Assembly: GCA_012727435.1 (NCBI GenBank)
Contig: JAAYHB010000015.1
Span: 1 to 64,000, forward strand
Direction of reading: 5' to 3'
Origin: Clostridiales bacterium
GTDB lineage: Bacteria > Bacillota > Clostridia > Oscillospirales > CAG-272
DNA length: 64,000 bases
Part shown: positions 1-64,000 of the stretch, one piece after another
Position numbering within the stretch: position 1 is the first letter of the stretch
Layout: every line of letters starts with the position of its first letter
Made by a program: the position numbers and the translations under genes
Notes under the pieces: model-generated
Told to the model about the DNA's origin: nothing
The model's database searches: none
Seen by the model: the letters and a program-made list of their open reading frames with translations, nothing else

Positions 1-146
1 AACTCGCTTACGCTCGCCCTTGACATCCTCTAATAGAATGCATAAATGTTAAAATTTACTAATTAGAAGAAAGGAGGACCTAACTAAAAAAAACGAAAAA
101 TCTGTCTTGACAATGGGGAGCACTATAGCCCGCACCTATTTAAAAC
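1..146. other. left-edge stretch without a supported gene
   Basis: Read in frame 1 the window opens with about ten sense codons and then TAA, which could be the tail of a gene lying to the left, but this is too short to identify. Further right there is a good ribosome-binding-site-like AGAAAGGAGG with no start codon at a usable distance, and two TTGACA boxes without a convincing -10 partner. I see no gene here. Confidence 0.3.
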
Positions 147-169
147 GGCGGGAGTATGCCGCTCCCGCC
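142..169 (-). terminator. intrinsic terminator after ptsH
   Basis: An 8-bp perfect stem (GGCGGGAG/CTCCCGCC) lies 20 bases past the HPr stop codon and is followed on the minus strand by GTTTT. It fits a rho-independent terminator for the monocistronic HPr gene. Confidence 0.75.
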
Positions 170-189
170 TCTTTGCTATATGTGTATGG

Positions 190-453
190 TTATTCGTTAA
201 AGCCGCTCTCGATAAGCGCGGCCAGACCGTCAATTGCCTCTTCCTCATCCGGCCCTTCGGCACGCAAAGTTATGGTCATTCCCTTGGCAATCCCGAGAGA
301 TAACACGCCGAGCAGACTTTTAGCGCTGACTGTGCGGTCGTCCTTTTCCACCTTAATCACCGAACGATAGCTGTTGGCCTTCTGGACAAAAAAGGTCGCC
401 GGTCTTGCATGAAGGCCGATTTCGTTGGTGATTGTTACATCGCGTGATACCAT
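190..453 (-). CDS. ptsH: HPr phosphocarrier protein
   Basis: HPr carries phosphate from PEP via EI to the sugar-specific EIIA domains of the PTS in the cytoplasm; in Firmicutes its Ser46-phosphorylated form is the CcpA corepressor. The 87-residue protein shows GLHARPA with the phosphorylated histidine at position 15 and KSLLGVLSLG with the regulatory serine at position 46, so both the catalytic and the HPr-kinase sites are present. I start at the ATG preceded by ATAGGAG, not at the longer 111-codon ORF, because that ATG gives the exact HPr length and numbering. The gene stands alone, with its own promoter and terminator; no EI or EII gene is beside it. A second HPr-like protein without the histidine lies at 40280-40510. 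Confidence 0.95.
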   Translation of the reverse strand: MVSRDVTITNEIGLHARPATFFVQKANSYRSVIKVEKDDRTVSAKSLLGVLSLGIAKGMTITLRAEGPDEEEAIDGLAALIESGFNE

Positions 454-496
454 ATTTATACTCCTATTATTCACAACATGCGTGTCGGTTAGAATT

Positions 497-525
497 AGTA
501 TAGCAAAACGAGGAGCTAAAATCAA
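497..525 (-). promoter_or_regulatory. sigma-A promoter of ptsH
   Basis: On the minus strand TTGATT and TATACT are separated by 17 bases, about 45 bases upstream of the HPr start codon. No cre-like operator was recognised around it. Confidence 0.7.
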
Positions 526-607
526 TAGTAATTTATTTGTATTTTTTAATGAATTTTCTCATAATGCAGCAAATGTAATGGGGCAATTCACACATATTGC
601 GGTCAAA

Positions 608-1162
608 TCACTGTGCGGGAGATATGCCGGTTATCGTCATTTGAAGGGTGACCGTGTCGGTGTAAAGCGTTATTCTCTGCCCCGGGGCGAGATACTTCTT
701 GCCGTCCAGCAGAAAGTAACCCTCACTGCTGTATGTCCCCCGGCAGATAAAAGCCCCGTCGGCGTCGATCAATGTGAATTCCGGATACGAGGCGTACACC
801 GGCCTGCCGCCGCTGTCGGTTATATACCTTGCTGAAGGCCTGACAATCAGGGTCTCACTTCCGGCAGTTTGCTTTGTGTAGGCCGAGAATTTGGCGACCC
901 CGAGCAGCTCTCCCACCTCGGTCCCGTCGTCAAAATACAGCCTGTCGCCTTCTTTGAGGAATCCCGGCAGAGTGTAGTTGACCCCCTCTATCCGGAAGGT
1001 TACCTGAAAATCGGTCAGCTCCTCCCTGAGGCCGAGGCGGTCCATCAGGGTATACCTGAATACGATCCCGGCAATGCACAAAAGCACGACAAGGATTATT
1101 ATCGCGTCAAGTATATTGAACCTTACCTTGTTTTTTGATTCTTTTTTGCTATCGCCGTTCAT
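608..1162 (-). CDS. DUF4330-type membrane-anchored protein (distal copy)
   Basis: A protein of 184 residues with a short charged N terminus, one membrane segment (about residues 17-37, ILDAIIILVVLLCIAGIVF) and an extracytoplasmic beta-rich region, the layout of DUF4330 proteins. Function is unknown. The start is the ATG 8 bases after AGAGGAGG; it overlaps the stop of the preceding gene as ATGA, so translation is coupled. It is the last gene of rimM-trmD-(O-antigen ligase-like)-DUF4330-DUF4330. The product resembles its neighbour in topology, and the two probably arose by duplication and may act together with the polymerase-like protein at the cell surface; that role is inference from position only. 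Confidence 0.7.
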   Translation of the reverse strand: MNGDSKKESKNKVRFNILDAIIILVVLLCIAGIVFRYTLMDRLGLREELTDFQVTFRIEGVNYTLPGFLKEGDRLYFDDGTEVGELLGVAKFSAYTKQTAGSETLIVRPSARYITDSGGRPVYASYPEFTLIDADGAFICRGTYSSEGYFLLDGKKYLAPGQRITLYTDTVTLQMTITGISPAQ

Positions 1163-1725
1163 CTTTCCGCCTCCTCTGTGCCGCCTACAATATAAACCGC
1201 AATACAAGTCCCGGTGCCTGTAAATCCCGGAAAGCAGAGAGTCACCGGCGAGCCCACCGAAATCCGGCTGCCCTTGACCCGGTAGCCGCTGCCGGCGGAG
1301 TAATCGGCGGTTGCCTGTATGGTTATTCTCAATGTCTTCGGGGTGTTTTGGTTGTTGTCCTGCGGATAGGCCACCGCCTCAAGTATACCGAGCTCGGGGT
1401 TATACACATATTTGACCATGTCGGACTTCTTTACCGCCGTCACAACCCCGACGGCGCTCTTGCTGACCGAATCGTAGACTACGTCGCCGTTTCTGACCGA
1501 ATCGGCAAGGCCTGCTTCAACGCCCTCGATTTCCACGGTGTAGGAAATTGTCCTCTGCTCGCTCTTTGAGCCGAAAATGTTCAGCGGCGTGAAGAACGAG
1601 GCGACAAAAAGCGCCGCCAGCAGTATGACGATAATGAAAATTATGTCAAGGACATTGATTCTGCGGTGCAGCGGCTTGTTTTCCCCGGAGTCGCGGCGCC
1701 GCTCGTCGCTGATTGTGTATCCCAT
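1159..1725 (-). CDS. DUF4330-type membrane-anchored protein (proximal copy)
   Basis: A 188-residue protein: about 22 basic N-terminal residues, a membrane helix (NVLDIIFIIVILLAALFVAS, about residues 24-43), then a periplasmic-type domain with the V-R-x-G-D-x-V-Y pattern also seen in the next gene (there as K-E-G-D-R-L-Y-F). DUF4330 is my best family call, from the R-I/F-N-x-L-D before the helix and the overall layout. No catalytic motif is visible. It lies 38 bases after the O-antigen-ligase-like gene and overlaps the second copy by 4 bases. The co-location of two such proteins with a Wzy/WaaL-like enzyme suggests a cell-envelope assembly; the exact role is not known. Confidence 0.7.
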   Translation of the reverse strand: MGYTISDERRRDSGENKPLHRRINVLDIIFIIVILLAALFVASFFTPLNIFGSKSEQRTISYTVEIEGVEAGLADSVRNGDVVYDSVSKSAVGVVTAVKKSDMVKYVYNPELGILEAVAYPQDNNQNTPKTLRITIQATADYSAGSGYRVKGSRISVGSPVTLCFPGFTGTGTCIAVYIVGGTEEAER

Positions 1726-1763
1726 GCATACCTCCCGCCGCCCCAGGGCGGCAATTCTGAATT

Positions 1764-3725
1764 TTATCCGATATATAGGCTTATGTCTGCCGAGTCGGGG
1801 CTGAGCTTATCGTAAACCGCCTCGTTCTCATTCCGCGACGCGGTCATATAGGACACGGTGAGCGCCATCATCACCCAGAAAAGGAAGAACACCCGAAAGT
1901 TGTACCAGACGTGATCGAACAGCCCCATGACCAGAATCGAGATAATCCCGCAAAGCCCGGCGGAAACGGTCATCTTATCCTCGGCCGGCGAGACCGAACG
2001 CAGAATAAACTCAAAGCAATTCTGTATAAACAGCAGAATGATTATTATAAGTATCACCAAACCGGAAATTCCGGTTTCGACAAGCACCTGCATTGCAAGA
2101 TTGTGAGCATGCGGGACAAGCTCGGTCCCGGCATATGCAAAGGCTGGGTAAAGCTGTTCAAAGGCGGCCTGCCCCACCCCGATGCCCCCGACCCATGTCT
2201 CGCGCAGCATTTCAAGCACTCCTCGCCAGGTCATCACGCGGTAATAAGTAGAGGAATCGGCAAGATTCCCGATGCTCATAAACCGCCCGACAATGCCCTC
2301 GGGCAGCACATAACCGAGCAGCGGTGTAGTAAGTCCGATGCCGAGCAGCACAGCCAAGGTCTTATAGCTGAATATGAGGAAAAACAACGTGATTCCGATT
2401 AAAAACCCGAGCCATGCCCCGCGAGACCAGGTCCAGACAAGGCAGAAAAGCGAGCTTATCACCGACAAAAATACAAGAAACCGCTTATTTATGCCCCGGG
2501 CATATAGTGCCAGAGCAATCAGCAGCGGGAAAACCAAAATAATGTAGCTTCCGAGCATATTCGGGTTGTCAAAGAAAGCAGTGACCCGCCCCGGGATGTA
2601 TGAAAACATCTCACTGTCAAGCCAGGATGAAGCTGACCCGACACGCCCGAGGATATACTGTGCCATACCGGAAAACGACACGACAACAAGGGTTATTGCA
2701 AGAGCGGCCATAGCATGCCGGCAGTTCTCGCGGGTGCGGATTAAGTTTACTATCAGAAAATACCCTAAGAGAAGGATTGCATACATTGCGGCCGAGGCAA
2801 AAGAGCCTGCACCTCCGACAGATACCATCCCGCCGAGGATCTGATTTATTGCAAACAGCGTGACAAAGCAGCCAAGCAGGCCGAAGCGCATGGTCCTCTT
2901 GCCGCGCAGGTATTTGATAAGATAGCTCAGTGTTGTTATCAGGACGCCGAGGGCCAGCAAAAAGGTCGGATGCTTTGTGACAGACAGAAGCGGGGTTATT
3001 ATAATCAGACCGAGAATACCCGCCTCGGGCTGGTGAAAAATCACCCAGCAGACAACGATAAGGGCAAAGGCCATCAGAATGGCAACCGGGCTTACAAAAT
3101 AGGTCATAAAACCGAAAACCATGCCCAAAATGACCGCCGCGTTGTATTTGGCGTTGCCGCTCCGCAGCTTCTGCGTAAATTTTGCCTCGGGGATTTTGAG
3201 TGCGTCAATGAGCAGGTATCTTGCAATGCGGCTGCCCTGTATGCATTCGGCAAGCGTCTTTTTGCTCGCCAGCATCGGCACCGAAAGCACGACTATTATG
3301 GCACCGGCCATAAAACGGCCGAAATCGACCTGCATACGGAGGGCGTAAACCTGAATTGTATAAATCAGCATGGCATATATGCCGAAAATTATGCTGAAGG
3401 CACCATAGACCCGCAGGCTGCAGCCCAGCATATAATCCGAACCGGCGCCGAGGCCGGCGAGCAGCAGGCTGTTCTCAAAGCTGCCGGCCACACGCCGGCG
3501 CACCTTCTTGTAAAAGGTCTCCCTGCCGCGCACCCGCCGGGTACCAAAGCCCGAAAGGCTACGGGTAAACAGTTCTTCTTCCTTGTTGTAGGAAGTGAGG
3601 ATCGTGCCGAAAAAGCCGCCGCCAATACTCCGGTAAAGCCATAGAGCGGCTTTTCTGAAGGCGTTGACAAGCAGGCTCCGGTCGGCAATTGTTGCCACCC
3701 GGTTTTTCCTTGAATCCGATTTCAA
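1764..3725 (-). CDS. O-antigen ligase / polymerase-like membrane protein
   Basis: A polytopic membrane protein of 653 residues with at least ten hydrophobic segments. Its C-terminal half carries the Wzy_C/WaaL-type signature: TWSRGAWLGF in a membrane segment and, in the following loop, PHAHNLAMQVLVETG. Family members join lipid-linked sugar chains to an acceptor or to each other outside the membrane, so a role in surface polysaccharide or teichoic-acid-like polymer assembly is likely; the substrate cannot be read from sequence. The ORF-track start lies inside trmD. I prefer a TTG start, AAAGGAGGAGGGGGGCAG-TTG, which overlaps the trmD stop as TTGA. No glycosyltransferases lie nearby, which is unusual for a polysaccharide locus. 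Confidence 0.75.
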   Translation of the reverse strand: MKSDSRKNRVATIADRSLLVNAFRKAALWLYRSIGGGFFGTILTSYNKEEELFTRSLSGFGTRRVRGRETFYKKVRRRVAGSFENSLLLAGLGAGSDYMLGCSLRVYGAFSIIFGIYAMLIYTIQVYALRMQVDFGRFMAGAIIVVLSVPMLASKKTLAECIQGSRIARYLLIDALKIPEAKFTQKLRSGNAKYNAAVILGMVFGFMTYFVSPVAILMAFALIVVCWVIFHQPEAGILGLIIITPLLSVTKHPTFLLALGVLITTLSYLIKYLRGKRTMRFGLLGCFVTLFAINQILGGMVSVGGAGSFASAAMYAILLLGYFLIVNLIRTRENCRHAMAALAITLVVVSFSGMAQYILGRVGSASSWLDSEMFSYIPGRVTAFFDNPNMLGSYIILVFPLLIALALYARGINKRFLVFLSVISSLFCLVWTWSRGAWLGFLIGITLFFLIFSYKTLAVLLGIGLTTPLLGYVLPEGIVGRFMSIGNLADSSTYYRVMTWRGVLEMLRETWVGGIGVGQAAFEQLYPAFAYAGTELVPHAHNLAMQVLVETGISGLVILIIIILLFIQNCFEFILRSVSPAEDKMTVSAGLCGIISILVMGLFDHVWYNFRVFFLFWVMMALTVSYMTASRNENEAVYDKLSPDSADISLYIG

Positions 3726-4438
3726 CTGCCCCCCTCCTCCTTTCTCAGCAGATCGGGGCGCCGCTGGGCGGTCAGCCGCAAAGCCTCTTCCCTGCGCCAT
3801 TTTTCTATGTTTTCATGGTGCCCCGAGAGCAGCACGTCGGGCACCTTAACCCCGTGGAATTCATACGGCCTTGTGTACTGCGGATATTCGAGCATTCCGC
3901 ACGAGAAGCTCTCGTCTTGATGACATTCCTCGGCAGGGAGAACTCCCTCTACCAAGCGCGCCACGCAGTCAACCAGAATGCAGGCCGGAATCTCCCCGCC
4001 GGTGAGCACAAAGTCGCCTATCGAGATTTCCTCGTCGACAATCTCGTCGATTATGCGCTGGTCCACACCCTCGTAATGGCCGCAGAGTATGATGAGCTGG
4101 TCGTAACTGGCAAGCTCCCGGGCGATATTCTGATTCAGTATCCTACCTTTCGGCGACATGTAAATCACCCGGCGCGAAAGGTCTTCGGCCCCCGCGGCTT
4201 TGGTTTCGGCCAGCACCGCCATGTAGCAGTTATAAATCGGCGGCGCCATCATAACCATGCCCCGCCCGCCGCCGTAGGGGGTGTCGTCAACCCGGCGGTG
4301 CTTGTCCTCGGAATAATCCCTTATGTTATGTGTCTTCACGACGATGTGCCCGGCCCGACGTGCCCGGCCGATAATGCTCTCACTGAGCACCGTGTCGACA
4401 AGGTCGGGAAAAAGGGTCATTATATCAAATCTTTTCAT
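3722..4438 (-). CDS. trmD: tRNA (guanine-N1)-methyltransferase
   Basis: TrmD methylates G37 of tRNAs reading CUN, CCN and CGG, preventing +1 frameshifting. The 238-residue product begins MKRFDIMTLFPDLV and contains the trefoil-knot SAM-binding signatures LCGHYEGVDQRI and SIGDFVLTGGEIPA, plus the C-terminal DVLLSGHH-x-x-I-x-K-W-R region. Length matches the family (about 230-250). The ORF track starts 24 codons earlier inside rimM; I use the ATG located 4 bases after the rimM stop, which aligns with TrmD N termini. Its Shine-Dalgarno is weak, consistent with translational coupling to rimM. The usual downstream rplS is absent here. Confidence 0.95.
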   Translation of the reverse strand: MKRFDIMTLFPDLVDTVLSESIIGRARRAGHIVVKTHNIRDYSEDKHRRVDDTPYGGGRGMVMMAPPIYNCYMAVLAETKAAGAEDLSRRVIYMSPKGRILNQNIARELASYDQLIILCGHYEGVDQRIIDEIVDEEISIGDFVLTGGEIPACILVDCVARLVEGVLPAEECHQDESFSCGMLEYPQYTRPYEFHGVKVPDVLLSGHHENIEKWRREEALRLTAQRRPDLLRKEEGGS

Positions 4439-4442
4439 AATT

Positions 4443-4958
4443 TCAAGACTCAAACATGCCCTCAATCGGCCTGACGAATACCCCTCTGTCAAGGTCGATC
4501 TCCACAACAAACTCGGCCACCGCCGGCATCATCGTCTCGCCGACGTCGGTTTTGATAACATAAATATCCGACGCGCCGCGGTTGATCACGTCGACAATCT
4601 CCCCGTAAACACGCCGGGTGTCGGCATCTATCACCGGAAGGCCAATGAGGTCAACGATAAAATGCGCGCCTTCCTCAAGAGCTATGTCCCCCCGGGCTGC
4701 GTAAACAATTCTGTTTTTATGGCTCTGTGCGGTGTCAAGGTCTGAAATACCGGCAAGCTTTGCCAGCACGAAATTCTTAAAAACCGAAGCTTTTACAACC
4801 CGAAACTCTGTATACCCATTCCTGTCCCGAAGGAAAAGCCTGCTCAGCCCGGCTAGCACCTGCGGCGTGTCGCACCAGGACTCAAGTTTTAGCGTGCCGT
4901 CGGTGCCGTGTGTGTTTATTATTTTCCCGCATTCAAGATATTCGGCTTTCTTTTTCAT
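4443..4958 (-). CDS. rimM: 16S rRNA processing protein RimM
   Basis: RimM binds ribosomal protein S19 in the 30S head and helps late maturation of the 3' domain of 16S rRNA. The 171-residue product has the N-terminal RimM barrel (about residues 6-88, starting ECGKIINTHGTDG) and a C-terminal PRC-barrel (about 95-168). AAGAGGTGA precedes the ATG. It is the first gene of its operon, with its own strong promoter, and is separated from rpsP and the KH-protein gene that often precede it in Firmicutes. Confidence 0.93.
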   Translation of the reverse strand: MKKKAEYLECGKIINTHGTDGTLKLESWCDTPQVLAGLSRLFLRDRNGYTEFRVVKASVFKNFVLAKLAGISDLDTAQSHKNRIVYAARGDIALEEGAHFIVDLIGLPVIDADTRRVYGEIVDVINRGASDIYVIKTDVGETMMPAVAEFVVEIDLDRGVFVRPIEGMFES

Positions 4959-5058
4959 TTCACCTCTTGCATTGCCGCATTTTTCGGCCGAAATGCTTTA
5001 GTTTACATGACGGTATGTATGCCGGCATTAAATCAGATAATTAACCTACGATGTGGTT

Positions 5059-5087
5059 ATTATAGCATAGAGTCCCTTTATTTGCAA
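5059..5087 (-). promoter_or_regulatory. sigma-A promoter of rimM operon
   Basis: On the minus strand TTGCAA and TATAAT are spaced by 17 bases. Transcription would start near position 5052, leaving a leader of roughly 95 bases before rimM. Confidence 0.8.
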
Positions 5088-5145
5088 CACTCGGGGCCAT
5101 ATTTTTGATAGCCCGGCGATAAACAGCAAAACATTTTCCAGACTA

Positions 5146-5174
5146 TTGAAAACTCCGGGCTTATCGGTTATAAT
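5146..5174 (+). promoter_or_regulatory. sigma-A promoter of yajC
   Basis: TTGAAA and a perfect TATAAT are separated by 17 bases, 30 bases upstream of the yajC ATG. It is back-to-back with the rimM promoter. Confidence 0.8.
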
Positions 5175-5204
5175 AATAGTGAAGTTTAATCAGGAGGAAT
5201 CAAA

Positions 5205-5531
5205 ATGTACCGATTGCTTGAAGCCGGCACAACCACCACAAATCCGACAGGAACATGGCTCTATTCGGTGGCCATGATTGTCGTCTTATTCGTGGTGTTT
5301 TACTTTTTTGGAATACGGCCTCAGAAAAAGCAGGAAAAACAGCTTGCAGAGATACGAAACTCCCTGCAGGTCGGCGATGAGATTACCACAATCGGCGGTA
5401 TAATCGGCAAGGTTGTCAGCATCAAAGAAGAAACCGCGACAATAGAAACCTCACACGACCGCACGAAAATCCGCATACTCAAAAGCGCGGTGCGTTCTAT
5501 CGACGTTCGTGCCGAAGACGCCGAACCATAA
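5205..5531 (+). CDS. yajC: preprotein translocase accessory subunit YajC
   Basis: YajC is a small membrane partner of the SecDF-YidC complex. The 108-residue protein has a single membrane segment (about residues 18-36), the family signature FGIRPQKKQEKQ immediately after it, and the conserved cytoplasmic segment LQVGDEITTIGGIIGKV. The start is well supported by AGGAGG 7 bases upstream and by the promoter above. SecD/SecF, commonly downstream, are not here. Confidence 0.95.
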   Translation: MYRLLEAGTTTTNPTGTWLYSVAMIVVLFVVFYFFGIRPQKKQEKQLAEIRNSLQVGDEITTIGGIIGKVVSIKEETATIETSHDRTKIRILKSAVRSIDVRAEDAEP

Positions 5532-5539
5532 TTATTCAT

Positions 5540-5598
5540 AAAACACGCCCCCGGCGAATATTATCTATCAGAGATTATTGTTCGCGGAGGCGTGTTTT
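5540..5598 (+). promoter_or_regulatory. long inverted repeat covering the next gene's ribosome binding site
   Basis: AAAACACGCC at 5540-5549 is perfectly complementary to GGCGTGTTTT at 5589-5598, the latter ending on the base before the ATG of the following gene. The hairpin encloses the GGAGG of that gene, partly within its arm. It could serve as the yajC terminator (the arm ends in TTTT), or hold the Shine-Dalgarno closed in read-through transcripts. Confidence 0.6.
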
Positions 5599-6060
5599 AT
5601 GTCAGGCGGGTCACCAAAAAAAAGAAAAAGAAAACCCAAAGGACAATCGGGCGGGCCGCCCTCTGCTTCAAAAAGCCTTTTGCTCGGGTTGCTCTGGGCT
5701 GCGGGCGCTGCGGTGGTTTTGATTTTCATCTTCTCCGCAATAGTTTACGCGACCCCCGACCCCGGCAGTCTGGTGCTGCCGGCGGCGCTTGCCGCGGCTT
5801 ACTTATCGGCATTTGTCGGCGGGTTCGCCTCAGCATGGATAAACCGCGGAGACGCGCTTGCCTGCGGGCTGATTATCGGCACGGCACACTTTGCTCTCAT
5901 TGTCCTGCTCTCGCTGATAGCTCCCGGCGGTGCCGCCTCTGAAGTCGGTTTCTGGGCGTCGGTAGGCCTCCATGCGCTGGTAACAGGCTTCTCTGTCCTC
6001 GGCGCCTTGGCCGGGACCAGTATTCGCGAATCGGGCAGCCGCCGGCCGCGAAGGAAATGA
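5599..6060 (+). CDS. TIGR04086 family membrane protein
   Basis: A 153-residue protein with a basic N terminus (KKRKRKPK) and four hydrophobic segments (about residues 27-48, 58-78, 87-108 and 117-137), matching the TIGR04086 family of Firmicutes membrane proteins often found beside yajC. Function is unknown. I use the ATG 8 bases after GGAGG, not the upstream codon 5578 of the ORF track. Its initiation region lies inside a perfect inverted repeat. Confidence 0.75.
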   Translation: MSGGSPKKRKRKPKGQSGGPPSASKSLLLGLLWAAGAAVVLIFIFSAIVYATPDPGSLVLPAALAAAYLSAFVGGFASAWINRGDALACGLIIGTAHFALIVLLSLIAPGGAASEVGFWASVGLHALVTGFSVLGALAGTSIRESGSRRPRRK

Positions 6061-6063
6061 TTA

Positions 6064-6165
6064 TTCGGGGGCGCTGCCCCCGAGCATCCTCTTTTCTTCG
6101 CAGGGCTCCGCCCCGCACCCCGCTCAAGCCCCTTTTTGAAAAAGGGGCTTGAGTATCCCCAAAAT
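6064..6165 (+). repeat. GC-rich palindromic repeat, copy A
   Basis: Composite element: GGGGGCGCTGCCCCC, a GGGCTCCGCCCC block, then CTCAAGCCCCTTTTTG paired with its own complement, ending ATCCCCAAAA. It begins 4 bases after the stop codon of the preceding gene and has the same orientation as that gene. Related copies are at 6793-6894, 17191-17275 and 38629-38693. Confidence 0.85.
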
Positions 6166-6342
6166 TTAAACCTTATTGCTAATAAAGTAGCGCGGGCCCC
6201 ATGACACGGATTAACCCGTGAGATGCTTGCATCTCGTTTCAATAAGTGCAAGGGAAAATATTGTCATAATTATTGTTATATGATGCATAAGGACAGTGGC
6301 GGGAGTGAGTCCTCCCGCCGGTTTTTATGTGAGAAGTCCGGA
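6166..6342 (+). other. intergenic stretch with small hairpins and a terminator
   Basis: No gene is supported. The stretch contains short hairpins such as GAGATGCTTGCATCTC and, at 6304-6327, GGCGGGAGTGAGTCCTCCCGCC followed by GGTTTTT, a convincing plus-strand terminator. It may end transcripts from yajC or a short untranslated RNA; no promoter for such an RNA was recognised. Confidence 0.4.
6298..6327 (+). terminator. intrinsic terminator
   Basis: Eight-base-pair GC-rich stem (GGCGGGAG/CTCCCGCC) followed by GGTTTTT on the plus strand. It insulates the next gene's promoter from upstream transcription. Confidence 0.75.
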
Positions 6343-6371
6343 TTGACAAACATTCGGTCTGTGTGTATAAT
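6343..6371 (+). promoter_or_regulatory. consensus sigma-A promoter
   Basis: Perfect TTGACA and perfect TATAAT with a 17-base spacer, 32 bases upstream of the monooxygenase-fold gene, so strong constitutive transcription is expected. Confidence 0.85.
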
Positions 6372-6403
6372 TATTCCATGAAACTTCACGGAGGTAGCTT
6401 AAG

Positions 6404-6697
6404 ATGATTGCAACACTTGTTTTTGTCGATGTCCTGCCCGAGCATGTCGAGGCATTCAAGAAAATCACTCTCTATAACCATGAAAACTCGCGCCGCGAGC
6501 CGGGGAATATTAGATTTGACGTGCTCCAGAGCAAAGAGGACCCGACAAAGTTTGTCCTATATGAGGTTTATGCCGACGAGCAGGCCGCCGCCGAGCATAA
6601 AAAGACGCCGCATTACCTGCGCTGGCGGGATGAGGTAGCTCCGTATATGGCGGCACCCCGCCGCGCCCTGCCGACAACCCCGTTGGCTTTTGATTGA
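6404..6697 (+). CDS. antibiotic biosynthesis monooxygenase (ABM) fold protein
   Basis: A 97-residue dimeric alpha-beta barrel protein of the ABM/putative quinol monooxygenase family: MIATLVFVDVLPEHVEAFKK at the N terminus and the characteristic ENSRREPGNIRFDVLQ and PTKFVLYEVYADEQAAAEHKKT segments with HYLRW. Members include quinol monooxygenase YgiN and the AI-2-processing LsrG; the substrate here cannot be assigned. GGAGG lies 10 bases upstream of the ATG. It is monocistronic, under a consensus promoter, and flanked by inverted copies of the palindromic repeat. Confidence 0.85.
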   Translation: MIATLVFVDVLPEHVEAFKKITLYNHENSRREPGNIRFDVLQSKEDPTKFVLYEVYADEQAAAEHKKTPHYLRWRDEVAPYMAAPRRALPTTPLAFD

Positions 6698-6749
6698 CAT
6701 AGGATTTAACTGTGCATATTGAGTCAGCCAAAAAAACAAAGGAAGCAAA

Positions 6750-6771
6750 GCGCGGGACATGTGTCCCGCGC
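6750..6771. terminator. bidirectional terminator hairpin
   Basis: GCGCGGGAC and its complement form a perfect 9-bp stem. On the minus strand it is followed by a T-rich tract with seven consecutive T, closing the phage-like module; it also lies just past the plus-strand monooxygenase-fold gene. Confidence 0.65.
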
Positions 6772-6792
6772 TTCATGTATTATGTATGTGAG

Positions 6793-6894
6793 TTTTTTAG
6801 GATTCTCAAGGCCCTTTTTTCAAAAAGGGTCTTGAGCGGGGTGCGGGGGGGAGCCCCGCGAAAAAAAGCGGGGTTTCGGGGGCGAAGCCCCCGT
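6793..6894 (-). repeat. GC-rich palindromic repeat, copy B
   Basis: Reverse-complement copy of the element at 6064-6165, sharing the GGGGGC/GCCCCC block, the GGGGCTCC block and the CTCAAG-CCCTTTTTG inverted repeat. It starts 5 bases after the stop codon of the minus-strand gene at 6900-7295, again in that gene's orientation. Confidence 0.85.
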
Positions 6895-6899
6895 ATAAA

Positions 6900-7295
6900 T
6901 CAGTATTGATACACATCAATAATCTTCTCGGTCGCGCCGACTTCGGAGCAGATTGCGCTCATAGCGTCGCAGTATTTGCCGTAAAGCCTGTCGGACAGTT
7001 CCTCGTCCTCGTCGAGCACCAGCATTGCCGCAAGATACAGAGAAGCCGGCCCCAAAAAACGGGGGGAGAGCGAGAAGGGCGAAGCAAGCTCTATCATCAC
7101 CGACCCGAACTCGGGTTGTTTGCCATAACCTTTAGTTTTTCTGTACAGCCGGTCTATTTGAGCGGCCTCGCAACAGAAGGCGGCAAGCAGGTAAGGCGCC
7201 CTCTCGGCGTAATCGGCATTATGCACGGCATTCCTCTCGCCTATCATTGAGAGCGCCGCCTCGTAAATTTCGGTGCAAATTATCCGGTTTTCCAT
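6900..7295 (-). CDS. small helical protein at the end of the head module (connector-like, tentative)
   Basis: A soluble 131-residue protein, mostly helical, not recognised by family. AGGGA lies 9 bases upstream of the ATG. It follows the coat-protein gene by 93 bases, where P22-type phages carry the head-completion/adaptor gene (gp4), and its size is similar, so a head-tail connector role is possible. That is inference from gene order; no motif confirms it. No frameshift or early stop is seen. Confidence 0.45.
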   Translation of the reverse strand: MENRIICTEIYEAALSMIGERNAVHNADYAERAPYLLAAFCCEAAQIDRLYRKTKGYGKQPEFGSVMIELASPFSLSPRFLGPASLYLAAMLVLDEDEELSDRLYGKYCDAMSAICSEVGATEKIIDVYQY

Positions 7296-7349
7296 AGTTA
7301 CTAATCCCTTTTTCAGAATTGCGGCGTGCTGCCGCGATGCCTCGGAAGC

Positions 7350-7377
7350 GCCCGGAGCGTCTAAATGCGCTCCGGGC
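7350..7377 (-). promoter_or_regulatory. intercistronic hairpin after the coat gene
   Basis: GCCCGGAGCG pairs perfectly with CGCTCCGGGC around an 8-base loop, 12 bases after the coat stop codon. No T-tract follows on the minus strand, so it looks more like an mRNA-stabilising or processing hairpin than a terminator. Confidence 0.5.
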
Positions 7378-7388
7378 TCAAAACCTGA

Positions 7389-8228
7389 TTATGCAGTTAC
7401 CGGTATACCCAGATTGAGCAATACCACCTCGTCGGGGTAGACCACCTTTGCGCCGTAGAGGTGCAACCCCTTGACCGCGTCGGCAAACCGTTTCTCGGGG
7501 CGGTAGGCGCTGATTTCCGAGAGCTGCTCGGCAAAGGCTATCGCGCGTCTTGTCCGCGCCAGACACTTATAGTAGATTGTCTGATCGGCCGTCTCTGTTG
7601 CGATGTTGTTCGAGACATAGATTTTGCAACCGCCTATCGAACCTATGCAACCGCATTCAAGCTGCTCGCGGTTGTCGGTCGAAAGATCGATTTTGGCTTT
7701 GAGAATAAGCGCCGCTATCTGGGGGGATACCTCAATGACGATGTCCGAAGCGTCGGTCACATCCTTGGTGTAGAGCGCCGTCCGGGCGTCGATTAAGTAC
7801 CCGATGATGTTTGAGGTCGTGGTGTTCGCTTCGGTGATGGTGGTACCGGCGGCCGAATAAAGCGAAAACACATACCTGTCGGCGGCATTGGCCAGCGCCG
7901 CAGACGCCACCTTCATCGCCTCGTCCATAAGTTTCGGGGTGCACTGGGCGCGGTCGATGTCGTCAATCTGAAAATTGAAGGCCTTTGCCTGGTCGATTAC
8001 CAGGGTGCGCAACGTGTCGGATAGCGCCTGCGGAGCCGACATATCGGTGTCCTTGGTATAGTCAAAGACATTGACCGTACCGACGCCGATGATATTGACT
8101 ACCGAGCCCTTCTCCTTGATATCGCCCTCGTAGTCGCGGTTGCAGTGGCTGACCGCGATATACCGGCGGTCGAGCTGAGTGTAGAGGTTTTCGCTCCATA
8201 TTGTCGGAATGAAATTCGAGATAGCCAT
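7389..8228 (-). CDS. phage-type major coat protein
   Basis: A 279-residue protein resembling the P22-like branch of HK97-fold capsid proteins: MAISNFIPTIWSENLYTQLD N terminus, a G-x-V-N-I-I-G-x-G-T-V core, a helical spine segment (PKLMDEAMKVASAALANAADR) and a C-terminal beta segment ending in KGLHLYGAKVVYPDEVVLLN. The call rests on this pattern together with its place after portal and scaffold genes. AAAGGAAG precedes the ATG. The gene is intact. Such a protein would build the procapsid shell around the scaffold. Confidence 0.75.
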   Translation of the reverse strand: MAISNFIPTIWSENLYTQLDRRYIAVSHCNRDYEGDIKEKGSVVNIIGVGTVNVFDYTKDTDMSAPQALSDTLRTLVIDQAKAFNFQIDDIDRAQCTPKLMDEAMKVASAALANAADRYVFSLYSAAGTTITEANTTTSNIIGYLIDARTALYTKDVTDASDIVIEVSPQIAALILKAKIDLSTDNREQLECGCIGSIGGCKIYVSNNIATETADQTIYYKCLARTRRAIAFAEQLSEISAYRPEKRFADAVKGLHLYGAKVVYPDEVVLLNLGIPVTA

Positions 8229-8253
8229 TTTTGTCTTCCTTTCTTTTTTTTAT

Positions 8254-8964
8254 TTAACTCCAGTGTTTCATGGAGTCGATAATCTTTCCATAGTTCTCTT
8301 GCACCTCGGCGGCGCTCATCCGGCGCACCTCGGCGGGTGAGAAATAATCTGACCTGCTCCTGCCGTCTACCGGGCCGGCAGAGTTTTGGCGGTTTTTTAA
8401 ATTGATTTCGGCAGCTATTGCAGCCTCACGCTCCCGGCGCACCTTGTGATATGAATAGGCTGCGGCAAGCGGAATGCCGCGCCTGACCTCCTCCCATACC
8501 TCATCGGGCAGCGAACCGAGCTTTTCGTCGGGAAAAAGCCCGGCAAACTCGGCCGCCTCGCGCGACATACGCAAAAGCGCTTCCTGCTGGGCCGCAAGCT
8601 GCTCGCGCAGCCGCCCCACCTCGGCGCGCAGCTCTGCAAGCTCCTCCTGACCGGTGGTTGCGGCCCTCTGCGGGCTTTCGTCTTGTTCTGCGTCACCGCT
8701 CTCCTCATCGGGCGGCGGCTCTACATCAGATCCGCCGGCTTCTGATTCGGTTTCCTGACAGGACTCTCCGGTGCCTTCCTGTGCGGTTACGGCCGATTCT
8801 TCAGCCTCCCCCGCCGCCTGAGAAATCCCTTCGTTCGGCGAATCTTCCTCCGCGGGTATCTGCTCTCCGGCAGCTCCGGCGATTTCGCCGGCTTTATTCG
8901 GGATTTCCTCGCCCGGGATGTTTTCGGTAATTAATATCGGCATGTCGTGTCCGGCCTCATTCAT
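8254..8964 (-). CDS. capsid scaffolding-type protein
   Basis: A 236-residue acidic protein: a low-complexity glutamate-rich half (about residues 10-105), a coiled coil (EELAELRAEVGRLREQLAAQ, about 110-135), and a conserved-looking C-terminal helix-turn-helix-like end with SRSDYFSPAEVRRMSAAEV. This architecture is that of phage scaffolds, which direct coat assembly through a C-terminal helical hook. The ATG follows GGGAGGAGG and overlaps the portal stop, giving a 236-residue product instead of the 259-codon ORF. It sits between portal and coat, the canonical scaffold position. Confidence 0.7.
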   Translation of the reverse strand: MNEAGHDMPILITENIPGEEIPNKAGEIAGAAGEQIPAEEDSPNEGISQAAGEAEESAVTAQEGTGESCQETESEAGGSDVEPPPDEESGDAEQDESPQRAATTGQEELAELRAEVGRLREQLAAQQEALLRMSREAAEFAGLFPDEKLGSLPDEVWEEVRRGIPLAAAYSYHKVRREREAAIAAEINLKNRQNSAGPVDGRSRSDYFSPAEVRRMSAAEVQENYGKIIDSMKHWS

Positions 8965-10531
8965 TGGCCGCCTCCTCCCTTCCCGCATTTTTTGTTGCCT
9001 TGAGTTCCTCAAGCAAGAGGGCGCGGTCGGCAATCAGGCCCGGGGGCAGCCGCTCGATGTACTGCCCGGCGGTGATGTGCCCGCATTCGAGCAGCTTGTT
9101 TAAAATACTCATCGCGCCTGACGCGCCGTAGCGCGCAAACTCGCCGACATCCACCCGCGCCCGAAGCAGCGCCCCCTTGAGCCGGCTTAAGCTGATTCGC
9201 TCGGCGCGCTCTGTTCCTTCTTCCATGTAGGGGAGCAGCCGCTCGTCGGGATAATAGGCGCAGATCATGTCTACCCAGATGTTTGCCAAATCCTCGATGC
9301 ACCGGCAGAGGCTGCGGCGCACCTGGTCGAGCGGGATTCTGGCCGCCTCCTGCAGGGCAAGAATCGCGCTGGTGTTGACAGCCTCTCCCTCTCCGAGCGC
9401 GGTTTCGGTCGCCCCCATCAGCTCCTTGGTCATGTTCACGGCAAGCCCGATAAGCTCGAGGTACCCTTCCTGCAGCTTTCCGACACCTACGACAGACACG
9501 GCGTCGGCCACGTTTGTGCCGCCAAGCACCGCGATTGCCTGTCCCACCTCGTTGCTCCATTCGGGGATCCTTGATTTGTCGTACACCACCTTTGAAAAGG
9601 CGGTGTCGGTCATGTGTTTCATGACCATCGCAAAGGCCCGGTTTATGAACTTCTGGTTGGGGATCAGCCCGGTTATCGGCGAGGTCCCGTGAAAACTGTT
9701 TTTGGTCGGGTACCAGTTCATGTAGGCTACGGGATAGAGGGTCATGTTTGTCTTCTGCCGGCGGATTACAACCTCCTCGGTGGACTTTTCGAAGACCACA
9801 AAGCCGTCTTCCCTCCAGAATTTGATTATGCATGTTGCCTTCCTTTCTCCTTCGTCATCGGCATGAAGCTCGTACTCGGCCATGTCACCCGATTGGTTTT
9901 TAGTCTCGTCATCCGGAACGATTCTGGCAACCGCCTCCTCGGGTACGCGGTTTTTCCTTGCCTGCTCTCGCAGCGACGCGACACTTTCGCGCCCCGAGAG
10001 GATAATGTACTCCTGCGACTGTATATCGGCACGGTTGACGTCGGCCACGAACAGATTTACATTGTCGACAAGCTCTGTCACAATGTCGCCGGTAAATTCC
10101 TGCCCCGAGTCTGCCACAGGGTCCCACCAGCAGTAAAAGACCCCGTCCCCCGAGATTGCAGCGTCATAGAGCAGCGAGTATAGTTTGTAGTCCATTTTGG
10201 CGCGCTCCCAGCGGTATGAGGCGTTTTTTGAAAGCACCTCAACCGCCCGCCGGATGACCGCAGCGCTCCCGGGATCCCGTACAAATGGCAGGTTTTCGTC
10301 GGTGAAGCTGAGCGACACGCTGCCCGGCAACACGCTGCAGATAAGGTAGTCAACTATCCGGCGAATGATGTTGAAAACCGGCTTGGGAAGCTCGGCGCCC
10401 TCCGAACCGTACCACTGGTTGCCGCGGTAGAAGCGCTCGTTCTGGCGAATTGTCTCAAAAAGCCCTATCTTTTGTTTGTACTTAAGACCGGCCTCATACT
10501 GCTGCCATGCTTTGGTTTTAAGTTTCTTCAT
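8957..10531 (-). CDS. phage-type portal protein
   Basis: A 524-residue protein of the P22-like portal type: an N-terminal segment RQNERFYRGNQW, PVFNIIRRIVDYLICSVLP, a wing region, YMNWYPTKNSFHGTSPITG in the middle and the helical crown-side region with GEGEAVNTSAILALQEA. Portals form the dodecameric DNA entry pore where terminase docks. AAGGGG lies 7 bases upstream of the ATG. No disruption is visible, and its codon use looks like that of neighbouring host genes. Confidence 0.85.
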   Translation of the reverse strand: MKKLKTKAWQQYEAGLKYKQKIGLFETIRQNERFYRGNQWYGSEGAELPKPVFNIIRRIVDYLICSVLPGSVSLSFTDENLPFVRDPGSAAVIRRAVEVLSKNASYRWERAKMDYKLYSLLYDAAISGDGVFYCWWDPVADSGQEFTGDIVTELVDNVNLFVADVNRADIQSQEYIILSGRESVASLREQARKNRVPEEAVARIVPDDETKNQSGDMAEYELHADDEGERKATCIIKFWREDGFVVFEKSTEEVVIRRQKTNMTLYPVAYMNWYPTKNSFHGTSPITGLIPNQKFINRAFAMVMKHMTDTAFSKVVYDKSRIPEWSNEVGQAIAVLGGTNVADAVSVVGVGKLQEGYLELIGLAVNMTKELMGATETALGEGEAVNTSAILALQEAARIPLDQVRRSLCRCIEDLANIWVDMICAYYPDERLLPYMEEGTERAERISLSRLKGALLRARVDVGEFARYGASGAMSILNKLLECGHITAGQYIERLPPGLIADRALLLEELKATKNAGREEAANE

Positions 10532-10549
10532 ATTTGTGCCCCTTACCTT

Positions 10550-12259
10550 TTATTTGTCGGCCACAACCAGAATGCCGAATATCTTCTGCCGGCCGGGGCC
10601 GCCCGCCCTTATGCGGTACTTTACATGCGATATCCTGCCGGTATACGTGCCGGCCCTCCGGCTCTCGATCCCCGGTCCCGGCCTGCCCTCAAAATGAATC
10701 TCGCACAGCCGACCCCCGCTGTCGTGCAGGCTGACATAAAAATCACTCTCGGCCGTGCTTACCGCCATCACCCGCTTGACCCGCTTCTTCAGCCCGACGT
10801 GCCCCATGTCTGTATACCGGCTCTCGTATTCGGCGACAATTTCGGCGCCGCAGTCTGTGTACTCCTCCTCACCGAACATAAAGATATCCCCGCCATTAGA
10901 GAAGCCGAGCCTGCCGCCGTATCTGAAATAATGTTCTCCGAAAATACCGGTGTGGCAATACCACTTGTCAAGGCGGTAGTTGTAGACAAACACCCGCCCT
11001 TCGGTGTCGGCAGGGTTGGCTATCCAGATTTCGTCGGCCTCGCGGTGATTTATGGCGAGCGCCCCCTCGCCGAAGTTACGGCCAAGCAGCCCCGTGAGCG
11101 GCCCCGAGATTTTTCTCGCGTTGCTCTCGTCGCGCTCGTCGGTGTTTGAGGTCCAGCGATAAATCCCGTCACGGCTCACGGTCACCGGGTCGTTGTCGCA
11201 GAGCACGACGCCGCCGGCCGAAATGCAGCCGACCCCCGAATTTACCGGCCGCTCGGGCATATCCTGATAACTGTCCTCGGACAGGTCGGTCACCCGCGTC
11301 TCATCGGCCGAGAAGAGCAGCAGCCGGTCGTAGTGGCGGCAGATTGCCCGGACATCGGCGCTCCCTGAAGCGACCAAAAAGTCATACCCCACCGGGAAAT
11401 AAAGCCCGCAGGAGGCCGGAACATGCATCTTTGACCTTGCAAGGTCGGCTGCCCCGACATACTTCGAGCGGAACACCCTTGAGCGGTCGGCACCTCCGAA
11501 GCAGTAGACGCTGTTGTCGTATTTCCCGCCGAAAACCGCGGCGCCGGTACAGGCGCTCAATGCGCTTCGCTCGTTGTGGCTGCTGCCGATATGCAGGCAT
11601 ACCTCAATTCTGGTATTTAGCGGATGAGTAGTCCCGAGATTCAACGTTTTACCGTTAAGACTGTAACCGCTTGTAACCCGAGTCCCATTGATAAAGAGGC
11701 TTATCACCGACTGTGCTGCCACCCCGGTATTCACCGACGACGCAGAAGATTCAGACAACACATAGGTTATCCTGATATATTCCGAGAGTTGGTTTATCGG
11801 CTCATTGACCGGCCCGCCGGTGTGCGCCCACTCGCGCCCGTAAAGCGGGATATAGCCCTCGACCGCGGAACCGCCATTCCGCGTCACCGAATACACGTCC
11901 CGCCCGTCGATAAGGTACAGCCTGCCCTCGACCTGAAAAAAGCAGGCTGAACCGTCCGAGGTGCCGACGGTGAGCAGAGCGCTGTATTCCCGGATATCGG
12001 GATTTGCAAGATAAACCGTGTCGCCGGCCAGCACGAACAGGCTCGCCACCCCGTCGACCTCCCCCGACCAGATCGCCCTGACGTCGGCCGGAAGGCTGAG
12101 CGCACGCGCATATCCGCAGCGCTTCTCAAGTGAGCCGTCGGCAAGAATCCTGAAATTCTTAATATCCTGCGCGACATTCGCCTCTCCGATGCATGCCCGG
12201 CGGTCAATGCCGCCGAATTCCCCCGCATACAGCTTTGCAAACAGATTCTTCTTTGCCAT
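10550..12259 (-). CDS. beta-propeller-like virion protein (P22 gp10-like, tentative)
   Basis: A 569-residue beta-rich protein. The opening (EFGGIDRRACIGEANVAQD, then NFRILADGSLEKRCGY) matches the general start of phage proteins that read 'G(I/L)-D-x-R-x(n)-N-x-R-x-x-x-G-x-x-x-K-R-x-G-Y', including the DNA-stabilisation/tail-tube plug P22 gp10 and similar propellers. Repeated strand motifs such as SGSADVRAICRHYDRLLLFS, GVVLCDNDPVTVSRDGIYRW and EADEIWIANPADTEGRVFVYN look like propeller blades. It lies between TerL and portal, which is not the P22 order. Exact role is inferred. Confidence 0.55.
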   Translation of the reverse strand: MAKKNLFAKLYAGEFGGIDRRACIGEANVAQDIKNFRILADGSLEKRCGYARALSLPADVRAIWSGEVDGVASLFVLAGDTVYLANPDIREYSALLTVGTSDGSACFFQVEGRLYLIDGRDVYSVTRNGGSAVEGYIPLYGREWAHTGGPVNEPINQLSEYIRITYVLSESSASSVNTGVAAQSVISLFINGTRVTSGYSLNGKTLNLGTTHPLNTRIEVCLHIGSSHNERSALSACTGAAVFGGKYDNSVYCFGGADRSRVFRSKYVGAADLARSKMHVPASCGLYFPVGYDFLVASGSADVRAICRHYDRLLLFSADETRVTDLSEDSYQDMPERPVNSGVGCISAGGVVLCDNDPVTVSRDGIYRWTSNTDERDESNARKISGPLTGLLGRNFGEGALAINHREADEIWIANPADTEGRVFVYNYRLDKWYCHTGIFGEHYFRYGGRLGFSNGGDIFMFGEEEYTDCGAEIVAEYESRYTDMGHVGLKKRVKRVMAVSTAESDFYVSLHDSGGRLCEIHFEGRPGPGIESRRAGTYTGRISHVKYRIRAGGPGRQKIFGILVVADK

Positions 12260-12299
12260 TTTCGTATTTCCTTCTGCTTTTGTGTGGTGCCGGCTGTGC

Positions 12300-13667
12300 T
12301 TAAAAATCGTACAGACTTCTGCTCCGCCTGAAGGTGAACGGCGAAAAGGTGGTCTGAGGTTCGGGAGGCTGGGATCTGCTCATCACGGCATACCTGAGCG
12401 TCTCAGGGGCGTGCGTGAGGACGTGCGGCTCCCCGGCGGCATCCTCGGGGCGGGCCGGATCGCAGAGCAGCGACTGCATCGAGTTAATAAGCGTGCTGCA
12501 GCGCTTTGATATATGCAGCGACGGGCCCTTCCCCTCCCGGATAGCCAGATACTCGCGCAGCACCCGCCAGCCTGGTATGCGGCGGTTGTCGGCCGGGCGC
12601 AGCGGGGGCATTCCGGGGGGCGCCTGCATTATCTCGGCGCCGCTCCGCCCGCTGTCCTGCCTGCGGTTCCAGAGGTCGGGAGAGGCAACCGCATATTCGA
12701 CCTCCTGTCCCCGACAGAGTTCTGCCACCCGCCCGGCCGCCTCGCTGAGCGTCAGGTTCGGCTCGCAGCACTCGTCAAGGACCCACAAATCCATGTCAGA
12801 GTCCACCCCAACAAGCAATGCCGCCAACATATCAAAGCCGTAATCCAGTGCGACAAAGCGCCTTGTTTTATTTGGGATAACAGCCGCACCTGTAGCAGCG
12901 TCGAACACATGGACCGACTCGTCAAATTCGGCGAAAAACTGCCCCTCAAATACATCCCAGCGGCCGTGCAGCCAGGCGTCGCGCAGGCGGGCGGGCAGGC
13001 GCTCAAGCTGCCTGACATACCCCGGGTCGGCCGAGAGCAGCACGTCGTTGTCATAGACCAGCGCCGGGATGAAAGAGTAGTCGTCGGGGTGCTCTCCGGG
13101 TCTGAAATTGCGGTCGATAAAAAGGCGCTTGACCCATGCGTGCCCGATTCCGCCGGGGTTGCAGGTCAGGTAAATACGCCGGGGGTAGTTCCCGGTGCCG
13201 CGAAGTGAGGCCGATATTACCGAAAACTGATATTCGCTCAGCTGCGTTGCCTCGTCAACGGCGATAATGTCGTATTCCTGCCCCTGATAGCGCAGCGCGT
13301 CACGGTCGCATAAGCAGTAGCCGAGATCAATTGTGCTGCCGTTTGCCAGCGACAGCCGCTTCTCGCCTTCGCTGTAGTGAAGAAGCGCCCCGTACTCACG
13401 CAGCATAGGTCCGAGATGGTTTGCTTTGAGCTCGGGATATGTCCGCCTGACAAGAAGGCATCGGATGCCGGGATAGCGCAGGCAGAGTGCTATCAGCTTG
13501 CGCCGCAGCGCCCAGGACTTCCCGCCGCCCCTCGCACCTCCGTATGCGGTAAATCGGGTGCGAGAGTTAAAGAAGAGCTGCTGCTTTTTGTTCGGCACAC
13601 CGGGAATTCTGATCACTCTCTCCCCACCCTGCCCTGCTTCACCCGTCACGATAACACGCCCGGTCAT
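12300..13667 (-). CDS. terminase large subunit
   Basis: TerL packages DNA into proheads using an N-terminal ATPase and a C-terminal RNase H-fold nuclease. The 455-residue product has Walker A GGARGGGKSW (about residues 43-52), Walker B YDIIAVDEATQ, the coupling motif region YLTCNPGG and nuclease carboxylates in RRFVALDYGFDM and LWVLDECCEP with a further aspartate in VASPDLWN. Both activities therefore look intact. The start overlaps the TerS stop as ATGA, so the two subunits are translationally coupled. Confidence 0.92.
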   Translation of the reverse strand: MTGRVIVTGEAGQGGERVIRIPGVPNKKQQLFFNSRTRFTAYGGARGGGKSWALRRKLIALCLRYPGIRCLLVRRTYPELKANHLGPMLREYGALLHYSEGEKRLSLANGSTIDLGYCLCDRDALRYQGQEYDIIAVDEATQLSEYQFSVISASLRGTGNYPRRIYLTCNPGGIGHAWVKRLFIDRNFRPGEHPDDYSFIPALVYDNDVLLSADPGYVRQLERLPARLRDAWLHGRWDVFEGQFFAEFDESVHVFDAATGAAVIPNKTRRFVALDYGFDMLAALLVGVDSDMDLWVLDECCEPNLTLSEAAGRVAELCRGQEVEYAVASPDLWNRRQDSGRSGAEIMQAPPGMPPLRPADNRRIPGWRVLREYLAIREGKGPSLHISKRCSTLINSMQSLLCDPARPEDAAGEPHVLTHAPETLRYAVMSRSQPPEPQTTFSPFTFRRSRSLYDF

Positions 13668-14113
13668 TCGCCGTCAGACAGGATGTCATGCTCAAAGAAC
13701 ACGCTCAGCCCCGCGCCCTGCCCGTCGCATTTCTTTCGGTCATACCCGAGGCGGGTTTTTAGGTATGCGCCGATAAGCGCCGCCGGCTTCTCGGAATTCA
13801 GTGCCTCGTCCTCAAAGGCGGCCGATATCTGGCTTATTTCCTCGGGATAAAGCTCGGCGAGTTCGAGATACTTCCTGTGGCCGATTCCGAGATAGCGGCA
13901 AAAGCCCGCGATATTGGGGAATCTTTCGGCAGCTTCGCTTTTTTTCGCGCGCCTTTTGCTTCCCCCGGTGCCCTCCTCGCCGCCGTCGCCGCATTCCTGC
14001 CGGTCTGCACTCCCGGAGCTACCGCTCCGGCAGTCAAGTATGTACTGTTCCGCAAGCAGCAGCAATTCGACTCCGGAATACATATCTCTCTCTGACCGGA
14101 TATCCTGCTCCAT
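13664..14113 (-). CDS. terminase small subunit
   Basis: A 149-residue protein with a flexible charged centre and a C-terminal conserved half (FPNIAGFCRYLGIGHRKYLE, then LIGAYLKTRLGYDRKK), a pattern found in small terminase or packaging-initiation proteins next to this TerL type. TerS recognises the packaging site. The start is the ATG 9 bases after AGGAGG; the longer ORF of the track runs into the upstream terminator. It is the first gene of the head module. The only space for a promoter is about 40 bases, where I could not recognise one. Confidence 0.7.
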   Translation of the reverse strand: MEQDIRSERDMYSGVELLLLAEQYILDCRSGSSGSADRQECGDGGEEGTGGSKRRAKKSEAAERFPNIAGFCRYLGIGHRKYLELAELYPEEISQISAAFEDEALNSEKPAALIGAYLKTRLGYDRKKCDGQGAGLSVFFEHDILSDGE

Positions 14114-14154
14114 GCCTCCCTGCCTCCTATGGTCTGTACGGCCAGATAATAAAC

Positions 14155-14193
14155 AAAAAAAGAGTGCCACGGGGTGCCGCCCCGTGACACTCT
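14155..14193 (-). terminator. strong intrinsic terminator
   Basis: AGAGTG(T/C)CACGGGG forms a 14-bp stem with its complement, followed on the minus strand by seven T. It ends the oxidoreductase-isomerase transcript and separates it from the head module. Confidence 0.9.
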
Positions 14194-14209
14194 GTGCCAC
14201 AAATTTTAT

Positions 14210-15178
14210 TTATGCCCATGTTATTGTTTTGGGTTTTTCCTCGAAAATTATGATACTCCGCAAGAATTCGACCGCCTTTCTTAAGCCCTCGTCCTTGGTC
14301 ATCACGCTGTCCTCGTGCTCGATAGAGAGCACCCCGTCATACCCGCAGAGCCGCAGGTTGCTGACAAAATCGCGCCAGAAGCTCTCGCCGTTGCCGTAGC
14401 CCACAGTGCGGAATATCCATGCGCGCCCCAGTTCGTCTGTGTAATGCTTGGTGTCGAGCACGCCGTTGCGCGCAGTGTTGTATTTGTCTACCTTGGTGTC
14501 CTTGGCGTGCACATGGTAAATGATGCCCTTAAGCTCGCGGATTACCGCCACCGGGTCCATTCCCTGCCAGATAAGGTGTGAGGGGTCGAGGTTGGCGCCG
14601 ATAGTGTCCCCCACCGCCTCACGGAGTCTGAGCAGAGTTTCGGGATTGTAAACACAGAACCCCGGATGCATCTCAAAGGCGATGCGGGTGACTCCATGCT
14701 CGGCGGCAAACGCCGCGGTCTTCTTCCAGTAAGGAATCAGCACCTCATTCCACTGCCACTCAAGAATTTTCAAATAATCTCCCGGCCACGGGCAGGTGAC
14801 CCAGTTGGGGAATTTTGCGCCTTCATGGTCGCCGGGGCAGCCCGAGAACCCTATTATGGTGTTTATCCCCAGCTTCTCGGCGAGCAGCACAGCATTTCTG
14901 AAATCCTCGTCAAAGGATTTGGCAATCGCGGCGTCGGGGTGAACCGGGTTCCCGTGGCAGGCCAGCGCACAGATTTCGACATCATATTTTCTGAAGGTGT
15001 CGACGAATTTCTGATAGGCCGCCTCATCGGCCAGCAGTTCGGCCGGGTTGCAGTGCGCCTTTCCGGGGTACCCGCCGCAGCCGATTTCAACCGTGCGGAT
15101 ACCGAGTCCGGTCAGAATTCTCAATGTTTGCTCAAGCGACTTTGAGCCGTAAAGGTTGGTCAAAACACTCAGTTTCAT
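14210..15178 (-). CDS. sugar phosphate isomerase/epimerase (xylose-isomerase-like TIM barrel)
   Basis: A 322-residue AP-endonuclease-2/xylose-isomerase-like barrel. Metal-ligand motifs are seen at IAFEMHPGF, GANLDPSHLIWQGMD, IYHVHAKDTK and LSIEHED. Such proteins isomerise or epimerise sugars, inositol derivatives or related polyols. It follows the Gfo/Idh/MocA dehydrogenase by 52 bases, a common partnership in which the dehydrogenase makes a keto-sugar for the isomerase. AGGAGG is 13 bases upstream, a long spacing. The actual substrate is not predictable from sequence. Confidence 0.85.
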   Translation of the reverse strand: MKLSVLTNLYGSKSLEQTLRILTGLGIRTVEIGCGGYPGKAHCNPAELLADEAAYQKFVDTFRKYDVEICALACHGNPVHPDAAIAKSFDEDFRNAVLLAEKLGINTIIGFSGCPGDHEGAKFPNWVTCPWPGDYLKILEWQWNEVLIPYWKKTAAFAAEHGVTRIAFEMHPGFCVYNPETLLRLREAVGDTIGANLDPSHLIWQGMDPVAVIRELKGIIYHVHAKDTKVDKYNTARNGVLDTKHYTDELGRAWIFRTVGYGNGESFWRDFVSNLRLCGYDGVLSIEHEDSVMTKDEGLRKAVEFLRSIIIFEEKPKTITWA

Positions 15179-15230
15179 CTGTCAAACCCATCCTCCTATG
15201 TTTTTTTCATTAGGGTAATAATGCCTGCCG

Positions 15231-16328
15231 TCAGTCGAACCTGTAAATGTCGCCCGACGCCGCCGACTTGTATATGCCCTCAAGAATACGTGTGACGGTA
15301 AAGGCTTCTTCAGGCAGCACGACCGGCGGTTTGTCGTTCACCACGGCATCAATCCAGAGCCGTGCCTCGCGGTCGCCAGGCGATTCGGCCTTGGCGGCGC
15401 TGTAGAAGGCCGCACCCTTGCCCTCAAGCTGCGGGATGAACATATATTTCTGGTTGTTTCTGATTCCGTTAAAGCGCAGCCCGTCAAGCATGTCGGCGCC
15501 GCCCTTGGTTCCGCAAAGCTGGGTTATTGCCTCGCGGGCATCAAGGATGTTGAGCGCCCAGGAGGCCTCAAGGTAGATTGTCGCGCCGTTCTCCATCACG
15601 ATAAAGCCGAAGGCGCTGTCCTCGACCGTAAACTTATCGACGTCCCAGTTGCCCCAGTCGTTGCCCTGTTCGGTGTCCTTGTTAAGCTTGTGGTATGTCG
15701 TTCCAACACAGTACTTAGGACTGTAGTTGTTCATTGTCCAGAGTGTCAGGTCGAGTGCGTGCGTGCCTATGTCGATAAGCGGCCCGCCGCCCTGCTCGTA
15801 CTCGTTGAGAAATACTCCCCAGGTCGGCACGGCACGCCTGCGAAGCGCGGTAGCCTTTGCGTAATAAATCTCACCGAGGGTGCCTGCTTCCACCTCCTGC
15901 TTTAAATAGATTGAATCGGCTCGGTGGCGGCTCTGGTACCCGAAGGTCAGCTTCTTTCCGGTGCGTGCGGCGGCATCAAGCATTTTCTTCGCCTCAGCCG
16001 TACTTATCGCCATCGGCTTTTCGCACATGACATGCTTGCCGGCCTCAAGTGCGTCGACGGTTATAAAGCTGTGCGAGCGGTTCGGGGTGAGTACATGGAC
16101 GACGTCGATTGTCTTGTCCTCGAGCAGCTCACGGTAGTCTGTACAGACCTTAGCGTCCTCTGTCCCGTACTTCTCTTTTGCGGCTTCGGCCCGCTTTTCG
16201 ATTATGTCGCAGAAGGCGACCATCTCCACATTCTTTAGTTTCTTGAGCGCGGGCATGTGCTTTCCGTTGGCAATGCCCCCGCAGCCGATAATCCCGACCC
16301 GGACAATATCGCTCGGACTGATAGCCAT
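15231..16328 (-). CDS. Gfo/Idh/MocA family oxidoreductase
   Basis: A 365-residue NAD(P)-dependent sugar dehydrogenase-like enzyme. The Rossmann motif VGIIGCGGIANGKHMPAL is near residues 10-27, the family's catalytic-lysine motif CEKPMAI near residue 96, and GGPLIDIGTHALDL carries the conserved Asp/His pair. The start is the ATG 7 bases after GGAGG, replacing the 380-codon ORF. A promoter lies immediately upstream. With the isomerase it forms a two-gene operon for oxidation of an unidentified sugar or inositol. Confidence 0.9.
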   Translation of the reverse strand: MAISPSDIVRVGIIGCGGIANGKHMPALKKLKNVEMVAFCDIIEKRAEAAKEKYGTEDAKVCTDYRELLEDKTIDVVHVLTPNRSHSFITVDALEAGKHVMCEKPMAISTAEAKKMLDAAARTGKKLTFGYQSRHRADSIYLKQEVEAGTLGEIYYAKATALRRRAVPTWGVFLNEYEQGGGPLIDIGTHALDLTLWTMNNYSPKYCVGTTYHKLNKDTEQGNDWGNWDVDKFTVEDSAFGFIVMENGATIYLEASWALNILDAREAITQLCGTKGGADMLDGLRFNGIRNNQKYMFIPQLEGKGAAFYSAAKAESPGDREARLWIDAVVNDKPPVVLPEEAFTVTRILEGIYKSAASGDIYRFD

Positions 16329-16364
16329 AACACTTCCTCCGCTTTTTTTAATTATTGTACCTAA

Positions 16365-16393
16365 ATTATACAACTTTATGTTTTATTTTTCAA
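16365..16393 (-). promoter_or_regulatory. sigma-A promoter of the oxidoreductase-isomerase operon
   Basis: TTGAAA and TATAAT on the minus strand with a 17-base spacer, 36 bases upstream of the oxidoreductase ATG. No clear operator palindrome was noticed. Confidence 0.75.
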
Positions 16394-16549
16394 GCCAATA
16401 TTATTACATTCACTCTGCACTCCTGCATAATAATCCTTTTCTTTTTGTGCAAATGGCCGAATAGAATTCCGGCGAAAATAAAACAATAACTTGCTGTCAC
16501 CGCACAACATGTCTTTTGTCCCCGATGCACCCGGCCAAGCATTTGGGCG

Positions 16550-16578
16550 TTGACAATCACATTTTGCCATGATATACT
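16550..16578 (+). promoter_or_regulatory. sigma-A promoter of the DUF2179 gene
   Basis: TTGACA and TATACT with a 17-base spacer, giving a leader of roughly 60 bases. Confidence 0.75.
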
Positions 16579-16644
16579 GGATATGACTTAACTTAAAGCA
16601 GTTTGTTGTCATTGCTTATTGTCTTAGTATGTGAGGAAACCGAA

Positions 16645-17172
16645 ATGTTTTGGACTTACCTGCTGGTATTCGCGAGCAGAATACTCGACGTGTCGCTCGG
16701 CACAATCAGAACCATCATGACTGTCCGCGGCAGGCGTGTTGTTGCGGCGCTTTTCGGCTTTGTCGAGGTCATGATCTGGTTTCTGGTTGTCAGGGAAGCC
16801 CTTGATACCGACCTGCCGCCTTTCTTTGTGGCAATTGCATTTGCCGGCGGATTTGCTACCGGCACCTTTATCGGCGGGCTTGTGACAAACCTCATGCTGC
16901 CCTCAGACAGCATCGTGCAGATTATCACCTCAAAGCGCGACCCCGAACTGCTGAAAATTATCAGCGATGCCGGTTATTCCATGACAGTCTCGGATGTTTA
17001 CGGCAGGGATCATCAGGCCGAGAAGTATATGCTCTTTATATGCATAGACGGCAAATATGTTTCAGACCTCAAGGACCTGATTATAAAGCACGATAAATCG
17101 GCCTTCATTACAATAAGCAATAACAAAGCCGCAATAAACGGCAGTATTGTGCCAGTATTTAAAAAGAAATAA
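16645..17172 (+). CDS. DUF2179 / UPF0316 (YebE-like) membrane protein
   Basis: A 175-residue protein with three membrane segments (about residues 3-22, 32-50 and 57-78; the family's RILDVSLGTIRTIMTVRGRR lies between the first two) and a soluble C-terminal DUF2179 domain (about 95-170). DUF2179 also occurs in YitT-type membrane proteins; function is unknown, perhaps ligand sensing. The ATG preceded by GTGAGG is used in place of the upstream ORF-track start. It is transcribed alone. Confidence 0.85.
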   Translation: MFWTYLLVFASRILDVSLGTIRTIMTVRGRRVVAALFGFVEVMIWFLVVREALDTDLPPFFVAIAFAGGFATGTFIGGLVTNLMLPSDSIVQIITSKRDPELLKIISDAGYSMTVSDVYGRDHQAEKYMLFICIDGKYVSDLKDLIIKHDKSAFITISNNKAAINGSIVPVFKKK

Positions 17173-17190
17173 CCAAAGGCGGTGCACCTC

Positions 17191-17275
17191 CCCGCTTTTC
17201 TTCGGGGGCGCTGCCCCCGAACCCCCGCTCAAGGGACTTTGTTAATAAAAGTTCCTTGAGAATCCTCAAAAACTT
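17191..17275 (+). repeat. GC-rich palindromic repeat, copy C
   Basis: Contains CGGGGGCGCTGCCCCCGA identical to copy A, then CCCCGCTCAAGGGACTT and a diverged complementary arm ending TTGAGAATCCTCAAAA. The middle GGGCTCCGCCCC block is missing. It starts about 20 bases after the DUF2179 gene in the same orientation. Confidence 0.8.
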
Positions 17276-17306
17276 CAATATAAACCACAACCATGAATAC
17301 AGAAAC

Positions 17307-17340
17307 CGAGCCGCCGCGTGAAATATCACGCGGCGGCTCG
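17307..17340. terminator. terminator hairpin between convergent genes
   Basis: A perfect 14-bp stem, CGAGCCGCCGCGTG with its complement, lies between the plus-strand DUF2179 gene and the minus-strand leuB. The downstream tracts are only moderately T-rich on either strand, but the position suits a bidirectional terminator ending the branched-chain amino acid operon. Confidence 0.65.
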
Positions 17341-17359
17341 ATTGTATTACATCACAAAT

Positions 17360-18409
17360 TCAAATAAATCCGAGTATCTTATCTGTCATTTCGTCTGTCG
17401 TGAGCTGTCCGCCGATATCGCAGGTCATATATCCTGCCTCAAGCGCCTTGTTGACAGCATCTTCAATAGCATCGGCTTCCGCGGCCAGCCCGAAGGAATA
17501 GCGGAGCATCATTGCGGCCGACAGGATCGTCGCCGTCGGGTTTGCAATGCCCCGCCCGGCGATATCGGGCGCCGAGCCGTGTATAGGCTCATACATCCCG
17601 CGGCTCCCCTCACCCAGCGAGGCCGAAGGCAGCATGCCTATCGAGCCGGTGAGCTGTGAGGCCTCGTCCGAGAGGATGTCGCCGAACATATTCGAGGTCA
17701 CGATAACGTCAAACTGCGCCGGATTGCGGACAAGCTGCATTGCGGCGTTGTCGACCAGCATGTCGCTGTACTCGACATCGGGATACTCTGCCGCAAGCCT
17801 GTGCATTGTCTCGCGCCAGAGGCGGGAGCTCTCGAGCACATTTGCCTTGTCAATGCTTGTGACCTTCTTTCTGCGCTTGCGCGCCGTCTCAAAGGCCACT
17901 CTGCCTATCCTCTCAATCTCCATGACGCTGTAGCACTCGGTATCATAGGCCTCCTGTCCGTTTGGGCCTTCGCGCCGCCCGCGCTCGCCGAAATATATCC
18001 CGCCGGTAAGCTCCCTGACAATCACAAGGTCAAAGGTATCCTCAATGCGCAGCGGGCATCTGCCGCGCAGCGCGGGATAGAGCTTTGCCGGGCGGATGTT
18101 TGCATACAGCCCAAGCGCCTTGCGCAGTCCGAGCAACGCGCGTTCGGGGCGCAGATGTCCCGGGAGGGTATCCCACTTCGGGCCGCCCACGGCACCCAGC
18201 AGCACGCTGTCGCTCTCAAGGCACCTGTCTACCGTCGCCTGCGGCAGCGGCTCGCCTAACTCGTCAATCGCACAGCCCCCGGCCAAAAGCTCCGTGCATG
18301 TGATTTGATGCCCGTACTTCTCGGCTACTTTGTCAAGCACCCTGAGCGTGCTGTCGACAATCTCGGGGCCAATCCCGTCACCCTTTACCAGAGCAAGATT
18401 AAGTTTCAT
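17360..18409 (-). CDS. leuB: 3-isopropylmalate dehydrogenase
   Basis: LeuB oxidises and decarboxylates 3-isopropylmalate to 2-oxoisocaproate using NAD+; with CimA present it probably also acts on 3-methylmalate to give 2-oxobutyrate. The 349-residue product has the family signatures [51 protein letters not shown] and [23 protein letters not shown] precedes the ATG. It is the last gene of the nine-gene operon, 64 bases after leuD. Confidence 0.96.
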
Positions 18410-18473
18410 ATATATTATCCTTTCTTACCCGCGGCACTCCGTGCAGGTCGTCGGCCCGCAGGTATACTCTCCT

Positions 18474-18983
18474 TTATTTTCGGGTCTTATCTCCGATAGC
18501 ACCCGACCTGACCGCGCCTACAAGCCCGCCGGCGGCAATAATCGACTGGATGAAAGCCGGGAAGGGCTGCGCCTTGTATTCCCTGTTCTTTGTTATATTC
18601 CTAATCAGCCCGGTATCAAAATCCATCTCGACTTCGTCACCGGCCTCTATTTCGTCTGCCGCAGCCTCGCACTCGACTATCGGCAGCCCGATGTTTATCG
18701 CGTTGCGGTAGAAAATCCGGGCAAAGCTCTTGGCGATTATAAGGGCAATCCCGCTCTCCTTAATTGCGATAGGCGCGTGCTCGCGCGAGGAACCGCAGCC
18801 GAAGTTGCGCCCCGCGACCATTATGTCGCCCGGCTTCACACGCCTGACAAACTCCCGGTCTATGTCCTCCATGCAGTGGGAGGCCAGCTCCTTTTTGTCG
18901 GCGGTGTTGAGGTATCTTGCCGGGATAATCACGTCGGTGTCTACATTGTCCCCGTATTTGAGAACCCGCCCTTTGACCTTCAT
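18474..18983 (-). CDS. leuD: 3-isopropylmalate dehydratase small subunit
   Basis: Swivel-domain subunit of isopropylmalate isomerase. The 169-residue product is the short type found in many Clostridia and archaea and contains [12 protein letters not shown] and the substrate-loop region [17 protein letters not shown]. Its ATG overlaps the leuC stop by one base (TGATG), with AAGGAGG 12 bases upstream inside leuC, so subunits are produced together. Confidence 0.96.
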
Positions 18984-20248
18984 CAGCTTATGACCTCCTT
19001 CGGATGCGAGATTTTACCGGTCACGGCGCTTGCCGCCGCAACATATGGGCTTGCAAGATACACCTCGGACTCGGGGTGACCCATCCTTCCGACAAAGTTG
19101 CGGTTTGTCGTGGCCACCGCCCTCTCGCCTTTTGCGAGTATGCCCATGTGGCCGCCGAGACACGGCCCGCAGGTCGGCGGCGAGACCACCGCCCCCGCCT
19201 CAAGGAATATGCGGAGCAGCCCCATCTCAAGCGCCTCAAGATAAATCTTCGGGGTTGCGGGGATGACAATCGTCCTCACGCCCCTGGCGACCTTCCTGCC
19301 TTTAAGCACTTCAGCAGCCTGGATAAGATCCTCAAGCCGCCCGTTTGTGCAGGAGCCGATAACCACCTGATCTATCTTTATCTCGCCGAACTCATCAAAT
19401 GTTTTCGTATTCCCCGGCAGATGCGGGAAGGCCACCGTCGGCTCGATATTTGACATATCTATTTCAATTACCTGCTCGTATTCGGCGTCCTCGTCGGCCT
19501 CGTATATTACCGGAGGCTTGGCGCCGGCCTTCTTGAGGAATTCAAGGGTCTTTTCGTCAACCGGGAAGATGCCGTTCTTGGCTCCCGCCTCAATTGCCAT
19601 GTTGGCCATGCAGAGCCGGTCACTGACCGACAGCTCGGCCACCCCCGGCCCTCTGTATTCCATCGAGCGGTAGAGCGCGCCGTCCACCCCGATTTTGCCG
19701 ATTATGTGCAGTATCACGTCCTTGCCGGTCACCCACCTGCCGGGCTTGCCGGTCAGGTAGAATTTTATCGCCGGGGGAACCTTGAACCACGCCTTGCCGG
19801 TCGCCATTCCGAAGGCCATGTCGGTCGATCCGATGCCAGTCGAGAATGCGCCGAGCGCGCCGTATGTACAGGTGTGCGAGTCGGCGCCGATTACCACGTC
19901 ACCGGCCGTGACAAGTCCCCGCTCGGGCAGCAGTGCGTGCTCGACCCCCATCTCGCCGCCGTCAAAGAAGTTTTTGATTCGCTTTTCCGCGGCAAACTCG
20001 CGGCAGAGCTTGCACTGCTCGGCGGCCTTTATATCCTTGTTCGGGGCGAAGTGGTCCATGACCAGCGCCACCTTTGAATTATCAAACACCCCCGCCCTGC
20101 CGAACTTTGAGAATTCGTTTATCGCCACCGGGGAGGTGATATCGTTGCCGAGCACCATATCGACATCGACCAGCACTATCTCCCCGGCCCGTACCGAATC
20201 CACGCCGGCATGGGCGGCCAGAATTTTCTGGGTCATCGTCATTTTCAT
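18983..20248 (-). CDS. leuC: 3-isopropylmalate dehydratase large subunit
   Basis: The aconitase-like 4Fe-4S subunit that converts 2- to 3-isopropylmalate (and citramalate to 3-methylmalate in the citramalate route). The 421-residue length fits the short LeuC type. Cluster ligands are visible in [13 protein letters not shown] and [13 protein letters not shown]; other signatures include [26 protein letters not shown] and the C-terminal [18 protein letters not shown] precedes the start. It lies 12 bases after cimA. Confidence 0.96.
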
Positions 20249-20260
20249 AAATATGTCTCC

Positions 20261-21823
20261 CTATTTGAGCAGTTTGTATTCTATCGAATCGACAAGGGCG
20301 ATAAGGCTGGCTTCGATGATGTCGTTTGACACGCCCACAGTCGTCCATGTGCTCTTCTCGTCGGTCGTCTCAATCAACACGCGGACTCTGGCGGCGGTGG
20401 TGCAGTTGGATTCAAGCACGCGCACCTTGTAGTCGGTAAGCCTCATCTCCTTGATGGACGGGTAAAACACCACAAGCGCCTTGCGCAGCGCCAGGTCAAG
20501 CGCGTTCACCGGGCCGTTGCCCATGACCGCGGTCATCTCCTCCTTGCCGTCGACCTCGACCTTAATAGTCGCCGAGGCCGGCATTTCGCCTTCCGCCACA
20601 GGGAACTCGCTCATGATTTTATACATCACGAGCCTGAAAGCAGGCTTGTACAGGCCTAGAACCTTCTTGACAAGCAGCTCAAAGCTCGCGTCGGCCGCCT
20701 CAAAATGATACCCGTAATGCTCAAGCTCCTTGAGCTTCTCAAGTATTTCGGAAGTTTCCTTTGAGTTCTTCTCAAGGTGCGGCGCGAAATGCTTGATTTT
20801 CGCCAGCACGGTGCTGCGCCCAGAAACCTCGGACATGAGGAACCTGCGCTTGTTGCCTACCAGCGCCGGGTCGATATGTTCAAATGAGCAGGACTTCTTG
20901 AGCACTCCGTCTATGTGCATGCCGCCCTTGTGGGCAAAAGCGCTCGCGCCTACATACGGCTTTGTGTTGTCAATCTGGGTGTTGGATATCTCGGCTATCT
21001 TTCTTGCGGTATCCGAGAGTATCGACATATCCCGGCAGCACTCAAAGCCGCGCTTTAGCACAAGATTGGGAATGATTGCCGAGAGGTTGGCGTTGCCGCA
21101 GCGCTCGCCTATCCCGATAAAGGTCCCCTGCACATGCGTCGCCCCGGCCTCGACCGCCATCAGAGTGCTGGCGACCGCACAGTCTATATCGTTGTGGCAG
21201 TGGATGCCGATTTTCTTACCGGGAAATGCCTCCACCACCTTCTTTGTGATATTGTAAATATCCGACGGTAGGGTGCCGCCGTTGGTGTCGCAGAGCACAA
21301 GAGTCGTGGCCCCGCCCTCGGCTGCCGCCGATAGCACGCTCATGGCATACGACTCGGAGGCTTTGTACCCGTCAAAAAAGTGCTCGGCGTCGAATATCAC
21401 TTCTTTTGATTCGGACCTTAAGTACTCTATGGTGTCCCTGACCAGCTCAAGGTTTTCCTCAAGACTGATTCTGAGTATCTCGGTCACATGTAATTCCCAC
21501 GCCTTGCCGAAAATCACGACCACCGGCGTGTTGGCAGCCAGGAGCGACTTTATGTTTGCATCGTCGCAGGCCGCCACGTTGTGCCTGCGGGTGCTCCCGA
21601 AAGCGCAGAGCTTTGCGTGCCCGAGTTTTAAGTCCGAGGCCTTCCCGAAAAATTCAAGGTCCTTCGGGTTTGAACCGGGATTTCCGGCCTCGATGAAATC
21701 GATACCGAACTGGACAAGCGTCTCCACAATATTTAATTTATCATTTACCGAAAAGGAAATTCCCTCACCCTGAGCTCCGTCCCTCAGGGTCGAGTCAAGT
21801 ATTTCGATTCTACGACCTTTCAA
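20261..21823 (-). CDS. cimA: (R)-citramalate synthase
   Basis: CimA condenses pyruvate with acetyl-CoA to citramalate, the first step of threonine-independent isoleucine synthesis. The 520-residue product matches the long bacterial CimA type: ILDSTLRDGAQGEGISFS at the N terminus, GIHCHNDIDCAVA with metal ligands, GTFIGIGERCGNANL, SAFAHKGGMHIDG, and a C-terminal LeuA_dimer-type regulatory domain (about residues 385-515). The start codon is TTG with AAGGAG 10 bases upstream. Being next to leuA and leuCDB strongly supports CimA over homocitrate synthase; no ilvA is in the operon. Confidence 0.9.
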   Translation of the reverse strand: MKGRRIEILDSTLRDGAQGEGISFSVNDKLNIVETLVQFGIDFIEAGNPGSNPKDLEFFGKASDLKLGHAKLCAFGSTRRHNVAACDDANIKSLLAANTPVVVIFGKAWELHVTEILRISLEENLELVRDTIEYLRSESKEVIFDAEHFFDGYKASESYAMSVLSAAAEGGATTLVLCDTNGGTLPSDIYNITKKVVEAFPGKKIGIHCHNDIDCAVASTLMAVEAGATHVQGTFIGIGERCGNANLSAIIPNLVLKRGFECCRDMSILSDTARKIAEISNTQIDNTKPYVGASAFAHKGGMHIDGVLKKSCSFEHIDPALVGNKRRFLMSEVSGRSTVLAKIKHFAPHLEKNSKETSEILEKLKELEHYGYHFEAADASFELLVKKVLGLYKPAFRLVMYKIMSEFPVAEGEMPASATIKVEVDGKEEMTAVMGNGPVNALDLALRKALVVFYPSIKEMRLTDYKVRVLESNCTTAARVRVLIETTDEKSTWTTVGVSNDIIEASLIALVDSIEYKLLK

Positions 21824-21841
21824 GCTATGTTCTCCTTATCG

Positions 21842-23347
21842 TCAGAATTCAAGGAGCTTGTTGATACCGTTTACATAAGCAAGTATGCTCGATTCGATAA
21901 TATCTGTCGAAACCCCGCGGCCGGTGACCACCCGCTCGCCGGCTTTGAGCTTTACCGTCACCTCGCCGAGCGCGTCGTTCCCGCCGGTCACCGAATGAAT
22001 GGTGTAATCCAGCATCTCTTCGCAGAGGTTGCCGGTTATTTTGTCTATGGCATTGTAGGCGGCATTGATAGGCCCGTCGCCCAGCGACACCTCCTCAAGT
22101 ATCTCATCGTCTTTTTTCAACCTGACCACACAGGTTGCCCGGGAGTTCTTGGCGGTGTGGACGTCGAAATATTCAAGCTCATATGTCCGCCCCGAGCGGT
22201 CCTTGTTGTACACTATGGTCTCGATGTCGCTGTGGGTGATGACCTTCTTCCGGTCGCAGAGCTCGATAATTTTTTCATAATACACATCGAGCTCCTCTTT
22301 TGTGAAAGAATAGCCCATTTCCTTCAGATATTCCTCAATAGCATGCCTGCCCGAGTGCTTGCCCAGCACAATCCTATTCCGCGCAAGCCCGATGTCCTCG
22401 GGGGACATGATTTCATAGGTTGTGCGCTCGGCCAACACACCGTGCTGGTGTATGCCGGCTTCATGCGCGAAGGCATTTGCACCGACTATCGGTTTGTTTA
22501 TTGCCGCGGTCTGCCCGATGATGTTGTATACCAGCTTGCTGGTGGGGCTTATCTGCTTTGTGTCGATGCCGGTATAGCAGCCGAAGTAGTTTCTTCTGGT
22601 CTTTATCGCCATGACCACTTCTTCGAGCGCCGCGTTGCCGGCGCGCTCGCCCAGCCCGTTGACAGTACACTCAACCTGAGTTGCCCCCGCCCTGACCGCC
22701 GCCAGCGTATTGGCGGTCGCCATGCCGAGATCGTTGTGGCAGTGCACCGATATTTCGGCCTTGTCGATATTCGAAACCTTCTCGCGCAGGTAGCGTATAA
22801 TCCGGTCCATTTCCTCGGGAACGGCATAGCCTACCGTGTCGGGGATGTTCACAGTCGTCGCCCCGGCAGCAATAGCCGTCTCGACTACCCTGGCGAGGAA
22901 TTCGGGATCACTGCGCATGGCGTCCTCGGCCGAGAACTCGACATTCGAAAGATACTTCTTGGCATACGCGACCGCGGCAGCTGTCCGCTCCAGCACCTCT
23001 TCGGGGGTCATCCTCAGCTTATACTGCATATGTACCGGCGATGTGGCGATGAAGGTGTGAATCCGCGGGGAAACCGCACCCTTTACCGCCTCGTAGGCCG
23101 CATCTATATCCTTTTCGGTCGCACGGGCGAGCGAGGCTACCACGCAGTTCTTTACAGTCTTTGAAATCGCCTCAACCGACTTGAAGTCCCCGGGCGACGA
23201 GATGGCAAATCCCGCCTCAATCACGTCGACCTTCAGGGCCTCAAGCTGTTTTGCAATCTCAAGCTTTTCCTCAAGATTCATGCTGCAGCCGGGAGCCTGC
23301 TCGCCGTCCCTCAGGGTGGTATCAAAAATCTTAATTCGTCTCTCCAT
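21842..23347 (-). CDS. leuA: 2-isopropylmalate synthase
   Basis: LeuA condenses 2-oxoisovalerate with acetyl-CoA, the committed step to leucine. The product of about 501 residues has DTTLRDGEQAPGCSMN, VHCHNDLGMATANTLAA, CTVNGLGERAGNAALEEV and AFAHEAGIHQHGVL, plus the C-terminal allosteric domain (about residues 385-500). I choose the second ATG, which has GGAG 6 bases upstream; the ATG at 23359 would add four residues. It is 18 bases upstream of cimA. Confidence 0.95.
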   Translation of the reverse strand: MERRIKIFDTTLRDGEQAPGCSMNLEEKLEIAKQLEALKVDVIEAGFAISSPGDFKSVEAISKTVKNCVVASLARATEKDIDAAYEAVKGAVSPRIHTFIATSPVHMQYKLRMTPEEVLERTAAAVAYAKKYLSNVEFSAEDAMRSDPEFLARVVETAIAAGATTVNIPDTVGYAVPEEMDRIIRYLREKVSNIDKAEISVHCHNDLGMATANTLAAVRAGATQVECTVNGLGERAGNAALEEVVMAIKTRRNYFGCYTGIDTKQISPTSKLVYNIIGQTAAINKPIVGANAFAHEAGIHQHGVLAERTTYEIMSPEDIGLARNRIVLGKHSGRHAIEEYLKEMGYSFTKEELDVYYEKIIELCDRKKVITHSDIETIVYNKDRSGRTYELEYFDVHTAKNSRATCVVRLKKDDEILEEVSLGDGPINAAYNAIDKITGNLCEEMLDYTIHSVTGGNDALGEVTVKLKAGERVVTGRGVSTDIIESSILAYVNGINKLLEF

Positions 23348-23432
23348 GATAATCTCCATGCCGCCTGTGGCGGCGGTCTGATTTATTCCAGAACTGTCCG
23401 GTTAGCCGGTTATTTTATTATAAGCACAACTG

Positions 23433-25124
23433 TCATTCGTAGTTAATAATCGCTCCCCTGTCGGCAGAGGATACGTTCCTTGAGTACCTGAGGATGTAGC
23501 CCGAGAGCCCGGATTTGACTTTAAGCTGGGTCTCCTTCTTGCGCCGGCGCAGCTCCTCTTCGGGCACTTCAAGGTTAATCGTGTAGGCGGGTATGTCGAT
23601 TGAGATAATGTCGCCCTCCCTGACATATGCAATCGGGCCGCCGCGCGAGGCTTCGGGCGAGATATGGCCTATAGCCGCGCCGCGGGTGGCGCCCGAAAAA
23701 CGCCCGTCGGTAATCAGCGCGACGTCCTTGTCAAGCCCCATGCCGGCAATTGCCGAGGTGGGACCTAACATCTCGCGCATACCCGGGCCGCCCGCCGGCC
23801 CTTCGTAGCGGATGACGACAACGTCGCCCTTGTTGATCCTGCCGCCGTAAATGGCCTTGATTGCCTCCTCCTCGCCGTCAAAGACTCGAGCAGGGCCGCG
23901 GTGGACCAGCATCTCAGGTGCAACGGCGCTGCGCTTGACCACCCCGCCGTCGGGCGCGAGCGAACCGAAGAGTATTGCAAGCCCGCCGGTCTTGGAATAG
24001 GGATTTTCAACCGGCCTGATAACCGTATTGTCGATTACCGGCAGACTGTATGCTCGATTTTTTATGTTCTCCCCCATGGTCCTGCCGGTAATGCTCATAA
24101 CATCCGGGTCATAAAGTCCGGCGTCTATAAGTTTTTCAATTACCTTATACACTCCGCCGGCGTTGTACAGGTCCTGCATGTGGTGCGGCCCGGCGGGGGC
24201 GAGCCGGCAGAGATTCGGAGTCGACTCGCTGACCTCGTTTATGGTCTTAAGGCTAAATCTCACACCCGCCTCGTTTGCTATCGCCAGCAGGTGCAGCACC
24301 GAGTTGGTCGAGCAGCCGAGCGCCATGTCGACGGCCAGCGCGTTCATAAAGGCTTTTTCGGTCAGGATGTCACGAGGCTTTATTCCGAGCTTTAAGGTCT
24401 CTATGACCTGCTCGCCGGCGGCCTTGGCAAGCATAATGCGCTTTGAGAAGACTGCAGGAATCGTGCCGTTGCCCGACAGCGCCATTCCGAGCGCTTCTGT
24501 GAGGCAGTTCATCGAGTTTGCTGTAAACATCCCCGAGCAGGAACCGCAGCCCGGGCAGCAGGAGTCCTCAATTGCCGCAAGCCCGGCCTCGTCAATGGTG
24601 CCGTTCTTGTAAGCCCCGACCGCCTCAAAGGCGCTGTTCAGGTCGAGCGGCCTGCCGACAGCGTCCCTAAGCGAGAGCATCGGCCCGCCCGAGACAAAGA
24701 CCGAGGGGATATTGAGCCTCGCCGCCGCCATGAGCATGGCGGGGACAATTTTATCGCAGTTCGGCACAAAGACCAGTGCGTCAAAGCAATGCGCGCGGGC
24801 CATGCACTCGATGCTGTCGGCGATAACCTCGCGTGAGGAAAGCGAGTACTTCATGCCCTCATGCCCCATGGCTATCCCGTCGCAGACGCCTATGACATTG
24901 AATTCCACAGGCGTGCCGCCGGCGGCAAGAATTCCGTCGTGGACCGCCGCTGCAATACTCCTCAGATGAATATGCCCCGGCACTATCTCGTTAAACGAGT
25001 TGACTATGCCGACCAGCGGCTTTTTAAGCTGGCTGTCGGTATATCCCATCGCCTTGAAGAGCGACCGGTGGGGCGTCCTCTCAACGCCAGATTTTACTTT
25101 ATCGCTTGTCATTGCCGATACCAT
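23433..25124 (-). CDS. ilvD: dihydroxy-acid dehydratase
   Basis: IlvD dehydrates the dihydroxy acids of the valine and isoleucine pathways with an Fe-S cluster. The 563-residue product carries the cluster and metal motifs [12 protein letters not shown] and [17 protein letters not shown], the GCSTNSVLH motif and C-terminal [19 protein letters not shown]. The ORF-track start is about 22 residues too long; the ATG at 25124 follows AAAGGA closely, and one at 25112 (MTSDKVKSG) is an alternative. Confidence 0.95.
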
Positions 25125-25203
25125 AAATCCTTTCAAACAAAGTTTGCCGATCTCTGCCCGGCCCGCTTTCCTGATGTATTTCCGAACCAAGAGGCGGTTT
25201 ATT

Positions 25204-26208
<1,005 letters not shown>

Positions 26209-26229
26209 TTATTTATAAAAAATTTTGTA

Positions 26230-26727
26230 TTACAGATTCTGCAGTCCGCGGTTTACCGCCAGCGCCCCCGCGCGGCACATCTCGATAATCATGTCGTTTT
26301 GCTTTGCAAATTCGATGAATGCGCTGAGCTTTGAGGGCTCTCCGGTTATCTCGATAATCATCGAATCGGCGTTGAAGTCAACCACCTTGCCGCGGAAAAC
26401 ATTGACCGCTTCGGTGATTTCGGGTCTGGTGGCAGGCGTCACCCTGAGCTTTATCAGAAGGTGCTCCCGCAAAACCGTCCTGTCGGGGTCCATGAACTCG
26501 ACCTTTTTGACGTCGTGCAGCTTCCGAAGCTGCTTTACTATCTGGTTTTTGACATAATCGTCTCCTCTGGCGATAATTGTCATCCGGGAGTATTCGGGGT
26601 TCTCGGTTTCGCTGACGTTCAGGCTGTCGATATTGTATCCTCTGCGAGAGAAAAGCCCTGACACCCTGGTCAGCACGCCGAAGTGATTGGACACTATTAC
26701 GCCTAATATAAACTGCTCCTTTTGCAT
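26230..26727 (-). CDS. ilvN: acetolactate synthase regulatory subunit
   Basis: The 165-residue small subunit confers valine feedback on IlvB. It has an N-terminal ACT domain (about residues 4-75, with NHFGVLTRVSGLFSRRGYNI) and the family's C-terminal domain with ITGEPSKLSAFIEF. GGGAGG precedes the ATG, 14 bases after ilvB. Confidence 0.95.
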   Translation of the reverse strand: MQKEQFILGVIVSNHFGVLTRVSGLFSRRGYNIDSLNVSETENPEYSRMTIIARGDDYVKNQIVKQLRKLHDVKKVEFMDPDRTVLREHLLIKLRVTPATRPEITEAVNVFRGKVVDFNADSMIIEITGEPSKLSAFIEFAKQNDMIIEMCRAGALAVNRGLQNL

Positions 26728-26741
26728 TTTTGCCCTCCCTG

Positions 26742-28403
26742 CTATTTGACAATTATGTCGTCAATCGACCCGCCGGCCGGAATCATCGGCAGCACGTTCT
26801 CGTCGGTATCTATCCTGCAGTCGATCACAAACGGCCTATCCGCCGCAAATGCGGCTTCAAGCGCCCTGTCAAGCTCGGCTGCCGTCCAGGCCCTCGCTCC
26901 ACCGGCCCCGAAGGCTTCGGCAAGCTTTACGAAATCGGTTTTTCTGTTCAGCGTCGAGTTGGAATAGCGCTGCCCGTAAAAGAGCTTCTGCCATTGTCTG
27001 ACCATTCCGAGCACGCCGTTGTTCATTATGATTATCACAATCGGCAGGTTGTTCGACACGGCGGTCGCAAGCTCGGTGAGGTTCATGCCGAAACTCCCGT
27101 CGCCGGTAAAGAGCACAGTCTTCGCTCCCCCCGACGCAAAGCAACCGCCGATAGCGGCGCCCAGGCCGAAGCCCATGGTGCCGAGCCCGCCGGAAGTCAG
27201 GAGGGTGCGCGGCTTTCTGAACCTGTAATACTGCGCCACCCACATCTGGTGCTGGCCGACGTCGGTCGCGATGACGGTATCCTCATTCGTGTAGCGCTGA
27301 ACCTTCTCGATTATGGCCTTGGGGTGCATTTCCTTTCCGGTCGGATAGAAAGAGATTTCTTCCTCTATCATTTTGGCGACCTCGGCTCTCCACTCGGGCC
27401 GTCTGGCAGGGCTCAGCTTTGCGTTTATCCCCTTTAGTATCTCGCCGACATCCCCGACAAGTCCGATATTTGCCGGGATGTTCTTGTCGATCTCCGCCGC
27501 GTCGATGTCTATGTGTATGAACCTGGCGTTCTGCGTGTATCTCGTCTTGTTGCCGGTGGCGCGGTCCGAGAAGCGGACCCCGACTCCGATTATCAGGTCG
27601 GCCTCCGACTTTGCCTTTGTCGAGGCATAACGCCCGTGCATGCCTGCCATTCCGAGGCAATATTCGTAGTCGCTCGACACCGCCGAGAGCCCCATCATGC
27701 TGAAACCGACTACCGCGTCGGTCAGCTCGGCAAGTTTCTTTACCTCCCCGCCGGCGCCCGAGGCGACAACTCCTCCTCCGCAGTAAATATAGGGCTTTTT
27801 TGACTTTTCGATTAGCTCGACCGCACGGTCGATTTCGTCCTCATCGGGCTTTGGAGTGCTGAACTTCTGTATCGGCCCGCCCGGCGTGTACTCGCACCCG
27901 GCTATCTGAATGTCCTTCGGTATGTCTATTAGCACCGGCCCCGGCCGGCCCGACCGGGCAATCGTGAAGGCCTCCCTGATTATCCCCGCAAGATCCCTGA
28001 CGTCCTTTACAATGTAGTTGTGCTTGGTTATAGGCATCGTGACGCCCATGATGTCTACTTCCTGAAAGCTGTCCTTGCCGAGCAGGGGCAGGGCTACGTT
28101 CCCGGTGATGGCGACAAGCGGCGAGGAATCAAGATATGCGGTTGCAATACCGGTCACAAGATTTGTAGCCCCCGGCCCCGAGGTGGCGATCACAACCCCC
28201 ACCTTTCCCGAGGCACGGGCATAGCCGTCGGCGGCGTGCGCCGCGCCCTGCTCGTGGGCCGAGATGACATGGCGGATGCGGTCGCTCGACTTATACAGTT
28301 CGTCATATATGTTGAGCACGGCACCGCCCGGGTAGCCGAACACGCGGTCGCACCCCAGCTCGATCAATGTCTCAACTATAATCTGTGCTCCGTTCATCTT
28401 CAT
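26742..28403 (-). CDS. ilvB: acetolactate synthase catalytic subunit
   Basis: IlvB makes acetolactate or acetohydroxybutyrate from pyruvate (and 2-oxobutyrate) with thiamine diphosphate. The 553-residue product has the catalytic glutamate in SAHEQGAAHAADGYARASG, the GVRFSDRATG region and the TPP motif GDGSFGMN...IMNNGVLGMVRQWQ. The first ATG has a poor Shine-Dalgarno; AAAGGAAAG lies 13 bases upstream, next to a 14-codon out-of-frame ORF that overlaps the ilvB start. Expression is probably set by the attenuator directly upstream. Confidence 0.96.
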   Translation of the reverse strand: MKMNGAQIIVETLIELGCDRVFGYPGGAVLNIYDELYKSSDRIRHVISAHEQGAAHAADGYARASGKVGVVIATSGPGATNLVTGIATAYLDSSPLVAITGNVALPLLGKDSFQEVDIMGVTMPITKHNYIVKDVRDLAGIIREAFTIARSGRPGPVLIDIPKDIQIAGCEYTPGGPIQKFSTPKPDEDEIDRAVELIEKSKKPYIYCGGGVVASGAGGEVKKLAELTDAVVGFSMMGLSAVSSDYEYCLGMAGMHGRYASTKAKSEADLIIGVGVRFSDRATGNKTRYTQNARFIHIDIDAAEIDKNIPANIGLVGDVGEILKGINAKLSPARRPEWRAEVAKMIEEEISFYPTGKEMHPKAIIEKVQRYTNEDTVIATDVGQHQMWVAQYYRFRKPRTLLTSGGLGTMGFGLGAAIGGCFASGGAKTVLFTGDGSFGMNLTELATAVSNNLPIVIIIMNNGVLGMVRQWQKLFYGQRYSNSTLNRKTDFVKLAEAFGAGGARAWTAAELDRALEAAFAADRPFVIDCRIDTDENVLPMIPAGGSIDDIIVK

Positions 28404-28437
28404 GCCGTTCTTTCATCTTTCCTTTGCCGTAATTATT

Positions 28438-28474
28438 AAAAAATCTTGCAATGCATTGTGTGTATTGCAAGATT
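28438..28474 (-). terminator. ilvB attenuator terminator
   Basis: AATCTTGCAAT and ATTGCAAGATT form a perfect 11-bp stem around an 11-base loop, followed by an uninterrupted T tract, between the leader ORF and ilvB. Placed in the 5' leader of an operon, it would stop transcription unless disrupted. Confidence 0.85.
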
Positions 28475-28491
28475 CAATGTTATCTATTCAG

Positions 28492-28521
28492 TTTAGGTTC
28501 AGTTAGGGTTTACTGAAACCT
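28492..28521 (-). promoter_or_regulatory. leader hairpin of the ilvB attenuator
   Basis: Directly after the leader-peptide stop codon, AGGTTTCAGT can pair with ACTGAACCT (one bulge) around an AAACCCTA loop. A second ACTGAA repeat just downstream could compete. This looks like the pause or alternative-fold part of an attenuator; the exact antiterminator needs a folding calculation. Confidence 0.5.
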
Positions 28522-28637
28522 TACTCGATAACAATGCTCTCGAATACACAACCATTATTGCCCGCGACAATAAGTACCCGTAGTACGAGTACGAGTACTA
28601 GTATGGCAATAATAGCTGCAAACGCGAAGAACATCAT
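28521..28637 (-). CDS. ilvB operon leader peptide
   Basis: A short ORF not in the ORF track: 38 codons, ATG-ATG start after CCGAGGAGATA, encoding an MMFFAFAA opening followed by residues 9-24 IIAILVLVLVLRVLIV, then AGNN, and ending in TAA. Fourteen of these sixteen residues are Ile, Leu or Val, several written with codons that look rare in this genome (CTA, ATA, GTA). The pattern resembles the E. coli ilvB leader, which has V-V-V-V-R-V-V-V-V-V-G-N. Position is decisive: promoter upstream, intrinsic terminator and ilvB downstream. Ribosome stalling at the run during branched-chain amino acid shortage would relieve termination. Alternatively it could be a tiny membrane peptide, which I consider less likely. 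Confidence 0.85.
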   Translation of the reverse strand: MMFFAFAAIIAILVLVLVLRVLIVAGNNGCVFESIVIE

Positions 28638-28666
28638 TATCTCCTCGGGCGCTTTTGATTCTCTAC

Positions 28667-28695
28667 AGTTTAACATAATAATAGTTTTATGTCAA
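28667..28695 (-). promoter_or_regulatory. promoter of the ilv-leu operon
   Basis: On the minus strand TTGACA and TAAACT are separated by 17 bases; the start point would be near 28660, some 23 bases before the leader-peptide ATG. This defines a leader of about 255 bases before ilvB. Confidence 0.75.
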
Positions 28696-28776
28696 TTGTT
28701 ATAATATCACAATATTAGGCTATGCAAAAGGAAATTTTTTGTTCATAAGATGACACCGGATGTCGGAAATTAACCC

Positions 28777-28798
28777 AAAAATCCGAAAAATATCGGAT
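28777..28798 (-). terminator. terminator after the MMPL gene
   Basis: ATCCGA and TCGGAT form a short stem followed by TTTT on the minus strand, 4 bases past the transporter stop codon. It separates MMPL transcription from the ilv-leu promoter. Confidence 0.6.
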
Positions 28799-28802
28799 GT
28801 GC

Positions 28803-31772
28803 TCACTTCCCTTTTTTAGTAAGGAACCGAATGGGCTTATCAAGGATAATGAGGAGCGCCGGGAGCACGAACACCGTCATGATAACCGCGCATATGCCGC
28901 CGCGCATTATGGCATGCCCCAGCATGCGGACGGTCGGAAAGCTGCTTGTCAGCCCCAGAATAAGCCCGCCAACCGCAAATATGCTGCCGGAGGTCAGAAT
29001 CGAGCGCAGCGAGGTGCTCTGCGCCTCGGCCACGGCGCCGGCCTCGTCAAGCTTTTTCCTCGCCTCAAGGTAATTTGAGGTGAGCAGTATGGCATAGTCT
29101 ATTGTCGCGCCGAGCAGGATATTGCTGATTATGAGATACCCGACAAAGACCATATGCTCGCCGAGCAGGTAGGGTATGCTCATGTTTATCCATATAGCCC
29201 CCTCGATAACCGCTACGAGCATGACCGGAATCAGCGCCGAGCTGAAGCTGAGCGCCACGACCGCCGCGACTGCGGCAATCGAATAGGCAGTTATTCTGTT
29301 GAAATCGACGCTCGTGTGCTCCTCGATGTCGGCCGCGGCGGCCGTGTTGCCGAGCAGGTAGAATTCGTCGGAGCCGTACACGTCCGAAACAGTCTGGCGC
29401 ACCGCCGAAAGCATCTCCCTTGCCTCGTCGCCCTCTTCTTCGCATTCAAGGTACAGAAGCACCCTGTTGAACTTGTCTCTGCCCGTAAACTGGGCCTTCA
29501 GCACGTCGGGTAAAAGCGTGTTCATGCCCGAGTCGGCCATCTGCGCCCACGACACCACGCTCACAACCCTGTCAATGCCGGCCAGCCGCTCGCCGAGGAC
29601 GAGCTCCTTGTGATAGTTTTTTGGCACCAGCACCGCAAGCTGCTCCTGCGTGCCGAAGACCTCCTCGGCGGCCCTGCGATTTTCCAATACTTTACTGTCG
29701 GCCGGCAGGGTGGCAGACCTCCCGTAGGTAAAAGTATTCTGCCCTGCCAGATATGCCGCGGGGACTATCAGGGCAAAGGCAAGGACGACGACCACCCAGC
29801 GGTATTTGACCGAGAATCGCGAGAGCCCGCCGGTACCGAGCTTCAGCGCTTTATGCTCACTCTTTATTATGAGCTTATCGGAATACACGACCAGCCCGGG
29901 CAGAAAGAGGAATACCGTGAGAAAGCTCAGTATTATCCCCTTTGCCATCACGACGCCCATGTCAAATCCCAGCTTGTATTTCATGAATATGACCGTGACA
30001 AAGCAGGCCACGGTTGTAAGCGAACTCGCAAGAATCGGGGCGAGCGAACCTCTCAGCGCCCGTGTCATCGCTTCCTCAGCCTCAACCCCGCCTGCGCGCT
30101 CACGCTTGTAACGGTTGATGAGGAAGACCGCATAGTCAATCGAGAGGGCAAGCTGCAGTATGCTGGCCACGTTCTGGGTGAGATAAGAAACATCGCCGAG
30201 CAGCAGGTTGCTACCCATGTTCAGGATTATGGCCGAGGCTATTGCGGCAATATAGAGCAGAGGCTCAAACCACGACGAGCTGAATATCAGCAGTATGACC
30301 AGCGCGACAATTACCGCCAGTGCTGTCGCCCGGAGTATTTCGCTCCGCTGGTCCTGCCGCTCATAGTATGTGTGCGTCGCGTTGCCGAAAAGATGAAGCT
30401 TCTCTGATATCGAGACGATCTCCCCCACCGCCCGGCTGGTTGCTTCGGCGTAGTCGCCGTCGGAAAAGGCAATTGAAAACAGCGCATGCCCGTCCTTGTA
30501 AAGTCTTCCGACCTCGGTATGAAAGCCGTTGACTATATCGGCATATCCGGCCCCCAGTGGGGAGGAAACACGCATAAGGTCGCCGGCATCCGCATCCCAC
30601 GAGATATCGCCATCATAGAACTCGCCGAGCAACGGCAGAATATATGCAAGCTCTTCCCCGCTGAACTCCCGGGTCAGCGCAAGAAGAAGATCATATACAG
30701 CCGCCCCGTCACCGGTCGGCAGCACACGGGAAAGCCGCTCAAGATAATACAGTGCGTCGCCCCCGCTGAGCGGAACACCCTTGAGGTTCAGCAGGATTAC
30801 ATAGTCGATAATTGCGGGAAGCATCCCCCCATCCGAGAGTACCGGTTCAAGTGAGGTCAAGCTCTCTTTTGCGGCTGAAATTGCCGCCAGCGACTCAGCA
30901 GGAACCGGCATCATAAGAACCTGCGGATCGGAGAGGTCTATGCCCGAAAAATCCATGCCGAGCGAGGAGAGCAGTTGCATTACAACCGGCAGCTCCTGTG
31001 TGGTAAATGCCGCCGCCAGCGCCGAGTAAATATCATAGAAGGTAGTCCCTTCGGCCGACGGGAGGCAGGCTATCGCCTGCATTAAATAGGTTAATGCCTG
31101 ACCGGCCGACAGCCTGCCCGACATATTGACCGCGACCAGGGCGTCGATAAACCCCGGCAGAAACCTGACGATGTCCGAAGCACCCCCGACCTGCCCTGCC
31201 AGCGCCCGGGCGGCACTCAGGTATTCGTCCGGCAGCGGCTCTGTAAGCGCCATCAGGCGCTCAATGTCAAACTCATTTCCGCCATCCGGGAGCATATTGC
31301 CGAGCGAGCCCGAAATAAGCGTCAGCTCATCCTCCGAAAACCTGCTTTTCAAGGCAAGCGCAAGCCCGTATGGCGTTGTATCTTCTTTCTCGGGCAGGGC
31401 TTCCAGCAGCCGCAGAAAAAGTTCGACAACCTGAGAATCCGAAAGTCCGGTATCCTCTGCCAGCGGCAAAAAGATGCTGTCAAGCCAGATGACGCTCTCA
31501 ACGCCCTCAACAGCCTGAATTTCGGCCTTTATCCGCAGGACTTCTTCAATATCTCCCGAGTCAAGCATTGCCTGCGCCGTCCCTACGCCGCCGAATTCGC
31601 CTTCCATGACCAAAAATCCTGCCTTGGTGTTTGACGAGTCGGGCAGGTATTTTGTATCGTCATAATTGACCCTCACATACGGCATACACGCCGCCGAAGC
31701 TATCAGCGCCGCGGCAAAGAGGATACAAAATATCATTCTTTTTTTTACTATAAAGCTGCAGATGCGGTTCAT
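28803..31772 (-). CDS. MMPL/RND-type transporter with triplicated extracytoplasmic domain
   Basis: A 989-residue membrane protein of the MMPL branch of the RND superfamily. Membrane segment 1 is at about residues 12-30; two blocks of membrane helices (about 490-640 and 820-985) each contain the proton-relay type motif, ALSIDYAVFLINRYKR and GATIDYAILLTSNYLE. Family members move lipids or hydrophobic molecules using the proton gradient. The first extracytoplasmic loop is very large and holds three similar units of roughly 110 residues (near 111-165, 221-275 and 336-390), each with a leucine-rich helix, 'LP', 'Y-(D/G)-(I/L)', and an 'F-x-x-x-E-L' helix. GGAGG precedes the ATG. It diverges from a TetR gene that presumably regulates it. 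Confidence 0.88.
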   Translation of the reverse strand: MNRICSFIVKKRMIFCILFAAALIASAACMPYVRVNYDDTKYLPDSSNTKAGFLVMEGEFGGVGTAQAMLDSGDIEEVLRIKAEIQAVEGVESVIWLDSIFLPLAEDTGLSDSQVVELFLRLLEALPEKEDTTPYGLALALKSRFSEDELTLISGSLGNMLPDGGNEFDIERLMALTEPLPDEYLSAARALAGQVGGASDIVRFLPGFIDALVAVNMSGRLSAGQALTYLMQAIACLPSAEGTTFYDIYSALAAAFTTQELPVVMQLLSSLGMDFSGIDLSDPQVLMMPVPAESLAAISAAKESLTSLEPVLSDGGMLPAIIDYVILLNLKGVPLSGGDALYYLERLSRVLPTGDGAAVYDLLLALTREFSGEELAYILPLLGEFYDGDISWDADAGDLMRVSSPLGAGYADIVNGFHTEVGRLYKDGHALFSIAFSDGDYAEATSRAVGEIVSISEKLHLFGNATHTYYERQDQRSEILRATALAVIVALVILLIFSSSWFEPLLYIAAIASAIILNMGSNLLLGDVSYLTQNVASILQLALSIDYAVFLINRYKRERAGGVEAEEAMTRALRGSLAPILASSLTTVACFVTVIFMKYKLGFDMGVVMAKGIILSFLTVFLFLPGLVVYSDKLIIKSEHKALKLGTGGLSRFSVKYRWVVVVLAFALIVPAAYLAGQNTFTYGRSATLPADSKVLENRRAAEEVFGTQEQLAVLVPKNYHKELVLGERLAGIDRVVSVVSWAQMADSGMNTLLPDVLKAQFTGRDKFNRVLLYLECEEEGDEAREMLSAVRQTVSDVYGSDEFYLLGNTAAAADIEEHTSVDFNRITAYSIAAVAAVVALSFSSALIPVMLVAVIEGAIWINMSIPYLLGEHMVFVGYLIISNILLGATIDYAILLTSNYLEARKKLDEAGAVAEAQSTSLRSILTSGSIFAVGGLILGLTSSFPTVRMLGHAIMRGGICAVIMTVFVLPALLIILDKPIRFLTKKGK

Positions 31773-31809
31773 TCTTTATTTCCTCCGGAAAAATCGGGAT
31801 TTATCAGAT

Positions 31810-31865
31810 ATTGTGTTGACTGTTTTTCATAAATTTATTATAATAACATTGTGTTTTAAATTCAA
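31810..31865. promoter_or_regulatory. overlapping divergent promoters of the MMPL and TetR genes
   Basis: Plus strand: TTGACT (31816) and TATAAT (31839), 17-base spacer. Minus strand: TTGAAT (31865) and TATAAT (31842), also 17. The two -10 boxes share four bases, so both promoters cannot be occupied at once. Two direct copies of ATTGTGTT (31810 and 31848) flank the plus promoter and are candidate regulator sites. Confidence 0.65.
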
Positions 31866-31969
31866 CCATCAGTTTATTAAGTTTAGGAAGATAACAAACA
31901 GAGCCGAAATTAGATGTCAATTAAATAACAAATTCAAATTGTAAATTTTTTATGAAGCGAGGGCCGAAA

Positions 31970-32527
31970 ATGTCAACCGACAGGAGAATACGCTACACGA
32001 AAATGGTGCTCCGCGAAAGTCTCATCAAGCTCATGCAGGAGAGGCCGATATCAAGAATTACCGTGAAGGCCATATGCGAGGAGGCCGACATCAACCGGGC
32101 TACTTATTACGCGCACTACAGAGACCCGCACGACCAGCTCAACCAGATCGAAGCGGAGTTCATCGAGGGCATCGAGGAATTTCTCAGAGACATACCCGAG
32201 ACGGTACCGGCCGATATAGTGACGAAAATATTCGAATACATCCGCGAAAACCGTGAACTCTGCCGCACCCTGCTCAAAGGCGATATCGCATTTGAGGACA
32301 GGGTGCTGCAGATTATCCGCGCGGCGGTTTTCAGGTCCTGGAATGGCACAGACGTTGAGGCCGGCTCGCTATATGACTACATTTATACCTACACGTTGGT
32401 AGGCAGCGTAGGGGTGGTCAAGAAATGGCTTGAGGACAAAGCCGGGAAGTTCAGCGCGCGCGACATGGCAAATCTTGTGCTGAACCTGACCGAAAAAGGC
32501 GTCGGCGGCAGCCTGAATCAACCTTGA
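31970..32527 (+). CDS. TetR family regulator
   Basis: A DNA-binding repressor-type protein of 185 residues. The N-terminal helix-turn-helix is at about residues 24-50, ISRITVKAICEEADINRATYYAHY, and the C-terminal half looks like the TetR_C_33-type ligand/dimer domain (LYDYIYTYTLVGSVGVVKKWL). I use the ATG 6 bases after GAGGG rather than the ORF-track start. Divergence from the MMPL gene with overlapping promoters suggests it controls that transporter and itself. A terminator follows. Confidence 0.9.
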   Translation: MSTDRRIRYTKMVLRESLIKLMQERPISRITVKAICEEADINRATYYAHYRDPHDQLNQIEAEFIEGIEEFLRDIPETVPADIVTKIFEYIRENRELCRTLLKGDIAFEDRVLQIIRAAVFRSWNGTDVEAGSLYDYIYTYTLVGSVGVVKKWLEDKAGKFSARDMANLVLNLTEKGVGGSLNQP

Positions 32528-32528
32528 T

Positions 32529-32559
32529 AAAAAAAGGGGGCCGACTGCCTCCTTTTTTT
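32529..32559 (+). terminator. terminator after the TetR gene
   Basis: An A-tract, a GGGGGC/GCCTCC stem and a run of seven T directly follow the stop codon. Confidence 0.8.
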
Positions 32560-32587
32560 GCGTTCGGGTCAAATTTCGTGAAATAAC

Positions 32588-32616
32588 TTGATTTATATCC
32601 GCCCATAGGATATAAT
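32588..32616 (+). promoter_or_regulatory. promoter of the dCMP deaminase-dnaC gene string
   Basis: TTGATT and a perfect TATAAT are 17 bases apart. The next seven genes on the plus strand are closely spaced and may all depend on it. Confidence 0.75.
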
Positions 32617-32686
32617 TGTATAATGCAGGACAATGCTGTGCGGCGGATATTATCCGCCGGCTCAGAGCAGGAAGGATATTGCCGAG

Positions 32687-33175
32687 ATGGACAGAGTATC
32701 AAAGGATAATTATTATCTTGACATAGCAGAGACGGTAGCCGAGCGCAGCACCTGCCTGCGCCGGAAATACGGCGCCATAATCGTGAAAAACGACGTCATA
32801 GTATCGACCGGATATAACGGCGCCCCCCGAGGGCGGGCCAACTGCTGCGACCTCGGATACTGCATGCGCGACAAGCTCAACATACCGCGCGGCGAGAGGT
32901 ACGAGCTCTGCCGCTCGGTTCACTCAGAGGCAAACGCCATCATCGCCGCCCCCCGCGAGCAGATGCTCGGCTCAACCCTCTATATGGCCTGCGTCTCGCC
33001 CGAAGACGGGCAGCCGGTGCCCGGCACAAACTCCTGCATGATGTGCAAGCGGCTGATTATCAATGCGGGCATATCAAAGGTTATCGTGCGCGACACCCGG
33101 AAGGATTACCGCGTAATCAACGTCGCCGACTGGATTGATAACGACGACTCGCTCAGCGGCAAGTTCGGTTATTAA
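32687..33175 (+). CDS. deoxycytidylate deaminase family protein
   Basis: A 162-residue zinc deaminase: SVHSEANAII supplies the zinc histidine and catalytic glutamate, and CMMCKRLIINAGI the two zinc cysteines. The NGAPRGRANC segment and the extra cysteine/histidine region (CDLGYCMRD) are typical of dCMP deaminases (ComE-B/Dcd type), which feed dUMP to thymidylate synthesis. GGAAGG is 11 bases from the ATG I use; the ORF-track start would add 18 residues without a better site. Confidence 0.88.
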   Translation: MDRVSKDNYYLDIAETVAERSTCLRRKYGAIIVKNDVIVSTGYNGAPRGRANCCDLGYCMRDKLNIPRGERYELCRSVHSEANAIIAAPREQMLGSTLYMACVSPEDGQPVPGTNSCMMCKRLIINAGISKVIVRDTRKDYRVINVADWIDNDDSLSGKFGY

Positions 33176-33202
33176 TCTTCCAACGAGGGTATAAATAATA
33201 TT

Positions 33203-33832
33203 ATGAAGAGTTTTCGGATTATTATGGCATCTGCCCTGATATTTATGCTCATTCTGTCTTCTGTGTCCTGCGGTATGGGGCTCGGCGTCATGGATTACGA
33301 CAAAGCCACCAATCTTTATACCGACCGCTACACCGGAATATCCTACACAAATGCCCCTTCGGTTTATGAGCCAATGGCGCTCAGTAAAGAATATGCAAGA
33401 TGGAAGAGCCCGGGCGGCCGGGTGGTCTTTTATGAAATCGAGGGCATGGACCCCTCGCTCTGGCTTGCCGAGGAAGGAAAGACCGTCTTTTACTCAACAG
33501 AAGTAACCCTCCCCACCCTCTCTCAGATGGAGCCGAACAGGATACTGATCTGCGTCGAGGAGACCCTGACGGTCGCAATTGCCGAGATAACCGAACCCGA
33601 GGAAATCTCAGCCCTCATTGACATCTGGGAGAACGGCGAGGCGGTCCCCTACCCCGGCACAACGCCCAAAGCAACCTACCGCATCAAATTTCAGTCCGAG
33701 CTCTATCCCGGCCTTCTCTTCAGCCTGATTTATGTCGAATACGATAACGGCGACCGCCTGCTCTACAGCCGCGATGACGGCAGGTGCGTTCCTGCGGGCG
33801 ATATTATCCACAGCTATCTCATGGGCGACTAG
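33203..33832 (+). CDS. predicted lipoprotein, function unknown
   Basis: A 209-residue protein with a clear lipoprotein signal: MKSFRIIMASALIFMLILSS then lipobox VSC at about residue 23. The mature part is mixed alpha/beta with no motif I recognise. It lies 27 bases after the deaminase and only 26 bases before rimI. The ribosome binding site (GAGGG, 13 bases away) is weak. Confidence 0.75.
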   Translation: MKSFRIIMASALIFMLILSSVSCGMGLGVMDYDKATNLYTDRYTGISYTNAPSVYEPMALSKEYARWKSPGGRVVFYEIEGMDPSLWLAEEGKTVFYSTEVTLPTLSQMEPNRILICVEETLTVAIAEITEPEEISALIDIWENGEAVPYPGTTPKATYRIKFQSELYPGLLFSLIYVEYDNGDRLLYSRDDGRCVPAGDIIHSYLMGD

Positions 33833-33858
33833 GCGTAGTCGGGCTCCGGCATGATTTT

Positions 33859-34320
33859 ATGATGGAAATCGTACGCTTCGGCCCCGAGCATGTAAGCGAG
33901 GCGGCGCACATCGAGACTCTTTGCTTCTCCGACCCCTGGAGCGAGGCCGGACTTGAGTTTCTGACCAGCAAGAGAGCTGTCTCCTATGCCTGCATGGTTG
34001 ACGGTAAACTTGCCGCATATGCCGGAATGCTTTGCGTGCTCGACGAGGGTCAGATACTCAACGTGGCGACCCATCCCGACTATCGCCGGCGGGGGTATGC
34101 GCGGGCTCTGCTCGGGGCTCTGATTGACTATGCCGACAGTCACGGCATTGTCACCCTCTTGCTTGAGGTGCGCGAGTCGAACACCCCGGCAATATCGCTC
34201 TACCGTTCGGCGGGGTTTGTGGCTGTCGGATACCGGCCGCGCTATTACCGCAAACCGGTAGAGGCTGCGGTAATCATGGTGAGAACAAAAAACACAGATG
34301 TAAAGCAACCCAAAGGATAG
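33859..34320 (+). CDS. rimI: ribosomal-protein-alanine N-acetyltransferase-type GNAT
   Basis: A 153-residue GNAT acetyltransferase with the acetyl-CoA loop VATHPDYRRRGYARALLGAL and the RimI-type ending LEVRESNTPAISLYRSAGF. RimI acetylates S18 in E. coli and other N termini in Firmicutes. Adjacent tsaD supports the name; the tsaB and tsaE genes that often accompany them are missing. Two ATGs in tandem (33859 and 33862) precede EIVRFGPEH, neither with a strong Shine-Dalgarno. Confidence 0.85.
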   Translation: MMEIVRFGPEHVSEAAHIETLCFSDPWSEAGLEFLTSKRAVSYACMVDGKLAAYAGMLCVLDEGQILNVATHPDYRRRGYARALLGALIDYADSHGIVTLLLEVRESNTPAISLYRSAGFVAVGYRPRYYRKPVEAAVIMVRTKNTDVKQPKG

Positions 34321-34325
34321 AATAA

Positions 34326-35327
34326 ATGCTTGTATTCGGAATGGAAAGCTCCTGCGACGAAACCTCGGCGGCGGTTGTCGAGATGGGCGAGGGCGTGCGC
34401 AGGATACGCTCGAATATAATCGCCTCTCAGGTCGAGACCCACCGGCTGTACGGTGGTGTGGTCCCCGAGATAGCCAGCCGCGCGCATATCGAAGCGGTGA
34501 CGAGCATCACCCGCCGCGCGCTCGATACGGCCGGGGTTGACATAAAGGATATAGGCGCGGTGGCGGTGACCACACGTCCGGGTCTTATCGGAGCCCTGCT
34601 TGTCGGGGTCTGCTTTGCCAAATCGCTGGCCTATGCAAACAATATTTCGCTGGTCCCGGTTGACCATATAAAGGCGCATGCCGCGGCGGCCTATCTCTCG
34701 CAGCCTGACCTTGAGCCCCCCTTCCTCTGCATAATAGTATCGGGCGGACACACCTCTATATATAAGGTAACCTCATACACGGGTTTTGAGGAAATCGGCA
34801 GCACGCGCGACGACGCGGCCGGCGAGGCTTTTGACAAGATAGGCCGTTTCATCGGTCTGCCCTACCCGGGTGGTGCCGCAATGGATAAACTTGCCGCCGA
34901 CGGAAACCCGAATGCGGTAGATCTCCCCTCCCCGGCGCTCTCGGGGGATACGCTTGATTTTTCGTTCAGCGGCCTGAAAACCGCAACTATCAATTATATA
35001 AACAATCTGCGCCAGCGCGGGGTCGAGCCGCCGCATGCCGACATTGCCGCCTCGTTTACGCACGCGATTGTTTCTGCAATTGTGCAGCGCGCCGAAACTG
35101 CCCTGAAGCTGACCCGCATGAAGACGCTTGTGCTTGCCGGCGGGGTCGCTGCAAACTCGCACCTGCGCCGGGCGCTGACCGAGCTCTGCAAAAAGCTTGG
35201 CGTTGCCTTTGTAGTGCCCCCGGCAGGGCTTTGCGGGGACAATGCCGCCATGGTAGCGGCTGCGGGTTACTATGCTTATCTTGACGGGGTGAGAGCCGAC
35301 CTCTCTCTCAATGCGTCGGCAATTTGA
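34326..35327 (+). CDS. tsaD: tRNA N6-threonylcarbamoyladenosine transferase subunit TsaD
   Basis: TsaD transfers threonylcarbamoyl to A37 of ANN-decoding tRNAs with TsaB and TsaE. The 333-residue ASKHA-fold product starts MLVFGMESSCDETSAAVV, contains metal-binding H-x-x-x-H in VDHIKAHAAAA (about residues 114-118), SGGHTSIY, FSFSGLKTA and VLAGGVAANSHLR. AAAGGA, overlapping the rimI stop codon, precedes the ATG. Confidence 0.96.
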   Translation: MLVFGMESSCDETSAAVVEMGEGVRRIRSNIIASQVETHRLYGGVVPEIASRAHIEAVTSITRRALDTAGVDIKDIGAVAVTTRPGLIGALLVGVCFAKSLAYANNISLVPVDHIKAHAAAAYLSQPDLEPPFLCIIVSGGHTSIYKVTSYTGFEEIGSTRDDAAGEAFDKIGRFIGLPYPGGAAMDKLAADGNPNAVDLPSPALSGDTLDFSFSGLKTATINYINNLRQRGVEPPHADIAASFTHAIVSAIVQRAETALKLTRMKTLVLAGGVAANSHLRRALTELCKKLGVAFVVPPAGLCGDNAAMVAAAGYYAYLDGVRADLSLNASAI

Positions 35328-35373
35328 AAGTTCCCGCTCTCCCCGCATTCAGTATATCGAGAGGAGGCTTGAT

Positions 35374-36096
35374 ATGGACAATTTTGATTTTGACAAAATA
35401 TTGTCCAAGGAAAATACAGACGGCGAGCGCAGCTGGGCAGGCAGAAGCGACGTGTCGCCGGCCGTGATTAAAAGGCTGCCGCGCTACTTCCGCTATCTGC
35501 GCGAGCTTATCCGCAACGGCAAAACCCGCATAAGCTCGGGCGAGCTCTCGGAAATCATGCATGTCACAGCCTCTCAGATCCGGCAGGACTTAAACTGCTT
35601 CGGCGGGTTCGGCCAGCAGGGGTACGGCTACAATGTCAACTACCTCTACGCCAAAATCTGCGACATACTCGGTGTGGGAATGGGCTTTCGCGGCATAATC
35701 ATCGGCGCCGGCAACCTCGGCACCGCGCTCATTAAGAACCCGATGTTCGAAAAGCGCGGGGTCGACATAATCGCCATGTTCGATGTTGACCCGAACATTG
35801 TCGGGAAGGTAATTGCCGGCAGAATAGTTTATCATATGGATGACCTTGAAAAATTCTGCAAAGAAAACCGTGTCGACCTTGCGGTGCTGACTCTTCCGAA
35901 GGAACTCGCTCAGGATGCCGCAGAGCGGGCCGTGAGGCTGGGCGTCCGCGGGCTCTGGAATTTCACCGGCAAGGAGTTTTACTTCGATGAGAATGTTGCG
36001 GTTGAAAACGTGCATCTCGGCGACTCTTTGATGACGCTTTGCTATAAGCTCTGTCAGATCAACCATAGAATCGGGGAGCAGTCGGATGAGGATTGA
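35374..36096 (+). CDS. rex: redox-sensing transcriptional repressor Rex
   Basis: Rex senses NADH/NAD+ and represses fermentation and respiration genes. The 240-residue product has a winged helix (about residues 28-80, PAVIKRLPRYFRYLRELI and VTASQIRQDL) and a Rossmann domain with GAGNLGTAL near residue 111. About 25 residues precede the usual N terminus. AGAGGAGG supports this ATG; the ORF-track start lies inside tsaD. The Rnf complex and fermentation-linked genes would be natural targets, though I did not find a clear Rex operator in front of rnfC. Confidence 0.94.
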   Translation: MDNFDFDKILSKENTDGERSWAGRSDVSPAVIKRLPRYFRYLRELIRNGKTRISSGELSEIMHVTASQIRQDLNCFGGFGQQGYGYNVNYLYAKICDILGVGMGFRGIIIGAGNLGTALIKNPMFEKRGVDIIAMFDVDPNIVGKVIAGRIVYHMDDLEKFCKENRVDLAVLTLPKELAQDAAERAVRLGVRGLWNFTGKEFYFDENVAVENVHLGDSLMTLCYKLCQINHRIGEQSDED

Positions 36097-37084
36097 ATTC
36101 GACTTTCAGTCTGGTCGGGCAGCTTTCCCGGCGGTAGCCGCAAAATGCGCCGCCCGGGCGCCGGACATCGCGCTGCGCCTTTTAATCCTGCTTGCCGCCG
36201 AGCCGGCATACCGCGCCGACTTCGAGGCGCACGCCGAAGAGATTACCTCCCTTCTCAAATGCTCCCGCAAAGAGCTCGACATGGCGCTGGGTTTCTGGTG
36301 CGGCGCCGGAGTAGCCGATATCGCAGCCGGCAATCCCGACAGGGTGCCGGAAACAACTGATAACACAGAAACAAGCCCCGCCACAAGAGAGGAAATGCCG
36401 CCGAAGAAAACCGCAAAGCTGATGCGCGCGGCCGGGCTGCCCGAGTACACCAGCGAGGAACTGGCCGATATGCTCGAGCGCGACGCCGCGGCGCTTAGCT
36501 TTGTCGACGAGGCGCAGCGCCGGCTCGGGAGAATGCTCAACCCGCGCGAGATTTCGCTTCTGATCGGCCTGCGCAATTACCTTGAGCTTGAGGACGAATA
36601 CATTTTCATACTGCTCGATTACTGCTCGAGAATCGGCAAGACAAGCATCAGGTATATCGAGACGATGGCCTTCGGATTGTATGACGACGGGGTGACCGAG
36701 ACCGACGCGCTAGCACAGGCGCTTGCCGAGCGTGAGGCTTACCGCGAGCTTGAGGGCAAATTCAAGGCCATGATAGGCGCCCGCGGGCGCAAGCTGACCT
36801 CGAAGGAAACCCGCTTTCTCAACCGCTGGAGCGTCGAGATGAAATACGACTTCAAAATGATTGAGCTGGCCTATGAAATAACCGTCGACTCGCAGCACGA
36901 TTACAACCCCGCTTACATGAACGCGATACTTGAGCGCTGGTATGCCGCCGGAATTACCACCCCAGAACAGGTTGAAGCCGAACGCGCAAAGCGCAAGCAA
37001 AGTGCAGGCGCCGGCAAGAGCTATGATCTCGACGACTTTTTCGAGGCGGCGCTGCGCCGCAGCTACGGGGACTCTGATACATAA
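36086..37084 (+). CDS. DnaD-domain replication protein
   Basis: A 332-residue protein with an N-terminal helical DnaD-like domain and two DnaD_DnaB_II repeats (about residues 130-200 and 215-285; the second includes KYDFKMIELAYEITVDSQHDYNPAYMNAILERW). DnaD-type proteins help load the helicase at origins and restart sites. It overlaps rex by 11 bases, GGGGAG precedes its ATG, and it is followed by the helicase-loader gene, so the pair should act together. Confidence 0.88.
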   Translation: MRIEFDFQSGRAAFPAVAAKCAARAPDIALRLLILLAAEPAYRADFEAHAEEITSLLKCSRKELDMALGFWCGAGVADIAAGNPDRVPETTDNTETSPATREEMPPKKTAKLMRAAGLPEYTSEELADMLERDAAALSFVDEAQRRLGRMLNPREISLLIGLRNYLELEDEYIFILLDYCSRIGKTSIRYIETMAFGLYDDGVTETDALAQALAEREAYRELEGKFKAMIGARGRKLTSKETRFLNRWSVEMKYDFKMIELAYEITVDSQHDYNPAYMNAILERWYAAGITTPEQVEAERAKRKQSAGAGKSYDLDDFFEAALRRSYGDSDT

Positions 37085-37123
37085 CCCCGCGCGTGCCATA
37101 TACACAATATAAAGGAGCTTCGG

Positions 37124-38110
37124 ATGGGATACAACAGGGAAAATTTCCGGCGCATACGCGAGGCTTATGCCGTCAAATACCAGGCCGCACGCGAGCGGGC
37201 CGACCGGCGGCTTGAGGAGGTCTGGGCATCAGTGCCCGGGGTGCGCGAGATAGACATCGAGCTGAGCCGCGTGGGGCTTGAAATCATGAAGGCAATTACC
37301 GCCGGCGGCGAGAACATCACGGCGATGATCGCCGAGGTGCGCAAGAAAAACGAGAAACTTCAGGCCAAAAGAGGTGAGCTGCTCCGGGCGGCCGGGTATC
37401 CCGCCGACTACACAGACGTGAAGTATGAATGCCCCGCCTGCGGCGACAGCGGCTATGTCAACGGGGTGATGTGCGAGTGCATGCGGCGCGAGCTGATACT
37501 TGCCGCCTGCGAGTCTTCGGGCATCTCAGAACTTCTGCGCGAGCAGAATTTTGACAATTTCACGCTCGACTATTACAGCGACAATATAAAAAATTACGAA
37601 ATAATGGAAAATGTCCTGACGAAAGCCTATCAATTTGCAAACGGCTTTTCGGAGGCCGGCTCGGGGAACCTGCTCTTTATGGGAGGCACAGGGCTTGGTA
37701 AGACCCACCTGTCGAGCGCTGTGGCAAAGCGGGTCATCGAGCGGGGGTTTGACGTCGTATATGTGAGCGCGCAGAGGCTTATTTCCGACTTCGAGCGCGG
37801 GCGCTTCGGCAACAGCAGCAATGACGGCATCCGGCAGGTCGAGCGCTACTCTGAGTGCGACCTTTTGATTGTCGACGACCTTGGCGCCGAGGTGACAAAC
37901 CAGTTCACCGTCTCCTGCCTCTACAATGTCATAAACACAAGGCTGAACCTGCGGAAATCAATGATTATAAGCACGAATTTAAATAAAAAAGAGCTTGAGA
38001 GCCGCTACACCGAGCGGATTACAAGCCGGATTTTCGGGGAATTTATCCTGCTCGTGTTTGCGGGAACCGACGTGAGGATGCAGAAGCTGAGGCAAAAATA
38101 CGGTAAATAA
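37124..38110 (+). CDS. DnaC/DnaI-like helicase loader ATPase
   Basis: A 328-residue AAA+ protein. It has a zinc-finger-like CPAC...CEC (residues 103-119) in the N-terminal half, Walker A GGTGLGKTHLSSAV (about 187-200), Walker B LLIVDDLGAE, and sensor-like STNLNKKELESRYTERITSR. This layout matches DnaC/DnaI-family loaders that place the replicative helicase with DnaD help. AAAGGAG precedes the ATG. An inverted repeat downstream may end the transcript. Confidence 0.9.
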   Translation: MGYNRENFRRIREAYAVKYQAARERADRRLEEVWASVPGVREIDIELSRVGLEIMKAITAGGENITAMIAEVRKKNEKLQAKRGELLRAAGYPADYTDVKYECPACGDSGYVNGVMCECMRRELILAACESSGISELLREQNFDNFTLDYYSDNIKNYEIMENVLTKAYQFANGFSEAGSGNLLFMGGTGLGKTHLSSAVAKRVIERGFDVVYVSAQRLISDFERGRFGNSSNDGIRQVERYSECDLLIVDDLGAEVTNQFTVSCLYNVINTRLNLRKSMIISTNLNKKELESRYTERITSRIFGEFILLVFAGTDVRMQKLRQKYGK

Positions 38111-38116
38111 AATCAC

Positions 38117-38147
38117 GGGTATGCGCAAATACTAAATGCACATACCC
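38117..38147 (+). terminator. hairpin after the helicase-loader gene
   Basis: GGGTATG and CATACCC form a perfect 7-bp stem, extendable with mismatches, followed by TAATTCTTATT. It is probably a weak terminator. Confidence 0.5.
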
Positions 38148-38172
38148 TAATTCTTATTGCGGAGTTTTCAAA

Positions 38173-38625
38173 ATGGAAAAAACAAACGTAACCACCCGCA
38201 CCGCCGAGCTTGCGGGGACAATCTACAAAAACATGAAAACCGGCGCCGACTCGGTGCTCAACCTGCTCTCCAAGGCCGAGGACGATCGGCTTAAATCCCA
38301 CATGACCGGCCTGCTTGACGGTTATGAAAAATTCGCCTCCGAAGCCAAAAAGATTCTCGACAGCGAAGGAGTTGCCCCGAAGGAGGATAATATCATCGAG
38401 AAAATGGGCGCAAAAATGGGCCGGGGCATGAGGACTCTGACCGATTCCTCAACAAGCCGCCTCGGCGAGGTGCTGATGGAGGACGCCACAACGAGCTTCT
38501 GCGAGGCCCTCCGGCTGCTCCATCAATACGAAAACAAGGACTGCCGCCCCGAGGTGCTCCAGCTCGTGCGCGACATCATCGCCTTCGAGGAAAACAACTA
38601 CAACACCGCTAAATCTTTTATATAG
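38173..38625 (+). CDS. four-helix-bundle protein, function unknown
   Basis: A 150-residue, cysteine-poor, wholly helical protein resembling the DUF2383/PA2169-like or ferritin-like helical bundles (EKFASEAKKILDSEG and the closing FEENNYNTAKSFI). I do not see a full set of metal ligands. GGAG is 8 bases upstream of the ATG. It may be read through from the dnaC transcript. A GC-rich repeat begins 3 bases after its stop. Confidence 0.6.
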   Translation: MEKTNVTTRTAELAGTIYKNMKTGADSVLNLLSKAEDDRLKSHMTGLLDGYEKFASEAKKILDSEGVAPKEDNIIEKMGAKMGRGMRTLTDSSTSRLGEVLMEDATTSFCEALRLLHQYENKDCRPEVLQLVRDIIAFEENNYNTAKSFI

Positions 38626-38628
38626 TGT

Positions 38629-38693
38629 TCGGGGGCGCTACCCCCCCGCCAAAACCCCTTTTGAAAAAAGGGGTTTTGGAATCCCCAAAAACT
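38629..38693 (+). repeat. GC-rich palindromic repeat, copy D (short)
   Basis: CGGGGGCGCTACCCCC followed by AAAACCCCTTTTGAAAAAAGGGGTTTT and ATCCCCAAAAAC. It keeps the first and last blocks of copy A but lacks the middle block. Same orientation as the gene whose stop it follows. Confidence 0.8.
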
Positions 38694-38720
38694 TTTCAAA
38701 CCATACCACCAAATAAAGAA

Positions 38721-38742
38721 GCGCGGACCCTACATTCCGCGC
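38721..38742. terminator. bidirectional terminator between convergent genes
   Basis: GCGCGGA/TCCGCGC stem with CTTTT on the plus strand and TTCTTTATTT on the minus strand. The AATAAAGAAGCGCGG context resembles that downstream of repeat copy A. Confidence 0.65.
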
Positions 38743-38791
38743 CTTTTGGTTGTTGGATATTAACCGTTTTATAGATGCGAGGAGTGAAGCC

Positions 38792-39133
38792 TCAGCTTTT
38801 CTCCTCCGGGGGGACTTCCTTATCCTCCTGCTGAGATTTGCCGGCGGCTTCTTTGGTTTTCCGAGCCGCCTTAATATCGCTCTCAAGCTTTTTGATTTTT
38901 GCCCTGAGCCGGTCGATTTCGGCTATCACCGCGTCAATGCCGGCCGAATCTGTCCCCTGCTTATACGATTTGTATGTCAGCCTGCCGAGCTTTTCATATG
39001 CCTCGCAGAGCCGCAGCTTGACACCCTGAAGCTTAATGCGCGCGGTCGCGGCGTCGGCCAGTTCCCCCACTTTGCTCGCTGCCTTGGACGCAATTTTCCC
39101 GGCATTGCTTTTGAATTCATCCCATCCCGACAT
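38792..39133 (-). CDS. small coiled-coil protein, function unknown
   Basis: A 113-residue soluble, alanine- and lysine-rich protein with an amphipathic N terminus (EFKSNAGKIASKAASKVGEL) and a coiled coil (AVIAEIDRLRAKIKKLESDI). Similar short proteins occur in Clostridia; no function is known to me. GGAGG lies 12 bases before the ATG, and it has its own promoter. Confidence 0.65.
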   Translation of the reverse strand: MSGWDEFKSNAGKIASKAASKVGELADAATARIKLQGVKLRLCEAYEKLGRLTYKSYKQGTDSAGIDAVIAEIDRLRAKIKKLESDIKAARKTKEAAGKSQQEDKEVPPEEKS

Positions 39134-39186
39134 AAATAATCAAGACCTCCATAAGTTATTAGGCACAGAAGCAGGCCGCTGACAAT

Positions 39187-39215
39187 ATTATATTATTTTT
39201 TCTCCGAAAAGTAAA
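39187..39215 (-). promoter_or_regulatory. promoter of the coiled-coil protein gene
   Basis: TTTACT and TATAAT on the minus strand, 17-base spacer. Confidence 0.55.
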
Positions 39216-39255
39216 CAGTTTTGGAAAAAATCCGGGCTTATATCCGGCTACCGAA

Positions 39256-39825
39256 TCAGCCAAGAATCCCGTACCCCTCAAGCAGGATTTTTATGCCGAT
39301 GAGAATCAGGATAATTCCGCCGGCAAGCGTCGCCCCCCGCTTGTATTTTGCGCCGAACCTGCAGCCTATAGCCACCCCTGCAACACACAAAACCATGGTA
39401 ACAAGTCCGATTGCCGCCGCGGCCTGCCAGACGTTGATTTTAAAAAAGGCGAAGGTAATTCCGACGGCCAGCGCGTCGATGCTGGTGGCGACCGACATGT
39501 AAAGCAGTTCCCTGTAATCGAGCTTTGTGCAGCATGCGCAGCCGTCGTCCTTGTCTTTTATCAGATCGACTATCATTTTGCCCCCGATAAAGACAAGCAA
39601 CCCGAAGGCGACCCAGTGGTCAAACGCCGTGATGTAGCGCTCGAACCGGCTGCCGAGCAGCCAGCCGAGTATCGGCATGATCGCCTGAAAGCCCCCGAAA
39701 AACAGACCGATGATAAGCGCCTGCGTGTAGTTTATCTTTTTCATACCGAGCCCTTTGCAGATTGAAACCGCAAAGGCGTCCATAGAGAGCCCCAGTGCAA
39801 TGCCGAGAAGCTCAATTTGCCCCAT
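39256..39825 (-). CDS. mntP: manganese efflux pump MntP
   Basis: A 189-residue membrane protein with six hydrophobic segments arranged as two repeats. Each repeat has the metal-binding acidic residue after a serine: LGLSMDAFAVSICKGL near residue 16 and ATSIDALAVGITFAF near residue 116. MntP exports excess Mn2+. The yybP-ykoY riboswitch upstream independently supports this identity. Between the repeats is a CACC cluster (DGCACCTK) of unclear meaning. Confidence 0.95.
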   Translation of the reverse strand: MGQIELLGIALGLSMDAFAVSICKGLGMKKINYTQALIIGLFFGGFQAIMPILGWLLGSRFERYITAFDHWVAFGLLVFIGGKMIVDLIKDKDDGCACCTKLDYRELLYMSVATSIDALAVGITFAFFKINVWQAAAAIGLVTMVLCVAGVAIGCRFGAKYKRGATLAGGIILILIGIKILLEGYGILG

Positions 39826-39858
39826 TATATCTTACAACCTCCGCTTTTCCGCCTGCAT

Positions 39859-39889
39859 AAAAAAACATGCATGGCAACGCCATAACATG
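39859..39889 (-). terminator. riboswitch-controlled terminator before mntP
   Basis: CATG-TT-ATGGC and GCCAT-G-CATG form a stem followed by seven T on the minus strand, 33 bases upstream of the mntP start. It would be the expression platform of the riboswitch. Confidence 0.75.
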
Positions 39890-39904
39890 AGTCTTGTCAA
39901 TTAT

Positions 39905-40045
39905 TAAAGCGGTGTGATGCCGCTTTAACTAGGCAAGCCAGGCAGGCATTGACTCGGCTCCGACAATACTGGGGCACTCATGAATGCTGCCGGATTGTTG
40001 ACTTGCCGCATATTCCTATGCCAGCTACTCCCTCATGCAACCATC
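39905..40045 (-). promoter_or_regulatory. yybP-ykoY manganese riboswitch
   Basis: The minus strand shows the motif's hallmarks in order: GAGGGAGTAGCTGG, then GTCAACAATCCGG, then GTCGGAGCCGAGTC, and the TTAAAGCGG/CCGCTTTAA hairpin after it. Mn2+ binding should prevent the terminator and turn on mntP. Outer limits are approximate. Confidence 0.85.
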
Positions 40046-40055
40046 AAGTTCAATT

Positions 40056-40084
40056 ATTATATCAGCCGCGCCCGACTTTGTCAA
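40056..40084 (-). promoter_or_regulatory. consensus promoter of mntP
   Basis: Perfect TTGACA and perfect TATAAT on the minus strand with a 17-base spacer, immediately before the riboswitch. Confidence 0.85.
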
Positions 40085-40163
40085 CCTGAATATACCTTTA
40101 TTCAATATATGTCGCAATAATGCACAAATCACTCCAATTATTTGTTATGCTTATCTTTAATCA

Positions 40164-40192
40164 TTGACAAACCATGAAAATAATGCTACAAT
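40164..40192 (+). promoter_or_regulatory. promoter of the HPr-like gene
   Basis: TTGACA and TACAAT with a 17-base spacer; the leader before the ATG is about 80 bases and GC-rich, including a GGCCGTTTCCCGG segment. Confidence 0.75.
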
Positions 40193-40279
40193 GTTTGCAT
40201 AGAAAGTTACCGGCGGGGCGGCCGTTTCCCGGCGGACTTAAAAATCACAAACACCGGCCCACTTAAGGAGGATTTGCAG

Positions 40280-40510
40280 ATGAAGACTATCCAGATTCAA
40301 TTGTCAACAATCCGTGACGTACAGGATTTTGTCGGTATAGCAACCGCATTTGACGGGGATATCGACCTCACCTCGGGTCGTTATGTCGTTGACGCAAAAT
40401 CCATCATCGGGATTTTCAGCCTTGATTTGCTCTCGCCCATCACTCTGAGAATTCACTCCGGGGACGCCGACAAACTCATAACCCAGCTCGACCGCTTTAT
40501 CGTAAAATAA
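40280..40510 (+). CDS. HPr-like protein without the catalytic histidine
   Basis: A 76-residue protein with the HPr fold pattern. VDAKSIIGIFSLDLLSPITL aligns with the VSAKSLLGVLSLGIAKGMTITL of the HPr at 190-453, so the regulatory serine position is kept. The GLHARPA loop is replaced by STIRDVQDF and there is no histidine anywhere in the first 55 residues, so it cannot accept phosphate from EI in the normal way. It may be a Crh-like regulatory or an unrelated adapted protein. The ATG has AAGGAGG 8 bases upstream. It is transcribed alone. Confidence 0.8.
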   Translation: MKTIQIQLSTIRDVQDFVGIATAFDGDIDLTSGRYVVDAKSIIGIFSLDLLSPITLRIHSGDADKLITQLDRFIVK

Positions 40511-41172
40511 CAGTAAGACTCGATACTCCGATCAGAAGCCGCGGGGCTCTGCCCCGGGCTTTGTTCGTGTTTGAAATTCTAAATTGCCCTAAATAAGGAT
40601 TCGGCTGCAGAGGCTCGGATATGCTCCGGGCCTCTTTTTTCGGCAACACTCAAAAAGCCGGTTAATAAACGCTGATTTCGGCTTTTATTTGCATGATTTT
40701 TTTCGTATGAAAACCGCCCGGCCGGCCGATATTATAATCTGAATAAAGTCCGATACAATTCGCCGGATTTTTCATGAAAAATCCAATTTTCATGGCATAA
40801 TAATGCAATTTCCGGTCAACAGTAATATCGGGTGTATTATCGCAATGCCCGCAAACTTCTGATTTACCCGAGGGAAGTCATGGTCGGCGCGGTGATATGC
40901 TGGACGCGCTTCATCGGCATGTCTTATTTGATTTGTCTTGGGGCACGGCAAAAGTATTATGTCATTTAGCTTTAAACAAAAATATACATATTTTCAGCCC
41001 CGGCAAAAAAAATATTGCCTTGCTCAAATAAATTTGTAAAACATCAAAGCCGCGCCGGCGACACAGATTATTATCGGAGCATTCCGGCGGCATGCCGTAT
41101 GCCGGAAGAGGCCGGCAAAACCGGAAGCCGCTCCAGAGCGATTACAAATTCCCGGAACGAAGGTAAATCCCC
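40511..41172. other. 662-base intergenic stretch with terminators
   Basis: No ORF with a credible start was seen. It holds a GGGGCTCTGCCCC hairpin just after the HPr-like gene, a good plus-strand terminator near 40609-40640 (GAGGCTCGGA with TCCGGGCCTC and six T) and a second AAAAGCCG/CGGCTTTT hairpin at 40653-40686. AT-rich sequence follows to about 41035, then GC-rich palindromes around CGGCATGCCG. The spoIVB promoter must lie here; I could not recognise a forespore-type promoter with confidence. Confidence 0.45.
40609..40640 (+). terminator. terminator after the HPr-like gene
   Basis: AGAGGC-x-CGGA pairs with TCCG-x-GCCTCT, ending in six T. Confidence 0.75.
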
Positions 41173-42300
41173 ATGATTAACAAAACAAAAAAGGCCCAGG
41201 CTTTACTTGCTTCGCTTCTGATATTGATTTCGGTATTCACCGGCGCCGTGAAAGCCGGCGGCGGGGCACACGGCGAGAGCCTCGGAGAAGCACTTCTTGC
41301 ATCGGTTTATGTTAATGATTCGGTCTTTGCGGCAACAAAAAACCTCAATTCGATAAAGCTCTATCCCGGAGGAATGCCGTTCGGAGTCAAATTTTTCACG
41401 GACGGAGTGGTGGTCGTCGGATTCTGTGATATAAACAACGGCTCGGGCGCGCAAAATCCGGCATACAGCGCCGGCATCCGGGTCAAAGATATAATAACCG
41501 CGGTAAACGGCGAGCAGCTTATATGCGCGGCCCAGCTCACCGCCACTATCGAAAAATGCGGCGGAAAGCCAATTACCCTGACCTATAAAAGAGATTCGCG
41601 CGAATATACCGTCACCTTGACACCGGTTTACAGCGAGGCGGACGGCAGGTATAAAACCGGCATCTGGGTGCGAGACAGCGGCGCCGGCATCGGCACCGTG
41701 ACCTTCATTGTCCCACAGGACTATTCCTTTGCCGGGCTGGGGCACGGCGTCTGCGACAGTGAAACCGGAAATCTCATCCCCATGCAGCGCGGCATTGTCA
41801 CGGCTGTGACAATCAGCGGGCTGACCCGCGGGCTCCCGGGCGACCCCGGCGAAATCAAGGGTTATTTCAGCTCAGGCAAGTGCGGGACCCTGCTCGGCAA
41901 CACCGAATACGGCGTGTATGGCATACTCAACGAGCTGCCCCCCAACATCCCCGAAGGCCCCCTGCCCGCCGCCTCGAAATATCAGGTAAAAGAAGGCGCG
42001 GCCTATATCTGGTGCACTCTTGACACAAACACGGTAAGCAAATACACGGTCGAAATCTCGGCGGTAAACACCTCGTCGGACACAAACAAGTGCTTTACCG
42101 TGACGGTCACCGATCCGGCGCTGCTTGAGAAGACCGGCGGAATTATTCAGGGCATGTCGGGCAGCCCGATAATCCAGAATGGCCGCATCATCGGCGCGGT
42201 GACGCATGTGCTGATAAACGACCCGACCCGCGGATACGGGATATTCATCGAGAATATGCTCGACCATATGCCCGACCAGCTAAAGCAGCCCGTGCGGTAA
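41173..42300 (+). CDS. spoIVB: SpoIVB peptidase
   Basis: SpoIVB is a forespore-secreted serine peptidase (family S55) that triggers sigma-K activation across the outer forespore membrane. The 375-residue product has an N-terminal signal/anchor (about residues 9-28), a PDZ domain (about 70-150) and the S55 domain with catalytic His in GLGHGVCD, Ser in QGMSGSPIIQNGRIIG and Asp in NDPTRGYGI. AAGGT precedes the ATG. It is alone here, not beside recN/spo0A as in Bacillus. It is the clearest sporulation marker in the window. Confidence 0.92.
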   Translation: MINKTKKAQALLASLLILISVFTGAVKAGGGAHGESLGEALLASVYVNDSVFAATKNLNSIKLYPGGMPFGVKFFTDGVVVVGFCDINNGSGAQNPAYSAGIRVKDIITAVNGEQLICAAQLTATIEKCGGKPITLTYKRDSREYTVTLTPVYSEADGRYKTGIWVRDSGAGIGTVTFIVPQDYSFAGLGHGVCDSETGNLIPMQRGIVTAVTISGLTRGLPGDPGEIKGYFSSGKCGTLLGNTEYGVYGILNELPPNIPEGPLPAASKYQVKEGAAYIWCTLDTNTVSKYTVEISAVNTSSDTNKCFTVTVTDPALLEKTGGIIQGMSGSPIIQNGRIIGAVTHVLINDPTRGYGIFIENMLDHMPDQLKQPVR

Positions 42301-42349
42301 TAAATTAATAAACGCGGCCTTTGGCCTTGCGAATACTATAAAAAACTGA

Positions 42350-42379
42350 GCCGCCGGCGGCATTCCCCGGCGGCTTTTT
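42350..42379. terminator. bidirectional terminator between spoIVB and trkA
   Basis: GCCGCCGG/CCGGCGGC stem with five T on the plus strand and TCAGTTTTTT on the minus strand. Confidence 0.85.
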
Positions 42380-42382
42380 GCA

Positions 42383-43036
42383 TTATTTTAATTGTTTCAT
42401 CAGCTTGTCTATATCCTTGTCGGCCCCGATAATCGTAACCTTGTCGCCCTGCGTGAAAACGCGGTCGGGCCGGGGAGAAACATCAACGACACCGTCGGCA
42501 CGTGAGACCGCCACGACGTTGACGCTGAATTTGCGTCGCAGCTCAAGGTCGACAAGGCTCTTGCCCTGCCATTCCCGGGGCACGGAAAGTTCAATTATCT
42601 TATATCCCGAAAACTCGATAAATTCGGTCACGTTGTCCTTTGTCAGCATATAGCCGAGCCTCTCGCCCATATCCTGCTCGGGGAAGACTATCATATCGGC
42701 TCCGATGCGCTCGAGCACCTTCCGGTGTCCTTCGTTGAGCGCCCTGGCAACCACTTTTTTCACCCCGAGCTCTTTCAGCATAATCGTGAGCAGCACGTTT
42801 GCATTGATATTCGTGGTCAGACAGACAATGGCACACTCGTAATCTGTGATGCCGGTCGACCGGAGCACCGACTCGTTGGTCGGGTCGCCTATAACCGCGT
42901 TGGTCACGATGTCTGCCATGGCGGTCACCTTGTCGGCGTCGGTGTCGATTATCATGACCTGGCAGCCCGATTTGGCCAGGGTTTCGGCAAGCGACTGACC
43001 GAACTTCCCGAGCCCTATGACGCAAAAGCTTTTCAT
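42383..43036 (-). CDS. trkA: Trk/Ktr potassium uptake regulatory subunit
   Basis: A cytoplasmic 217-residue RCK protein: Rossmann motif VIGLGKFGQSLAETLAKSG at the N terminus with nucleotide-binding acidic end IIDTD, followed by a C-terminal TrkA_C domain (about residues 135-215). It gates the partner channel according to ATP/NAD(H) or c-di-AMP. It follows the trkH/ktrB-type gene by 30 bases. The single RCK repeat makes it KtrA-like rather than the two-repeat E. coli TrkA. Confidence 0.92.
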   Translation of the reverse strand: MKSFCVIGLGKFGQSLAETLAKSGCQVMIIDTDADKVTAMADIVTNAVIGDPTNESVLRSTGITDYECAIVCLTTNINANVLLTIMLKELGVKKVVARALNEGHRKVLERIGADMIVFPEQDMGERLGYMLTKDNVTEFIEFSGYKIIELSVPREWQGKSLVDLELRRKFSVNVVAVSRADGVVDVSPRPDRVFTQGDKVTIIGADKDIDKLMKQLK

Positions 43037-43066
43037 ATTAATATCCTTCCTTTGAGAATTGCAAAG

Positions 43067-44419
43067 TCAGCCGATCAGCATATGGGCGTCGGGGTAGCTG
43101 ATTGTCGACCGGCTCTCGTGCAGATTCAGCATTACCGAATATGTCACTGTCAGTATTCCGACACGCCCGAGGTACATTAATAACATCACGATTGTTTTGC
43201 CCGTCGGACCGAGCGCCGGCGTGATGTCGAGAGTCAGCCCCACGGTACCGGCGGCAGAGGTAGCTTCAAAAACGGCTTCCATTATACTGCAGTTTATCGA
43301 GTTCAGAATTGCAAGTGTCCCAACGATTATTAATATCAGCTGAAACCCGACGACCGCCACCGCACGCATAAAATTTTCGTTTGAAATTTTCCGTTTGAAG
43401 AGCACAGCTTCTTTATTGCCGATTGAGACCGACCATATCGTATACAACAGCACGCCGACGGTTGCCACCTTGACGCCCCCGGCGGTCGACCCCGAAGCCC
43501 CGCCTATGAACATTAAAAGAATCGAGAGAAGCTGCGAGCTGTCAGACAAGTATGCCTGATTTATAGTTGAAAATCCGGCGGTGCGCAGGGTTACCGACTG
43601 GAATAGCGCAGCGAGCATTTTTTTCCCTGCAGGCAGGCTCCCGATTGTATTGGTATTATTCCATTCAAACACAGCGAAAAGTAAAGTGCCGCCGACAATC
43701 AGCACGGCGGTTACAATCAGCACAAGTCTGGAGTATACCGGCAGGCGCCTTTTTTTGATTATCCTGTCGGCAATGTCGTCCCAGACGATAAAGCCTATCC
43801 CGCCGATTAAAATCAGCAGCATCAGCGTGACACAGACCACAGGGTCGCCCCCGAAGTCATCCATCATTAGGCCGCCGCCCATAAGGTCGAATCCGGCGTT
43901 GCAGAAGGCCGATACAGAATGAAATATGCTCTTATATATCCCGTCCCAGAATCCGTAGCGCGGCACGAATCTTGTCGAGAGCAAAAGAGCTCCCGCCAGT
44001 TCAAAGCATAAGGTGCCCACCGCGATTCTGCGCAGAATGTCGCTGAGCTTGTCATACCTGCCGAGGTTGAAGGACATCCCGAGCAGCATCCGCTCCTTGG
44101 GGGTCACCGCCCGCCCGACCAGCATCGACAGCAGCACCGCCACCGTCATAAATCCCAGCCCGCCTATCTGAATCATGATGAGAATGACAATCTGCCCGAA
44201 TATGCTCCAGTGCTCTGCCGTGTCAAGCGTGACAAGCCCGGTGACGCAGGTGGCGCTGACAGCTGTAAATGCCGCGTCAAGCGGGTTTGTAAAGCTGCCG
44301 TCACTCGACGATACCGGCAGCATAAGCAAAAGAGAACCGGCAAGGATCACCAAAAGAAAACCGGCGGCAATAATGCCGGTCCCGCCTCTCCCCTTTCCCT
44401 GCCGGATTTTGCTTTTCAT
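43067..44419 (-). CDS. trkH: Trk/Ktr potassium uptake membrane subunit
   Basis: A 450-residue SKT-family channel with four M1-P-M2 units. Filter-like segments are seen at SATCVTGL, SAFCNAGFD, SVTLRTAGF and SAAGTVGL, each with the conserved glycine. Its size fits KtrB/TrkH of Firmicutes. It is first in a two-gene operon with the RCK subunit. Confidence 0.92.
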   Translation of the reverse strand: MKSKIRQGKGRGGTGIIAAGFLLVILAGSLLLMLPVSSSDGSFTNPLDAAFTAVSATCVTGLVTLDTAEHWSIFGQIVILIMIQIGGLGFMTVAVLLSMLVGRAVTPKERMLLGMSFNLGRYDKLSDILRRIAVGTLCFELAGALLLSTRFVPRYGFWDGIYKSIFHSVSAFCNAGFDLMGGGLMMDDFGGDPVVCVTLMLLILIGGIGFIVWDDIADRIIKKRRLPVYSRLVLIVTAVLIVGGTLLFAVFEWNNTNTIGSLPAGKKMLAALFQSVTLRTAGFSTINQAYLSDSSQLLSILLMFIGGASGSTAGGVKVATVGVLLYTIWSVSIGNKEAVLFKRKISNENFMRAVAVVGFQLILIIVGTLAILNSINCSIMEAVFEATSAAGTVGLTLDITPALGPTGKTIVMLLMYLGRVGILTVTYSVMLNLHESRSTISYPDAHMLIG

Positions 44420-44466
44420 TCAGAATACGCCTACCCTTCTGGCAGATTGTCCCTTCCGTTTTATAT

Positions 44467-44495
44467 ATAGTATACCTTCAACCCCGATTTGTCAA
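44467..44495 (-). promoter_or_regulatory. promoter of the trkH-trkA operon
   Basis: TTGACA and TACTAT on the minus strand with a 17-base spacer; a TATACT lies two bases closer and could serve instead. Confidence 0.6.
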
Positions 44496-44523
44496 GCCCC
44501 GATCTGGCAGGCGAAAAATTCGG

Positions 44524-46401
44524 CTATTGGTCGAATTGCGAGTTGTAGAGAGAACTGTAAAATCCGCCCGCGGCCATTAGCTGCTCATGATTTCCCTGCT
44601 CTATGACGTTGCCGTCCTTGACCACCAGTATCACATCGGCGTTTTGTATGGTTGAGAGCCGGTGGGCGATTATAAAGCAGGTTCTGCCCTTCATGAGCCC
44701 GCGCATCGCCTCCTGTATTTTGATTTCGGTGCGCGAGTCGACGTTTGAGGTCGCCTCGTCGAGTATCAGCATCGGCGCTTTGGGCAGCATCGCCCGTGCC
44801 ATGGTAATAAGTTGCTTCTGGCCCTTTGAGATGTTTATCCCGTCGTCTGTAATCATTGTGTTGTAGCCGTCGGGAAGCGACTCGATAAAGGAATGGATTT
44901 TGGCAGCCTTGGCTGCGGCAACAACCTCCTCCATCGTGGCGTCTTCCTTGGCATAGGTGATGTTCTCATATATCGTGCCGCCGAAAAGCCATGTATCCTG
45001 CAGAACCATGGTATAGGCACGCCTCAGGCTCTTGCGCGTCAGGGTCCTTATCTCTTTATTGTCTATGAAAATCCTGCCCGAATCGACGTCATAAAAACGC
45101 ATGAGCAGGTTTATTATCGTGGTCTTGCCGGCACCGGTCGGCCCGACGATGGCTACCGTGCTCCCGGGCGGCACGTCGATCGACAAATCGTGAATTATGG
45201 TTTTTCCGGGCAGATATCCGAATTTAACATGGTCAAGTTTAACATGCCCCCTGACATCGGTAAGTTCGGTGCTGCCCGAATAGCCGCGATTGCCCGGCTT
45301 CTCGGCACTAACCTCGTCTTCGGTCTTCTCGTCGATAATTCTGAAAACCCTCTCGGCGGCGGCCAGCGCCGACTGCAGGTCGCTCAGAATATTGGCAAAC
45401 TCGTTTATCGGGCCGGCAAACTTGCGGGAATACTGCACAAATGCCGTTATGCCGCCGAGCGTCATGAAGAACACCGACCCCTCGGCTATCGCGCCGCTCT
45501 GTGAGAACATGAAGAATATGCCGCCGAAGATTATCACAAAGGCAATAGAGAGGTTGTTTATAAAGTTTACTCCCGGACCGATTATCGCGCCGTGGTATTC
45601 GGCCTCATAATAGGCGTTGACCGCATCGGTGTTGCGCTCGTCAAACCGGCGGGTGATGACCTCCTCGCGGCCGTATGCCTTGATGACCCGCTGGCCCGAA
45701 AGCATCTCCTCGGCAAAGCCGTTCAGAATCCCCAGCTTTATCGAGCGCTTCTTGAACAGCGGCCTGATTTTTTTGCTCTTGTAACGCGTGAAGACAATCG
45801 AAGCCGGAACTGTTATAGCAAATATCCCGACCAGCGTGGGGGAAATCGATACCATCATGATAAGCGAACCGGTCACAGTTATGATACTTACGCACACCTG
45901 TATGAGGTCATGCGAGAGCGAGGCGTTGACGGTATCGACGTCATACGACATGTGACTGATAATATCGCCGGTTGCGTGAGTGTCGAAAAAGCTGACCGGA
46001 AGGTCGACCAGTTTGTCGAATATCTGCCGCCGCATGGTGTAGATGATCTTCTGGCTCAGCCTAATCATCACGACGGCAAGCATATACGAAAGCACCGCCG
46101 ACGCCGTGTAAAAGGCCAGCATCAGCCCGCAATAGTAAAAGACCCGATCAAGCTTTACCGGCTCGTCCCCGTAGCCTATGGCGTCAACCGCCAGTCCCGA
46201 CAGCTTCGGGCCGACCAGCGCCAGAAGGTTTGAGGCAATCATGAGCCCCATGGCCAATATGACCAGCCATTTGTGCCTGAGCAAATATCGAGCCAGCCGG
46301 AGAAGCACCCGGGTCTTTGTCTTTTTGTCTATTTTCTCCTCGGGCTTGGGGCTGTTCAGCGAACGCGAACGTCCGAGCCCGCCGCCGCCTCCGCCCACCA
46401 T
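44524..46401 (-). CDS. ABC exporter half-transporter, catalytic-site subunit
   Basis: A membrane-ATPase fusion of about 625 residues: glycine-rich N terminus (MVGGGGGGLG), six membrane helices (about residues 45-330) and an ATPase with Walker A GPTGAGKTTI, a degenerate signature ISKGQKQ and Walker B/catalytic glutamate LILDEATSNVD. Paired with the next gene it should form a heterodimer in which this subunit supplies the catalytic glutamate. The ATG at 46401 lacks a Shine-Dalgarno; a TTG at 46419, just before the upstream stop, follows GGGGGGTG and is a credible alternative. Confidence 0.9.
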   Translation of the reverse strand: MVGGGGGGLGRSRSLNSPKPEEKIDKKTKTRVLLRLARYLLRHKWLVILAMGLMIASNLLALVGPKLSGLAVDAIGYGDEPVKLDRVFYYCGLMLAFYTASAVLSYMLAVVMIRLSQKIIYTMRRQIFDKLVDLPVSFFDTHATGDIISHMSYDVDTVNASLSHDLIQVCVSIITVTGSLIMMVSISPTLVGIFAITVPASIVFTRYKSKKIRPLFKKRSIKLGILNGFAEEMLSGQRVIKAYGREEVITRRFDERNTDAVNAYYEAEYHGAIIGPGVNFINNLSIAFVIIFGGIFFMFSQSGAIAEGSVFFMTLGGITAFVQYSRKFAGPINEFANILSDLQSALAAAERVFRIIDEKTEDEVSAEKPGNRGYSGSTELTDVRGHVKLDHVKFGYLPGKTIIHDLSIDVPPGSTVAIVGPTGAGKTTIINLLMRFYDVDSGRIFIDNKEIRTLTRKSLRRAYTMVLQDTWLFGGTIYENITYAKEDATMEEVVAAAKAAKIHSFIESLPDGYNTMITDDGINISKGQKQLITMARAMLPKAPMLILDEATSNVDSRTEIKIQEAMRGLMKGRTCFIIAHRLSTIQNADVILVVKDGNVIEQGNHEQLMAAGGFYSSLYNSQFDQ

Positions 46402-46411
46402 AAAGCCGGGG

Positions 46412-48139
46412 TTAGTCAATGAAAGCACCCCCCATCTGTGAATTGCTGATTTCGCGGTAGACCTCGCATTCGCGCAGCAGTTCCTCATGCCTGCCCGCGC
46501 CGATAATCCTTCCTTCGTCAAGCACTATTATCATGTCGGCGTTCATCACCGAGCTGACGCGCTGCGCGACGATTATCGTGGTCATCCCGCCGCCGGCCTG
46601 AGCTATGGCGCGGCGGAGCTTTGCGTCGGTTTTATAGTCAAGCGCAGATGACGAGTCGTCAAGCAAAAGGATTTTCGGGTTACCGGCAAGCGCGCGGGTG
46701 ATAAGCAGCCGCTGCCGCTGCCCGCCGCTGAGATTGGTGCCCTTTTGGGTCAGCATATGCTGCCAGCCGTCCTCAAAGGAATTAATAAATTCGGCGGCCT
46801 GCGCGATTTCGGCGGCCCTCTCCATATCACAGCGTGAAATATCCCGTCCGAACTTCACGTTTTCCTCTATCGTGTCGGCATAGAGAAAGTCACTCTGCAT
46901 GGCAACACCGAACATGCTGTGAAGTTCGTGCTGCGGGATTGTCCTCACATCCCGCCCGTCGATAAGGATTCTGCCCGAGTCTACGTCATAAAACCGCATG
47001 AGCAGGCGCAGGATTGTCGATTTCCCGCTACCGGTCGCGCCGATGATCCCGAGCGTGCCGCCGCGCTTCACCGAAAAACTGATGTCGGCAAGGTCGTATT
47101 TCTTTTTGTTGTAGGAAAAGTAAACCTTATCGAATACTATGTATCCTTCGGGCCGGGGCCGGCGCGGGATAGCTGTTAGCGGCAGCACCGGCAGATCCTC
47201 GCCGGTATTCAGCACCTCAGCAATTCTTTTGGCCGATGCGCTGCTGCGGGTATACATGACAAACATCCGCGTGATTCCGAGCATCGCCTGCGAAATCATG
47301 GTAAAATACTGCGTGAAGGCGATGATTTTACCGGTCTGCGTCTGCCCGCGGTCGACAAGCAGCGCTCCGACCGAAATTACTGCTACAATACCAAGATTCA
47401 TTATTAAGGTCATGAGCGGGTTTGAGGCAGCCATGGTTATACCGGCCTTCTGCTCGACCTGCATCAGCGCCACATTTGCCTTGTCAAAGCGCCGCCGCTC
47501 GTAGTCGGATTTTGAGAGAGCCTTAATGACCCTGATTCCCTGCGCGTCCTCGCGGACCACCCGCGTCATGTTGTCGACAGACTTCTGCACCTCGGTATAT
47601 AGCGGTATGCCTCGCCTGGAAATAAAAAAGACCGACAGAGTTATCAGCGGCAGTATCGAGAACATGATAAGCGACAGACGCCAGTCGATTATCAATGTGA
47701 TAACAAGCCCGCCGAAAAGCAGAATAGGCGCGCGTACCCCTATGCGCTGTATACTGTTTAAGAAGCTGTGGAAATGGTAGGTATCGCTTGTAAGCCTTGA
47801 CTCAAGGCTGGGTATTGTGAATTTATCGACCTGCGCGCCAGAGAGCTGCATGGTCTTGGCAAACAAATCATGCCTGACAAGCCTGCTGGTATCGCGCGCC
47901 ACTTTTGATGCCATTCGGTTGGCCGTGACGTTCATTGTCACGGCGGCGAGCGCGCAGGCAATCATCAAAACGCCCCCGATAATGATCTTTCCGACACTTC
48001 TCTGAGGTACAATTTCATCAATTATGTAGCTTAAAATATAGGGTATAAAAAGCTCGACGAGGGTTCCCAGAACCTTAATGGTAAAACCCCACGCCATGCG
48101 CTTGTAAAAGGGTTTGAGATATCGTAGTAAGTACTTCAT
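46412..48139 (-). CDS. ABC exporter half-transporter, degenerate-site subunit
   Basis: A 575-residue half-transporter with six membrane helices (first about residues 15-40) and an ATPase with Walker A GATGSGKSTI, canonical signature LSGGQRQRL and Walker B LLLDDSSSALD, where aspartate replaces the catalytic glutamate. That is the pattern of the non-hydrolysing site in heterodimeric exporters such as TM287/288, LmrCD and BmrCD. Multidrug or lipid export is plausible. GAGG lies 5 bases before the ATG. It follows the MarR gene, separated by 128 bases. Confidence 0.92.
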   Translation of the reverse strand: MKYLLRYLKPFYKRMAWGFTIKVLGTLVELFIPYILSYIIDEIVPQRSVGKIIIGGVLMIACALAAVTMNVTANRMASKVARDTSRLVRHDLFAKTMQLSGAQVDKFTIPSLESRLTSDTYHFHSFLNSIQRIGVRAPILLFGGLVITLIIDWRLSLIMFSILPLITLSVFFISRRGIPLYTEVQKSVDNMTRVVREDAQGIRVIKALSKSDYERRRFDKANVALMQVEQKAGITMAASNPLMTLIMNLGIVAVISVGALLVDRGQTQTGKIIAFTQYFTMISQAMLGITRMFVMYTRSSASAKRIAEVLNTGEDLPVLPLTAIPRRPRPEGYIVFDKVYFSYNKKKYDLADISFSVKRGGTLGIIGATGSGKSTILRLLMRFYDVDSGRILIDGRDVRTIPQHELHSMFGVAMQSDFLYADTIEENVKFGRDISRCDMERAAEIAQAAEFINSFEDGWQHMLTQKGTNLSGGQRQRLLITRALAGNPKILLLDDSSSALDYKTDAKLRRAIAQAGGGMTTIIVAQRVSSVMNADMIIVLDEGRIIGAGRHEELLRECEVYREISNSQMGGAFID

Positions 48140-48267
48140 TATATCCTCATGCCGCGGCTTGCGGATTTTTCTTTCTTGGGGTCGGGGCCGACTGAGGTCC
48201 CGCCGGTTACATGTCAGCTCCTGCGCTACAGGTTTCCGAAATGCCGGGGTTCAAGCCGGCAGCAATT

Positions 48268-48723
48268 TCAGTGGTCGAGCGGTGAGTTTTCCTCAAATTC
48301 CTTGTTGACCGCGTCGGTCGCCCGCCGGGCAATTCTGTCGAGCATGGCGTTGAACTGCTCCATTTCCTCGTCACTGAAACCCTCGGTGAGGTATTCGTTC
48401 CAGTCTCGTATCAAGGCGGTCAACTCCGGCAGCACGTCATAGGCCTTTTGGGTGGGATAGACAAGCTGCTCCCGCCGGTCCTTTTCATTCTGCCTGCGCT
48501 CGACAAACCCTTTTTGCTCAAGCTGTGCCAGATGGCGGGTCACGTTGCTTTTATTGATGTAAATATGCCGGGCTATCTGCTCCTGCGACATTCCCGGATG
48601 CCGGCAGAGGGCCAGGATATAGCTGAGGTGGACGCCGCCAAGACCGGTGTCCTTAAGCTTTTCAGCACGGTACATCATGGCACAGCGGCTTATGATGCTT
48701 ATTTTTCTCATAAAAGACGGCAT
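48268..48723 (-). CDS. MarR family regulator
   Basis: A 151-residue winged-helix regulator: LSYILALCRHPGMSQEQIA, recognition helix region YINKSNVTRHLAQLEQKGFV and wing ERRQNEKDRREQLVYPT. It precedes two ABC exporter genes, the usual arrangement for a repressor that responds to the exporter's substrate. AAAGGAG is 8 bases upstream of the ATG. A 14-base palindrome directly after the promoter's -10 box is probably its operator. Confidence 0.93.
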   Translation of the reverse strand: MPSFMRKISIISRCAMMYRAEKLKDTGLGGVHLSYILALCRHPGMSQEQIARHIYINKSNVTRHLAQLEQKGFVERRQNEKDRREQLVYPTQKAYDVLPELTALIRDWNEYLTEGFSDEEMEQFNAMLDRIARRATDAVNKEFEENSPLDH

Positions 48724-48761
48724 GGAGAAATCTCCTTTTCCACTTTATATACAATAAAAAA

Positions 48762-48775
48762 GTTGCGTCCGCAAC
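48762..48775. promoter_or_regulatory. candidate MarR operator
   Basis: GTTGCGTCCGCAAC is an inverted repeat with perfect 6-base arms placed between the -10 box and the ribosome binding site, where a bound dimer would block transcription. Confidence 0.65.
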
Positions 48776-48777
48776 AT

Positions 48778-48805
48778 ATTATATCACACATCACGCCATT
48801 GTCAA
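48778..48805 (-). promoter_or_regulatory. promoter of the marR-ABC exporter operon
   Basis: TTGACA and TATAAT on the minus strand, both perfect, with a 16-base spacer. Confidence 0.8.
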
Positions 48806-48835
48806 TAGTTTGTCATTTAATAAAATGCACCACAC

Positions 48836-48888
48836 AGAAAAAACAGCGCCGCCTGCCGCCGGCCTGTCCGGCAGCTTTGTGCGGCGCC
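48836..48888 (-). terminator. terminator after the small membrane protein gene
   Basis: A long GC-rich stem (GGCGCCGC with GCGGCGCT, plus an internal GCTGCCGG/CCGGCGGC helix) followed by TGTTTTTT on the minus strand. Confidence 0.75.
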
Positions 48889-48956
48889 ATTTCTGCAAAG
48901 TTCGTTTTAGTCTGTTTTGCCGGCAATTGAGCCTTGGCAAATTCCCGGCAGGGCGC

Positions 48957-49193
48957 TCAGCATGTGGCGCTGTTCATCCCCGACTCGCGCCCGACTACCT
49001 CGGCTATAATTTCCTTGTCTATTTCTGTAAAGTCATCATTTATCGACATGCTTCCCTGCGCGTTTTTTAAGGTTCCTGCCTGCTTGGCCCGTCTTGTGCC
49101 GTTACTTGATCTGCCGGCCGCATAGCCAATGGCTCCGGCGGCTGCAAGCCCCGCCGCAACCGCACCTATGGTTAACAAAAAATTGTTTTTCAT
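48957..49193 (-). CDS. small membrane protein, function unknown
   Basis: A 78-residue protein with one N-terminal hydrophobic segment (FLLTIGAVAAGLAAAGAIGYAAG, residues 5-27) and a polar tail with DDFTEIDKEIIAEVVG. The family is not recognised. AGGAAGG precedes the ATG. It follows the sigma-like gene by 89 bases and is closed by a terminator. Confidence 0.6.
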   Translation of the reverse strand: MKNNFLLTIGAVAAGLAAAGAIGYAAGRSSNGTRRAKQAGTLKNAQGSMSINDDFTEIDKEIIAEVVGRESGMNSATC

Positions 49194-49282
49194 TTTGCTT
49201 CCTTCCTGCTTTTTCTGTTCTTACGGATATTTCAAGTAGCCGATGAGCATAAAAGCCCCGCATATAATATCTTGTCGCAATA

Positions 49283-49678
49283 TCACAAATCGTATTCTTT
49301 TTTTGAAAAACTCCGATACTTTATCGCCGCGTATTCGAGTGCCCTGCGCTTTAGCCTGTATGCACTGCGCCGCGAGATTTTCAGCAGCTCGGCGCACCTC
49401 TCGACAGTCTCGCACCTGATGTAATGGTAATAGAGAAACAATTTTCGGTCGTCCGGTGGCAGCGAGGTCACAAATCTTTTGATTTCAAACATTTTCGCCT
49501 TAATATATGCCTCGTCGTCCTCGCCTATTGCTCCGCCTCCGACGTCCCGGTTGTCACGCCCCATGAAGTATTCTTTTTCGTACCTGTTTATTTCTATCAT
49601 TTTGAGTCCGAAGCGGTAGTTATCAAGATACTCGGCCATCTCAGCCACAGCGCTTGATCTGTCATCGGTATAGTTCAT
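49283..49678 (-). CDS. sigma-region-4-like DNA-binding protein
   Basis: A 131-residue protein whose C-terminal half resembles a sigma-70 region 4 helix-turn-helix: VTSLPPDDRKLFLYYHYIRC, then VERCAELLKISRRSAYRLKRRALEYAA. There is no region 2, so it is not a full sigma factor; similar proteins include phage ArpU/DUF1492-type late regulators. GGAGGAAAGG lies upstream. The promoter is about 180 bases away, leaving a long leader. A phage origin is possible, but no phage gene adjoins it. Confidence 0.65.
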   Translation of the reverse strand: MNYTDDRSSAVAEMAEYLDNYRFGLKMIEINRYEKEYFMGRDNRDVGGGAIGEDDEAYIKAKMFEIKRFVTSLPPDDRKLFLYYHYIRCETVERCAELLKISRRSAYRLKRRALEYAAIKYRSFSKKEYDL

Positions 49679-49857
49679 TTTTCGCCCGCTTTCCTTTCCT
49701 CCGGCAGAAAAATCCTGCTCGGCAACAAGTCATCAAAATCCTTCCTTAGCGTGCCCTAAATCGATCCTTCCATCAGATTCCGAATACAGTCGGTTCCCCC
49801 GTAAGTTATTTTGCAATTCTGACAAGAAAACCGCGAACATTTGTTCTGGCTTGTATA
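49679..49857 (-). other. leader of the sigma-like gene
   Basis: About 170 transcribed bases with no clear hairpin. It contains a 23-codon ORF (49662-49733, MTCCRAGFF...) with GGAAGG 6 bases before its ATG; it overlaps the sigma-like start by 17 bases and could couple translation. Support is weak. Confidence 0.3.
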
Positions 49858-49886
49858 ATTATACTATATTTCCTAAATTGTGTCAA
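49858..49886 (-). promoter_or_regulatory. consensus promoter of the sigma-like gene
   Basis: Perfect TTGACA and TATAAT on the minus strand with a 17-base spacer. Confidence 0.8.
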
Positions 49887-49935
49887 CAGTTTTTCGACAT
49901 TATTATGGAATTTTTTACCGTGATGCGTCAAAATA

Positions 49936-49969
49936 CAGCCCTCAGACGGGGACTTCCGTCTGAGGGCTG
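49936..49969 (-). terminator. terminator of the rnf operon
   Basis: CAGCCCTCAGACGG and its exact complement form a 14-bp stem with a 6-base loop, followed on the minus strand by TATTTTG, 31 bases after the rnfB stop. Confidence 0.8.
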
Positions 49970-50000
49970 AAATAATTCCAAAAAGTGCTTATGTAAACTC

Positions 50001-50846
50001 TTACTTCGCTTTCTCTTCGGGCATCTCGCGGTTTATGACCAGCCGGCCGCCTTCAATTCTGGCAGACCAGATTGTGTGCTGCGGGCATTTCTCAACACAT
50101 ATGTTGCAGCCGGTACACTTATCATAATTAATTTTGGCAAGGAAGTTTGAAACTTCAATTGCCTTTGTGGGGCAGTTGCGCTCGCATATTTTGCAGCCGA
50201 TGCAGCCCACCCGGCACTGAGTTCGGGTCACCGCGCCCTTTTCCTGTGACTTGCAGGCTACCCACTGAGTCGCGCCGTAGGGTATCATCTCGATAAGCCC
50301 GCGCGGGCAGGAATTCACGCAGGCGCCGCAGCCGCGGCATTTTCTGCTGTCAACAACAGCCACGCCGTCGACTACTTCAATGGCGTCGTACGGGCAGGCA
50401 GCCACGCAGGTCCCCAGTCCGATACAGCCGTAGGAGCAGAGCTTGTCGCCCCCGCCGAGCAGTGCGGCGGCGCAGTCGGCGACACCTTTATATACATACT
50501 TCTTTGTTGCCAGATTGCCGGTGCCCGAGCACATCACCTGTGCTCTTTTCCTCACGGTCCGCTCAACCTCGACCCCCATTACTTTGCCGATGGCTTCGGC
50601 AACCTCATTGCCGCCGACACTGCAGGCGTTCGGGCTTGCCTCGCCCTTTGCAATGGCCTCGGCAAGCTGGGCGCAGCCCGAGTATCCGCAGCCGCCGCAG
50701 TTTGCGCCCGGTAAAAGCTCGGCTATCGCGGTTATCCGCTCGTCGGTTTTGACCGCAAATACTTTTGCGGCAATGGCAAGCAGGACACCGAAAACCAGCC
50801 CCAGTCCGCCAAGCACCGCTACGGGAATAAGTATAATATCCTTCAT
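50001..50846 (-). CDS. rnfB: Rnf complex subunit B (ferredoxin-type)
   Basis: RnfB is the membrane-anchored iron-sulfur entry subunit accepting electrons from ferredoxin. The 281-residue product has a membrane anchor (about residues 5-30), a first cluster motif LLPGANCGGCGYSGC, and several ferredoxin-type C-x-x-C-x-x-C-x-x-x-C sets (GLGTCVAACP, CRGCGACVNSCP, CIGCKICERNCP, CTGCNICVEKCP). It is the last gene of rnfCDGEAB, 12 bases after rnfA. Confidence 0.95.
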   Translation of the reverse strand: MKDIILIPVAVLGGLGLVFGVLLAIAAKVFAVKTDERITAIAELLPGANCGGCGYSGCAQLAEAIAKGEASPNACSVGGNEVAEAIGKVMGVEVERTVRKRAQVMCSGTGNLATKKYVYKGVADCAAALLGGGDKLCSYGCIGLGTCVAACPYDAIEVVDGVAVVDSRKCRGCGACVNSCPRGLIEMIPYGATQWVACKSQEKGAVTRTQCRVGCIGCKICERNCPTKAIEVSNFLAKINYDKCTGCNICVEKCPQHTIWSARIEGGRLVINREMPEEKAK

Positions 50847-50858
50847 CTCAAGTCCCCC

Positions 50859-51446
50859 TTATGTGAAGCTGATTCCCGAGAATCCCGCAAAGGCCATTGC
50901 CAGAAGACCGGCGGCAATGAGGGTAATCGGAAATCCGCGGAAGGCGCGCGGCATCTCTGCCTCGACCAGCCTTGCGCGCAGACCCGCAAAAATCACGATT
51001 GCAAGCGTAAATCCGGTCGCCGCAGCAAAGCCGAAGCAGACCGAGGTTATAAAATTATATCGGTTCTGGATATTGAGCAGCGCTGTGCCGAGAACCGCGC
51101 AGTTTGTGGTGATGAGCGGCAGGTAAATGCCCATAGCACTGTAGAGCGCCGGCACGAACCTGCGCAGGAACATTTCGATGAACTGCACCAGCGCGGCGAT
51201 TACCAGAATGAAGGCCACCGTCCGCAGGTATTCAAGCCCCAGCGGCTCGAGCAGCAGGTAATAAACCGCCCAGGTCGTGCCGCTTGCAATTGTTATGACG
51301 AATATAACCGCCATTCCCATGCCGAGCGCGGTGGCCGGCTTTTCGGATACGCCGAGGAAGGGGCAGATACCGAGGAACTTTGAGAAAATGAAGTTCTCGA
51401 CTAGTATCACGCCGAACATTATGAGTAATACATCGGTAAAGCTCAT
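50859..51446 (-). CDS. rnfA: Rnf complex subunit A
   Basis: A 195-residue polytopic subunit with about six membrane helices (VLLIMFGVILVENFIFSKFLGICPFLG at the N terminus, with a cluster-ligand cysteine) homologous to RnfE. RnfA and RnfE form the core through which electrons and ions pass. The start overlaps the rnfE stop by 4 bases. Confidence 0.95.
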   Translation of the reverse strand: MSFTDVLLIMFGVILVENFIFSKFLGICPFLGVSEKPATALGMGMAVIFVITIASGTTWAVYYLLLEPLGLEYLRTVAFILVIAALVQFIEMFLRRFVPALYSAMGIYLPLITTNCAVLGTALLNIQNRYNFITSVCFGFAAATGFTLAIVIFAGLRARLVEAEMPRAFRGFPITLIAAGLLAMAFAGFSGISFT

Positions 51447-52123
51447 TCCTGCACCTCCTTTGCGGCCGCCTGCGCAGCGTTTGCGACTGCCTCTGCGACA
51501 GCTTCTTTTTCAGATTTTTTGGCGTCGGCCTTGTTTTTCAGCGTTTGAACGGCGGCAATGACACAGCCGAGTGTCAGGAAAGCGCCGGCAGGCAGGATAA
51601 ACACCACGGCCGCCGGGTAGTTCTCACCGAACACCTGAAAACCGAGGAATGTCCCGTTTCCGAGCAGCTCTCGTATCGAAGCTACAACAATCAGCGCCAG
51701 CGTAAAGCCGATGCCACAGGACAGGCCGTCAATGGCGCTGGGCAGCACCGGGTTCTTTGAGGCAAAAGCCTCGGCGCGCGCCAGTATGATGCAGTTGACT
51801 ACTATGAGCGGGAGGAATATTCCGAGCGCACCGTAGAGCTCATAAAAGTAAGCCTTCATAAGCAGCTCGACTGCCGTCACGAATCCCGAGATGATCACGA
51901 TGAATACCGCAATTCTCACCTGCTTGGGTATGAATTTGCGGAGCAGCGAGATAAGTATGTTTGAGCAGGTCAGGACGACCGTCGCCGCCAGCCCCATGCC
52001 GATGGCGTTCGACACAGAGGTGGTGGTCGCCAGCGTCGGACACATCCCGAGCAGCTGAATGAGCACCGGGTTGTTGTCCACAATACCGCTTCTGAACTGC
52101 TTTGCAAGTCCCGACAGCGTCAT
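51443..52123 (-). CDS. rnfE: Rnf complex subunit E
   Basis: A 226-residue polytopic subunit. NPVLIQLLGMCPTLATTTSV and the second half motif NCIILARAEAFASKNP are typical; an extra alanine/lysine-rich tail (ADAKKSEKEAVAEAVANAAQ) is hydrophilic. Overlaps rnfG by 4 bases. Confidence 0.95.
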   Translation of the reverse strand: MTLSGLAKQFRSGIVDNNPVLIQLLGMCPTLATTTSVSNAIGMGLAATVVLTCSNILISLLRKFIPKQVRIAVFIVIISGFVTAVELLMKAYFYELYGALGIFLPLIVVNCIILARAEAFASKNPVLPSAIDGLSCGIGFTLALIVVASIRELLGNGTFLGFQVFGENYPAAVVFILPAGAFLTLGCVIAAVQTLKNKADAKKSEKEAVAEAVANAAQAAAKEVQE

Positions 52124-52680
52124 TTTCCTTCACCTCCCACGTCAATCATTCCGGCTCCGGCAAGTATGTCGCGCGCCGTGTTTATGCCGGATTTGAGCGC
52201 ATTCGAGCTGATTGTCGCGCCCGAGATGGCGTCGACCTCGTCAGCCGAGGCTTTGCCCTTGAACTTTGCAAGGAAGCTCTTCTCAAACACTTTTGTCCCG
52301 ATACCCGGGGTCTCGGAATGCGAAATTACGCTGACGCCGGCAATACTGCCGCCCTTGTCAAAGGTCGCCAGTATGTTCACGTCCCCGCCGAAGCCCGCGG
52401 ATAAAACGCTGATGCAATAATAGGTTTCACCGTTATATGTAATCTCGTAGATTGCCTCGGCGCCTTCGGGCAGGTCGCCGAGCGTTTTGTAGCTTACGCC
52501 CTCCCCGAACATTTCGACAAAGGAACGGCGCATATCTTCCTCAAGATTTTCGGCAATTCTGTCCTTTGTAAGAGAGTTCACGGTCGAGAGCAGACCTGCG
52601 GTCAGAGCGGTTGTCAGAAAGAGCACCAGCACCATTTTAACCGCCTGCGGCAGGGATTTTTTATTCATTACTTCAGGCAT
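52120..52680 (-). CDS. rnfG: Rnf complex subunit G (covalent FMN)
   Basis: A 186-residue subunit with one N-terminal membrane helix and an extracytoplasmic FMN-binding domain. VDAISGATISSNAL carries the S-G-A-T motif whose threonine binds FMN covalently through ApbE. The ATG at 52680 overlaps the rnfD end; another at 52668 (MNKKSLPQ) is possible; neither has an ideal Shine-Dalgarno spacing. Confidence 0.93.
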   Translation of the reverse strand: MPEVMNKKSLPQAVKMVLVLFLTTALTAGLLSTVNSLTKDRIAENLEEDMRRSFVEMFGEGVSYKTLGDLPEGAEAIYEITYNGETYYCISVLSAGFGGDVNILATFDKGGSIAGVSVISHSETPGIGTKVFEKSFLAKFKGKASADEVDAISGATISSNALKSGINTARDILAGAGMIDVGGEGK

Positions 52681-53773
52681 GCTTCTTTTTCGCACCTCCG
52701 AACACTCTGGGTCTTGTGATACGCTCTATGTACCAGACCAGCGAATTCATCACGAGTATCGAGAAGGATACGCCCTCGGGATAGCCCCCGAAATACCGGA
52801 TAAAGACCACTAAAATCCCGGCGCCGGCGCCGAATATCACCCGCCCCCACGAGGTGGACGGGGAGGTCACATAGTCTGTCGCCATGAAGAAGGCGCCGAG
52901 AATCAGCCCGCCGGCGAGCACCTCGTAGAGCATGAACTCCCATCTTGCCACACCGTCAATCTGCGGGAAGAGGAAGGTCAAAAGAGCAACCGTGCCTATA
53001 TATGCGACCGGAATTTGCCATGTGATGATTTTGCGGATAAGCAGGTATACCCCGCCGAGCAGCAGGAACAGAGCCGATACCTCGCCGATGGTCCCCCCGA
53101 TTTTTCCGAGGAACATATCGAGCAGCGAGGCGTCGGGCAGCGCGCCGTGCTTGAGTGATGCCAGCGGGGTCGCCGAGGCGACGGCGTCGGCCGAGGAGAA
53201 CAGCAGCCTGTCAAACGGCGCGGTGAAGTTTGTCATATAGGACGGCCAGGCCATGGTGAGAAAGACTCGCGCGGCAAGCGCGGGGTTGAATACATTGTGC
53301 CCCAGCCCGCCGAAAAGCTGCTTGACTATCACGATAGCAAAGACCGAGCCGACAATGGCCAGCCAGGCAGGGGCGGTTGCCGGCAGGTTCATTCCGAGAA
53401 GCAGCCCAGTGAGCAGCGCCGAGCAGTCGCTTACGGTTATCGGGCGCTTCAGTATCAACTGGGTCACATATTCGGCGATGTAGCAGCTTCCGGCGCATAC
53501 GATGCAGACCAAAAGCGCCCGAAGGCCGAACACATATGTACCCCAGAGCAGCGCGGGAAGCAGCGCAAATATCACCTCAAGCATGATTGTCCGCGTGCTG
53601 TCACGGTGGCGGAGGTGGGGAGAGGAGGTTACGGTGAGCAGTTCCGGAACGGTTATTTTTTCGGACTCCTCTACCTTGGTTTCGGACTTTGACTCAACCT
53701 TGGCCTCAGGTTTTGACTCAACCTTTGCCTCGGCCTCGGCAAGTACAATATTATCCTTTTTTATATCGTTCAT
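52673..53773 (-). CDS. rnfD: Rnf complex subunit D (covalent FMN)
   Basis: A membrane subunit of 366 residues with about ten helices. VASATPLASLKHG holds the FMN-binding threonine motif; GLGHNVFNPALAARVFL and ATDYVTSPSTSWGRVIFG are family signatures. The start is the ATG after GGGAGG. The N-terminal extension contains a short imperfect repeat (KVESKPEAKVESKSETKVEE), an unusual acidic-basic addition before the first helix. Confidence 0.94.
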   Translation of the reverse strand: MNDIKKDNIVLAEAEAKVESKPEAKVESKSETKVEESEKITVPELLTVTSSPHLRHRDSTRTIMLEVIFALLPALLWGTYVFGLRALLVCIVCAGSCYIAEYVTQLILKRPITVSDCSALLTGLLLGMNLPATAPAWLAIVGSVFAIVIVKQLFGGLGHNVFNPALAARVFLTMAWPSYMTNFTAPFDRLLFSSADAVASATPLASLKHGALPDASLLDMFLGKIGGTIGEVSALFLLLGGVYLLIRKIITWQIPVAYIGTVALLTFLFPQIDGVARWEFMLYEVLAGGLILGAFFMATDYVTSPSTSWGRVIFGAGAGILVVFIRYFGGYPEGVSFSILVMNSLVWYIERITRPRVFGGAKKKHA

Positions 53774-53786
53774 TATCTGCCTCCCG

Positions 53787-55109
53787 TCAACGTTTTCCGG
53801 CGGCATAAAGCGCATTTTTCGCCTGCCGGATGTACTGGACTATGTCAACCCGGCCCGGGCAGACATAAGAGCAGGTTCCGCACTCAAGGCAGTCGTTGAC
53901 ATTATAATCATAGCACCCGTCGTAATCCCGGGCTCCTGCCATTCTGGCAAGATAATTCGGCATGAGCCGCATGGGGCAGTGCCTGACACAACGCCCGCAG
54001 TTGATACAGCAGGAAGGCAGGTCATCGCACTTTCCGCCCGAGAGCGCCAGCAGCGCAGACATGCCCTTTTTCAGACCGTATTTCAGATCCCAGAGCGCCG
54101 TGCCCATCATCGGGCCGCCGTTTATGATCTTCTCGGGTGTCTTTACAAAGCCACCGCAGAATTCAATTAGCTCGCTCACCGGAGTGCCGATGCGCGCGAG
54201 CACATTCTTCGGGGTTTTGATGCAGTCGCCGGTGACGGTTACTACCCGTTCAATCAGAGGCATACCCTCGACGCAGGCTCGGTATATCGCCACGCAGGTG
54301 CTGGCATTGAATATGATAAATCCCAAATCGGCCAGCCGCGCGCTGCGGGGAGGTTCGGTTTTGCAGAGCGCGTTTATAATCATGCCCTTATCGCCCTGCG
54401 GGTATTTGGTCTTAAGCAGTCTGACCTCTATATCCCCCCGGTCCTTCAGCAACCCGGCCAGCATCGCGGCCGCGTCGGCCTTGTTGTCCTCAACCGCAAT
54501 ATAGGTGCGCTCAATTCCCATCGCACGAATAATTATATCGACTCCGCCGAGCAGTTTTTCGGGATATTCAAGCATAGCCCTGTGATCGGCGGTTATATAG
54601 GGTTCGCATTCAGCGCAATTGATAAGCAGGGTTTTGGCTTTGACAAGTGAGTTTGCTATTTTTGCATGTGCCGGGAATGCCGCGCCCCCCAGCCCGACCA
54701 CCCCGGCTTCTTTGATGGCCGAGATAATTTCGTCGGTCGTCATGTCCTGGGGATCCTTTTTTTGCTCCTGCGCCTTGAGAATCGACTCGTCGAGGGTGTC
54801 AAGGCCGTCGTTTTCAACGACAACCGCCTCAACCAAAGCCGCCTTTTCAGGGTCGTAATATTTCTCAATGGCGCTGACTTTCCCGGAAACACTTGAATGA
54901 AGGGGGCAGGCAAATTTCCAATCAGACATGCCGATTACCTGTCCGAGGCAAACCTTGTCGCCGGGAGCGACCGTCGCCTTCATCGGGGGGCCGCTGTGCT
55001 GTGCAAGCGATATTCTGACTACCCCCGGGGCCGGCATGACTTCGATCGGAGACTTGCCGGTTTCCTTATGTCCGGCAATATGTATCCCGCCCCGAAAAGT
55101 CGGGTTCAA
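53787..55109 (-). CDS. rnfC: Rnf complex subunit C
   Basis: The peripheral subunit that exchanges electrons with NAD. The 440-residue product has the N-terminal barrel-sandwich (FRGGIHIAGHKETGKSPIEV), the NADH/FMN-binding domain with GVVGLGGAAFPAHAK, and two 4Fe-4S motifs CINCGRCVRHCP and CLECGTCSYVCP. The start codon is TTG, with AAAGGAGG 10 bases upstream. It is the first gene of the operon. Rnf couples ferredoxin oxidation and NAD+ reduction to export of Na+ or H+. Confidence 0.95.
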   Translation of the reverse strand: MNPTFRGGIHIAGHKETGKSPIEVMPAPGVVRISLAQHSGPPMKATVAPGDKVCLGQVIGMSDWKFACPLHSSVSGKVSAIEKYYDPEKAALVEAVVVENDGLDTLDESILKAQEQKKDPQDMTTDEIISAIKEAGVVGLGGAAFPAHAKIANSLVKAKTLLINCAECEPYITADHRAMLEYPEKLLGGVDIIIRAMGIERTYIAVEDNKADAAAMLAGLLKDRGDIEVRLLKTKYPQGDKGMIINALCKTEPPRSARLADLGFIIFNASTCVAIYRACVEGMPLIERVVTVTGDCIKTPKNVLARIGTPVSELIEFCGGFVKTPEKIINGGPMMGTALWDLKYGLKKGMSALLALSGGKCDDLPSCCINCGRCVRHCPMRLMPNYLARMAGARDYDGCYDYNVNDCLECGTCSYVCPGRVDIVQYIRQAKNALYAAGKR

Positions 55110-55168
55110 CTTAGTACTTCCTCCTTTTTGTTATGTTGCATCGCCGAAACTGACGCACACTTCAATAT

Positions 55169-55197
55169 ATTATATAACCATATTACGTTTTTTTCAA
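55169..55197 (-). promoter_or_regulatory. promoter of the rnf operon
   Basis: TTGAAA and TATAAT on the minus strand with a 17-base spacer, about 60 bases before rnfC. Confidence 0.75.
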
Positions 55198-55243
55198 TAG
55201 GAAAATTAAAACAAGTTAGCCCAGTGTTGTTAAGGCATAGTTA

Positions 55244-55282
55244 TAGGCTGCCACAAATATATCATGTATCCGTGGCAGCCTA
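55244..55282 (-). terminator. hairpin after the cysteine desulfurase gene
   Basis: TAGGCTGCCAC and its exact complement form an 11-bp stem with a 17-base loop. The downstream minus-strand sequence TAACTATG is not a strong T tract, so efficiency is uncertain. Confidence 0.55.
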
Positions 55283-55325
55283 CCATACTTTTCTTTGCCC
55301 GACCTATGGTCGCGGCAATATATTC

Positions 55326-56492
55326 TTATAATTCCGCGGCTCTCACAAGTGTAGCTATTCCCTCGCTCAGAGCCGAGCAGAGCGCGTCAACATCATCCTT
55401 TGTGTTTGTGCGGCAAAGGCTAATGCGGAGCGAGCAGGCAGCCTCATGCCGCTCGAGCCCGAAGCCGAGCAGGGCGGCCGACACCTTTTCGCGGCGCGAC
55501 GAGCAGGCCGACCCGCCGGAGACCGCAATCCCCTTTGAGGACAGAAAATTAACCATCGTCTCGCTCTTAATCCCGGGCAGGGTCAGGCTGATTATATGCG
55601 GCGCCCGCATGCCCCGCGGCCGGTTGATGCGTATGCCGGGAAGTTCCTCAAGCTTTTTTTCGGTGTAATCGCGCAGGGCGGCAATATCTTTGGCATATTC
55701 CTCCGCCCGGGGCGCATACTCCGCGGCGGCCCCGCCGAAGCCGGCGATACAAATAAGGTTTTCGGTCCCCGAGCGGAATTCCTCCTCCTGCCCGCCGCCG
55801 AGGATTATCGGCACGATAGCCTTTCTCTTTTTAATTTCGGGCGACACAGAAAGCGCCCCGACGCCCTTCGGCCCGTGAATTTTATGTGCGCTGATTGTGA
55901 CCAGGTCGGCCTTGATTTTCTGGGGCGTAAAGGCAAACTTTAGATACCCCTGCGTCGCGTCGCAGTGGGTTATCACGCCGGGGCAGAGCTGCTTTGCAAG
56001 ATCAAACATCCCGGCAACATCATAGACCGCCCCGGTTTCGTTGTTCACCATCATTACAGTCACCATATAAGCCCCGCGCAACAGTTCCTCGCGGTACTCG
56101 TCAAAGTCGATTACCCCGCCCCGGGTGTGTAACCTGACAATCGTAAGCCCCGCTTCCTCAAGCCTGCCGAGCGGCTTGCTTACCGAAGGGTGCTCGGAGT
56201 CTGTTGTGATAATCCGATCTGATACCCGCCGCTGTTTTGCCGCGGCACATCCGAGAATCGCCAGGTTGTTAGCCTCGGTGCCCGAGCCGGTAAAAATCAG
56301 CGAATAGCCGCTCCCCGGCCTTATCCCCAGCGAATCGCAGACTGTTTCTCTGGCCTCCTCAAGCAGTCTTTGGGCTTCAAGTCCCATAGAATGAAGCGAC
56401 GACGGGTTGCCATAGCATCCCATCGCCTCAGTCATTTTTTCTATTGCTCCGGCGCACAGCCGGGTGGTTGCACTGTTGTCGAGATATATCAT
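55326..56492 (-). CDS. cysteine desulfurase (NifS/IscS-like)
   Basis: A PLP enzyme of 388 residues releasing sulfur from cysteine for Fe-S clusters or thiolation. Seen are MIYLDNSATTR, GNPSSLHSMG, GSGTEANNLAI, the PLP lysine in ISAHKIHGPKG and the active cysteine in SGGSACSSRR. The long loop and SGTEN motif (EEFRSGTENLICIAGF) match class I. Neither an IscU scaffold nor a ThiI/MnmA partner is adjacent. It follows the lipoprotein gene with a 4-base overlap. Confidence 0.93.
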   Translation of the reverse strand: MIYLDNSATTRLCAGAIEKMTEAMGCYGNPSSLHSMGLEAQRLLEEARETVCDSLGIRPGSGYSLIFTGSGTEANNLAILGCAAAKQRRVSDRIITTDSEHPSVSKPLGRLEEAGLTIVRLHTRGGVIDFDEYREELLRGAYMVTVMMVNNETGAVYDVAGMFDLAKQLCPGVITHCDATQGYLKFAFTPQKIKADLVTISAHKIHGPKGVGALSVSPEIKKRKAIVPIILGGGQEEEFRSGTENLICIAGFGGAAAEYAPRAEEYAKDIAALRDYTEKKLEELPGIRINRPRGMRAPHIISLTLPGIKSETMVNFLSSKGIAVSGGSACSSRREKVSAALLGFGLERHEAACSLRISLCRTNTKDDVDALCSALSEGIATLVRAAEL

Positions 56493-57010
56493 CTGAACTC
56501 AAATACTCCAATCATTCCGTTGACCTCATCAAGATGGGAGTCGAAATTTTCGGGCAGCGATGTGTATGTTAGCACATAGAAATAATTTTTGTATGTGGTA
56601 ATCACCTGCATGACCTTATAGTGCCCTTCGCCTATTGTGGCGGTAAAGACACAGCGCAGGGCGTCCCGCCCGCCGAGGGTGGTCTCGCTCTTCTCGATAA
56701 ATTCGTAATCGCCGTATATGTCCTTGTACTTCTGTTCGGTGTAATCCCAGAATCCGGCTATGGTGTCGAGCCCTTCCTCGGGCACATATGTGGTGATTAT
56801 GACCATCGAGCGGTCGTCAATCGAGTAATACGCCATGGGATTACCGGTACCGGTGCCGACACTCCACTGCGTGGGTGCATAAAACCGGTAGGGTACGTCA
56901 TCCCCCGAGACCAGCTTGTAGCCCTTGGGAACCTCCACATTATCCCCCGAGCAGGCCGCAAGTGCCAGACACAAAACCAACGCAAGAAGCGCGAAAGCTG
57001 CTTTTCTCAT
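56489..57010 (-). CDS. predicted lipoprotein, PsbP-like
   Basis: A 173-residue protein with a lipoprotein signal (MRKAAFALLALVLCLALAAC; cysteine at residue 20). The mature part, with YRFYAPTQWSV and YKVMQVITTYKNYFYVLTYTS, resembles the PsbP-like/DUF1795-type fold of small lipoproteins. Function unknown. It overlaps the desulfurase start by 4 bases, so both are cotranscribed, an odd pairing. Confidence 0.75.
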   Translation of the reverse strand: MRKAAFALLALVLCLALAACSGDNVEVPKGYKLVSGDDVPYRFYAPTQWSVGTGTGNPMAYYSIDDRSMVIITTYVPEEGLDTIAGFWDYTEQKYKDIYGDYEFIEKSETTLGGRDALRCVFTATIGEGHYKVMQVITTYKNYFYVLTYTSLPENFDSHLDEVNGMIGVFEFR

Positions 57011-57088
57011 CTATCTGAGCATGTCCTTTCAATATATCAACGCGGCAGACCGAACTCAAGGCCGCCTGAAATAAATTACCTGTGATTA

Positions 57089-57116
57089 ATTATAACAGAA
57101 AAACCGGGGTTGTCAA
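57089..57116 (-). promoter_or_regulatory. promoter of the lipoprotein-desulfurase operon
   Basis: TTGACA and TATAAT on the minus strand with a 16-base spacer. Confidence 0.8.
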
Positions 57117-57151
57117 TAGCCGCAGGAAAAGTAATGGCATCCTAAAAGCCC

Positions 57152-57171
57152 TAAAATTCCCGCATGCGGGA
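57152..57171 (-). terminator. short terminator after the lyase-family gene
   Basis: TCCCGCATGCGGGA is a perfect palindrome followed on the minus strand by ATTTTAG. It lies 6 bases past the stop codon at 57178. Confidence 0.55.
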
Positions 57172-57177
57172 CTCTCC

Positions 57178-58416
57178 TCAGACGCCCATAGCGGCCGCGG
57201 CTGCAAGAATCCCGATTTTCCCCGACTCGTATGTCAGCCCGCCCTGAAAATACACCCTGTACGGCGGGCGCAGCGGACCGTCGGCACTCAACTCAATTGA
57301 AGCGCCCTGCACGAAGGTACCGGCGGCCATAATTACCGGGTCGGCATAGCCCGGCATATCCCACGGCTCGGGAGTGACGAAGGAATCGACCGGCGAGGCA
57401 GACTGAATCCCGCGGCAGAAGGCGCAAAGAGCCTCGGGGCTCCCGCACTCAACCGTTTGAATAATATCCGAGCGGGCTTCGTCCCAGCCGGGGTCAACCC
57501 GGTACCCGAGACTTTTGAATATATACGCGGCAAAATGCGCGGTTTTCAGAGCCTGCGCGGTTGTATGCGGGGCGTAAAACAGCCCTTTGAGCATATTTCT
57601 GGTCTGGCCGAGCGATGCGCCGACTTTGCTGCCTGTCCCGACCGTCGTCAGCCGAAATGAGGCAAGCTCTACCGCCCGCGCGCTGCCGGCTATATACCCG
57701 CCAGTATCCGCCATCCCGCCGCCGGGGTTTTTTATCAGAGAACCGATGAGAAGGTCGGCCCGCGGCTCGCGCTCCTCGGTAAATTCGCCGTAGCAGTTGT
57801 CGACCACGACATATGCACCCGGCAGCTTTTTGTGAACATAATCGGTAAGCTCGCTGATTTCGTCGGCAAATAAAGTGCGCCGGTCCGAATACCCCCGCGA
57901 CCTCTGGACATAAAGTACTTTAACTCTGCCCCCGAGCCTGTTCAGCGCCCTGTCAAGCGCGGCATAGTCAATTCTCCCGTCGTCAAGCTCTATCTGCTCA
58001 TATCCGATGCCGAAATCGAAAAGCGAGCCCTCCCCGCTCCGCCCGCCTATCACCTCGTCGAGCGTGTCATAAGGCCGACCGGTGACCGACAGCATAATGT
58101 CGCCCGGACGGAGCAGTCCGAACAGCCCTACCGCGAGCGCGTGGGTCCCGCTCACGAAATTGTGGCGCACCAGCGCCGCCTCGGTTCCGAACACCTCGGC
58201 CCAGATGAGGTCGAGCGTGTCGCGCCCCCGGTCGCCGTAGCCGTAGCCGGTGCCCGGCAGGAACATGGTATCAGACACGCGGTGAACCCTAAAGGCCTCG
58301 AGCACCCGCGCGGTGTTCTCAAATGATATTCTGTCAATCCGGGCAAAGTGAGGGGCAAGCGCCGCCTCGGCCTCGGCACTAAGTTTTAACAGTCTTTCTG
58401 AAAAAATCATTTCCAT
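57178..58416 (-). CDS. methionine gamma-lyase family (aluminium-resistance-type) PLP protein
   Basis: A 412-residue PLP fold-type I protein of the family annotated as 'methionine gamma-lyase family' or 'aluminum resistance protein' in Firmicutes. GYGYGDRGRDTLD, FVSGTHALAVGLFGLLRPGD, VVVDNCYGEFTEE and the probable PLP lysine in GSLIKNPGGGMADTGGYIAG are visible. Its natural reaction is not established. The ribosome binding site is weak. It follows the M42 peptidase gene by 61 bases. Confidence 0.88.
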   Translation of the reverse strand: MEMIFSERLLKLSAEAEAALAPHFARIDRISFENTARVLEAFRVHRVSDTMFLPGTGYGYGDRGRDTLDLIWAEVFGTEAALVRHNFVSGTHALAVGLFGLLRPGDIMLSVTGRPYDTLDEVIGGRSGEGSLFDFGIGYEQIELDDGRIDYAALDRALNRLGGRVKVLYVQRSRGYSDRRTLFADEISELTDYVHKKLPGAYVVVDNCYGEFTEEREPRADLLIGSLIKNPGGGMADTGGYIAGSARAVELASFRLTTVGTGSKVGASLGQTRNMLKGLFYAPHTTAQALKTAHFAAYIFKSLGYRVDPGWDEARSDIIQTVECGSPEALCAFCRGIQSASPVDSFVTPEPWDMPGYADPVIMAAGTFVQGASIELSADGPLRPPYRVYFQGGLTYESGKIGILAAAAAMGV

Positions 58417-58477
58417 CCAAACAACATCTTCTCCGCAAAGCCGCGCCGCACGAACAGGGCTATTTTGCGGGTTTGTG

Positions 58478-59479
58478 TCAATCCTTTTTCAGCAGGTATT
58501 TTACCGACAGCTCAACCGTCGCCTTGATATCGCCGAGGTCGGCCATCTCGACGCCCGAGTGGATGTAGCGCGTCGGAATCGAGAGGGCGGCCGCGCGGCA
58601 GCCGGCGCCGCTCATCTGAATCGAGCTTGTGTCGGTCCCGCCGGCAACCAGTATCTCGCACTGGTACTTGATTTTGTTGTCCTTTGCAACTCGAGTCAGT
58701 TCCTCGACTGTACCGGCATGACAGATCACCGAGGCGTCCTTGATTTTTATCGCCGTCCCCTCCCCGAGCTTGACTGCCATAGGCTTTGCCTCCGGGGTGT
58801 CCCCGGTTGAGGTGACGTCGTATACCAGCGCAAGGTCGGGGGAAATCTCAAACGCCGCCGTCTTCGAACCCCGGCAGCCGACCTCCTCCTGAACCGAGAA
58901 AACGTAATAAATATCGTCGGGGCAGCCCTCTTCTGCCAGCCGCTCGGAAATCATGACGAGGATTGCGCAGCCCAGCCGGTCGTCAAAGGGTCTGCCGGCT
59001 ATCCGCCGCCCGGCAAGCTTTTTCACATAGGGCTCCTGCACAAACGAGTCGCCGACAGACACCAGCCTTTCGGCTTCCTTCCTGTTTTTCGCCCCTATGT
59101 CAATATAGCACTTGTCAAAGGTGATTTCGCCGGTCTTAAGCCCGCTCTCGGGGACCAGCACGCCCGGCACCCCGCGGCCCGATACCACGTTGGTGTACGA
59201 GGCCGAAATATAGTTTATCCCGCCGATGTTTGAGAACCTGATGTTGCCATTGTCCTCAATACAGGTCACCATGTAGCCGATTTCGTCCATGTGGGCGCAG
59301 AGCATTATTTTCCTGCGCCCTTCACCCGAGCCCGACTTCACGGCAATAAGGTTCCCGAGCGTGTCGTTGTAGCAGTAGTCGACGTAAGGCGAGATGGCCT
59401 TCTGTATCACCGCCGAGACCTGTTTTTCGCTGCCCGAGAGGCCGTGGCAGCAGGTTATCTTTTTAATCAGATTCAGCAT
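58478..59479 (-). CDS. M42 family aminopeptidase (first of three)
   Basis: A cytosolic dinuclear-metal aminopeptidase of 333 residues. Metal and catalytic residues appear in LCAHMDEIGYMV, RPFDDRLGCAIL, VQEEVGCRGSKTA and VYDVTSTGD, with a final histidine in IPTRYIHSGVE. M42 peptidases (TET/PepA-type) form dodecameric cages that trim peptides. GGGGG precedes the ATG. It lies 14 bases after the second copy. Confidence 0.9.
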   Translation of the reverse strand: MLNLIKKITCCHGLSGSEKQVSAVIQKAISPYVDYCYNDTLGNLIAVKSGSGEGRRKIMLCAHMDEIGYMVTCIEDNGNIRFSNIGGINYISASYTNVVSGRGVPGVLVPESGLKTGEITFDKCYIDIGAKNRKEAERLVSVGDSFVQEPYVKKLAGRRIAGRPFDDRLGCAILVMISERLAEEGCPDDIYYVFSVQEEVGCRGSKTAAFEISPDLALVYDVTSTGDTPEAKPMAVKLGEGTAIKIKDASVICHAGTVEELTRVAKDNKIKYQCEILVAGGTDTSSIQMSGAGCRAAALSIPTRYIHSGVEMADLGDIKATVELSVKYLLKKD

Positions 59480-59493
59480 TTTTTGTTTCCCCC

Positions 59494-60573
59494 TTAAAAT
59501 TTCCAGCCGCAGAGCATTGCTATAATTAAGTCTTCCATGGCAAAAATGTCCGGGAGCGCAGCCACGGCCGACGGACCGTGAATATATCTTGCCGGAGCAG
59601 AGAGCGCCAGCGCCCGCACGCCACGTCCCGAGCGCTGGATATGCGCGGCGTCATTTGAGCCCGACACATACCGTTTCACCTGAGCCTTAATATTGTTTTC
59701 TTTTGCGACAGAGAGCGCAAATTCGGCAAACTCGCGGTCGTAGATTGTTCCCTTGTCGGCATAGGAAATCACGCCGCCCTCGCCGACTTTTGCCACCTTT
59801 GCGGCCTCGGGCACCCCGGCAAGATCGGCGACCGCCGTCGCCTCGACGACAATCGAGAAGTCGGGACAAAGCGCATTTGCCACGGTTCCGGCGCCCGAAT
59901 AACCGGTCTCCTCGCGCACGGTAAAGCAGAAGTACAAATCAAACGGCATTTTTTCCCCGGTGTCCTTCAGCCGCCTCATCACCTCGATCAAAACAGCGCA
60001 GCCCAGACGGTCGTCGATGGCCTTGCATTTGACAAACTTGTCCTCCGAGCCGAATATCACAAAATCAGAATCGAACACCCCGAAGTCACCGAGATCTACA
60101 TATTTTTGAGCTTCTTCTTTATCCTTAGCGCCTATGTCGATATACAATTTATCGGCCTTGACTATCTTCTTGCGCTCCTCGGGCGACTGCAGGTGAATGG
60201 CCTTCGAGCCGATTACTCCCTTCACCCGCTTTTCCTCGTCACCGAGCAAAACACCCCGGCCGGGGAGTACCCTCGGGTCAATTCCGCCTATACAGACGAA
60301 CTTCAGACAGCCCTCCTCGGTTATATCGTTTATCATGAAACCGACCTCGTCCATGTGCGCCGAAATCATGATTTTTCGGGGACTCCCCGGGTCATACCCC
60401 TCACCGCCGCCGCGAATGCGCGCGATAATGTTGCCCATGTTGTCGGTGCGGCAGTCGTCATAGGTCCCGGCTATCCGGTCGAGTATCAAGCCTGCCACCT
60501 GCCCCTCGCAGCCCGACGGGCCGAAGGCAAGACAGAGCTCGCGCAAAAGGTCAACTCCGCTAAATCTTTTCAT
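59494..60573 (-). CDS. M42 family aminopeptidase (second of three)
   Basis: A 359-residue paralogue with ISAHMDEVGFMI, KAIDDRLGCAVLI, TVREETGYSGAGTV, VVEATAVAD and APARYIHGPSA, so all expected metal positions are kept. I start at the ATG 7 bases after GGGGGAG; the ORF-track start lies within the upstream gene. Overlaps the third copy's stop codon by 14 bases. Confidence 0.9.
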   Translation of the reverse strand: MKRFSGVDLLRELCLAFGPSGCEGQVAGLILDRIAGTYDDCRTDNMGNIIARIRGGGEGYDPGSPRKIMISAHMDEVGFMINDITEEGCLKFVCIGGIDPRVLPGRGVLLGDEEKRVKGVIGSKAIHLQSPEERKKIVKADKLYIDIGAKDKEEAQKYVDLGDFGVFDSDFVIFGSEDKFVKCKAIDDRLGCAVLIEVMRRLKDTGEKMPFDLYFCFTVREETGYSGAGTVANALCPDFSIVVEATAVADLAGVPEAAKVAKVGEGGVISYADKGTIYDREFAEFALSVAKENNIKAQVKRYVSGSNDAAHIQRSGRGVRALALSAPARYIHGPSAVAALPDIFAMEDLIIAMLCGWKF

Positions 60574-61627
60574 GTCCGAACTCCCCCGCAATCCTGCCCG
60601 AAGAGACAAAGGCCGAAATCAGCTTTGCGGTCTCGATGCAGTCCTCGATGCAGATTATTTCGTTGTATGTGTGCATGTTCTTCATCGGCAGCCCGACATC
60701 GACCACCGGCACGCCGGCACGGGTCAGCCCGACCGCCGGCGAGTTGGTTCCGGTTCCGGGCGAGGATACAGTATACTGGTACTTGATTCCCTTCTCACCG
60801 GCAAGCTCGGCGGTCATTCTGGTCAGCCGCCGGTCGGTAGCCGGCGAGTGGGTTATTGCCGGCCCACCCCCGAAAACCGTGGTCTCTCCCCTCGACGTAT
60901 CGGGCACCTTTGCATGGCAGACATCGACCACCATGGCGTAGTCGGGCTCAATTCTGTAGGTCCCGGCCGCAGCGCCCCCGACCCGCCGGGTCTCCTCAAA
61001 TGCTGAAAGCATAAGATAGACGTCCCCGGCAAGCTCGTCCTTCGGAAGCCCGGCAAGAGCGTAGACCGTGCAGGCGGCGCAGGCCTTGTCGTCAAAGCTT
61101 TTGCCAGAGATGCTGCCGCCGAGCAGGTCGGTGTATTTGGGCAGAAAGCCCACCGGCATGCCGACCCTGACAAAGCCCTCAAGCTCTTCCTTGGTGTAGC
61201 CGGTGTCGATTAAGAATTCATGAATCTCGCCGGGCTTCTCAGCGTCCTCGGGCTTTTGCAGGTGCGGCGGCGTCGAGGCGATGACGCCGTAAATCTGTTT
61301 GTCGCCGTATATTATCACCTCGGCGGCGTTGAGAATCCTCGTATCAAGCCCGCCGATGTTGACAAACGAGAGGAACCCGCCCTCCTTTATGTCGGCGACA
61401 TACATCCCGACCTCGTCAAAGTGGGTGTCGATAAGAATCTTAGGAGCGTTTTCCCGTCCGCAGTACCTGACGAACACCTGATTGCCGACATCATCGGCAT
61501 AGTACTCATCAAAATACCCGCCGACAAGCGAGAGCAGTTTCCTGCGCTCGTGTGTCTCCCGGCCGGAGACCGACATCAGCCCGGCAAGTCCGACTACAAG
61601 CTCCTTTAAATCAATTTCGGTTTTCAT
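60560..61627 (-). CDS. M42 family aminopeptidase, divergent (third of three)
   Basis: A 355-residue paralogue more diverged than the others: DTHFDEVGMYV instead of AHMDE(I/V)G, KSFDDKACAACT instead of DDRLGCA, SAFEETRRVGGAA and VVDVCHAKV, ending with GLPMKNMHTYNE. The metal-binding Asp/Glu/His positions appear conserved, so activity is likely but specificity may differ. GGAG is 10 bases before the ATG. First peptidase after murD, 26 bases away. Confidence 0.87.
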   Translation of the reverse strand: MKTEIDLKELVVGLAGLMSVSGRETHERRKLLSLVGGYFDEYYADDVGNQVFVRYCGRENAPKILIDTHFDEVGMYVADIKEGGFLSFVNIGGLDTRILNAAEVIIYGDKQIYGVIASTPPHLQKPEDAEKPGEIHEFLIDTGYTKEELEGFVRVGMPVGFLPKYTDLLGGSISGKSFDDKACAACTVYALAGLPKDELAGDVYLMLSAFEETRRVGGAAAGTYRIEPDYAMVVDVCHAKVPDTSRGETTVFGGGPAITHSPATDRRLTRMTAELAGEKGIKYQYTVSSPGTGTNSPAVGLTRAGVPVVDVGLPMKNMHTYNEIICIEDCIETAKLISAFVSSGRIAGEFGHEKI

Positions 61628-61653
61628 TTTCGGTCGACTCCAATCGTTATATT

Positions 61654-63090
61654 TCAAAAGCCGTTTACAATGTTTTTAAAGAAATTCCCGCGCTCCTCGA
61701 AGTTATGAAACCTGTCAAAGCTGGCGCAGGCGGGTGAAAGCAGCACAATCCCGCCGGGTCGCGCCAGCTCCCTCGCGCGCCACACCGCGGCCTCAAAGTC
61801 TGGCTCGATTACAGTCGGCAGCAACTCTGGGTCATACCCGTCGCGGACCTCGAGCGACGCCTTTATTTTTTCTGCCGTGGCTCCGGTCAGAACCACCGCC
61901 GCGGCGCGCTCAACCAGCACCGCGGCAAGCGGACCGAAGGGGATTTTCTTGTCATACCCGCCGCAGATGACCACAGGCTTTTCGGGCAGGGCCGAGAGCG
62001 CCGCGGCGGTGCGGGTCGGGCTTGAATCTATCGAGCTGTTATAATACCTCACCCCGTCAAGCTCGCGGACAAACTCCAACCGATGCTCGACACCCCGAAA
62101 AGTCTTTGCAATTTCCGAAAAAATATCACGACTCACAATACCATAAACCAGCGACATTGCGGCCATATAATTTTCAATATTGTGACGTCCGGGGAGAAGA
62201 ATATCCGATACCCTCATAAGTTCCTCTTCATTTTCCCCGTCGCAACGGACAATCATACCGTCCCGCTCAAAAACCGCTGTTGCATTGTTTTTTTCTTTTG
62301 GCACAATTTCAGCATAGCTTTTTTTCGTCGAAGAAAAGAAGGTGACATCCAGCGGCGAGCCGAGACCGATTTTTCTGGTTATCTCATTGTCGGCATTAAC
62401 TACAAGCCGCCGACACCCCGGATGCGAGCAGATATTGAGCTTTGCGGCAGTGTATTCCTCCATGCTTTTGTGCCAGTCGAGGTGGTTTGGCGTGATGTTG
62501 GTTATTGCCGAGAACTCGGGTGAGATTTTCATGCTCATGAGCTGAAAGCTTGAGAGCTCGACCACCGCCAAGTCTCCGGGGTTCATTTTCCCCACACGCG
62601 GCAGCAGCGGGGCACCGATGTTGCCGCCGACATAAGCCCTACCCCGCCCGCTTCTTTGGCACTGAAGGTCGAGCATTTTGTATGCGAGGGTGGTCGTGGT
62701 GGTTTTTCCGTCGCTGCCGGTGATTCCTATGACATGTGCCGGGGTGAGCTCCATGAAAAGCTCCATCTCGGAGGTGACCAGCGCGCCGCGCGCCTCGGCG
62801 GCGCGAAGCTCGGGCAAATCCGGCCTCATGCCCGGCGTGCGGAATATAACATCCTCGCAAAGGTCCTCAAGATACCGTTCACCGAGCACCAGCCTCACCC
62901 CGCGCGACTCGAGCAAATCGGCGCAGTTTCCGAGCTGCCCGCGCTCTTTTTTGTCTCTTGCGGTGATTACGGCTCCAAACCCGAGCAGAAAATCTATAAG
63001 CGGCAGGTTTGATATCCCGATGCCGCAAACCGCCGTCCTGCCGGCTGCAATCCGGCGGATAGTTTCGTTGTTGTCAAATGATTTGACCAA
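61654..63090 (-). CDS. murD: UDP-N-acetylmuramoyl-L-alanine--D-glutamate ligase
   Basis: MurD adds D-glutamate in peptidoglycan precursor synthesis. The 478-residue product has an N-terminal Rossmann-like domain, the ATP loop GITGSDGKTTTTTL, the central-domain motifs VELSSFQL and ITNITPNHLDWHKSMEEY, and a C-terminal domain with YYNSSIDSSPTRTAAALSAL and LLSPACASFDRFHNFEERG. The start codon is TTG after GGGGG. It is not in a dcw cluster but heads three peptidase genes. Confidence 0.94.
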   Translation of the reverse strand: MVKSFDNNETIRRIAAGRTAVCGIGISNLPLIDFLLGFGAVITARDKKERGQLGNCADLLESRGVRLVLGERYLEDLCEDVIFRTPGMRPDLPELRAAEARGALVTSEMELFMELTPAHVIGITGSDGKTTTTTLAYKMLDLQCQRSGRGRAYVGGNIGAPLLPRVGKMNPGDLAVVELSSFQLMSMKISPEFSAITNITPNHLDWHKSMEEYTAAKLNICSHPGCRRLVVNADNEITRKIGLGSPLDVTFFSSTKKSYAEIVPKEKNNATAVFERDGMIVRCDGENEEELMRVSDILLPGRHNIENYMAAMSLVYGIVSRDIFSEIAKTFRGVEHRLEFVRELDGVRYYNSSIDSSPTRTAAALSALPEKPVVICGGYDKKIPFGPLAAVLVERAAAVVLTGATAEKIKASLEVRDGYDPELLPTVIEPDFEAAVWRARELARPGGIVLLSPACASFDRFHNFEERGNFFKNIVNGF

Positions 63091-63124
63091 TTAAATGCCC
63101 CCGTCTGTGTTTGTACTTGGAAAT

Positions 63125-63153
63125 ATTATATTCCAAATTCTGCAGCATTGCAA
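63125..63153 (-). promoter_or_regulatory. promoter of the murD-peptidase operon
   Basis: TTGCAA and TATAAT on the minus strand, 17-base spacer, 35 bases upstream of murD. Confidence 0.75.
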
Positions 63154-63214
63154 GCTAAAAATGCTAATAACTCAAATTCATCAGGCGCATTAGTGCATGC
63201 TCGGTATTTCCCAC

Positions 63215-63243
63215 TTGTTATGCACGCATTTTTCTGATATAAT
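63215..63243 (+). promoter_or_regulatory. promoter of the topoisomerase B subunit gene
   Basis: TTGTTA and TATAAT with a 17-base spacer; divergent from the murD promoter. Confidence 0.7.
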
Positions 63244-63314
63244 TATTTATGGCAACATCATTATATTTATAGCAATATTATCCGCGACCCAGTGCGCGAT
63301 TATGTGGAGGGAAA

Positions 63315-64000
63315 ATGGCAAAGTATAAAACCGAAACAATGAAGACGACCGGGTATAACGACCAGAGCATCAAAGCGCTCAAGGGCGCCGACCGCGTCAG
63401 AAAGCGGCCGAGCGTCATTTTCGGCTCGGACGGGCTTGAGGGCTGCCAGCAGTCATTCTTTGAAATTCTGGCCAACTCGGTTGACGAGGCGCGCGAGGGC
63501 TACGGGAATGTAATAATAGTCACGGTTTACAAAGACCACTCTCTCAAGGTCGAGGACTTCGGGCGAGGGGTTCCGCTCGGCTACAACGAGCGCGAGCGGC
63601 GCTGGAACTGGGATCTGATTTTCAACGAGCTCTACGCCGGCGGCAAATACGACAACAACAAGGCAAACAGCGCCTATGAATACTCGCTCGGGCTCAACGG
63701 CCTGGGTGCATGCGCCACGCAGTACAGCTCGGAGTTCATGGATGTTTACTCATACGACGGCACGCACGAGCACAAAATCAGCTTCAAAAAGGGCAAACCG
63801 GTAACCCAGCTCACCTCCCGCGAGCTCGACAAAAAGGAAAGGCGCACCGGCACAATTATCCACTGGCGGCCTGACCTTGAGGTATTTACCGACATAAATA
63901 TCCCGTTTGAGTATTTTGACAGGGTCCTGCACCAGCAGGCGGTAGTCAACTCCGGAATAAAGTTTGTGCTGCGGTTCGAGAAGGATGACGGTAAATTTTC
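63315..64000 (+). CDS. type IIA topoisomerase subunit B (GyrB/ParE-like), N-terminal part
   Basis: The gene runs off the window, so it is absent from the ORF track; about 228 residues are visible. They form the GHKL ATPase domain: FFEILANSVDEAREGYG (N box with catalytic glutamate), VEDFGRGVPLGY and GLNGLGACATQYSS (ATP-lid glycine motif). GGAGG is 4 bases before the ATG. The first 25 residues include IKALKGADRVRKRPSVIFGS. Sequence differs from canonical GyrB (for example GLNGLGA instead of GLHGVGA), suggesting the divergent topoisomerase IV-like B subunit found in Clostridia. The partner A subunit is probably just beyond the edge. Confidence 0.88.
   Translation, partial: MAKYKTETMKTTGYNDQSIKALKGADRVRKRPSVIFGSDGLEGCQQSFFEILANSVDEAREGYGNVIIVTVYKDHSLKVEDFGRGVPLGYNERERRWNWDLIFNELYAGGKYDNNKANSAYEYSLGLNGLGACATQYSSEFMDVYSYDGTHEHKISFKKGKPVTQLTSRELDKKERRTGTIIHWRPDLEVFTDINIPFEYFDRVLHQQAVVNSGIKFVLRFEKDDGKF

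Follow-up and report, generated by a model that had tools for sequence, protein, structure and literature searches.

We found that the leader of an ilv-leu operon in the window, by which we mean the whole 64,000-nucleotide stretch of DNA analysed here, is most probably (at close to nine chances in ten) a classical ribosome-mediated transcription attenuator that would sense charged tRNA-Leu, tRNA-Val and tRNA-Ile. Its anatomy, the mutually exclusive structures that it can adopt, the dependence of these structures on ribosome position and their conservation within the genus were established by computation, and from them we infer the activity of the promoter, translation of the ORF, ribosome stalling and a response to amino acids. 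The whole leader (28438-28695) lies on the minus strand, and its features, together with those of the operon, are as follows:

28667-28695, minus strand: promoter-like site TTGACA-17-TAAACT with a TG before the -10 element, at 10 of 12 consensus positions (a consensus match only)
28641-28646, minus strand: Shine-Dalgarno sequence GAGGAG of the leader ORF, read from the sequence; the same-genus locus L008 has GGGAG at the same place
28521-28637, minus strand: leader peptide ORF MMFFAFAAIIAILVLVLVLRVLIVAGNNGCVFESIVIE, from the ATG at 28637 to the TAA ending at 28521
28566-28613, minus strand: run of control codons at ORF positions 9-24, reading I I A I L V L V L V L R V L I V; Ile, Leu or Val make up 14 of the 16
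28554-28613, minus strand: predicted 1:2 hairpin core, AUUAUUGCC (28613-28605, Ile codons) with GGCAAUAAU (28562-28554, Gly-Asn-Asn codons), from folding
28539-28550, minus strand: predicted antiterminator arm (region 2) UGUGUAUUCGAG, inside the ORF and downstream of the control codons, from folding
28527-28533, minus strand: 5' side of a second antiterminator helix, UGUUAUC, pairing with GAUAACA
28496-28520, minus strand: post-ORF hairpin GGUUUCAGUAAACCCUAACUGAACC, which caps the antiterminator in folding
28478-28484, minus strand: 3' side of the second antiterminator helix, GAUAACA; L008 keeps GATAAC
28438-28474, minus strand: intrinsic terminator (regions 3 and 4), an 11-bp stem AATCTTGCAAT/ATTGCAAGATT with a U run, -11.8 kcal/mol
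26742-28403, minus strand: ilvB, acetolactate synthase large subunit, the first gene of the operon (TIGR00118, above cut-off)
17360-26727, minus strand: ilvN, ilvC, ilvD, leuA, cimA (citramalate synthase), leuC, leuD and leuB (NCBIfam equivalogs)

Counted with its stop codon, the leader ORF has 38 codons from the first ATG (28637) and 37 from the second (28634), and it encodes the peptide (M)MFFAFAAIIAILVLVLVLRVLIVAGNNGCVFESIVIE. The second ATG is the more likely start, since it stands 6 nt from the Shine-Dalgarno sequence and L008 has ATA in place of the first ATG. The terminator stem spans 28474-28442 and runs into TTTTTT. The preliminary description of this DNA had proposed an attenuator made up of a promoter, this ORF, a post-ORF hairpin and a perfect 11-bp terminator before ilvB, and all of these elements are present on the minus strand. 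Its count of 14 Ile/Leu/Val codons in a 16-codon run was confirmed, the nine downstream genes were identified with NCBIfam models, and its reading of the element was supported by folding, by chance tests and by a relative; the antiterminator, which it lacked, has now been located. Of the outcomes that it had said would refute this reading, none was observed.

We compared the codon run with what chance would give. The best Ile/Leu/Val run in 3000 dinucleotide-preserving shuffles of the leader held 12 of 16 codons (reached 4 times), against 14 of 16 in the real leader, while the next-best run in the whole window, taken over short stop-to-stop segments in all six frames, held 10 of 16. The run exceeds chance. 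The fold of the minus-strand leader, at -80.5 kcal/mol, likewise stood apart from shuffled sequences (z = -5.7).

The nine ilv-leu genes probably form a single transcript, since the gaps between them are short and they share one strand. Upstream, on the same strand, lies a gene for an MMPL-type exporter (28803-31772, minus strand), which ends at 28803. Just after it we observed a terminator-like hairpin, ATCCGATATTTTTCGGAT, followed by a T run (28781-28798, minus strand); this gives the MMPL gene a terminator-like site of its own, so the leader terminator is not merely where that gene ends. Downstream of the operon, the interval 10550-14200 (minus strand) carries phage-like genes, among them a terminase large subunit at 12300-13667 (Pfam Terminase_6N), with neighbours at 13664-14200 and 10550-12259 that had no Pfam match; the interval may be a prophage or a remnant of one. 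A pattern scan of viral contigs gave no match.

Folding located the antiterminator at codons 30-33 of the leader ORF, which pair with the 5' arm of the terminator. Region 2, UGUGUAUUCGAG (28550-28539), is joined to the terminator 5' arm and loop, at CUUG(C)AAUACACA, by 12 base pairs that a single bulge interrupts, and the helix between UGUUAUC (28533-28527) and GAUAACA (28484-28478) lengthens this structure, with the post-ORF hairpin as its cap. In the ribosome-free leader, AUUAUUGCC paired with GGCAAUAAU and the terminator was left free. To follow the effect of ribosome position, a ribosome was set at every codon with four different footprints, and the RNA downstream of it was folded. With the ribosome at codon 27 or beyond, the probability of the terminator was 1.0 for all four footprints, while at codons ~17 to 22 the antiterminator was the best structure for every footprint; at codons 11-16 or 23-25, the outcome was mixed and varied with the footprint. 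A ribosome anywhere in codons ~3-10 likewise exposed region 2. In the folding model, stalls at codons 11-14 often favoured the terminator, so that Ile codon 12 may be less important than the later Leu and Val codons.

The strength of this switch was compared with that of leaders in which the segment from the control run to the terminator had been shuffled. At equilibrium, the switch was 0.69, compared to 0.00 in shuffles, with none of 20 shuffles as good. A co-transcriptional measure was added because equilibrium folding shows no switch in relatives with very strong terminators, and it gave 0.51 for the window leader, compared to 0.02 in shuffles (0 of 40 as good). Taken together, these models predict that the antiterminator excludes the terminator and forms when a ribosome is at the control codons.

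These structures suggest the following mechanism. RNA polymerase would start ~25 nt upstream of the ORF, with a ribosome trailing along the leader. With ample branched-chain amino acids, the ribosome would reach codon 27 or beyond and cover region 2, allowing the 11-bp terminator to form and end transcription ahead of ilvB. Under a shortage of Leu, Val or Ile, the ribosome would instead stall within codons 9-24, covering the 5' side of the 1:2 hairpin; region 2 (UGUGUAUUCGAG...UGUUAUC) would then be freed to pair with the terminator 5' arm, no terminator would form, and the nine-gene operon would be transcribed. A leader that is not translated would terminate by default through the 1:2 hairpin.

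The sole close relative that shares the window leader is L008, from a genome (G002) of the same genus, whose IlvB is 88% identical. L008 keeps both the codon run and its frame, as MFFAAAIIAILVLVLVLRVLLAVRNNSCVF: five codons differ inside the run, of which three changes are synonymous and a fourth is an Ile/Leu swap, and the frame is kept through the VF codons, after which the position of the stop differs. L008 also retains the antiterminator core, and all pairs of its terminator are unchanged apart from one that could not be aligned. The simulated switch of L008 goes in the same direction as that of the window leader and is weaker, with an equilibrium value of only 0.10 and a co-transcriptional value not distinct from shuffles (5 of 40 as good). 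The 20 N-terminal residues of the leader peptide are well kept in L008, while the peptide tail differs between the two species, as the L008 stop codon lies within region 2; this speaks against the peptide having a function of its own. The ilvB locus (L224) of G001, a second genome assigned to this genus, has no such leader before ilvB, and its IlvB is 58% identical; by inspection, ilvB is there the last gene of a different operon, in the order ilvA-like, ridA-like, leuA-like, leuC, leuD, leuB, ilvB. One genus therefore holds two kinds of ilv-leu operon, that of G001 and that of the window and L008.

Among order-level relatives, we identified a subclass of leaders whose peptides share a conserved end, with the sequence NSAKSCA or NNAESCA. 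Control codons (for example SII, SAI or CAI) are the pairing partners of the NSA codons, and two-sided compensatory changes are seen in this stem, with AGCGCUAUU/AAUAGCGCU in one case versus AGCAUUAUU/AAUAAUGCU in another. Across 14 distinct sequences, 118 of 126 pairs in the stem between control codons and region 2 were standard, and 15 of 10,000 re-dealings did as well, in a test with hand-chosen arms and no control for relatedness. The KSCA codons (AAA AGU UGU GCC) pair with an arm of the terminator; a permutation test for co-variation between regions 2 and 3 in the NSAKSCA class was not significant (1311 of 10,000), because the motif hardly varies there. Judged from the sequences, the NSAKSCA peptide end is explained by its codons acting as RNA pairing partners. 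The 1:2 hairpin core of the window leader has in this stem a covarying analogue, and AUUAUUGCC/GGCAAUAAU follows the same idea, with Ile codons set against Asn-Asn codons. Common ancestry of the two stems is plausible.

We then considered ilvB leaders more widely, in regions upstream of ilvB from family, order and named genomes, of which 213 had enough sequence. At the 122 loci of the family, ilvB lay directly behind another gene at 54, followed a T-box motif at 31 and followed an Ile/Leu/Val (ILV) leader ORF with a terminator at ~18, leaving 19 in none of these classes; many of the T-boxes in the survey were confirmed by Rfam. Strong ILV ORFs, defined as having at least 10 Ile/Leu/Val in 14 codons, preceded ilvB at 32 of the 80 loci that had neither a T-box nor a close upstream gene, and at none of the 48 T-box-motif loci or the 85 loci inside operons. 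The difference from the T-box loci gave a Fisher p of 2e-8, which is only indicative since the species are not independent. A strong ILV ORF and a T-box never occurred together at the 213 ilvB loci. The nearest named ilvB loci belong mostly to Clostridia MAGs, and ILV leaders were also seen before ilvB in Oribacterium sinus and Ruminococcus MAGs, among named Clostridia, as well as in Lentisphaerota (for example Oligosphaera ethanolica).

At four Lentisphaerota and Verrucomicrobiota loci (L074, L080, L057 and L043), two short ILV-rich ORFs stand in tandem before ilvB; in L074 these are MNTVFNNINSIIIIAAVVIIGCGTAGCCC and a second ORF ending VIIITPPGMV. The arrangement suggests tandem attenuators. 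The IlvB proteins of these loci are ~60% identical to clostridial IlvB, which may point to horizontal transfer.

The host genome encodes Spo0A; together with its six T-boxes and the predominance of Clostridia MAGs among the nearest named ilvB loci, this places it in the endospore-forming Bacillota, most likely among the Clostridia. CodY (PF06018) was not found in this genome, which is ~94% complete, and the guanidine-I (ykkC) model had no match in it. The RF00230 model detected six T-boxes in the genome (L001-L006), none of them at the ilvB leader. They precede gatA (~0.45 kb downstream), valS, genes like serA and trpB, the gene of a TrpX-like binding protein and, by inspection, a sodium-solute-symporter-like gene. 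In this genome, the valS T-box (L002, contig C23) coexists with the leader-peptide ilv-leu operon.

We consider it very unlikely that the leader responds to its translation in general, through ribosome occupancy or coupling (for example to growth rate), rather than to the supply of Ile, Leu and Val. Such a response would fit the predicted termination of untranslated RNA and the exposure of region 2 by ribosomes early in the ORF; on the other side stand the 14 of 16 codons that match the end products of the operon, a proportion not given by chance, and the retention of codon identity in L008 by way of synonymous changes. Even less likely is that the leader peptide is a small hydrophobic membrane protein with a function of its own, before a terminator that is simply leaky. 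The peptide is indeed very hydrophobic (LVLVLVL), and the conservation of its N-terminus in L008 would agree with such a role, but the stop position and C-terminus are not shared by the two species, and in order-level relatives the C-terminal codons track the needs of RNA pairing. In addition, ILV identity recurs in otherwise differing peptides, always before ilvB and never where a T-box is present, and region 2, which pairs with the terminator, is itself inside the ORF.

The least probable explanation is that a T-box or another tRNA- or ligand-sensing RNA governs the terminator and that the ORF is incidental. T-boxes are common in the lineage, as the six in the host genome (one of them before valS) and the motif at 31 of 122 family loci attest, and PMC10272879 cites reports of ppGpp riboswitches before ilvB in Firmicutes. 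However, the T-box covariance-model search that the preliminary description had suggested found no T-box in the leader even at E values up to 5, nor did any bacterial regulatory family in Rfam match there at that level. At gathering thresholds, no T-box or other RNA family of Rfam matched the window, the T-box sequence TGGNACC was not found in the leader, and the known ilvB leader motifs, so far as Rfam has models of them, had no match in it. Elsewhere in the host genome the T-box model does find matches, and so it works there. A ribosome-mediated attenuator that senses branched-chain aminoacyl-tRNAs is the reading that we prefer.

In Bacillota, the textbook view is that branched-chain amino acid genes are controlled by T-boxes. 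For Clostridia, a survey from 2008 described branched-chain operons as being under T-box control (PMC2494555). Within the one family surveyed here, there has been an apparent repeated exchange of T-boxes and leader peptides before ilvB. Going further, we lean somewhat towards the view that ILV attenuators form a widespread and largely unannotated class in uncultured Clostridia that has been swapped with the T-box many times, that NSAKSCA is the RNA signature of one of its subclasses (NSA with the control codons, KSCA with the terminator) and that the window leader is a derived relative. Because close relatives differ in using a T-box or a leader peptide, the exchange between direct tRNA sensing and sensing by the ribosome can be tested within one family. 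The host genome itself, in which valS has a T-box and ilv-leu a leader peptide, would use the two strategies of tRNA sensing side by side for the same amino acids. Gene callers easily miss ORFs of 30-40 codons, so that a regulon of this kind is easily misread.

Several known systems resemble the window leader. T-boxes (RF00230; Bacillales and Clostridia) act on the same genes, also by a choice between terminator and antiterminator made according to tRNA charging (PMC2494555), and are found before ilvB in members of the family; they differ in binding uncharged tRNA directly, with no ribosome, and are absent from the window leader. Exchange of a T-box for a leader peptide has been described by Naville and Gautheret, who reported His leader peptides in bacilli (PMC2965389). 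Attenuators with a uORF before ilvB are known from Corynebacterium (PMC10272879). The Corynebacterium ilvB-II motif and the ilvB-OMG and Leptospira ilvB motifs, proposed attenuators (PMC10272879), share with the window leader a uORF rich in branched-chain codons before ilvB; the Corynebacterium uORFs are usually 15-17 aa, and the Corynebacterium and Leptospira motifs were described in other phyla. The E. coli ilvBN leader IvbL (MTTSMLNAKLLPTAPSAAVVVVRVVVVVGNAP) is likewise an attenuator with a short ORF and a branched-chain codon run before ilvB. Its run consists of Val (with Leu earlier) and it controls ilvBN, whereas the run in the window consists of Leu, Val and Ile and precedes nine genes. 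The close resemblance to IvbL claimed in the preliminary description (V-R-V, then G-N) is probably coincidence or convergence, since L008 reads R-V-L-L-A-V-R-N-N and lacks G-N; we have set homology aside as a candidate explanation.

The same description had called such a regulator unexpected in a Firmicute, which was overstated, given the precedents in S. aureus (PMC5794164) and bacilli (PMC2965389) and the many similar leaders in Clostridia. The S. aureus ilv-leu operon, whose first gene is ilvD, has a leader-peptide attenuator rich in Leu and Ile, and similar attenuators were predicted for Lactococcus and Streptococcus (PMC5794164). This leader too belongs to a Firmicute and has a short ORF of 26 aa, rich in Ile and Leu, ahead of the first gene of a whole ilv-leu operon, with a terminator and an antiterminator and no T-box. 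Compared by description rather than by alignment, the window leader is longer, has 14 control codons for all three amino acids and precedes ilvB, not ilvD; S. aureus also uses CodY, which the genome of the window appears to lack. No description of ilvB leader peptides in Clostridia was found in the literature searched, a search that left subscription journals mostly outside. The S. aureus ilv-leu attenuator peptide is the nearest precedent: the mechanism is known, and this instance of it is new and unannotated.
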